Shown here: piece after piece, positions 1 to 64,000 of the stretch
Numbering within the stretch: the stretch's first letter is position 1
Layout of the letters: each line of letters starts with the position of its first letter
NCBI GenBank assembly: GCA_019009955.1
Contig: CM032228.1
Location: 98,646,501 to 98,710,500 of the forward strand
Origin: Riptortus pedestris
Lineage: Eukaryota; Arthropoda; Insecta; Hemiptera; Alydidae
Direction of reading: 5' to 3'
DNA length: 64,000 nt
Made by a program: the position numbers and the translations under genes
The notes under the pieces: model-generated
Seen by the model: only the letters and a program-made list of their open reading frames with translations
The model's database searches: none
Told to the model about the DNA's origin: nothing

Positions 1-640
1 TTATTTTTTGGCTGATTCTTGTAAATACTTTGTGGTGTTTGAAGGCAACCTAAAAAAATCAATGATGTGTTAAAAAAAAGAAGATGTTGGCTTTAATCAG
101 GCACAATAAGATAATTTGGATTTTGGGACATAAAATCAGTATCAAGAAGGTAGTTTAAGTCTTTTTAAAAAAATATGTTTTTAAATATCCTGGCACGTAG
201 AGCAAACTGTGGTGAAAGGTCATATTGGGATGGCCTTGGGATCATAAAATTTTCATGCGTGGCGGTACTCTGAAGGATTCCTCAGAATGCTTGTTTGTGG
301 ATAAGCAAAAACATATATGACCAGTAATAATTATTGCAATTGGAGGCGGGGGGGGGGGGAGAAGTTAGTTTTTAAATATCTATAATACAACTATTAGTAT
401 GTTTTCAATGTATTGAATTTTGTAAATGGGAATAATAGTATTGGATATGTTTAGCTTTAAATATTTCTGGGATTGCAGAAGGGTAAGGTACAAAGCAGAG
501 GAGCGGGAGTGTGTGATCCATTCAATAGTTCACATAATTTTTGCAGAAAATTGTTAGATGCGATTGACAACTTTGAAAATTATCACAATAGAACAACGAA
601 ATAATCAAATTGCAGGTAGAGGAAAAGTGGCCACACTTCC
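1..640. other. No gene seen
   Basis: AT-rich sequence with a G run at about 347-359. I see no coding or repeat signal apart from the Penelope remnant that starts next to it. Confidence 0.6.
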
Positions 641-1890
641 ACAATAACAATTTATTAAAACGACAAAGCGCTTTCGATGCATTGCGTGTTCCTCAGTGCC
701 CTGTTGGCACACCAAAAAACAATAATTAATCTATCTCTATTACAATATTTAAAAAATAAGAGTCGAATAGATAACATCGCCATAAAACAATAAAAACTTT
801 CTTTCCTAAAACTAAATAACTGCACATAAAGCTTTTAACACATCTACAGATAAAACTTATTAAAAATAAAAATAAAATCAGAACAATAAAAGCATCTAAC
901 CTAGACTTTATAGACTAATACAATGGAAGCACATTCTTAGCTGTATAAAGGAGAAGAAGAGAGAGAACCTACGCAACGTCCTGGATGTTGACCTGAGCGG
1001 GCCTCAGGATGTGACTGGTCCTTCACCCAGGCTAGCTGAGATAAGGAGTCTACTGGCACCAACTTGAGTGAGCATCCATCCCCTTTAATATTAATATTTC
1101 TCTTCGACATGAGAAGATCCAATCTAATCTATATTCCCTCAACCCTGTCCATTTGCCTTCCTTTAGGCAGGTGATGCAACACCACCTGTAACCAACCATG
1201 GTCATATTTTTCCGTCATCAGGTGCTTTTTCATTTCACTCGTTTTTGTAAGTGAAATGCTCTTTGACCCTCGTCTTTATCTTCCTGCCAATCTGCCCTAC
1301 AGGATATCCGGTAAACTCCTTACCTCTTCAGAGTCTTTATGCTCCCGTAAGTCCACTAGATGCCTGCTTTTCCTTGCAAGCTCACTCTAAGAACGGCTTA
1401 TTGAAGGGAATGCTAACTGGGTATCGGGGCTTATCATTCATTTTGTTGGTTGGAGACATTTGCAGCTCTCTCAGTTTTTCTTCTGTGCCACTTTTCTAAG
1501 ATTGTATCCACCAAACTCTCAGCGTATCCATTTGTGAGCACCGTGCACTTAATGAACGATTCCTGATGAATGAATTCCTGGCAAAAATCAAATCATGTTC
1601 TGATAGAGAATATTGATAAGCCGGTCAATTAAAAACGTAAATCCCGACATTTTATATTGACTGTGGTGACAACTAGCACTGGGTTTTCTGTAAATACTGA
1701 ACGAATGACTTCTCCCTTCTCTTCTTATTTGGAGATCCGTATAATTTAAACATCCCTCCTTTTCAATTTCTACAGTAAACTTAACCCATGTATGGTAGCC
1801 ATTGACGTAATTTAAAAGATCATTGGCTTCAACGACCCTACCTCCGATAGAATTTTTGTTTCCTCTACCTGCAATAGAATTCACTTCCAT
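640..1890 (-). mobile_element. Penelope-like retroelement remnant (RT C terminus and GIY-YIG)
   Basis: On the minus strand, 1,890-1,588 encodes about 100 residues with LNYTDLQI, FSIYRKPSAS and FLIDRLINI, which matches the C-terminal part of Penelope-type reverse transcriptase. Further along (about 1,330-1,240) the pieces GVYRISC and GQIGRKIKTRVKEH appear in two frames; they are the halves of a GIY-YIG endonuclease, the signature that separates Penelope elements from other retroelements. The 1,122-937 stretch (containing RNINIKGDGCSLK) resembles the C-terminal tail. At 655-715 lies a GCTTTCG...TCCTCAGTGCCC motif typical of Penelope ends. Several frameshifts and stops make this a dead 5'-truncated copy. 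Confidence 0.72.
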
Positions 1891-2557
1891 CTACCAGAAT
1901 ACCAACTTAGAAAATAAACAAAAATATTTTTTAGGATTAGAGCAATATAAGCAATAAGTTAATGAAAATATGTTAACGAAGAAGGAATTATTGCTAGTGG
2001 AAAAAAATGATATATAAAACGCCTGTTAGCAAATGTCAGTTGCATATTTAAAACAATTTTTTTTTTCGACCACTCATATCCTTTCTGAATGGTTGCTTGG
2101 GTATAATTTTGAATTCGTCAATTTAGGTCAAAGAGATCTGGAAAAACCACTTCCATATATTACGTCTTGAGTTAGTTTTAGGAAGAGATAAACAAACCGC
2201 AGGACCAGGACCTGTGTCGTGGCTAGGAATGGACTCGAACTACCTGGAGGGAGAATTTGGACAGATATTTTCCTCTCAATATGACCTCACATTACTGTAG
2301 GCCGTTTTCTTCCTGTTATCCTTCTAGTTGAAGGTCCCCTATTTGTTCAGTTGCCAAAGATTTATGACCCGAGTGAGGCGGAAAGTTATTTACGGTTGAT
2401 AAAATCAATTACAAGATTCCAGGCTATAAAACTGTTAGTGAAGTGAGGACTGTAATATAAGGGAGGAAGGCTGACTTAGTGGCCTATAGTTGGCGGAAGG
2501 AATTGGATAACCTCTGGTTGGGGTTATATATAGTTAGGGCTACTCACTCCCTCTCCC

Positions 2558-2561
<4 letters not shown>

Positions 2562-2621
<60 letters not shown>
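2562..2621. repeat. (CT)n microsatellite
   Basis: About 30 uninterrupted CT units. The apparent serine-leucine reading frame through it is a translation of the repeat, not a gene. Confidence 0.97.
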
Positions 2622-2624
<3 letters not shown>

Positions 2625-3307
2625 CAGTAGGATTATTGTATTTTTTCTTCTCCTTTTAACTCTCCCACTCCTTGAATCGGTCTGCCCAATAAGAATAGGA
2701 TTTCCCTTCCCTTAAAGGGCCTTGTACATTATTATTTATTCATCTATTTCCTTTAAAGGCCTTGTCCCTACCAATCAACCTAAAGCTCCCGTTACATTAT
2801 TGCTGGGTAAAATGGAGGAAAAGCAGAAGGAAATCTGTTCACTTTATCAATTTATACGCAGTAACTTGAAGCAAGAGGTAATCCTCTTTAATGCTTTAAT
2901 AAGACTTTTGTTTCTACGCTTACATTTTTCATAACTTTAGGAATGTTTGTGGAAAATTTAATCATGTAATTTCTAAGAATAACTTATTTCATATCTTGTA
3001 TACCATTGTAGAAAGGTCATTGGCTTTATATTGAAATTTGAGAGAAAAGGGGAGAAGGAGAGGGAGAGGGGGAGTTTTTATAATTTAAATTATTATTTAC
3101 ATTGTCTATGTTATTATAAATGAAGTCACTCGTCTTATAATTTTACAGGCATAATTTTGAAATGTTGCCAAGTTTATATCCTATCTATAACACTTTTAAT
3201 AGTTCCTACGGTCTTTGTCAACTTGATATGTAATCCAAACTCATTGAATATTATGGAGACAGATATTATAAAGAATTTATTATATACGGAGGCGCAGTTC
3301 TTAAGGA

Positions 3308-3872
3308 GTGCGGCTGTTTTATCAGATTTTCCTTAGGGGAAATCAGGTATTGAGGTTGTACTCATGATGGGATTTTCGAAAAAAAATGTCATGTCCTTTG
3401 ATCCTACACAGGAGATAACGAAAATGAGGCACTATCAAAATTTTATATTGTTACGTTTATTATAAACGTAAACGGAAATAATAAACGTTGATTATTAGAG
3501 TTCTTTTGGATTGCAAAATTAAACACATAAGCTTTAGAGTTTTTATCACTGCACAATTTATTTGACAAAGCACTACACACTTTGTAAACTATTCTTTACT
3601 ACTAATCACAGTATACACTGATAACTTTACTTCTTATTGCACAGTGCAATAACCCAGTTAGATAAACAGTTTTCGGTCTTCAGTAAACCCCCACTTCTAC
3701 TCATGTCATTTAACAATAAGCGGTTATATTATGAAGCCATTTATTTGAAGCTTAAATACAGAATATTGTCGTCATTGAACCTTTACGTTTTTAGATAAAT
3801 GCAAATACGTGATGGGCATGGGTAATCCATCCAGCTTAGTTACCGCAGCCCCTGCGTGACGGACTTTTACCT
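3308..3872 (+). repeat. REP-A interspersed repeat, degenerate copy with an insert
   Basis: It starts with the REP-A head (CAGATTTTCCTTAGGGGAAATCAGG), continues through the GATCCTACACAGGAGAT block, and ends with CCGCAGCCCCTGCGTGACGG at about 3,845-3,864. The usual (TA)n position is occupied by a block (about 3,455-3,670) also present in the copy at 50,983-52,497. Confidence 0.75.
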
Positions 3873-3874
3873 TA

Positions 3875-5095
3875 TTTCGTATGCTCCTATGTTGCCAGTG
3901 TATTTTTATATTTCTTGAATCAGTTATATGCATTATTCCTACCATTCATTGTATCCCTTGTACAACGAGTTATCCACAGACTCTGTGAACTTTTCACCAT
4001 TATATTCTTAATCGGTCAATGCTTACTAAGTAACATTATTAAATTGTTTGGTGTAGCTATACAACAGGTTTAAGGAAGTTTTTAGTCGTACTAACAGGAA
4101 AATTATCTCTGTCTACTCATCTAGTTTAGGAATTTCGTCAAATTAAAAATGTTTCTGGAAGGCCCTGAGTTTACTTCAACTCATACTCTATTCTCTTTTT
4201 ATTCCTTATTGTAATCTATGTGAACAAGTATTGAAATGTCGACTGGGTGTTAAGCGTTTTGGCGGCTTAGTAATCCCATAAGCTGTCGGAGTGTGTGCTT
4301 TTTTTTTTTTAATGATTGCGTGAGAATAATCTCCCTTAAGATTCAAAGCAGAACTATAATTTTATGACTCCACTCTAACAATATTACTTGGCATTATTAT
4401 TTTAGCTTCGAAAGTAGTAATTGAGATATTTAGATTATTCCTCTCCTCTAAACCCTCCATACCTCCCAAATCCCTCATTGTTCTCTCGCTCACATGTAGT
4501 CATTAGTGAACACAATCTTTGGTTTAAGCGAAAATGTTAAATATCTAGTTTGGTTATAATTGAGATTTTATGCCCGTAGAGCGACACTGGAATAGTCATT
4601 CAGACAAACCTTCTCACGCACTTTCTCATGCATCCGCATTTAATCAATTTAGGTAGATTAATAGTTTAAGAAAATTTTCGTTAACCTCGACTTGAGTAAA
4701 ACTTCAGTAGCTGATTTCCTAGAAGAGAAACCTACTAATATGATGGTTTGATACCGAGGTATATTGCTGAAAACCAAACAATTTCATGTGTTTTCTCATT
4801 TACCTAAATTTGGTAGAAGGTGATGCGTGCAGGAACAGGTGTTTGCTTGGACATTAGCTAGACACCTAAGCTGGCAGAGTGTCTGGCTGTAGACCGGATA
4901 TTCGGGGAGTTCTCCCGCTAAGATGCAACCTCTCGACTCGAGGCTCAAGAACCTGGCAGAGTCTTCACTCATTCCATTCTTTACTTTATACAGTACGTCC
5001 AATCTTTCTCCTTTCCGCAATGTCCGGCTTAAAGAACCAGCGAAGAGTACATCCTTGGGGTCATGAAGGTAAATCTAAAAGCATTTCATTGATCT
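3875..5095. other. No gene seen
   Basis: AT-rich. A REP-A-like head fragment (AGTAGCTGATTTCCTAGAAG) sits near 4,708. Overlapping small frames on both strands at 4,796-5,109 show no motif. Confidence 0.55.
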
Positions 5096-5512
5096 ATGTT
5101 AAAACATAATGCAGCCATGCTATATATTGTTTATTTATATAAACGGAACACTAATTGTACTGATAAAATGGTGAAAATGGATCAAATACACCATTGGTGG
5201 CTATCTTTACGTGTTGAGATAATCATGAGAACACCTATAAAAGAACTGAATGTAATGTTCATTATAAAGGACCAACAATTTTTAAAATCCGTAATAGAAA
5301 AACTAGTTATGACATTGCCTTACATTAATCACAGAAATAGTAATTTTGGCACAGTTAAAAAAGTTTTGAAGGTGAATTATCTTAATGAAAATTATCTCTT
5401 ACTGCCGAAACGTTTTATTAAATTATTGGCTAACCCCATAAACAAAATGAAATTTAGCACTTCTAAATGTATTGCTAGAGAATTGTTTACAGTTATTAAG
5501 CATTATCATTAA
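5096..5512 (+). CDS. Open frame of 138 codons, uncertain
   Basis: An uninterrupted frame of 138 codons in AT-rich sequence. The product is basic and leucine/isoleucine-rich. I recognise no domain or motif, see no splice-site pattern that would make it an exon, and there is no neighbour to support it. In a region this AT-rich such a frame is longer than average but can occur by chance, or it may be a remnant of a mobile element. Confidence 0.2.
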   Translation: MLKHNAAMLYIVYLYKRNTNCTDKMVKMDQIHHWWLSLRVEIIMRTPIKELNVMFIIKDQQFLKSVIEKLVMTLPYINHRNSNFGTVKKVLKVNYLNENYLLLPKRFIKLLANPINKMKFSTSKCIARELFTVIKHYH

Positions 5513-6089
5513 ATTTACTCTCCTTAACTTTCAAAAAGTTATAATGAATCATAGTGGAATTCATACAAAAATATTCATGATTTTTGAGTAAAATGCCGTT
5601 GTTGCAGAATGATATGCTAGGACATGTTTGCGACCACATTTATACACATTTTAGTTTTCAGCGCCTAACTTTGAACTAATTGAAATCTAAACTGATAAAT
5701 CAAAATGTAAATAAAACTATTTAAGGAATGACAAGCCATATTAAGATGGCTCTAAAAATTTGCTTTACTTTTACAAAACATAGGTAATTTGTTTTATAAA
5801 GAATTGTTATGTAAATTAGTAGGAGTAATGTTGTAATAACTTTCAGAATACTATCATTTTTTTAGACATCAAAAATACATAGTGATTCATTATTGTTTTT
5901 AAATTAGAAATTATTAAAATACTCTAGAATGTTGGGTTTCATTTCTCGAAGAACTATATAGTAAAATTTCTTTTAATATTTTATATCTATTAAATTTATT
6001 TATAACCCAATATAAATCTAATTTTGGACTGTAATAGAAAGTTAAAGTAATATATTGATAAAATAATTAAGCTCTTTTTTGGGCAAGGA

Positions 6090-6218
6090 GTGAGGTCCTA
6101 TCTAAATAAAAACAACTCCAGATTCTTTTGCAATCTTTATAATGACCCTAAATGTTTTGAGCCTTTACTGGCTCCTCTTCAGAAAGAAAGCAGCTGGTGG
6201 TGTTTTTATTTACCTCCT
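6090..6218. repeat. Short foldback with Penelope-type end motif
   Basis: The arms containing AAATAAAAACAACTCCAG (left, about 6,102-6,125) and its inverted relative CTGGTGGTGTTTTTATTT (right, about 6,192-6,211) flank a TTTTGAGCCTTTACTGGCTC...CTTCAG core, which resembles Penelope-type terminal sequences. Confidence 0.45.
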
Positions 6219-9200
6219 TAGCCATAGAACAACTTAATTAATTTAAATCATCAAGGCCCGCCATCACTATGGATAAATCGATAAACTTAATTTGAACTTC
6301 TATTTTATTCAACAATCTTAACATAAAACAATCTTCCATTAAGTCCAATAATAATATTAGTAATAATTGTAAATTTTAGATAAGTTAAATATCTGAATGT
6401 TAAGTGAATAGATCTGTTTGTTGACACTCGTTTAAATAATATATTGAATCTGTTCTGATTAGGCGACAGTTTTGCCTTCTCTAATGGATGCATTCTAAAG
6501 CCAATTTTCAATAAGAACACCGTTGAAAATATTCGGAGTGAAGGGCATTAATTATTAATGCAATAGAAATGAATTTATTATAATGCATAAGAAACAAGAT
6601 CATTAATCGGTTTACTAATTATCTTAATACTCGTAATGGGAAAATAAATAATCATCAATAAATAAAAATGTAACAGTAAATATTAGCAATTTTGGCCATT
6701 AATAATGTTTATGTTTCCTAAAACGTTTGGAAACGCGAAGAACACACAAAATTCATTAGAAGAAAGGAGAAATACAAATTTAAAATGATTTCTCTCATTT
6801 CTGATTAAAGTACAATGTATACTAAAAAAGTTAACGGGCATTTTAATAAACATACTAAATCAAGATGTTAAATGATTTAGACCTGAGGTCATTCCAGAAT
6901 ATTTTATACTATAATACTGGAATTCATAGTCTTATAAAACTTACATATGCTGATAAAGATTAGGTATCAACATGAATGAATATTGACGGAAATATTGTTC
7001 CCATTTCAAAATTGCTTATCGATTTCCTTAATTATTTAAATAATAATAAGGCAATCGGAAATGCTGAATAATTAAAAAAACTTAATAATTTAATTTTAAA
7101 TATAAATGGTTTAATTAACTTAATTATGGAGCTAAATATTTCTTTAATCTTCATTGTACCAATATTCTTAATATTAAGTATTAATTATAAAATGAGATCT
7201 TGAAAAGATTTTACACCATATAGAAATAAAGCTTTATATTTTTATGATAATAAGCTCTTTATTTATAATTGCTACTTGTTCTTAAACTTTAGTGGAATAG
7301 TTTTTTAAAGAATTATTAATCCATTGAATGGAAAAATATTGATGATTTAATTTTATTGGTAGAGATAGTTTGATAACATAAATTCCAGTACATTCTTCAA
7401 TTCTGGGGTGAATAGATAATAAACTCCATCTTTAAATTTTAGTTTGATTGCCCATTTGATCACAATCTGTATTAATTCATATTAGTATTTTGAACCACTT
7501 TTTTGTACTTTCGCGTTTCCAGTCTTCATTGTTGACTCCTTACGAACATGAAGGAGTTTAAAGTAAAATTAGATGGTCCAATAAAGGCTTCATATCCTCT
7601 AACTGCCCAGGTCATCCAAAACCGTAGATTGAATATTTAAAATTATTTAATATGAAAGAGATGTACGATATGTCCCTTCCAATGCGTAGGATCGAAACAT
7701 GTTTATGTTATGAGGGCATAATTTATAGATCTTTCCATAATAAATAAAATGCTTCTATACAATTTTCTTTTTGTATTTCTAATAAGTACAGAGATTCTGC
7801 AATGTTTTTTAATGATACCTTCCCCTAAACCCTCACTCCCCACAATCGATTTTGATGAAAATGGGTGGTGCACAACTAGACGTGATACTATCTCGAATAT
7901 GAAACTTTCTAACCCGTTTTTGAGTTATACGAGATACGTGCGTATATACAGACGTGAAGTCGAAACTAGCCAAAATACGTCCAGGGTAGGTCAAAAGAAA
8001 TAATTTGGTTGAAATCTGAAAATCGATATTTTGACGATTACAATGCTTCCCTTACTTCGAGCAAGCGATATAAACTTCGTTAGAGAAAAAAAATGCATTG
8101 GGCAGTAGTTGATGAATACAAAAATTTATGCAAGATTGGTTATATAACATTTTTCGATCCGACTCATATTAAAGGAGATATCTAGAACTTCCCTTTTTCC
8201 TTATCCCTACATTAAACCCACACCCTTCCTGGTCAAACTTAGTTCATTAACGTTCTTGATATTTAAACTAGGCATTAGAGAAGTGTATGTAGCTTTTCTA
8301 AAACTGCTCTTTTTTGAAATGCAATTACATTCGGCCGCCCGCCTTGAGAAATTAGAAGTAAGAACAGTTATAAAAGGACGAACACAAGTAAATAAATATG
8401 GAAACAATTAAGAATATTTTCTACGAAGCTAGAATGATAAATTGAATAAATATGAGAGAAGAGGTTAGTTAAAGATGACTGAAGAACAAAAATGTTTAAA
8501 AAATTAGTGTGCTACACATCAATAAAAACCAAAACAAAATTCGAAATATCTCCGTTGTTATCAATAATATATAACCAATATTGTTGCAAATACAATTTCA
8601 TAGAATTGTTTTTTTATTCATTTTTTCTCCAAATCGAAATATTACCTAGATTTTTTTATTATTCAGTTCCAAGATGTACATCAGTACTCAGCCTTCTTTT
8701 GACCTGCATTTCAAATGGGGGGGGGGGGTTTTCTCTTAATAAACCTGTATCAATAAATATCGCGTGACCAACTAAAATTTAAGTCCTGGTTACATAGGCC
8801 TCTTGCAGGAGAAGTAGAGAATCGAAAGTGGAAAGTCCTCAGCGCGTCATGGCATCACTTAGGAAATTTGCAAGGAGACTTGTACTTTCCTAAGTTCCGA
8901 AGACTTAGGAATTGTGTAGGAGACTGACATTTTATTTAACCAGACTTAAACGACGTCTTCATCATTGTAAAAGTTAACATTAGTGCAACTTTTAAAGTCA
9001 TTCTTAGTCCAAGGACTTGCTACTTGCATTAGTTATTCCCAATGCAAAATTTGTATTTGTAAGAAGTTCTCCTTGGAAGGAAGAAAATAGTAGCTTGGGA
9101 GCGAAGATATACGCTTTGTATTTGGAATGGACGAGACTATGAAATTCAGAAGAGGGATCTCCCCCACATATTTTCGCATTGGTATGCCGGTGGTGAAGTG

Positions 9201-9879
9201 TGCTCCAGCCTTCCCTCACCGCATCATCAAGGGTCACGAGTCCTATATCCTTATTTCTTCAATACTCTCTCAATTCTCATGGGAATGTTCCCAATTCATG
9301 TAATCTCCGTCAGTAAAAATTCAGAATCCATCAGCCGGTATTTCAATCCTAAATCAACATTTTTGATTTTTTTCCCGATCGCTCCTGCGTTTTATTATGA
9401 TTCCATCCACATTCGTGTGGGACGATGAACAATTCGTCAAGTGAACTGTAAGGGAATTCATTAATGTACTGACGTAGTTTATTTAAACGGCATTTGGCGT
9501 CGAATGTTTATGAAAATGTCATGAACCTGATTATATACAAATTCTTCCTCGTTTATGTGTTCGAGAGAAAATGAAAAACACATTTGCAGATCCTTGTATA
9601 TGACTTGTGTAGATTTAGGAGCATTTGATTCCTTACCTTCACATCTCTGAAAGTTGAAAATGATAGTTCTCCTTGTTTGGAATAGTGGCTTACTTCCATT
9701 TGAAATCGGGATCTGTAATGAAAAAAGTGATGTATGCAGTTTCAGCTTCAAAAACGTTACACTATTTAGATCAGGAGTAATTAACACTTGTGGAACTGAC
9801 TATTGCTAATGGGCGGCTTCTGTCTAGCTTATTAAGAAAATACGAGTATATAACGCAATTTTAATCTATAACTAAAATC
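6219..9879. other. No gene seen; degenerate REP-A traces
   Basis: Very AT-rich. Around 7,780-8,200 and 8,500-8,720 are diverged REP-A-type phrases (for example TTTTTCGATCCGACTCATATT near 8,151) and a G run at 8,718. Small frames between show no motif. Confidence 0.5.
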
Positions 9880-10304
9880 AAGGAGAAAAAACACAGACAG
9901 GCTTTTCTTCCACAAACAATATATTTATCAGTCAAGACCAGCCAACTTTAATGTAAGCCTTCCCTCTCTTTTAACTTTTTACACTTATTTGTTGTTTTTA
10001 GTGTTTAGTTTGCTTTTAGGCCTTGTTGCTTTTATCTTGTATTTAAAAGCAGGCTAAATATTAATTTATATCCTTTTTATTATATTGTCACATTTTGTCT
10101 TGTTTATTTTTTAAAATATATTATAGATTAAGGAAAATTGTTTGTTACGTAACATATAGGTGGTTAGATTGATATTATTGGTTATTTTTTGTGTTGCTTT
10201 TGTGTTGGCAGGGCACTGATAATGGAGCTTTTGCTCTAAAGGCGCCCTGTGGCTGATAAATATATTGTTTACGGAAGGAATGCTTGTCTGAGTGTTTTCT
10301 TCTT
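9880..10304. repeat. Foldback element with 55-65 bp inverted arms
   Basis: The left arm (9,880-9,944) contains AATATATTTATCAG; the right arm (10,251-10,304) contains its inverse CTGATAAATATATT with similar flanking bases (several mismatches). Just inside the right arm, on the minus strand, is ATCAGTGCCCTGCCAAC, close to the CAGTGCCCTGTTGGC motif of the Penelope remnant at 693-707. It may be a Penelope-derived non-coding element. Confidence 0.55.
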
Positions 10305-10944
10305 GATATCTATATTTCACCGTCCAGCATTTTTCTGTGGAAAAATGGATTTTTACTAAAATGTTTTTAGAGACATTTGTTAAGAAACTTATTGACTCTG
10401 AAAATATGCAATTTAATATCAATTTTTGAAGTTAAGGGTACAATGAACTATTATTTGGAAAATACCGCTACTAATAGAAGTTTAGTTAGTTAATATGGGC
10501 TAAAATGTATACTGTGGGAAAGATTTATTAAGTGTGAGTGTTCAATTTCACATGTCGAAATCTAATTTAAGCAGATTTTTATTGATAATGACAAAAATAA
10601 GGTTCATACTTGCATTTTAAGTATAAATTTGAATGCTATTTACTGATAGCTTTCATTAGGTCATGGCTCATTAAGCACCTTAGTTTGGCGTTTAGTAAAC
10701 ATGACTTTTAACACTAGATTGAAAACATTAACGAAAATCGTAATGACAGCTTCTTTTTATTATTTGGTTTGAAGTTTATTAAAAATATGTTTTGCAAAAT
10801 ATAATGTTGTTGTGAGTTTATGATAGATAATCCGATTCAAGAGAACTACAAATAACGGCAAAGACCGCAAGTTTTAATTCATTATATTTACCGGTAAAAC
10901 GACTAATGGAATCTTATTTCAGTTTGTTCTCATTTTTTTATTTA

Positions 10945-11167
10945 TTCAATTTATTATTATTATTATTTATTAACGTCCACTATTTGCAACTAAGGCTAAT
11001 TGGGACGGGTTATCTACAGGTTACCACTCTTTTCAAGCCATAGTGGGGCTTAGGATGTATTTTAATGAATTCCGTCACTAAATAATTTCCTTGCCCGGGC
11101 GAGAATCGAACTCGTCACTCTAGGTGAGATTAAGGACAACGCTATAACATGGCTAACCTGAGCCCCA
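10945..11167 (-). mobile_element. tRNA-derived SINE, minus strand
   Basis: Read on the minus strand, it begins GGGGCTCAGGTTAGCC (A-box region). It has a B-box-like GAGTTCGATTC at about 11,116-11,101, continues into a TTATTTAGTGAC body, and ends in (AAT)n near 10,950. The same order is seen in the plus-strand copy at 22,890-23,075. Confidence 0.72.
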
Positions 11168-12132
11168 TTCAATTTTTTAATAACAGTTTAGAATTTTTAG
11201 CTCATCGTCAATTATTTTACCACTTTAATTATTCATGATTTTTGGTACTCATTTTTTTTAATTATATTTCAACGTTAACCTCAAATATTTTTTGTTATTA
11301 TGCATTACCCTAGCACAGTATGCTGTGTATCCAGCATCTTTATATTGTCTTCAGACTCTTATATTATTGTGACAACTAAAAAAGCCTATTGCTTTGTTTG
11401 GATTGGACATCATTAATGATTATTTTAGTGACGAATAAATTGTACTTTAGTTTTCCACTGAAAAGACGTTTAGTGCTCCACCAAAGATCCCAAGAGATAT
11501 TATTACTAAAATAATTATGGTTTGATATTTTTCCTATCAAGAAGAAAAAACATCAGAGCCATTGAAACGGTGCTCAATATGATATCAGATAATGAGATGC
11601 TAGATCGATGGAAAATTAACTGGCCACTAGGGCGTTGAAATAAATTTAAAAAGCCATTGACGATAATCTCAGTCCCTATTACTACTTACCATTATATCAG
11701 GGCAAAGTTTGCTTAGGACGAGGTATAATAATTGGCTTTTCATAGAATAAATTTCTCCCAGTAAAAATATTTGTGCCCTTTTTTTCTCTCTTTTTTTTTT
11801 CTTCTCAAGAACTAAATGAAGTGGTGGATATTAATTTAATCCGAGGAGGGAGATATATGCGTTTAATTAGAAGGCTCCTCATTTTCAATTTTTTCCTCTT
11901 TTCATCCTGTGACTTGTGTGCCTTTCACAGTAAAACTTTATGGGAAACTCTGAGACTAAATCTGTCATTCTAGTTATCTATATTAAGAGCCTGGATGCAA
12001 TTAACTCAAGGAATAATTGCGAAATAAGTGCATAAACCAGTGTAAAATAAATATACACGATAAAAAAATGTACAATGGAAGAGGCAGAGCTTTGGCTGAT
12101 TAGAATGATGTCGTGTAAAAAATCATTCAGTG
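11168..12132. other. No gene seen, left flank of the Polinton
   Basis: AT-rich host sequence with a T/C-rich stretch at 11,778-11,810. No feature explains the insertion site other than its TACAAT target. Confidence 0.55.
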
Positions 12133-12138
12133 TACAAT
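12133..12138. repeat. Target-site duplication, left copy (TACAAT)
   Basis: TACAAT directly precedes the first AG of the element and is repeated without mismatch at 19,977-19,982. Six bases is the duplication length known for Polinton integration. Confidence 0.92.
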
Positions 12139-12165
12139 AGTAGATAAGAAATGCCGATCCTGGCG

Positions 12166-12480
12166 CAAGGTCACGGAGTAAGGTCACGCTGAAGGTCGCG
12201 GATGAATGAAGGCGTACGAGGGGGTCGGATCACTTCCGGCGAGCAATCTGAATGGACTGTTATCATGGTCTGGTGTCGTCACAGTGGCCAGCTCACGCTC
12301 AATGAAAAATGAATCCGTACGAGGGGGTATGATCACTTCCGGTACTACGAGGTACGTTACTCCAGATAAGACCTCTATGGAACCAGCTCAATGAAAAATG
12401 ATGCTGTACGAGGGGTCGAGTCACTTCCGGTGTGCGAGGTACGTCACTCCTGATAGAGACCTCTTATCACGCTCAGCCTG
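12166..12480. promoter_or_regulatory. Subterminal repeat cluster of the Polinton left end
   Basis: Short near-repeats fill the outer 340 bp. AAGGTCACG-type motifs recur three times at about 12,168-12,200. A block of the form GTACGAGGGG...CACTTCCGG recurs at about 12,214, 12,317 and 12,406, and GAGGTACGT-ACTCC occurs twice. The same blocks are mirrored at about 19,635-19,950. Terminal repeats in protein-primed linear elements often serve as origin or transposition signals, but that role here is inference. A 62-codon open frame at 12,206-12,394 (mirrored at 19,721-19,909) crosses these repeats and is probably not a gene. Confidence 0.6.
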
Positions 12481-12499
12481 AGACGTCCCAGCTCGCGTG

Positions 12500-13160
12500 C
12501 ACCCCCCACCGCCGTTCCCCCTAGCGCGTATGCTCAGAGCCCCACCCCCTCGGTTTGTTGCGGTTTGTTGTACGTCCTTGACTATAGCGAGCGGTGTATC
12601 GCCTTCAAGGCTTGTTGTTGTGATGAGTCATACAGGGAGTCTTGATAGAGCCTTCTAAGAAATGACTAATACCTCCACCCCCCTAGCACGTATACTCAGA
12701 GCCCCACCCCATCGGTTTGTTGCGGTTTGTTGTACGTCCTTGACTATAGCGAGCGTATCGCCTTCAAGGCTTGTTGTTGTGATGAGTCATACAGGGAGTC
12801 TTGATATCGCCGTCTAAGAATTGACTAATACCTCCACCCCCCTAGCACGTATACTCAGAGCCCCACCCCCTCGGTTTGTTGCGGTTTGTTGTACGTCCTT
12901 GACTATAGCGATGTATCGCCTTCGAGGCTTGTTGTTGTGATGAGTCATACAGGGAGTCTTGATATCGCCGTCTAAGAATTGACTAATACCTCCACCCCCC
13001 TAGCACGTATACTCAGAGCCCCACCCCCTCGGTTTGTTGCGGTTTGTTGTACGTCCTTGACTATAGCGAGCGGTGTATCGCCTTCAAGGCTTGTTGTTGT
13101 GATGAGTCATACAGGGAGTCTTGATAGCGCTGCCTATGAAATGACTAATACCCCCACCCC
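12500..13160 (+). repeat. TIR minisatellite, four units of 158-162 bp (left)
   Basis: The landmark ATGAGTCAT falls at 12,623, 12,782, 12,940 and 13,102, giving periods of 159, 158 and 162 bp. Each unit also has a C-rich CCCCACCCC stretch, a GTTTGTTGCGGTTTGTTG block and CTTGTTGTTGTGATGAGTCA. ATGAGTCAT is a perfect AP-1/Gcn4-type half-site pair, so the array could act as an enhancer for the adjacent TIR gene; this is inference. The last unit runs in frame with the TIR gene for a stretch, which makes an artificially long open frame upstream of its ATG. Confidence 0.88.
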
Positions 13161-13168
13161 CTTCGAGC

Positions 13169-13176
13169 TGACGTCA
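13169..13176 (+). promoter_or_regulatory. CRE-type palindrome TGACGTCA upstream of TIR gene (left)
   Basis: A perfect TGACGTCA lies 37 bp before the ATG at 13,213, followed by a TATAAT-like stretch near 13,190. This is the canonical CREB/ATF site. Together with the AP-1-type sites in the minisatellite it suggests bZIP control of the TIR gene, which the sequence alone cannot prove. Confidence 0.45.
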
Positions 13177-13212
13177 CACCTCCTCAGTTCTATAATTTCC
13201 TTTAGTCTGAGA

Positions 13213-13557
13213 ATGTATGCCTATTTGTTCATAGACTTCGTACGAGATAACATGGATGTGCTATCAAGGCTAAAAGAGAACCGTCTGTTCAAGCGTTTTA
13301 TAGAAGAGTTACCTAACGTTAAGGTCAATGACCCTATTGCACATGTATATATGGATATTCAAAAATCGTATACAACATTACAAAATAACATTGAATTAGT
13401 TGAAGGGGACAAAATCGACGGACATTATGCTAGCTGTGTTTGGAGTAATCCTAAAGCAAAATCTGGACCTGATACGTGTATATGCTTTTTAATAGCATGG
13501 GATGAACACACGTTATATGAAAAACTTTGTGAATTATATATGGAAGATACGCTTTAA
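13213..13557 (+). CDS. TIR-encoded small protein, unknown function (left copy)
   Basis: An open frame of 114 codons lies wholly inside the left TIR and reads towards the element centre. I do not recognise the family. The protein has no signal peptide or clear membrane span. It has an amphipathic, charged N-terminal half and a C-terminal half with three cysteines (in the contexts ASCVW and TCICF) and an acidic end. The frame is open further upstream through the minisatellite, but I chose the first ATG after the repeats, because codons in the satellite simply translate the repeat. The copy in the right TIR differs by one visible residue (Met here, Ile there, five residues from the end). A poly(A) signal AATAAA follows at 13,737. 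As a gene present twice at the element ends it may be early or regulatory; this is inference. Confidence 0.65.
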   Translation: MYAYLFIDFVRDNMDVLSRLKENRLFKRFIEELPNVKVNDPIAHVYMDIQKSYTTLQNNIELVEGDKIDGHYASCVWSNPKAKSGPDTCICFLIAWDEHTLYEKLCELYMEDTL

Positions 13558-13608
13558 GGTCGCATATGAAGATGCTTTCAGTCAGTCAGTATTCAGCTAC
13601 CGGGCGAG

Positions 13609-13710
13609 ATGGAAGTTATGTTTCAAATCTACCTCCTGGCTAAGAAGACCATAATACGAGACATTAACTGGAATGCTGCTGAAATACCAGATAGTATCAT
13701 ACAATTATAG
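13609..13710 (+). pseudogene. Truncated copy of the repeat-protein gene at the left TIR edge
   Basis: The first 32 codons match the repeat-protein gene at 18,166-18,071. At 13,706 the inverted repeat ends, and the frame closes one codon later with TAG (13,708-13,710). It is a by-product of where the TIR stops. It could still be translated as a 33-residue peptide, but no function is implied. Confidence 0.75.
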
Positions 13711-13732
13711 GAGAGGGGTTATGAAATAACAA

Positions 13733-13765
13733 CACAAATAAAACTTTTATTAAATCTTTTATTAT
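13733..13765. terminator. Bidirectional poly(A) signal region
   Basis: AATAAA occurs on the plus strand at 13,737-13,742 for the left TIR gene. TTTATT (AATAAA on the minus strand) occurs at about 13,745 and 13,757 for the internal minus-strand cluster. Convergent transcripts therefore end in the same 30 bp. Confidence 0.5.
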
Positions 13766-13767
13766 TA

Positions 13768-14400
13768 CTATAAAATAATAAACTTATCAAAACATTGTCT
13801 ATAACGACCATTAGTTGTGCTGCACTTCAAGTTGATAACAATATATCCATGTTGTTCGCTGTTCCAGCAGTAATTACACAGGTTTACAAACTCATTGAAC
13901 TTAATATCTGTTATATTATCATTGTAAAATTTTCTGAGGTTTCGCATATCTTGTTTGAATAATACAAAAACATTCACATTATCTCTAATCAGATGTTTAG
14001 GTACCTTTGAGAAAGTTTGTACTACATACATTACATCGATACAATTATGTCTTCCAAATGAAAACAGATCTCTAATTATATTTTGTTTACATGTAATGCC
14101 ATCATTAAAATTAACAATTGAATTTGGTTTAAGTTCATTCATATTTAGGTCTTCTAACTCCTTCTACATTAACATATATTTGCCTTGATTCATCGTCTTT
14201 GCACATATATATACATTTTCATAGCTCAATAAATTTTTGTGAAGTAATAGAGTTAATAGGAGATCAGCTTTGCCCGATCCTGAGGGTTCAGTGATGATGC
14301 AGCTCACAGATGGTGGGAATAATCTCGAATGTCTCCTGATAACAGAATCCTCCGGCAGCTGAACTCTCCCTATCGCTTCAGGTTGTTGTTGAATCTTCAT
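13768..14400 (-). pseudogene. FtsK/HerA-type genome-packaging ATPase, broken and partly deleted
   Basis: Two frames make up the gene. The first (14,400-14,164) carries the P-loop region as EPSGSGKAD, where the canonical first Gly and final Ser/Thr of GxxxxGK[ST] are both replaced. The second (14,142-13,768) has a Walker-B position reading NFND instead of an Asp-rich end. It is followed by FGRHNCIDVMYVVQTFSKVP and HLIRDN-VFVLFKQD, which are typical of the Polinton/A32-like packaging ATPase. The segment between P-loop and Walker B is far shorter than in the family, so a deletion with frameshift lies near 14,142-14,180. The enzyme would pump DNA into capsids; this copy is very probably dead. Minus-strand poly(A) signals follow near 13,745-13,762. 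Confidence 0.83.
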
Positions 14401-15608
14401 TATATAATTTTATGCACGATGTTCTTGGAAGGTGTGCACTCAATGATTCTATCGTTTATAATTAATGCGTAAGCAGTTGTATTTCCGGGGAAATTCTCTG
14501 ATGCTTGGATTTCAATTTTAATATCGATACTACCAGTCTTAATGCTCTCGTTTTGTTTACTACAATCAATAACAAAGAGAGGGGCTTTGGTTAAATACTC
14601 TTTGAAGCCTAACATCGACTGATCATGTATATTATAGTACGCCGACTTAAATTTAATATATTGATCGTAAAAGAGAACATAATTATTTTTCTTGTAATCA
14701 ACGTTAAACGTTTCATAAGGGTAATAATCAGAATTAAGCCAAACTTTTACATACTAAACTGGTTACATTACAGTGATCGAATATAGACATATCTTTATCT
14801 ATAGCATTCTTTTTATTTGTTTGGAGGCCTATAATGATATATCTAGGTTTCTCAAGGCCTACAATCGTTTTAACTGTCCAATTGTGAAGTCGACTTGAAG
14901 GTAGAGAAGGGAATTCAAACAACTCCCAACTTCTAAATGGGACAGATATATCGTCATCATTTTTAATTATCTTATATAGATGTAGTTTTTCCTCGTAGGA
15001 CAGCGTCACATAGGGAACATGCCATGATACTCTTTGAAGAGTAAGTTTAAACTTTTTATCACTGTCAGATCCTACTATAGCGTTTATGTCAGTTTAGAAC
15101 GAATAAGAATCAATTCTTGTTCCCTTTGAACTATAACTTTATCATAGTCCTCTGCAAATCCCAGAAAAATTTTGAGAGGTATTACACCAGAAAATGAACC
15201 ATCCTTAGTACATAAGTCATTTGTATCGTTCAATGTCCACTCCGCATGCTCTAAGTTCTTAACGGTCGTCGAGCTGAATGACCAATATCCTTTCATTGTA
15301 GAAGTAATCCCACAATTTCTGTTCCGATCAATCTCTACCCCTCCAATCTCATACCTGATTTCATCAAAAAGAAACGCTAACGGATTATTGATAAATGATA
15401 CTTCTGGCGCAGTTCCTGTAGGAGTGGTCAGTTTTCCTTATATATAGATATAGCTCTCTGAAGGCAGTGTGAACACATCTTGTTGCCTTATAGCTATTTT
15501 TATTTCAATATTTGGTGAGTATGTAAGAGTTGAGTACGTTTGATGAGTGTGATATTCAGATCCAATTATTCTATTATCCAACTTGACATCATGTGTGATA
15601 TCTAACAT
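14400..15608 (-). pseudogene. Double-jelly-roll major capsid protein, broken
   Basis: The region encodes a Polinton-type major capsid protein in three frames. Diagnostic parts are an LPSESYIYI strand near the start, a EKPRYIIIGLQTNKKN block (14,820-14,870), and the C-terminal KAPLFVIDCSKQNESIKTG and AYALIINDRIIE segments. Breaks seen: an in-frame TAA at 15,438-15,440, a one-base frameshift near 15,090-15,100 and another near 14,750-14,760. All three would have to be absent to give a product of about 400 residues, the usual size. The stop overlaps the ATPase start by one base (TAATG), a virus-like arrangement. With these breaks this copy cannot make a full capsid protein, unless the indels are assembly errors. 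Confidence 0.86.
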
Positions 15609-15726
15609 ATTTGATTTTGAATCCTAAGTTCTTGAGGAATTCTATGTTTTTCAAAGATAACTTGAATCTTGCGTTGTATGCTGGACGACTACTCACGCAC
15701 GAATGCTTCAAATAAATTATTCCCAT
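15589..15726 (-). CDS. Small basic ORF between penton and capsid genes
   Basis: A 45-codon frame starts at an ATG overlapping the last 10 bp of the penton-type gene and ends 20 bp inside the start of the capsid frame. It is rich in Lys, Arg and Ser with a Tyr-Asn-Ala-Arg-Phe-Lys core. Its tight overlaps on both sides fit a genuine small virion gene, but the length is short and I recognise no family with certainty. It could be a chance frame. Confidence 0.45.
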   Translation of the reverse strand: MGIIYLKHSCVSSRPAYNARFKLSLKNIEFLKNLGFKIKYVRYHT

Positions 15727-16448
15727 TCCTTTATATGTAACCGGATCATAATGTCTTCACCGCTAAATTCAACTAGTTGACCGTCGTCATCTACCAGACG
15801 TATCGTTACGCTATCTATTGTGTGTGTGTTCAAAGGATAATATATTATGTTCCTAGGCCTTTCGTTTATAACGTATCCTGTTTCGACTTCTGGTTTGAAC
15901 TGATATATATCGTGGGATTGCAGGCCATTTTTATAGGCTCCTAGAGCAATGCTGCATTGTACTGAAATAGTATTAACTGGTGAAATATCTACAGGATTAG
16001 TTCCTTCATGTCTTATATTAGCGGCAAGTTTCTTATTTTCAAATCCTAACAATTTGGCAAAGCTTTTTGGGTGATCGAAATCGATTATATAATTACTCTT
16101 TACAGAAACGCGCTTAGTAACAGGGTTAGCCTTTAAAGTAAACTCAGGTTCAGCAGAATTGTTGCCAAAAGCACCGTTATCAAACAACGTGCGTAATTTC
16201 TCTGTAATAGTATGTTCAATATCTGTAACCTCATATGCCCCCTGAGTTAACTTGATTATGTGACATATCTCGTCACAAATACGAAATTCATCATTCAAAC
16301 CTTCACAGATATTTGGTATGGAGTTATAGGTATCTAGTGATAGGAGACCTATATGATATTCACGAGAACTGTCTAAACTAATCGGGGGGAAAAATACGTT
16401 AGTCATCTCAGAGGTGTTACCAGACATAACAAATGTTATATTGCGCAT
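15717..16448 (-). CDS. Penton-type minor capsid protein (single jelly roll)
   Basis: The protein is 243 residues from the chosen Met (MRNITFVMSGN), which is the first Met with a Polinton-like start; the frame is open 20 codons further up, but those codons overlap the protease end. The start (NITFVMSGNTSE, YHIGLLSLDTYNSIPNI) and the close (a VTIRLVDDDGQLVEFSGE stretch, then IRLHI) are the features I associate with the Polinton minor capsid protein, which forms the pentamer at virion vertices with a single jelly-roll fold. This assignment rests on recognition of these motifs, not on an alignment. The gene is intact. It begins within the last codons of the protease gene and ends beside the small ORF and the capsid gene, as in a compact viral late cluster. 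Confidence 0.82.
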   Translation of the reverse strand: MRNITFVMSGNTSEMTNVFFPPISLDSSREYHIGLLSLDTYNSIPNICEGLNDEFRICDEICHIIKLTQGAYEVTDIEHTITEKLRTLFDNGAFGNNSAEPEFTLKANPVTKRVSVKSNYIIDFDHPKSFAKLLGFENKKLAANIRHEGTNPVDISPVNTISVQCSIALGAYKNGLQSHDIYQFKPEVETGYVINERPRNIIYYPLNTHTIDSVTIRLVDDDGQLVEFSGEDIMIRLHIKEWE

Positions 16449-16852
16449 TTTTGTGATCTTTCGTAAAGAAATATAAGACATAAATGTCCGCATATGCTGC
16501 TGTTCCACGACTGATCTCTGTCTCTATTATATCTAATATTTATACCTTTCACATAATCTACTACCTCGGTGGGCGGAGGTAGGTCCCCAAAACTGTCGTA
16601 ATAGACAATGTCTTTATCATATTTAGATAAGGCTACCCAGTGAGTTCCTTCATGGTTGCTATCGTCCAAGTTTATTATTATATTTTCATTCTTCCTTATC
16701 GTCTTTGGTAGTGTATCCCTCGAATAGACACCTCTAAAGTATTTTACATACTTTTTAGCTACATTAGTAATTTCAAAATCTGTCAATGCTCTTACCGGTA
16801 ACCTTTTTACAAATGACGGAACTTTTTTTTTTTTAACCCCCTCCCCTCCCAA
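16436..16852 (-). CDS. Adenovirus-type cysteine protease (adenain-like, Polinton PRO)
   Basis: This 138-residue frame is the maturation protease that processes virion precursors in adenoviruses and Polintons (C5/Ulp1-like fold). The catalytic set is visible: His71 in GTHWVAL, Asp86 in YYDSFGD, Gln114 and Cys121 in the CGHLC block. The segment LPVRALTDFEI (about 18-28) followed by FRGVYSRDTLPK (39-50) is the usual N-terminal region of Polinton proteases. All key residues are present and there is no stop, so it could be active. The start at 16,852 lies inside the preceding gene; residues 7-10 are encoded by the A12 run and match that gene's lysine run in another frame, so the true N terminus is uncertain. 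It overlaps the penton-type gene by 13 bp. Confidence 0.9.
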   Translation of the reverse strand: MGGEGVKKKKVPSFVKRLPVRALTDFEITNVAKKYVKYFRGVYSRDTLPKTIRKNENIIINLDDSNHEGTHWVALSKYDKDIVYYDSFGDLPPPTEVVDYVKGINIRYNRDRDQSWNSSICGHLCLIFLYERSQKCAI

Positions 16853-17595
16853 GGCCTTAGGTACAAGCCGTACCCTTTCTTATAAGGCTTCAAATATAAA
16901 CCTGTTCCTATCATTTTCCCTTCAACACTTTTATTATGTCTTTTTTCCTCTTCTAATTTTTCTCTAGCTATTTTGGAATCGTTTACAGCTTTTGCTACGC
17001 TTGCTGCTCCTGATGCAATCGATCCTAATGCACCTAAAGCTGCAAAAATAGGTATTAGCGGTAATACCCCTCCTGTTTTAGGGATTTCAATAATCCGGGG
17101 GACCTTCTGTTTAGATCTCTTAAATAATTTCCTAGCTATCCTTAGCGCATTACTAACATTTTCAGTTAAGCTAGCCCCCTTCTGGATATGCCTCCTTATC
17201 TTTTTTATAGAATTCTTGAAAACACTCCCACCTAATTTCGTTTTTAACTTCATAGCGTTCGTAACGGCCCACGCCGCAGTTTTTTCCCCTAACGTCGAAT
17301 CTTTAGCTTTAACACGCATCCAAGCTTCTTCAGCTAACCTTTTATCAGCTAAAGTTCTTTGCGAGGGGTCTTTTGAAGTGTATGCTATATCGTGTCGTTT
17401 ACAAGCCTCGTCCAAAGGGTTAACACCCTTATCACCTCTGGCTAACCTCTTCTCTAAATGTGTTCCAGGCCCACAATATCTATAACCTGGTAAATGGAGT
17501 TCAACAGGCAATTTATCAATCACTTTGTTCAGAACCCCTGTTCCTCGATGTTTACTCTTCTGCATATCTGAGCATACTACCTGTATGTTGAACAT
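16807..17595 (-). CDS. PLA2-domain minor virion protein (virion-maturation type)
   Basis: The 262-residue frame has a parvovirus-type secreted phospholipase A2 core. It shows the calcium-loop motif YCGPGT (40-45), an NPLD segment (59-62) and the catalytic HD pair at 68-69 in the context CKRHDIAY. In parvoviruses this domain helps the particle breach endosomal membranes, and similar domains occur in Polinton/adintovirus virion proteins. The middle is very basic. A hydrophobic Gly/Ala-rich stretch (about 180-205) could be membrane-active. The C terminus repeats GLYLKP/GLYLRP-like blocks and ends in a lysine run. Translation may start at Met11 (17,565), directly before the conserved-looking part. 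The gene is intact and overlaps the protease gene by 46 bp across a run of twelve A on the coding strand. Confidence 0.87.
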   Translation of the reverse strand: MFNIQVVCSDMQKSKHRGTGVLNKVIDKLPVELHLPGYRYCGPGTHLEKRLARGDKGVNPLDEACKRHDIAYTSKDPSQRTLADKRLAEEAWMRVKAKDSTLGEKTAAWAVTNAMKLKTKLGGSVFKNSIKKIRRHIQKGASLTENVSNALRIARKLFKRSKQKVPRIIEIPKTGGVLPLIPIFAALGALGSIASGAASVAKAVNDSKIAREKLEEEKRHNKSVEGKMIGTGLYLKPYKKGYGLYLRPWEGRGLKKKKFRHL

Positions 17596-17701
17596 TGCAT
17601 TGTATTTGAAGGAAATGAAAATACTAGTTTTATTTTTTAAATATTTATTTTTTATAAAACATAAAATACAGTATTTTTTTTCTTAAACAAAAATATACAT
17701 T

Positions 17702-18166
17702 TCAATTTTCATTACATATATACTTTATATACTCTTCAGGAGAGTGCTTTTGATATATAAGAATGATGTCCCAATCCATTCGATCTTGGTTGTCTATGAT
17801 AAAAGATATTGATAGATCTTGATTCTTAGCTATGTTCGTCCAATCCACCAAGTTCTGATGTTCCTGAATGAAGTCTTCCGAGAGCGTTTGAAAAGCTGAG
17901 ATATCTTCCCACACAACTTTATCAGCATATTTACGTATCATGTCCTCACTCAAAGTCTGATACATAGACACATTCTTCCAACATAGACGATACTTAAATG
18001 TGTCTAAAATGTAGTCGCTTAAAGAGCCTTCTTTTGACAAATTCTCCCAGTCAATGTAGTCGGCAAATTCTTGTATGATACTATCTGGTATTTCAGCAGC
18101 ATTCCAGTTAATGTCTCGTATTATGGTCTTCTTAGCCAGGAGGTAGATTTGAAACATAACTTCCAT
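17702..18166 (-). CDS. 23-residue-repeat protein (about 154 aa)
   Basis: The protein is built of about five tandem units of 23 residues running from about residue 28 to 145. Each unit follows the pattern (D/E)-x-I-I/F-I-x4-D-x-V/I-x-W-x-x-I/L-S-x-x-Q-x-L-S. A conserved Trp and a closing Leu-Ser mark each unit. Short helical repeats of this pattern are known to me from large DNA viruses and would form a helical solenoid suited to protein binding, but I cannot name the family with certainty. The gene is intact. Its first 33 codons lie within the right TIR, so a truncated copy also sits in the left TIR. An A/T-rich stretch with a minus-strand AATAAA near 17,645 separates it from the next gene, so it may have its own transcript. 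Confidence 0.75.
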   Translation of the reverse strand: MEVMFQIYLLAKKTIIRDINWNAAEIPDSIIQEFADYIDWENLSKEGSLSDYILDTFKYRLCWKNVSMYQTLSEDMIRKYADKVVWEDISAFQTLSEDFIQEHQNLVDWTNIAKNQDLSISFIIDNQDRMDWDIILIYQKHSPEEYIKYICNEN

Positions 18167-18217
18167 CTCGCCCGGTAGCTGAATACTGACTGACTGAAAG
18201 CATCTTCATATGCGACC

Positions 18218-18562
18218 TTAAAGCGTATCTTCTATATATAATTCACAAAGTTTTTCATATAACGTGTGTTCATCCCATGCTATTAAAAAGCATATACACG
18301 TATCAGGTCCAGATTTTGCTTTAGGATTACTCCAAACACAGCTAGCATAATGTCCGTCGATTTTGTCCCCTTCAACTAATTCAATGTTATTTTGTAATGT
18401 TGTATACGATTTTTGAATATCCATATATACATGTGCAATAGGGTCATTGACCTTAACGTTAGGTAACTCTTCTATAAAACGCTTGAACAGACGGTTCTCT
18501 TTTAGCCTTGATAGCACATCCATGTTATCTCGTACGAAGTCTATGAACAAATAGGCATACAT
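18218..18562 (-). CDS. TIR-encoded small protein, unknown function (right copy)
   Basis: Second copy of the 114-codon TIR gene, on the minus strand. It reads into the element and lies 51 bp upstream of the repeat-protein gene, with the same orientation. It is identical to the left copy apart from one visible Met/Ile change near the C terminus. A longer open frame back to 18,889 only translates minisatellite units and is not used here. No family is recognised. Near-identity of the two copies is expected from TIR conversion and is therefore not by itself evidence of selection. Confidence 0.65.
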   Translation of the reverse strand: MYAYLFIDFVRDNMDVLSRLKENRLFKRFIEELPNVKVNDPIAHVYMDIQKSYTTLQNNIELVEGDKIDGHYASCVWSNPKAKSGPDTCICFLIAWDEHTLYEKLCELYIEDTL

Positions 18563-18598
18563 TCTCAGACTAAAGGAAATTATAGAACTGAGGAGGTG

Positions 18599-18606
18599 TG
18601 ACGTCA
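18599..18606 (-). promoter_or_regulatory. CRE-type palindrome TGACGTCA upstream of TIR gene (right)
   Basis: Mirror copy of the site at 13,169-13,176, placed 36 bp before the minus-strand ATG at 18,562. Confidence 0.45.
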
Positions 18607-18609
18607 GCT

Positions 18610-19590
18610 CGAAGGGGGTGGGGGTATTAGTCATTTCATAGGCAGCGCTATCAAGACTCCCTGTATGACTCATCACAACAACAAGCCTTGAAGGCGATAC
18701 ACCGCTCGCTATAGTCAAGGACGTACAACAAACCGCAACAAACCGAGGGGGTGGGGCTCTGAGTATACGCGTTAGGGAGGTGGGGGTATTAGTCATTTCA
18801 TAGACGGCTCTATCAAGACTCCCTGTATGACTCATCACAACAACAAGCCTCGAAGGCGATACATCGCTATAGTCAAGGACGTACAACAAACCGCAACAAA
18901 CCGAGGGGGTGGGGCTCTGAGTATACGTGCTAGGGGGGTGGAGGTATTAGTCAATTCTTAGACGGCGATATCAAGACTCCCTGTATGACTCATCACAACA
19001 ACAAGCCTCGAAGGCGATACATCGCTATAGTCAAGGACGTACAACAAACCGCAACAAACCGAGGGGGTGGGGCTCTGAGTATACGTGCTAGGGGGGTGGA
19101 GGTATTAGTCAATTCTTAGACGGCGATATCAAGACTCCCTGTATGACTCATCACAACAACAAGCCTTGAAGGCGATACATCGCTATAGTCAAGGACGTAC
19201 AACAAACCGCAACAAACCGAGGGGGTGGGGCTCTGAGTATACGTGCTAGGGGGGGTGGAGGTATTAGTCAATTCTTAGACGGCGATATCAAGACTCCCTG
19301 TATGACTCATCACAACAACAAGCCTTGAAGGCGATACACCGCTCGCTATAGTCAAGGACGTACAACAAACCGCAACAAACCGAGTGGGTGGGGCTCTGAG
19401 CATACGCGCTAGAGGGGTGGGGGGAGGGCAGTGGGGGTGGAGGTATTAGTCAATTCTTAGACGGCTCTATCAAGACTCCCTGTATGACTCATCACAACAA
19501 CAAGCCTTGAAGGCGATACACCGCTCGCTATAGTCAAGGACGTACAACAAACCGCAACAAACCGAGGGGGTGGGGCTCTGAGCATACGCG
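18610..19590 (-). repeat. TIR minisatellite, six units of 158-182 bp (right)
   Basis: The landmark ATGACTCAT (reverse complement of ATGAGTCAT) occurs at 18,665, 18,827, 18,985, 19,143, 19,302 and 19,484, so periods are 162, 158, 158, 159 and 182 bp. The outermost unit is longer because of an extra G/C-rich insert near 19,410-19,440. Two more units than in the left arm account for the whole length difference between the TIRs. Confidence 0.88.
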
Positions 19591-19976
19591 CTAGGGGGAA
19601 CGGCGGTGGGGGGTGCACGCGAGCTGGGACGTCTCAGGCTGAGCGTGATAAGAGGTCTCTATCAGGAGTGACGTACCTCGCACACCGGAAGTGACTCGAC
19701 CCCTCGTACGGCATCATTTTTCATTGAGCTGGTTCCATAGAGGTCTTATCTGGAGTAACGTACCTCGTAGTACCGGAAGTGATCATACCCCCTCGTACGG
19801 ATTCATTTTTCATTGAGCGTGAGCTGGCCACTGTGACGACACCAGACCATGATAACAGTCCATTCAGATTGCTCGCCGGAAGTGATCCGACCCCCTCGTA
19901 CGCCTTCATTCATCCGCGACCTTCAGCGTGACCTTACTCCGTGACCTTGCGCCAGGATCGGCATTTCTTATCTACT

Positions 19977-19982
19977 TACAAT
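19977..19982. repeat. Target-site duplication, right copy (TACAAT)
   Basis: TACAAT directly follows the last CT of the element and matches 12,133-12,138 in the same orientation. Confidence 0.92.
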
Positions 19983-22889
19983 CCTTCAAAAGTTGTTGGT
20001 GAACAATGAAAGATAAAGAATTTCATGCTAGGCAAGTAGGAAAGTGGTTAAATGTAGTCAACAGAGCTCTTAGGAACCAGAAAAAGAGTTCTGAATGTCC
20101 CAAAGACTCCCAGAAAAATTGTTTTATCTTTGCGGGTTAAAACCATTGTCACTAGAGAGAGGAATGGCAATTTATTGGAGGTCATGAGATATAAGGGGGG
20201 GAGGGGCAATTTATGGGACAATAGTTAAGGTGGCAGTGCTTTAGTCTGGGAAAAAGCATCTGGGGAGAGGAAAGAATCCTGGACGGGAGGATCATTGACT
20301 TATATTTCCAATGCTGATGAAAGACTTCTCAAATAACTATGAAAGTACTTGTGAATCGCCCTGCTCCCGATGTAGATCAAGATCCTTATTTACACATTGC
20401 TAAGTAGAATAAACTCATACTACAAAATAGCATTGTTCAATAATTAAACAGAGTTCAGAAGTCAGAAGGTCATAAACAAGTCGGATCAGATATTACCCAT
20501 TCTATACTCTAGAAGCGTTAGGAGGTAGAGCAACATGATATCCAGAGGGAAATGGCCAACTAGACAATGCCAACCATGGAACATGACCTTTAATAATGGT
20601 ACAACGCGGAACATGCATCACCATTTCATTGCAATTGGCCAGAAAATTACTTGTGGCAATTAAGCGCCATTCTAAGTATCTCGAGTCTTAAGATAGAAAA
20701 TCTTACGAGCATTGAAACTAAGATTCCACAAAACCCACATCAAACCTGTACCATATTATATGTATGTGAGACTCGGGCGTTGACCAATACTCTTGAAGCA
20801 AAAGGCATAGTATAAGGAACCAAGTGATATGGAACAGTCCATTTCACATCTAACGAAATCAAGAAATTCCCAACTGGTAAGTGTAGCCGACATAGCAGCA
20901 GACCGAGGATCAGATGAGTAGGGAGGACTGTAGGGAGTTCCATGTAGTGGACTGGAAAGGCATTGCTCAGAATAGACAGACATGATGAAGGCTAGTAATG
21001 GTGTGTAAAGGTCTTTCAAGTCAAATGAAAAGAAAAAAAATAACGATATTTTGTCTTTCTTATTTTTTGGATGGCACCGATTCCTCAACGCCATTATACT
21101 TATATTGGCTAAGCTGAATTTGTATTTCTGGTATTCACATTTAATATTTCTTAGGTTGTAGGTTCCCTAGAAGTTCCAGCAAGAATCCATACCTCTCAAT
21201 GGACGACCCTTAGAATAAGAAAACTAGATTCTCAGGCAAATGCTTCATCTTGTTCTTTGATTTTTCTTAGCTTCATTGACTATTTTATTTACCTGCAAAC
21301 AGTTGAGAGATTTTCCACTTTTCGGAGAAAACATTATTCTAAGAATAATTTTTTTACATAGGAACCGTTCAGCCTCCTTAAATGTTCTTCCATTTTACTA
21401 TCTGAGCCTTTCCCAGACTTAATTCCCAATCTCATTTTGGAATATAACTCGAGGTTCTTTAAATCCACCTCACTTACGTAATTATTATTTATAATTAAAA
21501 GTATTTGATTATTAATTTAAATACTTTATGGAGTACCCAATATTCTCTTCCATTTGCGATAATAAGCCAATTTAATAAGTTTTTACTTTTATTCCTAAAC
21601 TTAAATACTCCATTACTGGTATAGATAAATAAGTAAAACGGACTTCGAACGATGTTGGTGCCATACTTACTTTTCCTAGTATGTTTGCGAAAACATCCAG
21701 TTATAGTAGAGTAGCAATAAGTTTGGTGCCAATAAGATAAAATAGTTTAAATACATTGTCACATTATGGATTAAAATTTTATTTAATTTAATTTAAAAAT
21801 GAAATGTAATAGTTGCCATACACTAGTGAGGTTGAGCCCGTACCTTCTATTTGGGTGTAACGAACAGAACTGTAGAAATTTACAGTGTCACTGTAATAGT
21901 ATATGAGGCCTTTGATATCTTGTGTTACGAGTTGAGCCTGCCCAAAGAGGTTAACTTATACTTCTCTCTCCTTGGAGAGGCCTAACAACCTTATTTACCC
22001 CTCTACTTTAGAGGTTGTTTTCCGAAAGACTGGATCCCCTTCGGGGGCGATTTATATCGGCCGATCCAAATTAACTATAGCCCCCAGTCCTTTTTCATTC
22101 CCTTCTACAACCTAATTGCAATTTGTAATGGAGGCAACAAACATGTTTTTTTGCAGGTATTTTGGTGTTTATGGTTGTTAGAGTTATTACTAATCATAAT
22201 GTCGTTTTAAATATAACTATCAGTCATATGCTGCACACGGTACAAAACGACGAATTAGTCCTACCTGTTGGTGTCAGGCCCCTCCTACATGTGTCCTTAT
22301 TTTTAGATGATCACTTTATGAATGTTTGATCCATTATTATTTTTATCTCTGGTTTCCATATATATATTTATTTCATTTTAGCATTATAGCCCTTTAAGAT
22401 ATTTAGCTGCCCCCGAGCTGGACTAGAGAGATTCACGGTCAGAGTTTTTATGTGGTGAGTGATCAACCGGACGTATAACACCCGTTAACCAGAGAGATAA
22501 ATAAATGTCTGAGACCAGCTAAAATAAGGTCTTACAACTACGTGGAGTTGGCTGATTTATATTAGGCATTAACTTGTTTGTCCTTTGCCTCCTAAATATT
22601 GGACTAGATGGACTTGTATATGTTTATTTGAAATAAAAAAAATGTACCTCAAGTGCATAAACTTAAGAGATTTCTAAGTATTGCACTCTTGGCATATTTA
22701 TATTTATGTATCATGAGTAGAAAAAAATTAACATAAATTCAGTTGAGCCTTGAATTGTACACACATAATGGCAAAGGGAAATTTATAATCACGATGATGT
22801 AATAAATCATATTTAAACTCTTTTATAAGACATGTGGTGATATTTATTCTTAAGTAATATAAAAACTATATGTACCTTTTACTGCTGAA
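19983..22889. other. No gene seen, right flank of the Polinton
   Basis: Slightly less AT-rich. Open frames of 62-112 codons at 20,740-21,094 (minus) lack recognisable motifs. A more GC-rich patch at 21,830-22,110 is unexplained and may be an old repeat. Confidence 0.5.
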
Positions 22890-23075
22890 CAGGGGCTCAG
22901 GTTAAAGCTTAATCTCACATGGTAAACCTTGAGTGGCGAGTTCGATTCCCAACTGGGCAATAGGAATTTATTTAGTGAAAAAATAAAATCCTTAGTCCCG
23001 TCCTGGGTAGAAAGGGGTGCTAACCTGGAGAAGACCTGTCAAGACTAAATAGTAGAAAAGTGAACTAATTAATAA
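22890..23075 (+). mobile_element. tRNA-derived SINE, plus strand
   Basis: It starts AGGGGCTCAGGTT, has a B-box GAGTTCGATTCCC at about 22,939-22,951, then GGAATTTATTTAGTGA and CTAACCTGGAGAAGACC, matching the SINE at 10,945-11,167. Partial tails of the same family lie at about 41,272-41,420 (minus), 44,664-44,790 (plus), 59,035-59,080 and 60,225-60,350 (plus). Confidence 0.7.
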
Positions 23076-23079
23076 TTTA

Positions 23080-25223
23080 ATGCTGAACACTAAAAATTCA
23101 GATGTTACTGCATTATTATTTGAGTTTCAACAAAATAATACTTTAAGTAAGTTGTAGAAAATATATTGATCAACAAAATTGTTTGTTGATTGTTCATTTC
23201 AACGGATTAAAAAGGATTTATAACTTTACATTTCCTGCCCTTTTTAACTGATCGTGGGAACCGCCTCCCCCACACCTTCCATTTCTTGTTGAATGTTTTC
23301 TGACATCAATCGCAGTGTTTCCTTCCATTTAAAGGCCTTAAGTATGGAGTTCGGTATGGATTGAGTAAAATCTACTGCCAGCTTTACATCATTGTTGAAA
23401 TCAGAAGTAAGAGCCGAAACTAAACAATAGTTTAAGCTGGGAACGAGAAGTTGCTAATGCAATATCAAATGTTAATGAAAGACTAAATGCACTCAAATTA
23501 AAAGTCTATACTAGTCTCATGTCAGAGGTTGAGGATTGTGTAGGAATAAACTTTCTTTTTTAATTATAATCTCATGTAATCTTCATCATGATCATTAATA
23601 CATGCACGTAGACATTCATCTCATAGCCGAGTACAAGATTTTGAATACCTTATCGATCGTATATTAATGCCGTGTGAACTTGTTTTTTAAGTTGGCAAAC
23701 AAAAAAACATTAGAAATATCCGTGAATATCGTTTCTACTATTACGAGTATCAGCAAAGTATTTATCTGAAATATCACCTCAGAAGAAATAATATTACCGA
23801 ATCCAACTAGCGGAATTCAGGCACGAAATTGTTTCAAAATATTACTTTCAGTTTGGAACATAATTTCACATTACGGATTGAATTTCCTTTGACCATTCAA
23901 ACACTCTATTTTTCAAAACCTAAAAACTAGTATAAACTGCCAGGCACATTCAGTTTGGGAAGTTAATATATCAGTTAATATTTTACCGGATCCTAGTGTA
24001 AGTCGTTCAGCTTTCCTAATTGTTGCACCATCTTACGAAACGTAATTCGGCTATCAATTAATTATAATAGACTCTTCAAATTTACAGAACTGAACCGATA
24101 AATAGTCAAGTACGTCGAGACTATTATAAGCTGTGATAACTAAGTAGTAATGCGAGTTCTAACAAATTGTATGACATGATATGGACATGAAGCATATTCA
24201 CTCGACACACATAGATACACATAGCTTTCCTCGGAAAAGGTGCTTGTTTCGTTATAACAATATTACGAGTTTAAACAGTAACTGAGTTCGTGAAAGAAAC
24301 TAAAGAAATGATATTAGCTCTGTCCAGCCAACCATTTCATTTACAGAAAGAGCCTAATTATTCAAAATATGTAGATTATTGAAGCTACTGAGTATTCTAT
24401 GTTTTAAATTTTGCAACGTTAGTTTCATTTAACTAAATGCTTAACAGTAAACGCTTAATTATTGAATAATTGCAAATGATCTGACTCTTTAATATTAGAG
24501 ACAGTTATCAATAAGAAATTAATTTACCCTTTAGTTTACGCAGGATATTTTTGAAAAATTATGTTGCGTTATTTATTTAGAAACTGAATGTGATTGTTAA
24601 TATTTGAGTGATAAAATATGTATGGCTAAATAATTGTAGGCAATTTCTCATTAAACAAAATTAGTCTTTTTAAATCATATAGTTGATAAGGATGACTGAC
24701 CTCTGAAGGTAATTTGAAAGAGAAAGAAAACTCAGTAAAATGACGAGAATTGATATAAGAACTTGTGGTGTAAATAATTGTAAGAGAAAGTTTCAAACAA
24801 ATTTTAAGATATGTTTTTTTTTTATTTTTAATATTTTTCATTTAAATAAAAATTTTCATGTTGTCAAATTTTAAGATTTTACGTAAAGAACTCTAACTGA
24901 CAGGCTTTGGGACAGCATTAACATTTATTAGTAATTTATAAAATAGTAGCTCCTTAACAGGAGTATTTCTCCGACCATAACACCCGTTAGGTTATACAAA
25001 CTTACCCAGTAATTTCAGAGTTGAGGGAGAAGCACACCCCTCGCTTTGTTGGTAAATGTTTAAATGTTGAACAGCAGTCCAGCTTTGCCCCGTTCCACTT
25101 GCAGTCTTCAAATAAATCTGGACATCGCTTTACTCTCTGAAAACCAATTAGGCTCCTATTATTCACTGTCTCACTCTCCAGTTTTTGCATAATTTTTCAC
25201 ACACTGAAGATGTATTTAACGCT

Positions 25224-25227
<4 letters not shown>
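23080..25227. other. No gene seen
   Basis: AT-rich sequence with only short frames and no recognisable motif on either strand. Confidence 0.55.
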
Positions 25228-25318
<91 letters not shown>

Positions 25319-25354
25319 ACACACACACACACACGCGCGCACACGCACACACAC
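25228..25354. repeat. (CT)n(CA)n compound microsatellite
   Basis: About 90 bp of CT units followed by about 36 bp of CA/CG units. All overlapping Ser/Leu and Arg/Glu frames are translations of the repeat. Confidence 0.97.
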
Positions 25355-25930
25355 AAATACATTTTTTAAATAGAACTGTTTTTAAATTTTAAAAATATTC
25401 CATTAATGAAACCTTGGGTTTTGAAAATAAAAAAGGTAACTATCAAATTTTTTTCAAGCCACTTTTAATTTAATTCACATTTTATTTTTTTACACTAAGA
25501 CATCTTTATGCCACAGATCGTGATGTAAATATTTTAAATAAGCTAAAATGTGAATATAAGGCATTTCCAGATGCTATTATTATTATAGTTGTTGGGACAT
25601 ATTAATAACTTGGGCATATGAACAATTAGCTTTCATTAAAAATTTTAGTTCACACATAAACAAAATCTACATATTTCAAAACTGTTAGCAACTGTGCTTA
25701 CTATTAAAGGAGATTTACCAGTTATTATACCACCAAAGTATAAAAGTAGTAGTAAGAAGTAATTTATATCTATGTCAAGTTTACTTACATTTCTAATGAA
25801 TGGTGTAAGTATTTCAGCAATTTGGAAACTAAAGAAACAATGTTGACTGGCGCAATTGTAACATACATTAGATATTGAAATGTACATGCAATTGATTTTC
25901 TTAAACCTTAACACATTAAGATATTAAGCT

Positions 25931-26881
25931 AAGTGTCGACTTGAGACAAAATCTCGAGATAAAGTATCGACATTGGTCTCAGGTTCTTGTCCATTTGAGA
26001 TCTCTTGCGATCTCGAGACTGGTGCGGGAGATTCGACGGAGACTTTAGTCTCGGGACGAAGAAATTTGCTTCACCTCACACACATCTTGCAGTATTCTGT
26101 GTGACACCACGATAGAGAGTTATTTTGCAGTTTGATTGTTTGTGGTTATAAGCATTTTTATTTTGCAAAAAGGATTCGTGCCAGGCCCTAGCTTTTTTAA
26201 TTGCATATAAGATTGTACAAAAAAGAAAAATTAAAAAAAAAAGTGCTGGGTAAAGAAATGGGTGTATCGTGGAATTAATTTGTGAGCCGGTTCAACTCTC
26301 ATTAATGAGTTATGGTTGGAGGATGCACATCATTTTCAAAATTTTATTCGAATGTCTGCAGTGCAATTCGAACAACTATTAGATTTAGTAAAACATCTGA
26401 TTATCAAGCAAGATACAGAATTGCGTGATGAAATTCCAGTTCATGACAGATTTATGGTCACAAATCACAATTGAATTATTTCGCCATTTCTTCATATGCA
26501 CTAATTTTCAAATCTCGATTCCTGTATTATTTGTGTTTAATATTCCACAAAAATTCCTTTTCCTCATAAAGATTAATCAAATTGAATTTTTTTCCGCCTC
26601 TCCACTGCCGTACACTCATTTTACCAAATTTAATAAACACAAAAGGATAAATTTTGAAAAAAAAACACCCTCTTTGATAGCAATCTCCTAAGCAAGTCTC
26701 AGATTGAGGTCTCAGCTGTTCCAACATTGCCGGAAGACTTGAGACTAGAGGCCGAGAGCAGGATGAGCCTGTGACAAATCCTCTCTCAGAGACTAGTACT
26801 CTCCGCTCTCCAAGCCCGCTCTCAGACCCAGATACATTTGAGAGGCAAGTCTCGAGACTATTTGGTCTCAAGGGGACACTT
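25931..26881 (+). mobile_element. PIF/Harbinger DNA transposon remnant
   Basis: The ends are inverted relatives: AAGTGTCGACTTGAGAC at 25,931 and GTCTCAAGGGGACACTT ending at 26,881. Internally, about 26,310-26,471 encodes a fragment with FQNFIRMSAVQFEQLLDLV and IIKQDTELRDEIPVHDRF. This is the N-terminal region typical of PIF/Harbinger (DDE_Tnp_4-type) nucleases. It breaks at TGA (26,472-26,474) and no catalytic DDE core follows, so the copy is an internally deleted, non-autonomous remnant. A TWA target duplication is not obvious. Confidence 0.68.
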
Positions 26882-27547
26882 TCCTTTATATTAGTACATG
26901 TTTAAATATAATAAAGTTTCTTGAGCAACCTTTGATGTTACCCTAACCTCAATGTCTATTGATGAAATGCCACATTATTGTTTCTGTTATTGTAGAAGCA
27001 AGCCACACATTACTGCCCTAGAGATGATGCCGATGATTGACTTGCAGTCACCTGCGTCTCCTCCCTAATCAGCATCTACGAAGCAAGATAGCCTCATATT
27101 GCTCTCTACTCCAAGTCCAATTTTTGTGCTTATCCTCATTTTGAGATAAATCATAATACTCTTAAGAATATTCCAATCGCTCTTATTTTATACTATTATT
27201 CTCTTATTCGCCTGAATGGGATACCCACAGCTGTTATGGGTGGACGCGATGTTACTGAAATATATAGATGTGAGCCTATCGCTGGTCGATATCTCTTATT
27301 GTCAGGAAAAAGAGTTGAATCACATTTGGCTTTGAAAAACCACCTGTCTCCATTGGTTTAGTTCTAAATAGTTTAGCGTCTCTAAGTCAAACTCGTAAAC
27401 TAACTTCTATTTACCGTCTTTGATGTATCAGAAAATCCCTTTTATTCCTCTCTATTTCTATTCCTAAATAATTGTTCAAATTTCCGATATCTTCGAGTTT
27501 AAATTGGGTTCCTATCATTTTGAACATGAATGAACTATCAGAACCAG

Positions 27548-27604
27548 CGGAAAGCAAATAACGAGTGGCGATATAACATATCGTCACTCATTATTTGCTT
27601 TCCG
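27548..27604. repeat. Near-perfect 57-bp palindrome (27-bp arms, 3-bp loop)
   Basis: The arms begin CGGAAAGCAAATAA and end TTATTTGCTTTCCG around a centre AAC, with two mismatched positions. It ends one base before a second palindrome. Confidence 0.9.
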
Positions 27605-27605
27605 A

Positions 27606-27656
27606 AAAAAAAGAAAGATGGCTTCCTATATTATAGGAAGCCATCTTTCTTTTTTT
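27606..27656. repeat. Perfect 51-bp palindrome (25-bp arms, 1-bp centre)
   Basis: The arms AAAGATGGCTTCCTATA and TATAGGAAGCCATCTTT plus A/T tails pair without mismatch around a single T at 27,631. A transcript would form a very stable hairpin, though a 1-nt centre must open to a small loop. No gene is adjacent. Confidence 0.92.
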
Positions 27657-29621
27657 GAAGAACTGAATTAAATTTTTCATTACATGACCTGGCAACTAGT
27701 TTTTGCCATTAAACATTTCGTTTTAACTTGCAGACAAGGTTCGAATTCTGAGGATCTAGAAATCCCTCCGGTTGTTACATGTACATACTCCTCATTTAAA
27801 TCACCATTTAAAATTTTGATGTCAAACTGACGGACAGTCAAAATGTTGGGTTCAGCAACAGTTGTCATTATTGTGGCAGTGGCTGGGTTAATGGGGGCGC
27901 GAATAATACGTCAAAATCTTCACCCTATTTCTGACTATAGCCCTTGACAACTAACCGAGCCTTAAAACTTTCCTGTATCCTATATGGTTTTCCTTACTCA
28001 GGTCCGTCATTGTCCAAGTATTGTTTCAGTTGTTGGAGAGAATCTCCAGCTGCTTCAAACCACATTCTCCTACAAGTCTCCCCTTCCATTTGGTACAAAT
28101 TTTCAGCTGGCATCGGAGGGATGCTCTTGTTCACATTCTCTAATGACCTTACAGATTTCCTCTTCGATTAATTAACCATTTCAATCATTTGATCATGAAC
28201 AGTGTTTTAAATTGAGCTGGGACACCTTCAATATTTTAGGGAAATAGATATTTTGTTATTTACATTTTTTATAACTCAAATACTTATCCATGCAATTTGT
28301 AGCTTTTCCAGTTACAGTTTCAGTAAATGCCCTATTACTACGCATTTTATATTAATATGAAGCTAATGTATCACGAAATACATATTCCAAGCTTAAATAC
28401 CACACACTTAATGAGAATACATGGGCAAATGTAAGATATGACGTCATCAGTAAATATTGAATGCCATAGAGGCCTTGTTTTGTCTTTGTTTGATACTATA
28501 CTCAATAACAGTTTCACGTAAAACTTAAAATTTAGTCGTTAATGAACGAAATCAGCCCGGGGGTTTAGAAATGGTCTAAAATACAAATTCAAGAAGGTCT
28601 CTATTATTGTGGGACCGAAAATGTTATAGGACTAACTAAAATGTTTTCTATAATTTAAAAAAAAAATCCATACGTTTTCTTTAAATGCAATAGTAAGCAA
28701 ATCATTTGTATTGTTTTAAACCTTCTGAAAAATCTCCTCTTTCTCATGTGATTTGTGCTTTGAGCTCATTATTTACTAGAGATGTCATGCCCAGCTTAAA
28801 TTTTAAATTGTGTTTTCTCCTGTTTTCCACGCTGAGTATCTCTCTAACGTGTTTTTTTTATTTAAATGTGTTTACATAGGCTTCTAAGTCTTGGAGAAAT
28901 AGAGAATAGAATAGAAACGTGGCGGACGTTTTGTGATATTGAGCAGTGGATGCCGTTCTCAAGCTCTTGTTGTTTCACAATGGCTCTGAATTAAGTAACT
29001 TATTTGATGAGTGCTACATAGTGTAATAGTACAAGGGGTACACTCCTGATTCATTAACATAATGCCTTTATTCGTTTGGAGTTCCTCTTGGTAATTAATC
29101 TCTAATAAGTAACTAAAAGCTTTTAAAGAATTTTGTTCTTCCAAATATACGTTGTATAAAATTTTCGTCGGGAAGAAAGAGCTATTACGAGGAATTGAAT
29201 AATGAATAGGCTTTCTTAACGTCAATACTACCTCTGAAGGCAATATATCACTCAAAGTTACTTAAACAAGGATGAATACTTAATTAGGAGTACGCTGCCG
29301 TTTTCCTGAATGTTCGGAAGTTATAGCTTAAATAAGGTGGAAGGTTATAATTTAGGTGATGTCTCAAATTATGAATAAATGTGAGAAAATTGTATAAAAT
29401 GTTATGTGTGATATAGAATTTAAGAAAAATGTCCACATCGTTTGTACAAGATTTACAATTTTTTTTTTTTTTTTTTTTATAAATATAAAATAAAGGAAAG
29501 TTTACAAATGCTTTCATACTTATGATATAATTTCAGTCTAACACCCATGAGGTGAACAATAATGAACACTCTACCATATAGAAAAGTAAATGTAAAAATA
29601 CACTAAAAGAGGTCTGTCCAA
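27657..29621. other. No gene seen
   Basis: Beyond the palindromes at 27,548-27,656 I see only short frames (for example 28,959-29,255 minus, 98 codons) without motifs. Confidence 0.5.
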
Positions 29622-29735
29622 AATCTTAAAAAGTCCGTCATACAGGGGCTGCGTTAATGAATCAGGTATCCCACGAGCTGGTATAACAAAATTATGATCT
29701 CATCTTACCACATATTCTCTATTTCTATGAAAAAA
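29622..29735 (-). repeat. REP-A end fragment
   Basis: AAAAAGTCCGTCATACAGGGGCTGCG is the REP-A tail in reverse; only the terminal part and a short divergent extension remain. The extension (CACATATTCTCTATTTCTATG) recurs at about 33,836-33,860. Confidence 0.6.
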
Positions 29736-30579
29736 CCCGACAAATTGTACGCTGAGATAAAATAAAGGACGAATAACTCACTTAATACTTGAGGCGAAAA
29801 AAAATGCATAGAACAGCGATTGTGGATAAAACTGATAAACAAGGCATGATGTTTAGTTTTTTTTTGCTGATTACAAATGTGAAAACTGTTCTGATCAATC
29901 AGGTCAGGTTTACACAATATCATACATTTTTTAATCCTTTCTTTGGATATTTTTTCCCGTTCCTTTTATTTAATGCAACACCGAATTTTCCCATTGATTG
30001 TGAGTAATACTTAAAATAATAGTTTAAATATTTTTGAGATCACATTACTATTCTTACATGTGCATCATTTTATTTTCAGTGAAAACAATGGCGTGTAGAC
30101 GTTGCATCAATGCACAGTATTTGTTTCGCTATGTGTTCGGCTATCTCACAAACATAGCCCATCGAATGACATTTACACCATTTCTGAAGAGAGCTTATGT
30201 GCTATACTTCGATTCGAAGTTTGACTGTGGTAAGTCATTTCAATTCATCTGTTTTACATGAGCATGCAACTTACGTGGATGGATATGAATGAGAAGAAGA
30301 ACAACCATCTGACATTCGGAGTTTATGTGTTTCAAGCAGTATCCTGATATTCCCTCAGTTTAAAAGCCAATTCGACATGTTCCCGTCACTTGTCCAATAC
30401 CAACACCACCTACAGGATATAGAGTCGATGAAGGAACGCAATAAGTTCTCCATCTTGTAGCAACAACTCAGACTCTGACTACCATCCTGGTAAAAATATT
30501 CGTTTGATTAATATGATCTCTGCTACCTCTTACGGGACCTGGCACTAACAAAAGACCAAGATCAACTGTTAGGTTCATG

Positions 30580-31440
30580 TCTGAAAGAATTTAATTTTCA
30601 ATCACATGGCACAAGAACACTCACGGACCACTCATCGTCTGAAAAAGAAGCATGGCGACTGTTATTCGATTCCTTCAAGGCAAGTTTGAAGACATTGTTG
30701 TCACACAATGTGAACATGTTCCCATCAGTACCGGTTGGATATTCTGGCCATCTAAAAGAGCCGTACGAAACCATGTCACTAATTCTTGAAAAAAAATCCC
30801 CATCACGATTACTATTGGTATATCTGTAGTGATTTAAAAGTACTCAATATTCCTAAGGGAATACAGACAGGGTAAGTAAAAACGTAAAATAATGATTGTG
30901 CGCGCTGGTTGAGCGTGAAAAAGTTATTATACCTCCACTGGGCTCATGAAGAAATTAGTGAAGCCACTAGACAACAACTCAGATGTTTTTCTGAACCTAT
31001 CCAGCAAGTTTCTAGAGTTGGGTTGTGCGAAGAAGGTGTGTTCATAGGTCCAACAATAATGATGATCATTGTACACAGTAAATTCGAAGAGTTACTCGGC
31101 AGTACTGAAAAAGATGCATGGTTGACATTCGAGTCTGGTGTAGCCGACTTCCTTGGAAATTAAAAATCCCCTGACTATATAATTATTGTTCAGAAGTGCA
31201 TTAGTGCAACTTGATGGCTTGTAACATGCCCCTGAAGATTCATCTCCTCGATTCACATCTCGATTTTGTTTTCGAGAACCTGGGTTCTGTCAGTGAAGAA
31301 CATGGCGAACTTATTCTTCAGGTGATGGAGTCATGCTGTCAGGGTCGATGGAGTGGAGCAATGTTGGCTGGCTACTGCTGGATGCTTCAGCGCGAAATGC
31401 CAAATGCTCAGCACTAACGGAAGTCTGCAGCCAAGAAATT
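30580..31440 (+). pseudogene. Decayed member of a multicopy invertebrate ORF family
   Basis: Pieces of one protein occur in order but in changing frames. The first has EAWRLLFDSFKASLK and FPSVPVGYSGHLKEPYE (30,645-30,780), then YYWYICSDLKVLNI (30,805-30,860), GLMKKLVKPLD (30,942-30,975), GVFIGPTI and EKDAWLTFESGVADFLGN (31,037-31,160), and finally MPLKIHLLDSHLDFVFENLG and GRWSGAMLAGYCWMLQREMP (31,220-31,410). I know this order from a protein family present in many copies in arthropod genomes, presumably carried by a mobile element, but its biochemical function is unknown to me. Stops and frameshifts are frequent, so this copy is dead. Confidence 0.62.
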
Positions 31441-32589
31441 TAAACCAAACTAATTTTAAATTAAGGAATTTGTTATACCTAAGTATTTTATATATGTATT
31501 ATAACTTAAACTAGATGACGCTATATCGTGTATGTTTTGTACTTTGTTCAAGAATATGTGCTCTACTGTAAATTATCTACTAGTTGTTTGCCTTGATAGA
31601 ATGTTAAATATATATCTCACAAGAACGTAAGATCTTAATGGATGGCGTCCTCACACAGAGAATTTAAATGCACCTCGCATAATATGTATCTCGCTTTAAA
31701 TCAGTACACTCCAGTTATAAATATACAGAGACCAAAAAATACAACAACAATAATAATATTATTAAAGAATAAGAAACAGTAAAAAAAAAACTCAAATTTA
31801 TCCTCAAAAACCACAAAATTGTAAAAAAATAAAATGCTAAAATATATTGTAGTCAACTTCGAATAATCTTTCGAAACATATAAAAATTCAGAAATATAAA
31901 AACATAATATTTCATAAAGACAAATAATAATAAGACATTAATGGAATAATAAGTTTAAATATATGCATGAATATTATGCATATATTTAAAATTTTTATTA
32001 CATGAAAATCATATATAAAATATTCTAAATAAGTAAATGGTAACTCTAAATAAGTAAAGAAAGATAGGGGTAAACCTGGAGAGAACAACAAATGGAATAT
32101 TGAGATTCAAGCTACGAAACCACTTTCAGCTAGTAAAATCTGGAAAAAAAAATTTGAAAAGATCAAAAATGCTACAGGTATGATAAATTTGTTTCTATTA
32201 ACCTAAGATAATTAAATGTTTTATGATTAGGCAATGTCCGACGAATCTCTCTTCGTGGTACACTCAGAAATGCAATCAATTTTATATATTGATTTAATGC
32301 TAGAAGCCATGAAACGTGTTTAAGTAATGATCCTTCTGAGTAATGCCAAGTATGAGGAAAAACGTGCAAGAGTTAGAAAATACATCTTAGAAGGGCGAAA
32401 TCGGAATTGTAGCGAAAATTAATGGCTGATAATAAGACACCAATTCTGACGTTAGTGTTGGTGATATTTATCTAGACGAAACACCTGATCATAAGGTAAA
32501 TTCTTAATAATTGGGAAATAAAGTTCAGCTATTTGGAATTGAGTTATAGAAATGGTGGCTACTTTTCTTAGTCTAGATTAAGCAGTTTT
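31441..32589. other. No gene seen
   Basis: AT-rich; A-rich stretches at 31,780-31,850. Palindromic ATGCATGAATATTATGCATAT near 31,963-31,983. Confidence 0.5.
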
Positions 32590-32699
32590 TAGAAGATTTC
32601 CCTTCAGCTATTGAGGTCGTACTCATGATGCGAGTTTCGAAAAATTTCTTCAAATGTCCATCGATCCTACCCAGGAGATGACGAAAATGAGGTCCGTTC

Positions 32700-32772
<73 letters not shown>

Positions 32773-33266
32773 TTTGTCTGTTAACGCTCGAGCGTTCGCA
32801 ATTTTTGTTTGATCGTTACCAAACTCAGAATTTAATTGTTTTATGTAAAAAGGAAGATCAAGTTCGTTAATGGCTGAAATCGGACCAGTGGGAGGGGGGG
32901 TTTAGAAGGGGGATTTTTGAAAATTCAAAATATCTCCGTTATTATGCGTTGGATCGAAAAATTGTATTGAATAAATCTTATTGCAAATTAAATTTACTAT
33001 AAATATTGTTCTATACATTTATTCCGTATCTTGAATATTAACCGAGATATTTGCATTTGTATTCTGCGTGTGGTCATCAGTAGGCTATGTTCAGACTTTC
33101 CGCCGAGAGCTCTGGCGGCCATTTCCATAACTATTGTCCCTCGTGAATCGGTTTAGAGGTTAGGTTAACTGTTTTTTGGGGCTAGAAACTACTGGGTTAT
33201 TACGCCCTAAATAATGTTTTAGGTTTAGAGGTTTCTTACTACTACATGCGTGACGGACTTTTTTAA
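32590..33266 (+). repeat. REP-A copy with 60-bp (TA)n tract
   Basis: Shows the full order: GGTCGTACTCATGA head, ATCGATCCTACCCAGGAGAT, (TA)n at 32,704-32,770, TTTGTCTGTTAACGCTCGAGCG, GAACTTGATC-type block (inverted context), TTGAATATTAACCGAGATAT, and GCGTGACGGACTTTTTT tail (about 33,249-33,265). Confidence 0.8.
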
Positions 33267-33989
33267 TTAATTTTCGGCTCATCCGAATACAAAATGACTA
33301 AACTTGTTAAGAACGGAAGGAGAAACCTGATAACTATACAAATTCTAGGACAACAAATCCAGAAAAGAAAACCAAGACGGGTACATTACGTTGTAGAGTG
33401 CAATAAAACTTTGAATTGGATCAATATTAGTATTTCAAGAGAAGAAAAACAATTATGTTTAATATTATAAATATTCTAAAGATCGTGTGGCATTACAAGA
33501 TAACTAGTAATCGTTTCAAAAATACTTTCGGAATTGAAAATATGACCTTGAGTTACTACTATGCCTTTCATGACACTCGCTTAGATATTATATTTGTTGA
33601 TGAGGGCATTGCAATTGCAAGGAAAATAATGTCATTAGCTCAGCTTCTGGTGTAAATGTTGGAAGACCTGTATTCGTACATAGGCCGGGTGACAAGCACA
33701 ATAATATCTATTATACCTAAAACAATTTTCTCTGAGAGAAGGGTTATAGTAGTAGTATAGTATAGTTTTTTCGATCAGTATGCCATTATAGAAAGGTCTT
33801 TCTATACGCCCAGAGCACACGTGATCTCGCCTAACCACATATTCTCTATTTCTATGAAAAACCGATGTATAGTGGAGGGGGAGGGGGGCGTAGTTACTGA
33901 AGTCTGAAAACGAGAAAGTAAGAAGAGCTCGCTTCGTACTTGATTTTCGAAAAAACTGCAAAGAACAAGTATTGGAGGGCTTTAATAGT

Positions 33990-34735
33990 TTAACAAGATT
34001 GGTTTTATAACATTTTACGATCCGCCAAATAATAACGGAGATATTTTAAATTCTCTAATCCTCCTTCTTTATATCCCCGCTATTCCTGGTCTGACTTTTA
34101 CAAATCACAAATATGATCTTTAATATTGAATAAAACGGTTAAATATCGAGTCTGGTTTAGATAAAATGAAGATTTTCGAAAAAAATAACGTAAAACCTTA
34201 ATTTATGAATTTGCATTTATCTCGCACAATTTAGGTCACATAGGAACAATATTTGGAATTTAAGTTTTGAATAAATAGGTTCATGTTGTAACTGCTTATT
34301 GATATTAGGACATGAGTTAGGGGTTTAATGGTGGTTGAAAACTAAAAATTTCAAATATTTCTGTTAACATTAATCATAGAAAAAATATGTAAAGAACATT
34401 TTTAGACAATTGAATTTGCCTTAAGAGTTTTTCCGTACATTTTTCGATCCGATGTATAATAATGGAAATGTTGAATTTTCGAAATTCTTCCTTCTAAACC
34501 CCCACCCCTTCCCCAAACTTGATCTATATTTTTACATATCGAGTTTGGTAACGATAAAACAACAATTGCGACCGCTAGAGCGGTAACAGAAAGGTGCGTG
34601 TGTGTGTGTATATATACACACAATTTTGAACGGACCTCATTTTTGTCATCTCCTGGGTAGGTTCCATGGACATTTGAAGAAGTTTTTCGAAATTCATGTG
34701 TTATGATTACGACCTCAATAGCTGATTTCCTTTAA
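33990..34735 (-). repeat. REP-A copies, minus strand, partly duplicated
   Basis: Two rounds of the 'CGATCC...AATAATAACGGAGATATT' block (about 34,018 and 34,446) precede AACGATAAAACAACAATTGCGACCGCTAG, a GT/TA tract (34,597-34,621), TTTTGAACGGACCTCATTTT and the GACCTCAATAGCTGATTTCC head. Confidence 0.65.
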
Positions 34736-35251
34736 GTTGGTAATAAACACCAGCAAAAGGAAGGTCATCAAGATTGAATTAATGTATTATTTCAAAAATT
34801 GATTCAAAGTTTCTATGGACATCAAGTCAAAAGCAAAAAAAAATATTAGTATAAATTTTTCATGAAAGACAAATGTAATACACAATTGTTAAAAAATGAA
34901 ATGTACTTTGTTCCAACTCCTAACTATCAGTAGGCGAAGAACACCATAAACCAGTATATATGACCGACTATAAATTATCCTCGTAAATGTGCCCGTTTTA
35001 AAGCTCTCGTTTCTACTGAAAGTAGATAAAGCCATCACAATACTTAGAAAGTTAAGAAATACTATCCATTCATTTTGATACTCCTGATACTGTCAAAGCG
35101 GCAATTATCTCGGAAAGATTAGGTTTGTTCAAGTCAAATGGGAAGCATTTGAGTATTTGATTGACGCACATTAAAAAAAAAAATTGAAAAAGAAATATAA
35201 GAAAAATATCGAGGTAAGATACTCCTTTGAGAAATGGAGTGGAAATGGTGT

Positions 35252-35845
35252 TGGCAGATTTCCTTTAAGGAAATCAGCTATTCAGATCGTACTCACGACG
35301 GGATTTTCGAAAAAAAAATTTCGAATGTCCATCGATCCCACCCAGGAGATGACAAAAATGAGGTCCGTTCAAAACTATTTATGTATATATATATATATAT
35401 ATATATATGCCTGTTAACAATCTAGGAGTCGCATTTTTTTTTAATCGTCACCAAACTCGGTATTTAATCGTTTTATGTAAAAGGAAAGGTCTAGTTCGTT
35501 AACGCCTGAAATCAGACCAGTGGGAGGGCAGAATTTCGAAAATTCGACATATCTCCGTTACTATACGTCGGATGGAAAAATTGTATAGAACCAATTTCAT
35601 TGCAAATTAAATTTTCTATAAATAGTGTTATATACATTTATTCTCTATCTTGAATATTAACCGAGATATTTGCATTTTATTAAGCGAAACGGACGAGTTA
35701 CGGTCGCTTCTAAACGTTTCCGTCGATAGCTAGTTCGGCCGTTTCCGTTACTGTTCGGAGATTTCTCGTATGGAGATTTCTCTATTGTATAATTTTACGT
35801 GGGAGATTGGCTTAGTTTACCCAGCCCCTGCGTGACGGATGTTTT
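35252..35845 (+). repeat. REP-A copy
   Basis: Begins GGCAGATTTCCTTTAAGGAAATCAG, has a (TA)n tract at about 35,381-35,408, and ends CAGCCCCTGCGTGACGGATG at about 35,840. Confidence 0.8.
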
Positions 35846-37267
35846 TAATAAGAGGGAGGTGTGATACCCAAGACTACTGCCGAAGTTCATAAAGGATTAG
35901 AATTATCCACGATGTACCTTGAAACAATATTCAGTTCTGATTCAACATTCCGCGAGAATCTTCAATTACCATTTATATAAATAAATACACAATATTCATC
36001 TTTTTCGCTTTCCCACACTCCTACCTCTGAAGATCACTCCATTTTAAAAACCATAAAATTCTAAATAAATAGATTAAATATTATATTTTTCAATAAACAA
36101 ATTTTTACAGGTCAGGACTGTACCACACGATTGTTATGAGTCTTATAACTGCTAAAATTGTGGCTTTATTTTGAATTCTCTTTTCCGTGACATTAGCACT
36201 CCTGTATGCTAAGTGCCAACTCTGTATCTCTTTGGCAGGAGAGAGGCAATTTCAAGACCGAGTGTTTGTGGGCAGATAAATTTTTTTTATTCCCGATGAG
36301 TGCTCCTCGTTCCAGCTCCTTAATGAAGTTATTCAACCGCACTATCTAGCCAGAGCATAGTTACTAGCTTGCTGAAATAACAATTCCCTTCTTCTTAGGC
36401 CGGAATAGACTTATTTTTTTGTTTCCACACTGAAGTTTTTTACTTTCCGTTATGGTAGCCTGCCTTATGATAAGGAATGCTATTAGTTTGGATTACACAT
36501 TATCTTTCCCAAGCTCAAGGTATTATTCCTTGCAGTTTTCTTTTTGCTGACACTATTTAAAAGATTAAAATCAGGATTGAATAATTCCGGAAGGATAGGG
36601 AGCCCTAACCTAAAAGATTTTTTATAAATACACACACACATACACATATATTTGTGTGTGTGGTTGTTTGTGTGGGCGGTTGTGAGTGTATAACCGCACT
36701 GTAGTCCATTGAATGCATACAGATTTGAATAGATGGATAATTTTCCTTTGTTTTATTTTTTTTGTTTAAAGCCTGATTGAATGAAATATTTGAATAATTG
36801 TTGTGTGTCTTTCGAAAAGATTGGATTTTTTAAAAGGCCTACGACAGTAATAGAAGTATTAAACCCACAACTTACTTAGCCAGTTTTCCTACACAAAAAT
36901 TGACAATAAGAATTTTTAGAATTTTGGAATAAAATACGTTTTTGGTGTACTATCAGAGTTGGTTATTATGGCTATCTATATTTTCAGAGGTTTTTGGTAT
37001 ATTTAGGAAGGGAATAGATATTATTTTTATTTTCCTGATTTAAAAAAAAAATAGTGTACTTTTATTTGATATTTATGCCTTGAGATGGCATACAATGTTT
37101 TAAACAATTAAATTTTAAAGCATATTCATTATTTCGAAGGTTTCTTTTGGCTAAATTATGCAATTTCCCACTCTTGAATTCTTTTCACATTTTATTTCCC
37201 CCTAAATGATTATTCTACGAAAAAGTCTTTTCCACGGCAGTGTTTGTTCGAAGTGAAGAATGGTTCC
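35846..37267. other. No gene seen
   Basis: AT-rich; a short CA/TG stretch at 36,631-36,670. No coding signal. Confidence 0.55.
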
Positions 37268-37452
37268 TTGGAGAGAGAAAAAACGTCCAATTGTTCACAA
37301 TTTTTTTTTATATTTCAGTGCTAAGCGCTTTCGAAGACTATTGTCTCCATCTTCAGAGCTACTTGCATACGCTCATTGGGAGAGACAGCAAGCGACTCGC
37401 TGGGGAGTCAAAAATTTGTGAAGAATTGGACGTTTTTTCTCTCTCTCCAAAA
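37268..37452. repeat. Foldback element, about 35-bp arms, Penelope-type core
   Basis: The left arm holds GGAGAGAGAAAAAACGTCCA and the right arm its inverse TGGACGTTTTTTCTCTCTCC. Between them lies GCGCTTTCGAAGACTATTG...CATCTTCAGAG, again the GCTTTCG...TCTTCAG pattern found at Penelope ends. Confidence 0.72.
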
Positions 37453-37818
37453 AAAGTCTTTAACTGTTAAAGAAATGTGATATAAAAGCACATATACTTT
37501 GTGATAGTATTATATGAAAATCTGATGAATAGGGCAGGGGATTTACTTAAGTCTGAAACAATTTAAACTGACAAATTTGACCAATATGAAGAATGTATAG
37601 AACAGCAATTCTAAAACATTTAATTGTAATCAATATTTGGTATATAAAATTCTTAGATTTCAAATGTTTCCCCTTCTATAATCCCAATGTTCTTGCTCCA
37701 ATTTTGGCGATTAACGAACTCAATCCTTGAGTTTTAGATGAGGTATATTGATTTGAATTTTTTAAACATCAAATAAGATCACTAAAACCACTGGAGTATA
37801 TAAATAGACACATAAGTA

Positions 37819-37819
<1 letters not shown>

Positions 37820-37862
<43 letters not shown>
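37820..37862. repeat. (TA)n microsatellite
   Basis: About 21 TA units outside any recognised REP-A copy. A similar tract lies at 38,659-38,711. Confidence 0.93.
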
Positions 37863-37865
<3 letters not shown>

Positions 37866-38654
37866 TATGTAGTTCGTGAGGATACAGAGGATGAGTAGAC
37901 CGATTTTTTGTATGATGGTTTGGCCAAGGTGTGTTCGAAGTACATATGCACGGTAACAACAATTACAGGACAACTGTAATGAAAAATATATGTGGATGTA
38001 ACAAAAATACATTAGAATTAAAGTTGATTGTGAGGAATGGGAATTATAATTCAATATATTTTCCTTACATAGACTCGCAAATTAAACATTGGTTGAGTTT
38101 AACTTTGATTTTTTTTTTGTTCTTATTTTATTTATTTATTCATTTCGTTTATTAATTTTATTTGTAATTATCTTACTTATTTTAATATTTTGTTTTATAT
38201 TATATTTGAGTAGATAGTTGATTAACGTGTATATATTATAAAAAAAAATGTATTTAAACATAATCATACATGTAATATGCCATGTAGCAATGGAACATGT
38301 ATTCAAATAAATAACTCCTCATAGGGTTACTATGAGGAGAAAAAAAAAGGTTCAAGGATGGCCGGACAATAAACTAAATAGAACATGTATTAATCATCGC
38401 TCTGCGCTACTACCACATTTCAGGCGTTCAAAGCTACAGGGAGTTAGTTAATTGTTTCCTGGTAGTTGCAATTACTGGCGCAGAGGGAAAAACGTTAGGA
38501 GCAGAAATATATTCCTTTGGAACGGATATGTAGGTGGGTGAAGCTGTTCAGCTAGCTGTCAATCACAATGCTGTCAGAAGTTGAGCTAAGTACAAGCTAG
38601 AATGGGAAAATAAGGGACCCAATCATAAATATGCGACGTAAAGTCTTACACACA

Positions 38655-38706
<52 letters not shown>

Positions 38707-39049
38707 TATATCCCTTCTTGTGTCTGGTATTTTTGTTAGATCATAATCAAACTCGATATTCAAACTTTTTGAAAAATTAATGATGGAGATAGTAGTTATT
38801 AGGCGAAACTAAGACAGTAAACGATTGGGTTTAGGTCAGTAGTACAACAAATCTTAAACGCTCCGTTATTATTATTGAAAAATAACATATATATTATTTT
38901 TCTATAATAATATTGGTTACAGTCTATAATTAAATTTTGGAGAAATAAATGTCGACATAGTTTATGTAGTGCCGGAGGCACTGAATTTTTTATTTCTCTA
39001 GAGTTATAATACTGACGACCTCGGAGATCAAGTGGTGAAAACGTTTGTA
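37863..39049. other. No gene seen
   Basis: AT-rich with a (TA)n tract at 38,659-38,711. A GC-richer stretch at 38,395-38,600 has no motif that I recognise. Confidence 0.5.
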
Positions 39050-39660
39050 GAAAAATAAAGCATGACAACCCAAAGAAAGGAAAATCTCTGGAAAATCATA
39101 TCAGACGAGATCAAGGGGTGTTGATACTTCATAAACCGAATACCTCATAAACCGAAAAGATCTGCCTACATGCACTCACTGTAATACAGTACTGACCATT
39201 AAACATCTCCTGACTGAGTGCAGGCTACGTGAATATCTGAACTTACCGAACGACTTACACGAACTATTAACAGAATGAAGCCCACATATAAGCACACTCT
39301 AAAATCACTTGAAGACAATTGACATTTACAACAAACTTAACCACACCTAGCCTACTCACGTCTGTACGTTTTATATGTCAAATTATGTTCATAATTCGTG
39401 TATGTGTTTTTGTGAACAATAGTGTATAATACATTTTTAAACTTGTGCCTTAGACTTCCATTATCCTCATATCAGGATTTATCCTAAAATTTATAGTTTC
39501 TCATTGTTTTATTTTAACGCTTAATTTTATTTAGTTATATTTTATACTACGTTTTAATAATTTTGAAAACACTTTTCTTTATTTTAAAATTTTAATGTCC
39601 ATTGAAAATAAATGATACTGAGCGCCATCGCCTAGTTGCGGAGCTCATAAATTAAATAAA
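39050..39660 (+). mobile_element. Non-LTR retrotransposon 3' end (LINE remnant)
   Basis: At 39,148-39,280 a frame reads DLPTCTHCNTVLTIKHLLTEC, the Cys/His-type C-terminal segment found at the end of jockey/I-like LINE reverse-transcriptase proteins. It continues as LNLPNDLHELLTE up to TGA. A 3' untranslated-like stretch follows, ending GCGCCATCGCCTAGTTGCGG...AAATTAAATAAA near 39,660. The upstream RT domain is not recognisable, so it is a 5'-truncated copy. Confidence 0.6.
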
Positions 39661-40124
39661 TGAGAAAACTAATTAAAATAATGAATACATATAGAATAGA
39701 CTTCATGTAGGTAGAAAGAAATAATGAATTTAGAGAGAGTGAGGACCGATAAAAGGGAAAATAAAGAATGCGGAAGTATGGAGTGATGTTGGCAGAGGAC
39801 AGAACGTCATGTACTATCTGGCAACAGATGTTTGGAACAACTTCTCTCAACTTCCACCTCGTCCTTTCCACCTGTCTAATGTCAGTCTCGATAATTAATT
39901 TATTGATTACATTTCATTCTACCTAAAACCTCGCTCTTAGCAACATTTACAACAAGGCTGGTTTAACAACATTCTTAAATACCCCAATAGTTTTGATATG
40001 TTGATGAAACAGCAGAATCACTGAATGAAACCACTCTAAACTTTCAGTGGTACGACCTCCTAACGCGGCAAATCAAGTAAAATATCTTTCAATATCGTGT
40101 TATACTTACTCCCAAAATTCAAAA

Positions 40125-40534
40125 AAGTCCGTCACGCAGGGACTGCGTTAAATAAGCAGATTTCCTACTTGCTGCGTCACGTATTTGCATTTATTTCAAA
40201 ACGTAAAAGTTCAACGAGAACAATATTTGGTATTTATGCTTCAAATGATGTGCTTCATAATATAACAGCTTAATTTTAATATGAAATGAGCATGAGTGGG
40301 GTTTTAATGAAGACCGAAAACTAAATAATGCTAAATATCTTGGTTAATAATCGAGATATTGAAATACGTATATGACAACATTTGTAGAACATTACATTTG
40401 TAATAAGATTGGCTCTATCCGACGTATAACAAAGGAGATATTTCGAATTTTTGAAATTGTGGTTCACCAAGTCTCAACCTTCAATTAATACAATTGGCGA
40501 TTTTAAGGGCGGTGGCACGGGAACTTTGGACACC

Positions 40535-40584
<50 letters not shown>

Positions 40585-40690
40585 AACGGGCCTCATTTTC
40601 GTCATCTATTAGGTATGACCGATAGATATTTAGGGAAATGTTTCGAAAATCACATCAAGTACAACCCCAATATTATTATTTATTTGAGAT
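40125..40690 (-). repeat. REP-A copy, minus strand
   Basis: Starts AAAAAAGTCCGTCACGCAGGG, has (TA)n at about 40,538-40,581, then TTGAACGGGCCTCATTTTCG and an altered head. Confidence 0.75.
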
Positions 40691-42294
40691 GCCGCTACAA
40701 CGGCGATTCATCTTATAGCATGTTTCAATATAATTTTACAAAATTAAATAAATATTAAAATTTTTACGAAACTAAATTTTACAATGTACAGAATAAATAG
40801 AATGGGCAAAACTAAATATAAATTGTTAGTATATTTACAACATGAGGAAAACAAACAAAATAAAAAAAAAAAACTAAGAGAAAAACTATAAATAGTTAAA
40901 CTAGAAGGAGGCAAAACTTATATTACACATACAGTGCTTGCTATATATAACTTTCATAATGGTAAATAATAGCTTTTATATTTCATCAAATAATCCATTA
41001 TTCCTTAAATACTTAAAAACATCATCTATAATTTGGCTACTATAGTCCACAAGTTCGCATACATTTGTTCACATACAACCCCAATAGCTGACACTCTTAA
41101 TGAGAAATCTGCTAAAATATCGAGTTCCACCGTAGCTAGAAAAGGATGTTGGCCGGTTTTCAAAAAAGCTAATTAGGCATAACAGCATAAAGTGAACTTT
41201 AACAATTGAAATTTAGTTCTATTACGTTACTGGAGCATGTGATATTTATTATTGTTATCATTATTATCTAAGTATTTAGGACCTCCTCCTGTTTATGCTA
41301 TTTAAGGAAGTCGGAACAGCTTATCTGCATGTTACCGGCCTTTGCTAAACAGAATAAAATTAGAGATTTTCTTTAGCGAGTCAACCACTGAATAAATTTC
41401 CTTTACCTTGTAATCGACACCATGAACCAAAGTTTTCCAAATTTATTATGACTAATAACATATGCGACAAACCGTACTCATTATTCAAGAAAACAACAAG
41501 AAGGGAAAATTCCTAAAAAACGACTGATTTTTTTGAGAAATAACTTATATCCTGGCAAATACGTTCAACTCTAGTCTTAAAAGTTTAAAATTTACTCACC
41601 TCTGCTACGATTCTTCTGTAATCTCTTTCTGGAAAATTAGTTCCATTTGAACACTTCCAACAATACTGCCTTTTTGGCCATTCTAAATTGTTCAAGAATC
41701 GCTCCGAGTTGGATCTGTGAAAAATAGAAATGCACAATCATAACGTCCAATGCAACTAATGTTAACTCTAATGTATTACAGAGCATTTTCTTTTTTAATT
41801 CGTACTCAAAAATCAATGTTATCTATGACCTTATACATCCTGACAAACCTTTTCCCTTTTATTAAATTAAATACATCTATTGTATGTTAAGATGTTGCAG
41901 GTATTTATGAAAATTCAATTTTCGTCTATTTATAATTGAACGGTCATTATATAAACCAGATGATCAGTCACTAAATATTATCATAAAGTCTATAAAAATG
42001 TACAAATTAATGAATAACATACATTACAAGTTTTTCGATTCTAGTCTGAACGAAATATAAATACGCTTAAATCTGAATCTCCTTAAATTTCAAGTTTTCT
42101 TCGCATAAGGTTCTTAATAAGGGACAAATAGAGAATAGAATATAGGAATGAATCCTCTGTGTCTATCCAGAATGAAGAAAATCTACTAAGTTCACACAGC
42201 AATACGTTTTGGAAATTTCTTTCTTTCTTCTTCTTTGATATTTACCAATTAGGATGTTATGAGACAGCAATTTACCGCCAATCTGAAATATTAA
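40691..42294. other. No gene; partial SINE tail and REP-A head fragment
   Basis: A REP-A head piece (CAATAGCTGACACTCTTAATGAGAAATCTG) lies near 41,084. A minus-strand SINE-like tail spans about 41,272-41,420. The rest is featureless. Confidence 0.5.
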
Positions 42295-43200
42295 AAATTC
42301 CGTCACGCAGGAGCTGCGTAATCTAAGCAGATTCCCCCCGTGTGCCACGTATTTGTATTTATCTCGAATAGTATAATGAGAACAATATTCGGTATTTAGG
42401 CTTCAAAAACTGTGCTTCATAATATAACAGCTTACTGGCAATATGACATGAGCAGGAGTGGGGGTTTACTGATGACCGAAAACTAAAAAAATGCAAATAT
42501 CTTGGTTAATAATCAAAATATAGCAAACATGTACAGAACAACATCCATCGAACATTACATTTGTAATAGGATTGGTTCTTTACAATTTTTTGATGTGGCT
42601 TATAGTAACGGCGATATTTCGATTTTTCAACATTCCCCCACTAACCCCCCCCCTCCCCCCCCTGCCACTGGTACGATATCAGCCATTAACGAACTTGATC
42701 TTTCTATTTACATAAAACGATTAAATACCGAATTTGGTAACGATTAAACAAAAATTGTAGCCGCTAGAGTGTTAACAGACAATTTTTGTGATTTCCTATA
42801 AGTTTACAGGTTGTACTTATGGCTTGATTTTTAAAAGTCCGTCACGCATGGGCTGCGTAAACTAAGCAGATTTCCCACGCGAAGGTTTACAGTAGATAAA
42901 TATACATACAGGTAACAAACACTACCTTGAATGTTAAGTGAATAAATACAATCGGTAATGAGAAATCATTCAGTCAATTTACAATACAAGTTAATTATCT
43001 CTTCAACTGAAAGCGGCTGAATTGAAAACAAACAGGCCAGCCAACCTCGTAGTGCCGTATAGATAGACCGGAAAGACAAACAATTAACGAAATATATCTG
43101 AATATAACATTAATTTTATTGAAAACAATTTACTAAAGCTAGTGCTGAAATTTGTAATGAATCAGAATCAGTTTTATCTCAATGACTTAAATTTTAGTAA
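42295..43200 (-). repeat. Two partial REP-A copies in tandem, minus strand
   Basis: One copy begins at CCGTCACGCAGGAGCTGCG (42,302) and runs to TTAACAGACAATTTTTGTG near 42,800, lacking the (TA)n tract. A second begins AAAGTCCGTCACGCATGGGC at about 42,835 and keeps only an end variant (GCGGCTGAATTGAAAACAAACAGG) also seen at 52,550 and 59,790. Confidence 0.7.
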
Positions 43201-43212
43201 TCACAGATCAAA

Positions 43213-43692
43213 AAAGTCCGTCACGCAGGGGCTGCGTAAACTAAGCAGATTTCTCACGTGAAGGTTTACAATAGAGAAATCTGCCCAATAACAACTGTAC
43301 TAGTAAGGGATCTCTAAATCTATTCACGAGGGACGAACAGTTACAGAAACGGCCGCCAGAGCTCTCGGCGGAAGTTCCCGAACATAGCCGACTCCTGCCG
43401 ACCACAGAATACAAATGCAAATATCTCAGTCAATATTCAAGATACAGAATAAATGTATAGAACAATATTTATAGTAAATGTAATTTGCTATAAGATTGAT
43501 TCTATACAATTTTTCGATTCGACGCATAATAACGGAAATATTTTGAATTGTAAAAATTCCCCCCTCTAAACCCCCCTCCCATTGGTCCGATTTCAGCCAT
43601 TAACGAACTTGATCTTCCTTTTTACATAAAACGATTAAATTCCGAGTTTGGAAACGATCAAACAAAAATTGTGACCGCTAGAGCGTTAAGAG

Positions 43693-43744
<52 letters not shown>

Positions 43745-43880
43745 TTTTGAACGGACCTCATTTTCGTCATCTCCTAGGTAGGATCGATGGACATTTGAAG
43801 AAAAATTTCGTTAATCACGTCAAGAGAAAGACCTCAATAGCTGATTTCTCTTAGGAGAAATCTCCTAATAATGTAGGTTC
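43213..43880 (-). repeat. REP-A copy, minus strand, complete order
   Basis: AAAAGTCCGTCACGCAGGGG tail, GTTCGTCCCTCGTGAA-type block in inverse, (TA)n at 43,688-43,741, TTTTGAACGGACCTCATTTT, GACCTCAATAGCTGATTTC head. A divergent plus-strand piece follows at about 43,912-44,180. Confidence 0.82.
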
Positions 43881-44180
43881 CTCTCCTACAAGAGATGATG
43901 AACATGATTACATTTGTCTGTTAACGTTTTAACTATTGCAATTTTACCAAACTGAACATTTAAGTGTTTCACATAAAACTGGAGATTAAGTTTATTAATG
44001 ACTGGAATCGAACCAGGTTGAGAAATTCGTGGTTTAAAAAGGATAAAATACAATATTAAACATATATCTCCTTTATTATGGGTCGGGTTGACAAATCTTC
44101 TACAAGGAATCCTGTAAATATAATATCATTTTTATTCCATACTTTTCCCCTTTGAATCGAATATTAACCAAATATGTAGT

Positions 44181-45551
44181 ATTTTGTTTTGTTTTCATAC
44201 TTGAGCAAACTTCTACACATCTCAAAAAAAAAAAAAATATGTTAATAAATATATTACTTAAAGTTCCACTTGATCAATGGAATTTCCATGTTTATTTTTC
44301 TCTCATTCAAATATGCTATACAAAACCTTGTTAGTAACGTAATATACTACTATTGTTGTTCTGTTTGTTTTTACGAAATCTGACTATTAACTTAGTTTGT
44401 GATTTTTATGTTCGCCATGAAACGAACAGCCGCTCTTATTCAAATGAATTAGAATTTAAGTTCTTTACCACTAAACATATTTTGCTCAGCTTAAATTTCA
44501 AGTCTTAGTAAAAATGAGCTACTATAAAAGATGAAGTGAATATTAAAATATTCAGAAGACATTGTCTGTGCTGGTATGACGCGCCAAAATGCCTTAATTT
44601 CTTGAAGGAGACAAGTCTTTATTTATTCACAATATCCTTTATTATTTATTTTTCTTTTCCACTTGGAGAATAGGAATTTATTTAGTTTCGAACTCATTAA
44701 GTGAAATCCTTAGTCCCAATTTTGCTATAAAAAGGTGGTAACCTATAGATAACCCTTCTCTGTTAGTCATGGCACCATAAAGTGGATGTGTACGTTTAAG
44801 TTTCCTAATTTATAGGTAATGGAAATGATGAATGCTATAATGACGATTAGTCATAATTACATTATGTCTCAACGTTTGGGAGTATTCTAAAATTGCCAAG
44901 TGTGCCTGCCAAAATGATTGAAATTCTCTTTGGTTAATGGCTGGCTACTACACGATCTTCTATGTGATCATATCCCTGCAGCGAATATGGTTTAGAAATC
45001 ATATAGGTATTTCTAAATTCATTATGCTACCCTATTAAAAAATTCTAAGTAATTACATAAATCACATGTAGTGTGTGTTGCTATCCTTGGATTCTAGCAA
45101 AAGTTTGGAAAACCGGAAAGTCGCTAATTTGTTTGTTGCCAAAGCAAAATATTTTACCCCAGGTCATTTTCAAGGTCGGCTGACAGGAGGTTGGAATTGG
45201 AGTAGCTATTTGATTGGAAAAGTAGAAAAACCTGTTGAGTGTCTCAAGTCGTCCTTGAGTAACCATAGATCATTCATTACGTGTGCTTTTAGTACACCGG
45301 TAAGGTTAATATAGACATATATATATATATATCTTATATTACACTAAGGTCTTAAACATCACAACTTAAAAATCTAATTTCTTTTAGAATTGTATTGTAC
45401 AATACTTTTCAATTAACTTTAGTTGACTTTGAAATTTAACTTTACCTGAAGAATGACAAAAACTAACTCATTAATATTAAACCTGCTAATGGTTGATTTA
45501 TGTAATAAGTTTTGAAGTGAAAAGCAAGAAGAGAATTAGATTTTGAGAGAG

Positions 45552-45555
<4 letters not shown>
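44181..45555. other. No gene; SINE tail at 44,664-44,790
   Basis: GGAATTTATTTAGT and GGTGGTAACCTATAGATAACCC match the body of the SINE family. An open frame at 45,075-45,314 has no recognisable motif. Confidence 0.5.
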
Positions 45556-45603
<48 letters not shown>

Positions 45604-45604
45604 T
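45556..45604. repeat. (TA)n microsatellite
   Basis: About 24 TA units. Its right edge joins CTAGCTAAGACTAG and a TTCGAAGGCTTCGCTCGG motif whose inverse-like form (CCGAGCGAAGCCGGGTACC) joins another (TA)n tract near 62,575-62,600. Confidence 0.9.
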
Positions 45605-45785
45605 AGCTAAGACTAGAAGAATTTCGAAGGCTTCGCTCGGGAATTTATTTGAGGTTTAATGATGATGGTATTTTTTTTGGCAAGCCTTTACTTTCCACAA
45701 TATTTTAACATTTCCTATACCTGTCGTTACTGTGGATTTGTTAATAATAAAATTATTTGTTATGTAAGGCTTCACTGTCCACAAT

Positions 45786-46080
45786 CAGAGTTGGGCAAAA
45801 TTGTAATTACAAGTTACAAGTTATAACTACATTAAATGAAATATAGTTACAATTACAACTACTAATGTAATTAGTTATTGATAATGGACAATTACATTTT
45901 TCAACTTAAGTAATTGTAATTGAAATTTCACAACTGCAGTTAGTAGTTTAGAAAATCAGTAGTTCCAAAAACAACTACAGTTAATAATTGTAACTGTAGT
46001 TGTAGTTGCAATTACAGTTACTTGGATAGTTACTTTAAAAAATTGTGTTAAACACTTACTGAAGTAGTTCAGGCTGTTAA
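45786..46080 (+). mobile_element. hAT-type transposon end (non-coding)
   Basis: CAGAGTTGGGCAAAATTGTAATTACAAG at 45,786 matches the usual hAT terminal pattern CAGRGNTGGGCAA, followed by subterminal TAATTACA-type repeats in both orientations up to about 46,030. No transposase frame follows and the opposite end is not clear. Confidence 0.55.
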
Positions 46081-46317
46081 GAAATAACTAGATCCAATGT
46101 CTTTATATCAAAAGTTTATTATATTACATATACTACATTATTATAATAACTGAAAATAATTTTAATGCAAATAAATGAAAACTAACAAAAATAATATGTC
46201 AATTCCTTTCTATATTTTCCACAGTCGAATGAAATTAAATAATACTTTTAAAATTTATACAAATTAGCCATTAAAATTACTCTTAACTCAAATTTCTTAA
46301 GACAGGCTATTTACATA

Positions 46318-47160
46318 CCGAGTTTTGTTAAGTTCCGTTCAATTGATAGAGCCCAATAAAACTGTAGGCTCCCGCTTTGCTTTTTAGTGTATATCTCGTT
46401 TATACTTTGTTATAAAACAAAAGTGAATATAACAAACGTTACTTTAAATAACAAAATAAACATCTTTTGTTATGTGCATAATTGCCGAAAAACCAATATG
46501 AAACGAAATATCACTATTTTTAATTTCAGGCCACCATTACAACCCCCACTCCTACTCCTCCCTAGAAATGTTGGTACCATTTATTATCATGGAGGATTTA
46601 GTGCTAACTCACCGAGTTTTATTAAGTTCCGTTCAATTGTTAGAGCTCAATAAAACTGTCGGTTCCCGCTTTGTTTTTTAGTGTATATCTCGTTTATACT
46701 TTGTTATAAAACAAAAGTGAATATAACAAACGTTACTTTAAATAACAAAATTAACAGTTTTTGTTATGTGCATAATTGCCGAAAACCAATAGGAAACGAA
46801 ATATCGTTATTTTTAATTTCAGGCCTCCCTTACAACCACCACTCCTGCTCGTCCCTAGAAAAAATGTTACAGCTTATTATCATGAAAAAGTTAGTGCTAA
46901 TTCACAAACGGAGTTTTGTTTAGTTCGGTTGAGTCTTTGGTACAAAATAAAATTGTTGATTCCCGTTATAGTTTTTAGCGTATAACTCATTTATACTTCC
47001 GTATACGGCAAAAGTGTATATAACAAAAGTTACTCTAAATAACAAAATAAACAACTTTTGTTATCAGTATATTTGATAGAAAACCAATAGGAAACGAAAT
47101 ATCGCTATTTTTAATTTCAGGCCTCCCCTATAACCCCCACTACTGTTCATTCAGAGAATA
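46318..47160 (+). repeat. Tandem trimer, 294-300 bp units
   Basis: Three copies (46,318; 46,612; about 46,911) share GAGTTTTGTTAAGTTCCGTTC, TATATCTCGTTTATACTTTGTTATA, AACGAAATATC and TTTTAATTTCAGGCC. The third is most diverged. Small frames in them repeat the same peptide and are not independent genes. A sequence ACCAAATTTCATAAAATTCGG...GTAACAAACAAACA follows (47,205-47,262), the kind of tail known from RTE-like LINEs, then (TA)n at 47,370-47,411. Confidence 0.75.
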
Positions 47161-47363
47161 TTAATATAGCCTAAAGTCTAAGTTGGGCTAGTAGTAATAT
47201 ACATACCAAATTTCATAAAATTCGGTTCAGCCGTTTAAGCGTGAAAAGGTAACAAACAAACATAGAGGAAAGAAACAAAATGCAGTTAGATTGCCTATGA
47301 CATGTGAAACGAAAAAGTATCGTGAAATTTTCAGAAGAAAATCCATGTACAGAAAGAGGTTAC

Positions 47364-47411
<48 letters not shown>

Positions 47412-47413
<2 letters not shown>

Positions 47414-48595
47414 TATAATTCAATGAGATTTCATTACTAAATAATGGAGAAGAAAAAAAAAAAAACGTCTTCTTGTATTATTGTTAAGGGATATTGTTTC
47501 AGTAAAATATAACATAGGAATATAAGGCCACAGAAAGAAAGAGTGAGAGAGTAAAATATATAATGTTAAATATTTCTTAACGAGAGGGTTTTCTTAAGAC
47601 CATTTGTCTCTGACATGCTCCTTCTGTCTCAGTCCATATTTTTACTAGTGGTTTATGGCTCAGGTTGCGTTTTTTTTACTTTAAGTTTTTTTCCTGGAGA
47701 AATAAGTGCTTTCAAGGCAAATTAAGGTTAGAAATATAAGAAGGACGAACCATTAAAAAATTAATATCTTAAATTTGATTAAGAAGCTTTTAGATATTTT
47801 AAAAGATTGAAATAAGAAGCGGTCAGGTGGGAAGAAACGTACTTAAAAAGAAGAAACTTCTTTTCGCATAAGATAGAAGGAACCATTTTTTGAAAATACC
47901 TAGAGTGAAGGATAAAAGAGTCGTTTTCTAAACTTCTTCTTTAGGAGTAACCTTTACCTTCTTTTATAACTTATAAAGTTACTTTTAAAACTATTAAGTT
48001 GTTCTCCTTGATTAAATTTTCAATTTGGATAAGAAGCAACCTTTGGCTCGATTAAAGAAACTTTTTTGTCTACCACAGCTAAGTTTTAATAAATACAATT
48101 TCTATCTAGGACAAAATGGAATATCAGACGTTAATTATTTAATCAAGCCCCAATTTATGTTTAGTTTATACCAGAATATTACTTTCAACAAACAATAAGG
48201 AAGTGATTTTTCGAAGAATAACATGCATACAGTACACAGGATATATACGAGATATTTTATGTATTAATGTTGACTAAAAGAAGTAATTTTTGCATTTAAA
48301 CTTATATCCTAATATAGAAATAAAATTGTCCATTAATTGGAGCAGCATAAAAGTCGAAATCATGGCTTTGGTTATCTTGGTATGTTTACCTTTATAGTTA
48401 CACGACCAAAATATCTACCTCATTACAGGGTTGAAGTTTACTTTCGATTCGATCAAATTCGGATTTTTGCATTAGGATAATTAATGAAGATGCTAGTTTT
48501 TCCAGAACACTAGATACTATTTCAAAGAGCGTACTTATTAATTTACTAAACGTGTTTTCTGTAAGTTTAGTGGGACTTATTGCGATAATAAAAAT
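47412..48595. other. No gene seen
   Basis: A purine-rich stretch (47,700-47,900) full of GAAG-type motifs, otherwise plain AT-rich sequence. Confidence 0.55.
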
Positions 48596-49043
48596 TAAAG
48601 TCCGTCACGCAGGGGCTGCATAAACTAAGCAGATTTCCCACATGAAGTTTTACAAAAGAGAAATCTGCCTCCTAATAGCAGTAGTAGTTACGAATCTCTA
48701 AACCAATTCACGAGGGACGAACAGTTAAGGAAACGGCCGAACTAGCTTTCGGTCGAAAGTCCCCAATATAGCCGACTTCTGCCGACCACACACACTTAAT
48801 ACAAATGCAAATATCACGGTTAATATTCAAGATAGAGAATAAATGTATAGAACAATATTTATAGTAAATTGAATTTGCAATAAGATTAATTCTATAGAAT
48901 TGTTCGATCCCCTCTAACCCCCCCCCCTCCCTCTAGCCCATTTCAGCCATTAACGAACTTGTTTTTTATTTTTACTTAAAACGGATTAAATATCGAGTTT
49001 GGTAATGATCAAACAAAAATTGTGACCGTTAGAGCGCCAACAG

Positions 49044-49107
<64 letters not shown>

Positions 49108-49237
49108 GAACGGACCTCATTTTCGTCATCTCCTGGATAGGATCGATGGACATTTGAAGAATTTTTTCGAAAATCGCGTCACGAGTTGGTACGACCTCAA
49201 TAGCTGATTTTGCTTAAGGGAAATCTGCTAAAAGTAA
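48596..49237 (-). repeat. REP-A copy, minus strand, complete order
   Basis: AAAGTCCGTCACGCAGGGGC tail at 48,598, (TA)n at 49,048-49,103, TTTTGAACGGACCTCATTTT, ATAGCTGATTTTGCTTAAGG head and GGGAAATCTGCTAAAAG at about 49,219-49,235. Confidence 0.82.
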
Positions 49238-50982
49238 CCATAGGCGCTGAAGAATAAACAAGTAAGCTAATTAGAAACCTTTATTTGTTTTGATTTGTAT
49301 GATGAGGTGTGACGTGGTATCCTGAGTTTTATAATTAAGTAATTATGAGTTGCTCTGTTAGGAAACAGCTTTGATTACCTTTTTTCGCTATTTGAAATTC
49401 GTATTAGGTACATAGTTTAGTTTCGTTAACAACATATATTTCCTTGTAACCTGTTAGTATAGATTTATTTTTATTGTTTTAAGCTACCGTCCATTTAGTA
49501 TTAAGGGTACTCCGGATTAATTGACTACAAACACCCATACTTTTGACCCACGTGAACGTCCTTCCACGATTTATCTTCAAAAATGGTGAATTAATATTCT
49601 TCAAACTGATAAATAAGACAACAAATACTTATGATTTTACATATAATCGGTTCTCCAAGCCTTCACTCATCTTGGTTCAATTTCAGTCTTTAAAAAACTT
49701 GATCTTTGGTTTTACAACAAATGGTTGAATATTGAATTTCGTAAAGAATTTGTGGTCACTGGAGCATTAAAAGCACTACACACATGCTCACACGAGCACA
49801 CTCACTAAACTTGTGCACCCTCACACATTAAGGATAAAATAAAAGCCAGAGTGAATGCTGTTCCTCTAATCTATAACATGGATAGAGATCAAGAGAACAT
49901 AATTATTTCTTTTATTTATTACTAAACCAATGGGTATGACTTCTATCGTAAGTAAATCTTGTAACTATTAATCAAAATTTTGCGTTTTAATAACTTCAGT
50001 ATTTAGGAAAAATATAGAAACAATTTCAATTAAATTTAATGCTCATTATAAAAATGTATGGTTCTGCTTAAATGATTATTTTGAACTCTGCTTACCTGGC
50101 TTCTTTATTTGAAGTTACTTGACACACCGACACCGCTGGGAGAACAGAACTCCAGTGAAGATAATTGGTCTTTACCTCATAGAGTGGCTTGGAAAATGTA
50201 AAATCTGAAAATTGATGAGCTAAGAATATAACCAATGAGATTTGAACAGCTCTCAAAATAAAACCTGGAAATTGTCGTATACGCCCAGAGCGATAGGACG
50301 AGAGCTGCTCCCCTTGCATGACTTGTGACAACTAACCTGCGGAAAATAATCAAGATTTATCTTGTCTGAAAATCGCATCGATTTCATTCAACCCTATCGA
50401 TTTGCCATTATTCAGCAGTCACGCGAATCGCTCTTAATTTAACTGAGATTACAGTGTAGAGGAATGAATGATTTTTTTTCTCGCTCGAAGCCGTCATCCA
50501 TCAGAATATCCGATTTCTCAAAGCCCTGACAAAATGATAAATTAAAAGCCAATCAGAAAAGATTTCGAGAATTGAATTCTTTTATAAGAATTTCACGCAC
50601 AAATCTGTCTCTGTCTAAAAGATGTATTATTATCACATAATTTAGTGAAACTGGTACTTAAGAGACATACAAAACCCGAGTAATTGTTATATTAATAATA
50701 ATAAAGTATGTTAGTTTGTTTGTTTCACTGAAATTAGTGGAAGTTAGAAATTACGGTCAAATTTACGCACTTCAGTAGTGCAGGTGAAGCTATACTCTAG
50801 TAAGGGCAATGCCTGTCGTTCTGCAATATGTCTATAGAAATTTCATGAATGAATAGTGCGTAAAACTTTAGGACAAGGTATTGTAAGTTTCAATCGCAAC
50901 GTTGATTGTAGAAGCATTGATATCTTTCTTTAATTTATTGTAGTTTGTAATACTGGCTCTGGTACAAGTTAGCTTAAATTTT
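49238..50982. other. No gene; diverged REP-A trace at 49,640-49,780
   Basis: AAAAACTTGATCTTTGGTTTTACA and GTGGTCACTGGAGCATTAAA are diverged REP-A phrases. The rest shows only short frames. Confidence 0.5.
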
Positions 50983-51099
50983 AGGAGATTGCCCTAAAGG
51001 AAATCAGCTATTGAGGTCGTACACTTGACTCGATTTTTGAAACATTTCCTCAAATGTCCATCGATCCTACCCAGGAGATGACGAAAATGAGGTCCATTC

Positions 51100-51136
<37 letters not shown>

Positions 51137-52497
51137 CGTTTTATTACCAAAACCAGTAATAAACGTTTTTAATAAGAGTTCTTTTGGATTGAAAAATTTA
51201 ATACTCCCAAGTTTCACAGTTTTTATCACTGCACAATTTATTTCACAATGCACAATAGACTTAGTAATTATTCTTAATTACTACTTACATTAATTATACA
51301 CTGATAGCGTCACTGTTCTTCAGATTACACAGTCCAACAATTCACTCACGGTCACTGAAATTCACAACAAGACGGCACTGCACTGTCCTTGACTTCGAGG
51401 CACTTCACTGTCCTTTACTTCGCGGCACTGCACTGTCTTAAACACGGCACTAAACTGTTACTTACAGTCACGGCACAGCACTGTTCTTCTTCTAAAAACG
51501 CTTTATCGCACTGCACAAAGTCGCACTGTAGCACTGATGTGACCATCAAGATCGCTGAGCATAAAACTGACTGCTCACGGCTGGCCGTTCTTATATAGGT
51601 TGTCAGCATACATCAAAGGGGAATTGTCTGGTTTCTTCGACGCTGGGCTGGACGAGTCTATAAGGAACTAGAACTTCCTGTCGGCTTCTTTGATCTACGT
51701 CACACTTTCCAAATACGCGACTCTCTCTCTCTCTCTCTCTCTCTCCGAAGGATTATTCATGTATTTAATTTTCACAACAAAATATATATTTCTGTTAGCG
51801 CTCTAGCGGTCTCAGTATATAGTAGGAAATTCGAAGTAATTCCGTTACTGTACGTCGAAATCGAAAAATTCTATAGTATCAATCTTACTGCAAATTTAAT
51901 GTAGTATAAATGTTGTTCCAAATATATTTTCTGCATCATGAATATTAACCGATATATTTGCATTATTTAGGTTTCAGCCCTCATGAAACCCCCACTCCTA
52001 CTCATGTCATTATTAACAATCAGCTGTTATATCGTGAACTACATTATTCTAATTGAAAATACTAAATATTAAACTTATACTGTGTGAGATAAATGCAAAT
52101 ACGTTGTGGTATGACGTCATCATTTAAGATTCTACGTTCTTAACTCATAAATGCTTCTATTATCTATGCCATACTCAATATTTAGCCTCTTAAGTCGATC
52201 TGGAAATCTGGTCGGATCTGGAATAGGAGAAGCTTAAAGTTTATAGCGGGGTGGGAAAGAAATAATCTCGTTATAATGAGCCGCTTCGTGAAATGTTATA
52301 GAACTATTCTTGTGAAACTATTAATGTTCTACAATAGTTGTTCTATGTATTGTTTTGTAACTATAGTATTAAACCAGCTATTCGTATTTTCTTGATTTCA
52401 GCCCGGATTGACAGTGTGATGAGATCACTAGAGTGTTATACCAGCATGCGGGAAATCTGTTTTGTTTACGCAGCTCCTGCGTGACGGACTTTTTCTT
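50983..52497 (+). repeat. REP-A copy interrupted by a 640-bp insert
   Basis: The head (AGGAAATCAGCTATTGAGGT) and ATCGATCCTACCCAGGAGAT block precede a short (TA)n (51,106-51,131). An insert runs to about 51,770; its start (GTTACGTTTTATT, TTCTTTTGGATTG, TTATCACTGCACAATTTATTT) matches 3,450-3,560, and its middle has CACGGCACTGCACTG-like direct repeats. REP-A then resumes with CTGTTAGCGCTCTAGCGG and ends CTGCGTGACGGACTTTTT. Confidence 0.7.
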
Positions 52498-52499
52498 TC

Positions 52500-52745
52500 C
52501 GGTCTAGAATATTTCTATCTATCTATTCTGCGCTGTGAGGGCGGCTAGCCTGTTTTTTACAATTCAGCCGCTTTCCGTTGTAGCGGATTATTAACTTGTA
52601 AATTGTCTGAAAGATTTCTCATTACGGTTTGTATTTATTCACTTAAAATTCACGGTAGTGTACTTGTATGTAGATTTATCTATTGTAAATCTTCAGGTGG
52701 CTAATCTGGTTAGTTTATGCAGGCCCTACGTGACAGCCTTTTTTT
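52500..52745 (+). repeat. REP-A tail variant
   Basis: Contains AATTCAGCCGCTTTCCGTTG and ends GCAGGCCCTACGTGACAGCC, parallel to 59,800-59,990. Confidence 0.65.
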
Positions 52746-55700
52746 CTGTAGGCCACTCTCACAAATCACAACGCTATTCGTCGAAGCAATGCAATTTTCT
52801 TTATATTTCTGCCTTGCTCTCTAAAAAAGTTTTGCGTCAAAGCATTGTTAATATTCTTTAATTTATTGTTGCGTGTAGTAAGGATGTCACTTCTTGGTAG
52901 CTGTAAATACGCTTACTACATGAATATAAAGAGCGCCATACTCCGTCAGTATTTATTTTATAGTAGTCTCATGAACTATGTCCAAAATGTTAACAGAAAT
53001 GCATAATTAAAATTATTAGTTTGTATTTGTAAAATGTCAATAGAAGTTTGGTGATTTCTTTAACTGTTGATCGATCGACATTAATTGGACGTTACTTGAT
53101 ATTCATATTGTGTTACATCCACAGTATTTATACATGTTTGTGTGTGTTTTATCAAGAAACTGTTATGAAATGTTTAATTTAAAAACAATATAGCAACGGA
53201 GTAGTTAGTGAGCTGCATTCGTAATGGTGAAAATATCAATAGATATATATATGGAAACTTTGGATGCAGTCGTAACACCTTGAACTTTCTTTGTACCTAT
53301 ATACGCATATTAATAAGTGTTATAAACACATTTATGAGAAAGAAATATATTTTAATAAATTTGTCTTACCTCTACACCGAGAAAAAAATTCCCCAAAACA
53401 TTCATTAATTCCTAAAAAATAGTATTATTAAACATTTCAGCTTTATAATGAAAGTAATAAACAATTGTATCCAAAAAACTACTGAAGTTTAGAATTGGAA
53501 CTTTAATGGTTTGGAGACAAACCTAAAATCTCTTATTAATCCCAAACAGGAATTTCAATAGCAGGCATTTCAGAAATTTATGAGAAAATAAGAATCCCTG
53601 AATTCCATATTTGCCGATCAGCAGGGACTACTGTACAAGAAAACAACAATTGGATTTGAAATAGAATTTTTTTATATTCCCCTAGAATGAAGGAAAGAGT
53701 GAAGAATAAGCTGTTCTTCCCATCCCAGAGGCAGTAATCTAAACATTCATGTTATTGGGGTTATTCACCTTCTAATCTTACATCTTATGACCCAACTACA
53801 ATAATAATCAACATTCAACAAAATACAAATAATATCCGTGAAGTCTCGGGGCAGAAATTGATTAATTTTATTACAGAAATATATGTTCTTCCTACCCTAT
53901 CAATTTGTATTCAAACCCGGGTACTGCATAAACCTAATACAACGGACCTCTGAACATACCGTCCAAGGACTTGAGAATAAATTATTTATTATTAATGCTT
54001 GCATCATATGCAGATAATGATTAGCAGTTCTCCACCATTTACTGGTTTGCCCGCTTAAAGTCCAGCTAGACAAATTCCAAAATAAAGAGCTCAGCATAGC
54101 AATAAGAAATCTATGGTTTGAGATTAGCTCTTAACTGAGATAAGGACATAGTGACATCAACCTCTTTCTGCGCATTTATTCGTCTCAATAATAATAAGCA
54201 GAAAGAATTAGGTCTCTTTCCAGCTTCAGTAGACAACCAAGGAGCGAAGCCTGGTAAGCTTAAAGATTTCGGAAATAATTGATCTGGCTGCGGCAATAGG
54301 CAGTGGAAGCTGAAAGAGATGATAAATCCCACAACCAAATCACTAACAAGAATTTAGGAAGGGTTCACCAACAATCGACTCTAATCAAAATTTAAATATA
54401 TATAAATTTATTTGTAATTAATATTCACCATTAATAAATATAAATCAAAATGAAAATACTTATCTCTACTTAAACTAGATTACAATAAGAGCACTTAGCA
54501 GTTTTTATAGAAGTTCTCTATCAGACTCTGCTGTGAGAGATAATGCAGGCGAGAAGTAATCTGACTGAGGGCGGCTGAAGCAAAGCTGAAGGATTAGCAA
54601 GGTATCCTGGACGAAGGTAGTAAATAATTATTTTAGTAAAGAAAATCAGTTAATTTTGCTCTTGAAACAAAATACACATACAGAGTGGACGTCTTGAATG
54701 TCAATGTCTCTAGCGCCCAGAGGAGAGCAGAACAAGGAATGAAAATTTTCAAAAATCTTCTGAATAACCCAAATGACATTCATGTCTCAAATGAATTGTG
54801 ACTTGTGGAGAATGTAGGTGTATTTAAAGTATCTTCATAGCCACTGATAGGGGGTTACTTGAGTGCAATAGCTCTTCCTTTCTAATTTGAAAAAAGGGAA
54901 AATGTGATTGTGGATTTTGGAATTTTGGCCCATTTTGAGTTTCTTCTTTTGCATCAAGACAAAACAAACCCCCATACATTTAAGACTGTCTCTGCAGTTA
55001 AAATTCGATTTCCTTACTCATTCAGCCTATAGTGTAGATCTTGCATCTTCGAAACACTACATGTTGTGGTCTATGACACCTTTTCTCCGTTGTAGGAGTT
55101 TTGACAGCATGAGTATGTAACGATGAAATAACACTCGAATATTAAACGAGATATTTGTATATTTAATTTTTGGCTTTTTGTAAACGTCCATTCCTATTCA
55201 ACTCATATTATCAAACAGCCAGTACGTCATGAAGCGTCTTATTCTATGCTTAAATACCAAATATTGTGTTCATCTGGCTTTTAGTGTGTGCCACATGCTT
55301 ATACAATTAATGTGACAGCATAAATAAATATTAATACTTTCAGAATCCTTATTTTAACTTGATCGATAAGACATAAAATATTTAACCCATTCAGATTAAA
55401 CTGAAGATAACATTTATTATAGATCGTAATCGGACCAAGAAGAGGAGGTTTAGTATAGGGAATAATACATTCATAATGCCTGCGCTATTTTGAGTGGGAG
55501 TAAAACACATTATGATCTATATAAGATTTTATAGATTATATATTAATATTATTAACTATTTAATGCTTTACAGTCGCATATTACAGTCTTCTTGCGACTC
55601 AGGGAGTTATTTTTTATTGCTCAACCTTGAGTAAACCCCCTGGTATTGTTTTTGGTACTTGTTTGTGTTTTTGTGTGTTATTCGTGTTTTCTTAGACATC

Positions 55701-55899
55701 TTGTTCTGGGTGAAATAGAAAATCAAATTTGATATATCATGATCGTGTCATAGCAACACGTGAGAAATTGGCTAAAATTAAGCAAACCCAGCGGGATGGA
55801 AGTTTAAAGTCTTGTCTTGAATCTATACTATATTTGGTTTTATGGGATTTACTTTTGTTAATGCTACAACGCAGTGAAAAGCAGCAGAGAAAAAAGTAT
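52746..55899. other. No gene seen
   Basis: AT-rich. A diverged REP-A-type stretch (AAACGAGATATTTGTATATTTAATTTTTGG) lies at about 55,140-55,300. The frame at 55,729-55,995 reads into the mariner remnant in a different frame and is not a separate gene. Confidence 0.5.
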
Positions 55900-56858
55900 T
55901 TTTCCGGCATATTTTGCTTTTTTTTTTCGAAAAAGGCAAGCGAGCTGCCGTGGCCCACCGAAAGATATGTGGCGTGTATGGGGACGAAGCCATAACAGAA
56001 CGTACTGCACAGAAATGGCTTGCCAAGATCCGTTCTGGAGATACGATTTTGGACGATTCACTCCACAGTGGTCAGCCAACAGAAGTTGATTTGAGTGATA
56101 TCAAGGCATTAATCGAGAAAAATCCTTCGCTAAAGGTACGCTTGGCTACTTGTCCCGCCTCGATGTTTGGTGCCATATAACTGACTGAGGCAAGCCCCCA
56201 TATCAATATGCAACTCTCTCCTGAATCGGCATGAAAGAGATCCGTTTCACAAAGGATTAGTGACGGACTATGAAAAATGGATTATTTAGAAAATTTAGTG
56301 TATAGGAGATCATGGACAAATGCTGGTGAGCTGCCGTATGCCGGCCTACGTCCGAAAAAGATTTTGCTCTCATATGGTGGGATTATCGTGGTGTGCTGTC
56401 ATACCAAGATACTTCCTCAAGGAAAAACGATAGATTCTCAGTTCTAGTACACGAAGCTAACAAAGCCAAGACCAAGTGTTGCGACAGAAACGTCCCGAAC
56501 TAGTCAATCGCAAAGGTCTTGTGTTATGTCATGACAATGCTAAATCTCACTCAGCCATAACCAGAAAGCAAAAATTAAAGCAACTTGGATGGGATGCATT
56601 CTCCCGACCTTGCTGCATCGGTCTCTCAAGAACAGCCTCAAAGGGAAATCAGTTCCTGACCAGAGAGATGCAAAAGCGAAGCTTTTTTTGTTTAAAACCC
56701 CAGAAAATTTACGAGAGCGGAATTATGAAGTTGAAATGATGATAAGAGATAATCAATAGAAATTGTGAATACATTATTGAATAAAATTGATTCTTTGTTT
56801 CAAAAAAATGTTTTATTTCAGCCTCCAGAAACCTAACGAACTTATGGAACCACCCTAT
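55900..56858 (+). pseudogene. Tc1/mariner (mariner) transposase remnant
   Basis: About 55,920-56,150 encodes the N-terminal DNA-binding part: KGKRAAVAHRKICGVYG, TERTAQKWLAKIRSGD, HSGQPTEVD and IKALIEKNPS. Between 56,230 and 56,470 the frame is repeatedly interrupted. At 56,476-56,740 the catalytic region resumes with RPELVNRKGLVLCHDNAKSH, containing the second catalytic Asp in HDNAKSH. The third acidic motif (normally in a YSPDLAPSD-like segment) is lost. The element end ACCTAACGAACTTATGGAAC (56,831-56,850) resembles a mariner TIR; the left end is not found. A full mariner protein is about 340-350 residues; this one is dead. Confidence 0.75.
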
Positions 56859-57544
56859 ACCTTTCGTGACGGGCTTATTGGTTTTTATTTTATTCATTTA
56901 ATAGATATTAGAAAAAATTAAATCTTCAGCCTCGTGACTTGGTAATTGTATTTTCCCTGTAATAAATAAGATTGCTTCTGCATGAAATGATTAGTGAAGA
57001 GAGATGAAGTAAAATCGTTCTCAGTTATTAAATTTCATATAAAGAGTCTTTTTAAATAAGATATTTCTAGCATTTACTATTACATACAGTTTCACCTCTC
57101 ATATTCAGAGAAATATTTTATTTTTCTTCATAACTTTTGTTGCGAGGGTTACCAATAAAATCATTTTTTTAACGTAAAATTTATTGAATAATGCCCTAAA
57201 TGATTCCTTGCCTTCATAGGATACTTCTGAGGATTCTTCAGGGGCCATTATTTTTATTTACGAAGTGCTTATCCTAACTTCACTCCTCAAAGCAAACCTT
57301 TCGCACTCAAGAGATCGTTAAAACTTTTTAAATAGCCTTTAGTAAACCCGTCAACGCTGTCTACTCCTATGCAAATTTTAAATAAATTCGAATGATGATT
57401 TTATATATCCATTTAAATTTACTATATAAATACTATTTACTGTAATTTGTAATGGTTCAGAAATTTTATTATCTCAATCAATCAAACTTTAGTAGTCCAA
57501 GAACTTAAGAAGGGGGGGGGGAGGCACCATAACATATTTGCATT

Positions 57545-57760
57545 TATCTCGTCTAATAAAGGTTTCTTGAAAACAATTTATGGTATTAAAGCTTCGAATA
57601 ATGTGGTTTATTACATAACAGAGTATTGTTTATATAACATGAGTAGAAGTGGGGGTTTGCTGAAGGCTGAAAAATTAAAAATGCAAATATCTCGGTTAAT
57701 ACCCAAGATAGAGAATAAATCTCTATAATGAAATTTATAATACATTTCATTTTCAAAAAC
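57545..57760 (+). repeat. REP-A-related segment
   Basis: Carries ATTTGCATTTATCTCGTCTA, ACATGAGTAGAAGTGGGGGT and AATATCTCGGTTAATACC, internal REP-A-type blocks. Confidence 0.6.
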
Positions 57761-57761
57761 T

Positions 57762-57889
57762 TATTGAGACAAAACTCCAAGGATCCCATTATGCAGGGTC
57801 TGTACACATTTTCTTCAAATGTCCATCGATCCTACCCAGGAGATGACGAAAATGAGGTCCGTTCAAAAATATATAATTATATATATATT

Positions 57890-57921
<32 letters not shown>

Positions 57922-57932
57922 ATTTTATATAA

Positions 57933-58016
<84 letters not shown>

Positions 58017-58118
58017 GAACGGACCTCATTTTCGTCATCTCCTGGGTAGGATCGATGGACATTTGAAGAAAATGTGTACAGACCCTGCATAATGGGATCC
58101 TTGGAGTTTCGTCTCAAT
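57762..58118. repeat. Large palindrome around a (TA)n/(CA)n core
   Basis: The arms 57,762-57,868 and 58,012-58,118 are inverted copies over about 107 bp. The left reads ACTCCAAGGATCCCATTATG...TCCGTTCAAAA and the right its reverse complement. They carry the REP-A block ATCGATCCTACCCAGGAGAT. The centre is about 140 bp of TA with a short CA run at 57,948-57,966. Frames over it translate the repeat. Confidence 0.88.
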
Positions 58119-58483
58119 AAGATATGTTTAGGGGATACAGCACATATGGAGAATTCAAGGTTTCCCCATTCTGGTGTTCCAGATGCTGGAAGAGATGCAC
58201 CCAAGCAGTAACCATTCGAAGATGTCCATTTAGAGAAATAGAGATAGGAGTTTGCTAGACAGAGAGGGAGAATGGGTGTAGCTCGCGTGATAGCTAATGC
58301 TGGCAGTCGATACTAGACCACGCAACCCGCTAGCCAACATCCAATATTTCTGCCAACTCCACAGGCCAACACACAACTCGGCAATTTAGGAAATTAAACG
58401 TTAAATAACGAGGTCGCTTGTTTTAGCAATCTTAACTGCACTATCAAGACCGTTTGTGCTAGTTCGTGTTTTACATGTGTAAT

Positions 58484-59328
58484 CAGTATTTTTCCTCAAC
58501 TTGAAAGGGTTTATTAACTGTTCTAATACAACATCAAGTTATTAGTCATTATGGAACAATTTCCTGCTTTTAGTAGCAATATGGCTAAACACTCATCTAC
58601 CTTCTAGGTGTCACGGTCCTTGAATTTGGCTCACAACTTATACAATTCGTTCCGATAAGCAGCCATGAATTTTAAATTATGGATTCCCTGATGCCGTAAG
58701 CCCTACCACAATTCTGTTCTATAACTGGGCTAATAATCTTTCCGTTACCTGGGCGATTCTGTTCTCGCTAAATTTTGAACTATATTACTCAACTTTTAGT
58801 ATTAAAGAACTTGGAAAACCTACCCACATTCCTAGCTCCAATCGTTCCATAAGACTCCTCCCTGTCATTTCTTAAATACTTCTTTAAAACCCACCTGAAA
58901 CGGATTTATCAATTTAAATTCCATAAGAACATTGAACTTTTTCGGGAAAAGTGATTTCCGTTTTGAACGCTTCACATTTCTATAAGGTCTTAGTAAAGTA
59001 AACCAGTAAAACTAGATCTAAGTGTTCGATTTGGAATAGGAATTTTATTTAGTGACGAATTCACTAAATAGTTAGGTTAGATTCCCTGATGCCCTAAGCC
59101 CTACACAATTCTCTTCTATAGGTGGGCTAATAATTTTTATTAGAGCTCTCCTTTCCTTTACCTGGGTGAATTCTGGGTAAATTCTGAGGTACATTACTTA
59201 ACTTTTAGCAGATTTCCCTTAAAGGAAATCAGCTATTGAGGTCGTACTCATGACGTGATTTTCGAAACGTATCTTCATATGTCCATCGATCCTACTTAGG
59301 AGATGCCGAAAATGACATCCGTTCAAAA

Positions 59329-59369
<41 letters not shown>

Positions 59370-61541
59370 CATAAATATATATTTGTCTGTTAACACTCTA
59401 GATGCGCAATTTTTGTTTAATCGTTACCAAACTCGGTATTTAATCGTTTTTTTTTTTTTTTGTAAAAAGAAAGATAAAGTTCGTTAACGGCTGAAATCGG
59501 AATTCATATTAACAATAAGCTGTTACTTCATTACAAGGTTAGATACCAAATATTGTTTTCATTGAACTCTTACTTTGTGAGATATATGCAAATACGTTCT
59601 GTAGACCCCCCCCCCCTTATTTTGTTCTTGGATTAGATTACTACAATTTTATTGATTGAGGCAAAAATGATTCTGATTCATTACAAATTACAGCACAAGC
59701 TTTAGTTAATTGTTTTCAATAAAATTAATATGTTATATTCAGATATATTTCGTTAATTGTTTGTCTTTCCGGCGTCATGAGGTTGGCTAGTCTGTTTATT
59801 TACAATTCAGCCGCTTTCCATTGTTGAGCTTACTAACGTGTATTGTAAATTGACTGAAAGATTTCTCATTGCCGTTTGTATTTATTCACTTAACATTCAC
59901 GGTAGTGTTATCTGTATGTATATTTATCTATTGTAAACCTTCGCGTGGGAAATCTGCTTAGTTTACGCAGCCCCTGCGTGACGGACTTTTAGTATTAAAG
60001 AACTTGGAAAACCTACCCACATTCCTAGCTCCAATCGTTCCATAAGACTCCTCCCAGCCATTTCTTAAATACTTCTTTAAAACCCACCTGAATCGGATTT
60101 ATTAATTTAAATTCCATAAGAACATTGAACTTTTTCGGGAAAAGTGATTTCCGTTTTGAACGCTTCACATTTCAATAAGGTCTTAGTAAAGTAAACCAGT
60201 AAAACTACAGCAAAGTGTTCGATTTGGAATAGGAATTTTATTTAGTGACGAACTCACTAAATATTTACCTTAGATCTTGGCTAGAAAAAGGATGGTAATT
60301 TGTTAGATAACTCGTCTATATTAGCCTCAGTAGTTCAACGTTCACTTTAACAAGTGACAATAACATCTCTTTCTCGAAATGATTAGCAGCCTGAACGTGG
60401 CTTTAAACCCACCTTCCCAATACATTATTTGATATCCTGAACTCCTACTTACTTGATGGATACATTTGCTGTGTAAGAAGAGCATCATACTCTTGGTGTT
60501 AAACGTGCTCGGTACCTTAATCCAACCATAGGAAGATTTTTCTATGATACCCAAACTCCTATCTTCCAATATCAACTTTCAATTTACGGCCCTTTTTCAA
60601 TTAATAGAAGAATGGTTTATAAATAGCTTATTAACATTAATGAAAGCAAATTACTACACAAGATTCTCCATTGATCATGGTCATCTTTTATCATTTATCA
60701 AAAACAGGGTATTACATTTTTGCTTAAGCCTTGTGAAAAACTTTATACCTATCTTCAATTACCTAAACCAAATTATATTAAAGTGTAATTCTTAAATTTT
60801 ATAATGATGAAGACGAACATAAGGAGTCTAAATTTCCAACATTGGAAGATCCGAGCTACAGACTGCCATGGATTTCTGTGAAGTGGTGGTAGAGAATCAG
60901 GTCCTGCAACGAAGTACGTAATACGAAAACTATAGATTGTTGTATTTTTCCTCAACTTGAAAGGGTTTATTAACAGTTCTAATACAACATCAAGTTATTA
61001 GTCATTATGGAACAATTTCCTGCTTTTAGTAGCAATATGGCTAGACACTCATCTACCTTCTAGGTGTCACGGTCCTTGAATTTGGCTCACAACTTATACA
61101 ATTCGTTCTGATAAGCAGCCATGAATTTTAAACTATGGATTCCCTGATGCCCTAAGCCCTACCACAATTCTGTTCTATAACTGGGCTAATAATCTTTCCG
61201 TTACCTGGGCGATTCTGTTCTCGCTAAATTTTGAAATATATTACTCAACTTTTAGTATTAAAGAACTTGGTCATCATTTATCATTGTCGAAAACAGGGTA
61301 TTACATTTTTGCTTAAGCGAGGTGAAAAACTTTATACCTATCTTCAATTACCTAAAGCAAATTAGGTAGTAAGGTAGGTTAAGTGTAATTCTTAAATTTT
61401 ATAATGATGAAGACGAACATACGGAGTCTAAATTTCCAACATTGGAAGATCCGAGCTGCAGACTGCCATGGATTTCTGTGAAGTGGTGGTAGAGAATCAG
61501 GTCCTGCAACTAAGTACGTAATACGAATACTGTAGATTGTT
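58484..61541 (+). repeat. Block of nested local duplications
   Basis: Segment A (58,484-58,812) recurs at 60,946-61,270 and in part at 59,083-59,206. Segment B (58,812-59,083, starting TTGGAAAACCTACCCAC) recurs at about 60,003-60,262. Segment C (60,676-60,945, with CAGACTGCCATGGATTTCTG) recurs at 61,270-61,541. Copies differ by few substitutions. A REP-A element has inserted in the partial A copy at 59,206. No coding function is recognised. Confidence 0.8.
59207..59992 (+). repeat. REP-A copy with defined insertion site
   Basis: Begins CAGATTTCCCTTAAAGGAAATC, has (TA)n at about 59,332-59,383, and ends CAGCCCCTGCGTGACGGA. CTTTTAG stands on both sides, and two uninterrupted copies of the host segment read AACTTTTAGTATTAAAG (58,792 and 61,247 areas), so the empty site is visible within the window. 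Confidence 0.85.
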
Positions 61542-62357
61542 GTCCTATAAGTCGTGTAATTTATAAAAACAAATTTTGAATATAATGAACATTGTAACAT
61601 ATTTGCATTTACTGACATTTTTGCTAAAATCAATAATTGTCCCGCGATTAATAATTGAAGAATGTATTAGTACATAATCGACATACGTCAATAGGTGGAA
61701 TATGATTTCAATTGGAAAGAAGTACGGAGGTAATCGTAAAGTGTATTGTCATTAGGTATTCAATATTTCTTGATAATTAAAACTCATAATAGCTTTAGTT
61801 ATGTTACATGAACTCTGCTGTTGTTTTGATTCAACCGTGTGCGTGTTTACAAGCATTCAGAAATATTTTATTTGTTACCCTCTTCAGGCCTGTATTCATA
61901 ATTCATTGAGGGTTGAATATAGTTTTTTGGAGTCTTGCCAAACTGTCTTTCCAACGCCACACGTATGACAAGGGTATCTGAGTTCAGCAGGAGTTTTAAC
62001 CTTTTCTCTGGTTATTCACCTTTTTCTTATATTCCTATATTTTCTCTTTATTTTATGTTTCTGGCAGTGTTACAGCTATGAAGATCATATGTATTTCGTA
62101 ATCTTTTTTAGTTTAAATCAATAGAAAAATTACTTCTAGTCACTTGTAATAAACCTCTACAACCACACCCAACAATCATTCTAGTTTCTTCTAGGTACAA
62201 TTCTGGCGCTATTGCTTTAGAAATAGTACGATAGCTATTGTTTGCCACATGAAAAAGATACACAATTCCTTCAACATTTCGCGAACCGTAGTAAATAGCA
62301 GTCAAAAACAAGATCAGTTTGAATTTAAAAATGTGGTATGTATGTATAATAAATATA

Positions 62358-62359
<2 letters not shown>
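61542..62359. other. No gene seen
   Basis: A 67-codon frame at 62,108-62,311 (minus) has a cysteine pair but no recognised domain. Confidence 0.5.
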
Positions 62360-62415
<56 letters not shown>

Positions 62416-62597
62416 TATATATAGGTAGATATAGATATATAGGAAATTAAATTTTCTATTGTATAAGTCCCCTACAGTTACCTGGCCCTTATGGAAAAAT
62501 AGGATGTATAATTGTACACATTGAAGCCTTGCTATAAAAAATACCCTCAATATTCAGCCTCTAATGGTTTTCCGAGCGAAGCCGGGTACCTTAGCGA

Positions 62598-62658
<61 letters not shown>
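62360..62658. repeat. Pair of (TA)n microsatellites around a GAAGCCGGGTACC motif
   Basis: TA tracts at about 62,361-62,430 and 62,598-62,658 flank about 170 bp that includes TTCCGAGCGAAGCCGGGTAC, resembling the end of an interspersed repeat. Confidence 0.75.
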
Positions 62659-64000
62659 GTTTTCTCTTTAACGACCGTAGTTTTTGAGATAGTCAAACTT
62701 ACGTAGTACAGTAACTCAAAATGACATGGGTTCAGGAGCTGAGAGAAAACGGGAATACTATAGTCAACCTCATAAAACAGTTAAAATAATTCGCTGGCAC
62801 AATGTATATCATTACGAGTCTTTTAGTTAGGCCATGGCTAGTTTCCCTAAAATAATCTTCAACGTAAATGCGTAAACTAGACATTTACTTGTAGTTCACT
62901 TCTTATTCAGAGACAAACAGTACACCATAGATGAATTGGCTTACAAAATAATGAATGAACGCTAGCTTTGTAGGCTACGATACGAGGCACAATTGAATTG
63001 ATGGAAAACACAAATATTCCTGGCCTTGAAAATGTCATTTGATGAGCTTTCCGAGACTAAAACTCCCAGTTTCCCCCTTCCAATATTTTTCCATAATGCA
63101 CTAATTTCCATTCTGAATAAAAGCGTTAGTTCTAGCCAATCTCTCAATATTTTCCGATCCCCTTAGGAGCTATTATTTTTAATGTGTCTATCTAGAAGAA
63201 AACGACCCTCAATCTCCACCAGTGCATTCATCTGGAATAAGGGCCGCTGATGATTCCATTGAAGAAAGAAATAATTTCATTCAATTTAAAAGAAGTTACG
63301 TAAATGAACCAATAAAATGAAGCAAGACCTTCTGAAAGGGCAGTGTCGTTGAGATAATTTGCTTGAAGAGAAAGAACGAAACGAAGGAGGAAACGAGTTA
63401 ACGAGATATTGTTGAATGTAAATGTTTTCCTAAGACAGAGACAAATGATTTATGAGGTAGTTGAAAAGGGCAAGCTTTTAGAGGAAGCATTTTTTGTTTT
63501 AATATTTTCGCCTTCTTAAATTGTTTTGCCACAACAGAATCTACATTTGAAGCCGATTAATCTGGCCTCGATTTGAAATCGCGAAAGAGTGTAATATTTA
63601 AAAATTAAAATCTAATTGCTGTCTTCACTGTTCGTAAATGATAACTTGGAAGAGATGTATTCGAATGTACGCCTACTCCTTCAAAAATATAAAGCACTGA
63701 GCACTTTAAATATATCATGTCATAATTCATAATCACTTCAGCATAAAAAAACTACTAAACACATATTTACAATTAAATGCATTTAACTAAAGTGATTAAT
63801 TAAAATAAACAAATAGACAAAATCGCATTAGTTAAAGTTCAAATAGACATGCGGAAATATGCTAAGAAAATCCCGTTCTCTTAAAGCGCAACTTACAACT
63901 GCTTTATTTTCTTTTTCCACAGACATTTATAATTCTTCACACTGATATGGACGGAATTTTGATTAATGGTTCGGCCACTAAATAAACTTATATTGAATAG
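62659..64000. other. No gene seen
   Basis: AT-rich to the end of the window, with only short frames and no repeat recognised. Confidence 0.55.

Follow-up and report, generated by a model that had tools for sequence, protein, structure and literature searches.

The 7.8-kb Polinton at positions 12139-19976 of the window (the whole 64-kb stretch of Riptortus pedestris DNA analysed here) carries at its left end an inverted copy of its right end, and we consider that it probably derives from a full-length Polinton by copy-back (snap-back) deletion and was itself mobilised in trans. The origin of the left arm had been missed in the original prediction, and it suggests how the short form arose.

Inverted arms of a short, non-autonomous Polinton

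The exact ends, perfect target-site duplication and full terminal inverted repeats (TIRs) described originally were confirmed. The element is a complete insertion, with the duplicated TACAAT lying directly outside its left (12133-12138) and right (19977-19982) ends, and both ends read inwards as AGTAGATAAG...; it thus has the TIRs and the 6-nt target duplication of a Polinton/Maverick. The left inverted arm (12139-13704, plus strand) is the inverted copy, and the right arm (18071-19976, minus strand) is the original right end. These arms of 1.6-1.9 kb differ in length mainly by about two tandem units of ~158 nt, as the array in the left arm (12517-13161) has ~4 units and that in the right arm (18614-19598) has ~6. 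Otherwise they are near-identical, with 1 mismatch in 378 and 1 in 543 positions; the arm-to-arm alignment has 8 mismatches, 2 of which lie past the inner end of the arms. The right arm bears an open frame of ~120 aa (18218-18589, minus strand) with no Pfam match, and its duplicate, with the start mirrored from the right arm, is found in the left arm (13186-13557, plus strand).

The single-copy interior (13705-18070) comprises 4366 nt, in agreement with the predicted ~4.4 kb, and the predicted lack of protein-primed polymerase B (polB) and rve integrase, the two hallmarks of an autonomous Polinton/Maverick, also held. A tblastn search (E up to 1e-4), for which two polB proteins of Polintons and an integrase, taken from this genome, served as queries, found neither gene anywhere in the 64-kb window. 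In 10 interior and arm frames of at least 60 aa, no Pfam match (E up to 1) to alternative replication genes or a tyrosine integrase was detected.

A full-length relative with the same TIRs, which the original prediction had proposed to search for, was found at C2:181661382-181675002. This 13.6-kb element has its own ATAGGC duplication and carries both polB and integrase genes, although both are interrupted; its integrase matches over residues 1-314 of 316 with 2 TGA codons inside. The short and the long element each have a perfect 6-nt duplication, at unrelated sites. Over the first 377 aligned nucleotides, they differ at 2 positions and by one one-base gap on each side, so the short element has the same cis-acting ends as a polB- and integrase-bearing relative, and its reading as a non-autonomous Polinton with complete ends was borne out. 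We dropped the low TIR divergence as proof of long-term constraint, because another relative, C6:81.59, speaks against it: compared with C2:181, its terminal repeat is 87% and its interior 91% identical, indicating that the ends are not always the better-kept part. Potential suppliers of the missing functions are present elsewhere in the genome, namely at least 18 non-palindromic polB loci whose open frames reach 1100 aa or more and whose matched pieces lack stops (37 of 423 candidates scored), and at least 17 integrase loci in which a stop-free match covers 300 or more of the 316 residues (126 of 1171 candidates scored).

A probable copy-back junction next to the ATPase gene

Across its interior and right arm, the short element aligns collinearly with the right half of C2:181 (93.9-95.6% identity), and its left arm matches the right end of C2:181, not its left subterminal sequence. 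One parental end has therefore given both ends, and an internal site is joined to the inverted arm. At this junction (13704/13705), which lies beyond the 3' end of the ATPase gene and shows no evident microhomology, the inner end of the copied arm meets the position corresponding to L010:1335 in the 13.6-kb relative. The copied arm includes the first 96 nt of the right-end 154-aa gene, a truncated duplicate (13609-13704, plus strand; mirrored from 18071-18166) that stops at the junction.

A right-end probe (window 18000-18613) gave 11 matches (9 of 9 candidates scored). It occurred twice, inverted, only in the short element, and once each, with a long match, in three other relatives (C2:181, C6:81.59 and C6:63, the last in two adjoining pieces); the five other matches were scraps of 51-113 nt. 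The doubled inner arm was thus found only at this locus, so the several 7.8-kb copies with different duplications that had been anticipated did not emerge. As far as this search reached, the short form appears to be single-copy, so that a single duplication is all that speaks for its having moved once formed.

In the mechanism that we propose, protein-primed strand-displacement synthesis would start at the right end, and the polymerase would copy inwards across the virion genes, leave its template just past the ATPase gene (13705), continue on the complementary strand from where the right arm has its inner end (18071), copying back outwards to the right terminus. The product would have right ends on both sides, so that protein-primed replication and integrase, provided in trans, could still act on it; integration of this short molecule would then create the TACAAT duplication, with the virion genes carried as passengers. 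The template switch, its timing before integration and the mobilisation in trans are what we infer here. The near-identity of the arms is expected if they were formed by copying shortly before insertion, although gene conversion between the arms could hide a greater age.

Palindromic polB elements and possible repair after integration

The same genome contains near-perfect palindromes of ~16 kb that carry polB only, in three copies and a half-copy. All their polB frames are open (7 of 7), with omega of 0.35-0.58 between copies. Two of them, C3:103.5M and C2:149.6M, have a common centre of ~480 nt (94.7% identity), unrelated flanks and duplications of their own (AGCATT with 6 of 6 letters; 5 of 6 letters), which indicates that inverted-arm Polintons move as units. 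For another palindrome, C2:8.6M, the flanking letters agree at 4 of 6 positions, which is not convincing as a duplication. The polB loci C1:229.27M, C2:91.6M and C5:20.3M were rejected as palindromes, having no long inverted arms in the compared stretches. Because the palindromes belong to another Polinton subfamily, they support the mechanism by analogy only.

The palindromes also bear on the main rival that remains, in which a full-length Polinton was inserted first, and its left half later suffered a break that was repaired by copying of the right arm followed by end joining. Such a repair would keep the outer duplication and the TIRs, and would yield an identical map with inverted arms, its junction likewise lacking evident microhomology; repair and replication errors at inverted repeats have been described (PMC6103520, PMC4689423). 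The arm copying in this scheme would itself proceed by template switching or by annealing at inverted repeats. However, the two common-centre palindromes, which occupy different sites and have separate duplications, show inverted-arm forms to be mobile as units in this genome, and the near-identity across the whole of the window arms gives no sign of two ages, a weak test given the few mismatches. Repair after integration is hence a possible but doubtful course of events, and we favour the copy-back derivative formed before integration.

Virion genes present but not intact

The original prediction that the element keeps virion genes was right as to their presence and not as to their integrity. 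Pfam searches of the interior matched an A32-type ATPase, a double jelly-roll (DJR) capsid protein and a phospholipase A2 (PLA2). The packaging ATPase gene (13768-14400, minus strand) has an in-frame stop, and 1 of its 2 pieces matches Pfam, barely over the cut-off. The capsid gene (14400-15437, minus strand) is frameshifted twice and spread over three frames, and 3 of 3 fragments match the Pfam DJR family; one of its two breaks is common to the short element and C2:181 and not present in C1:5.47M, a full-length Polinton of the same genome. The remaining genes on the minus strand are open. They encode a 263-aa protein (15717-16508), which by its position we take to be a candidate minor capsid (penton) protein; an adenovirus/Ulp1-type cysteine protease (16436-16852), whose Pfam match is under the cut-off (E 0.008-0.013) and which had no match in the PDB; the PLA2-domain protein (16807-17595); and a 154-aa repeat-like protein (17702-18166) with a homologue in C1:5.47M. 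For the candidate penton, the Pfam scan gave no match, a profile of 3 sequences yielded a single chance-level match in the PDB (E 0.26), and a single-sequence AlphaFold model had a mean pLDDT of 31.6. Capsid, ATPase and protease genes are all present as in a Polinton/Maverick, but because capsid and ATPase are broken, they do not make up an intact virion set.

The gene content, with penton, protease, PLA2 and 154-aa frames open, is what would be seen in a satellite virus, to which the original prediction had likened the element: such a virus would depend on a helper for replication and integration while its own virion genes still work. Omega of ~0.45 (p 0.012) for the candidate penton points to some constraint, which is also a counterpoint to the copy-back reading, and the 154-aa gene gave ~0.51 (p 0.16). 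Against this reading, the 80 codons with a single difference outside the penton fit neutrality (omega ~1.06), the ATPase is stopped, the capsid is broken twice, with one break already common to C2:181 and absent from C1:5.47M, and the probe search yielded no second copy. Functional structural genes of its own are thus lacking, and for this copy the satellite reading is largely refuted and very improbable. Still less credible is a collapsed or chimeric full-length element: inverted repeats are difficult to assemble and our basis is assembled sequence rather than raw reads, but the contigs of the assembly reach chromosome scale (138 contigs, 1.08 Gb), and in the left inner arm 543 nt of right-end sequence, including a gene start, adjoin the interior, an arrangement that could not come from a canonical element by deletion or collapse. 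No assembly collapse is needed as an explanation.

Comparison with known systems

The element resembles Polintons/Mavericks (Polintoviricetes) in its 6-nt target duplication, long TIRs, DJR capsid, A32 ATPase and cysteine protease, and a closely related element of this genome has polB and rve integrase genes; it differs in the lack of these two genes, the inverted right-end copy at its left end and the decay of its virion genes. Copy-back defective interfering genomes, symmetric defective adenovirus genomes and the palindromic deletion forms of the yeast linear plasmid pGKL1 likewise have both termini from one parental end; they arise by template switching and are helper-dependent. These forms are replicating populations, whereas here we see a chromosomal insertion with a target duplication.

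Snap-back subgenomes of AAV have inverted arms and comprise two complementary kinds, with replication-gene or capsid sequence (PMC8235507). In this they are like the inverted-arm forms here, one kind of which carries a replication gene and the other the capsid. However, AAV is a parvovirus whose single virion genomes were studied there, while the elements here are protein-primed, consist of dsDNA and have become fixed in a nuclear genome, and their two kinds belong to different Polinton subfamilies. Polinton-like viruses have a DJR capsid, mostly lack pPolB and RVE integrase and carry other replication genes instead (PMC11071308). The short element is similar in having a DJR capsid without polB and integrase, and different in that no other replication gene was seen in it and that its 94-96% identical relative is a canonical Polinton. 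Among the matches listed from the open-licence literature, we found no description of palindromic or copy-back Polintons, and nothing relevant on Polinton defective interfering genomes was found in that literature.

Implications for Polinton replication

Protein-primed replication of Polintons has largely been deduced from gene content. Such replication should leave by-products of the kind seen here frozen in the genome, namely palindromes that carry a selected polymerase and elements whose two ends go back to a single parental end. A bolder and rather improbable extension is that Polintons here shed complementary inverted-arm subgenomes, polB-only palindromes and virion-side copy-backs, which live on as separate mobile families dependent on each other and on full-length copies, that is, as an incipient split-genome (segmented) self-synthesising transposon. 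Under that extension, the palindromes would keep the selected polymerase on both arms. Copy-back elements and palindromes together suggest that two ends in inverted order may be all that is required for a Polinton derivative to be moved. They would be traces of faulty Polinton replication left in the genome, of a kind that lends itself to counting in further genomes. Should copy-back forms prove common, Polintons would have something like defective interfering genomes.

Structure and gene content of the short Polinton

The window occupies C1:98646501-98710500 in a genome that comprises 1.08 Gb in 138 contigs (C numbers denote contigs, L numbers stretches taken from them). The short Polinton has the target duplication TACAAT on either side (12133-12138 and 19977-19982), and both of its ends start with AGTAGATAAG. 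Its left arm (12139-13704) and right arm (18071-19976) enclose a single-copy interior of 4366 nt, and they differ in length mainly through tandem units of ~158 nt, ~4 in the left versus ~6 in the right. Reading from the right, all on the minus strand, the genes encode a 154-aa repeat-like protein, a PLA2-domain protein (Pfam), a cysteine protease (Pfam match below the cut-off), a 263-aa frame without a Pfam match, which we take from its position to be a candidate penton, a double jelly-roll capsid protein (Pfam) and an A32-type ATPase (Pfam). A ~120-aa frame is also present in each arm. The capsid gene is split among three frames, and an in-frame stop interrupts the ATPase gene. When polB and integrase homologues of this genome were used as tblastn queries, neither gene was detected anywhere in the window.

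A full-length relative and other Polintons in the genome

A genome search with the TIR gave 101 matches (29/29 candidates scored), including one other near-identical end pair, at C2:181661382 and C2:181675002 (99%, spaced 13.6 kb). This element, C2:181, is the full-length relative with polB and integrase that the original prediction had envisaged, with both genes interrupted: polB (DNA_pol_B_2, E 1.5e-18 on one piece) is broken at several places, and the rve-type integrase (residues 1-314 of 316 matched) contains two TGA codons. C2:181 has its own target duplication, ATAGGC, its flanks are unrelated to those of the short element, and it holds the genes of the latter in identical order, several of them likewise broken. 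As a gene-order comparator, the 15.4-kb Polinton at C1:5468524-5483924 (L038-L040; TTTATA on both sides) carries the 154-aa gene, PLA2, protease, candidate penton, capsid, ATPase, two unknown genes, integrase, two further frames and polB; its host site is the polB gene of another Polinton, a nested insertion. The window copy and C2:181 share one of the two capsid frame breaks and are of equal length at that point, whereas the comparator has a single frame through this region; the simplest reading is that the break is older than both insertions.

Other Polinton-derived sequences were also observed. A piece of the PLA2 gene (32-45 aa) is repeated about every 1.08 kb at C1:240.607-240.625M (L036/L037; 8 matches), which appears to reflect tandem expansion of a Polinton fragment. 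Fifteen integrase loci (e.g. C4:51050648 and C2:1494921; query residues 10-280/281 matched) each have exactly one in-frame TGA in an otherwise long open frame; they apparently form one Polinton subfamily, and the TGA is either a shared defect or recoding. The small contig C18 (65.6 kb; L032-L034) contains several virion-gene fragments from the family of the window element, in rearranged form.

The left arm duplicates the right end in inverted orientation

The right half of C2:181 is collinear with window 13705-19976. The left arm of the short element does not correspond to the left end of C2:181 but repeats the right arm in inverted orientation: past the shared terminal repeat (~378 nt) and the tandem array come 543 nt more of right-end sequence, the innermost 96 nt of which are the start of the 154-aa gene, broken off at 13704. 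At the junction this copied arm meets the position corresponding to L010:1335 in C2:181, just past the ATPase gene. No microhomology was evident at the junction 13704/13705. The sequence at ~13697-13704 reads ...CATACAATTATAGG... and so includes the hexamer of the target duplication, TACAAT, which is probably due to chance because five of the six letters are already in the parental arm.

Searching the genome with window 18000-18613 yielded 11 matches (9/9 candidates scored; match counts are lower bounds). The long ones were one in C2:181, one in C6:81.59 and two adjoining pieces in C6:63, the last two loci being other relatives with right-end sequence; two inverted matches lay at the short element, and the remaining five were scraps of 51-113 nt elsewhere. 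Since the inner arm was found doubled only at the window element, there is one observed instance of this event, and this assembly appears to contain a single copy of the short form. The several 7.8-kb copies with different duplications, also predicted, were therefore not seen.

Divergence and selection

The arms of the short element differ from each other at 1/378 terminal and 1/543 inner positions, with 4 further mismatches in the tandem array. When C6:81.59 serves as outgroup, 30 changes (1.3%) are private to the window lineage and 56 to C2:181 over 2281 interior columns (gapped columns dropped). If all 30 had followed insertion, ~24 arm differences would be expected over 921 positions, against the 2 seen, which suggests that either the interior drift mostly preceded insertion or gene conversion has homogenised the arms; the counts are compatible with both. 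Drift before insertion would fit a passenger carried in trans. The window element and C2:181 diverge least in the terminal repeat (0.5%), more in the inner arm (2.0%) and most in the interior (3.8-4.0%).

Selection on the virion genes was assessed between these two copies using single-difference codons in aligned frames, excluding 7 multi-difference codons, a 78-aa ATPase piece and the arm-borne frame. Overall, 83/118 such codons were nonsynonymous, with 75.6% expected without selection (omega ~0.77, p 0.11). The candidate penton gave 21/38 (omega ~0.45, p 0.012), and the frames without it 62/80 (omega ~1.06); PLA2 alone gave 21/29 (omega ~1.01) and the 154-aa gene 12/17 (omega ~0.51, p 0.16). 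With the arm-borne frame added, NG86 gave a pN/pS of 0.69 (39 synonymous and 98 nonsynonymous differences). Judged by these ratios, the virion genes of the short element, the candidate penton excepted, look like passengers.

Palindromic Polintons carrying only polB

The TIR search also gave three ~16-kb near-perfect palindromes, C2:8.6M (L011/L012; arms 8.04 kb, 99.4%), C3:103.5M (L013/L014; 98.6% over 7.2 kb) and C2:149.6M (L015/L016; 98.0% over 7.35 kb), and one half-copy, C4:104.5M (L017/L021). Every palindrome arm carries polB, and 7/7 polB frames, including that of the half-copy, are open over 1244 codons; integrase and virion genes were not found in these four elements by tblastn. A ~480-nt centre is common to C3:103.5M and C2:149.6M (94.7%), and one half of this centre is present in the half-copy (99% over 247 nt), whereas the centre of C2:8.6M differs and is itself palindromic. 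Pairwise comparison of the palindrome flanks gave no match. Target duplications are AGCATT/AGCATT at C3:103.5M and TTCATA/CTCATA at C2:149.6M; the hexamers flanking C2:8.6M (TTTCAC/TTCTAC) are not convincing as a duplication.

The omega of polB was 0.35-0.37 for C2:8.6M versus the three others (left arms and half-copy; p below 1e-4 in 3/3) and 0.49-0.58 among C3:103.5M, C2:149.6M and C4:104.5M (p 0.026, 0.039 and 0.11). Between the polB copies on the two arms of one element, C2:8.6M shows a single synonymous change and no nonsynonymous one, C3:103.5M shows 13 synonymous and 9 nonsynonymous changes, and C2:149.6M shows 2 and 10, the last being what post-insertion drift would be expected to leave. 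The subfamily also includes polB loci at C1:229.27M (91%, with one stop) and C2:91.6M (78%, with many), neither of which is palindromic over the stretches that were compared. The palindromes belong to a different subfamily from the window element, their polB sharing about 51-57% identity with the larger C2:181 polB pieces, and are not its partners by descent. Another locus, C5:20.33M (L024/L025), has a polB open frame of 1170 aa; no integrase or virion genes were detected within 16.5 kb, and inverted matches between its halves are only short (up to 238 nt at 75-83%).

A possible common origin of the inverted-arm forms

A single template switch of the polymerase could account for both shapes. 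A jump to the complementary strand near the departure point would give a near-perfect palindrome with a loop of about 90-480 nt, while a far jump would leave shorter arms separated by a long single-copy stretch (4366 nt in the short element). Either product would bear the same end twice, inverted, which should suffice for protein-primed initiation and integrase. The main rival is that a repair event after insertion produced the short form; the palindrome family makes formation before integration plausible, without proving it for the window locus. We infer the template switching, its timing and the supply in trans; possible polB and integrase suppliers are plentiful in the same genome.

Non-autonomous transposons and snap-back subgenomes are each already of a known kind. 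The closest analogue that we met for the inverted-arm Polintons is the snap-back genomes of AAV, which occur as one kind with rep and another with cap (PMC8235507). In the part of the open-licence literature searched, we found no account of Polintons with a copy-back or palindromic form. The palindromes show that Polintons with inverted arms can spread while lacking an integrase gene, and have done so in this genome with a polymerase that has been under selection.
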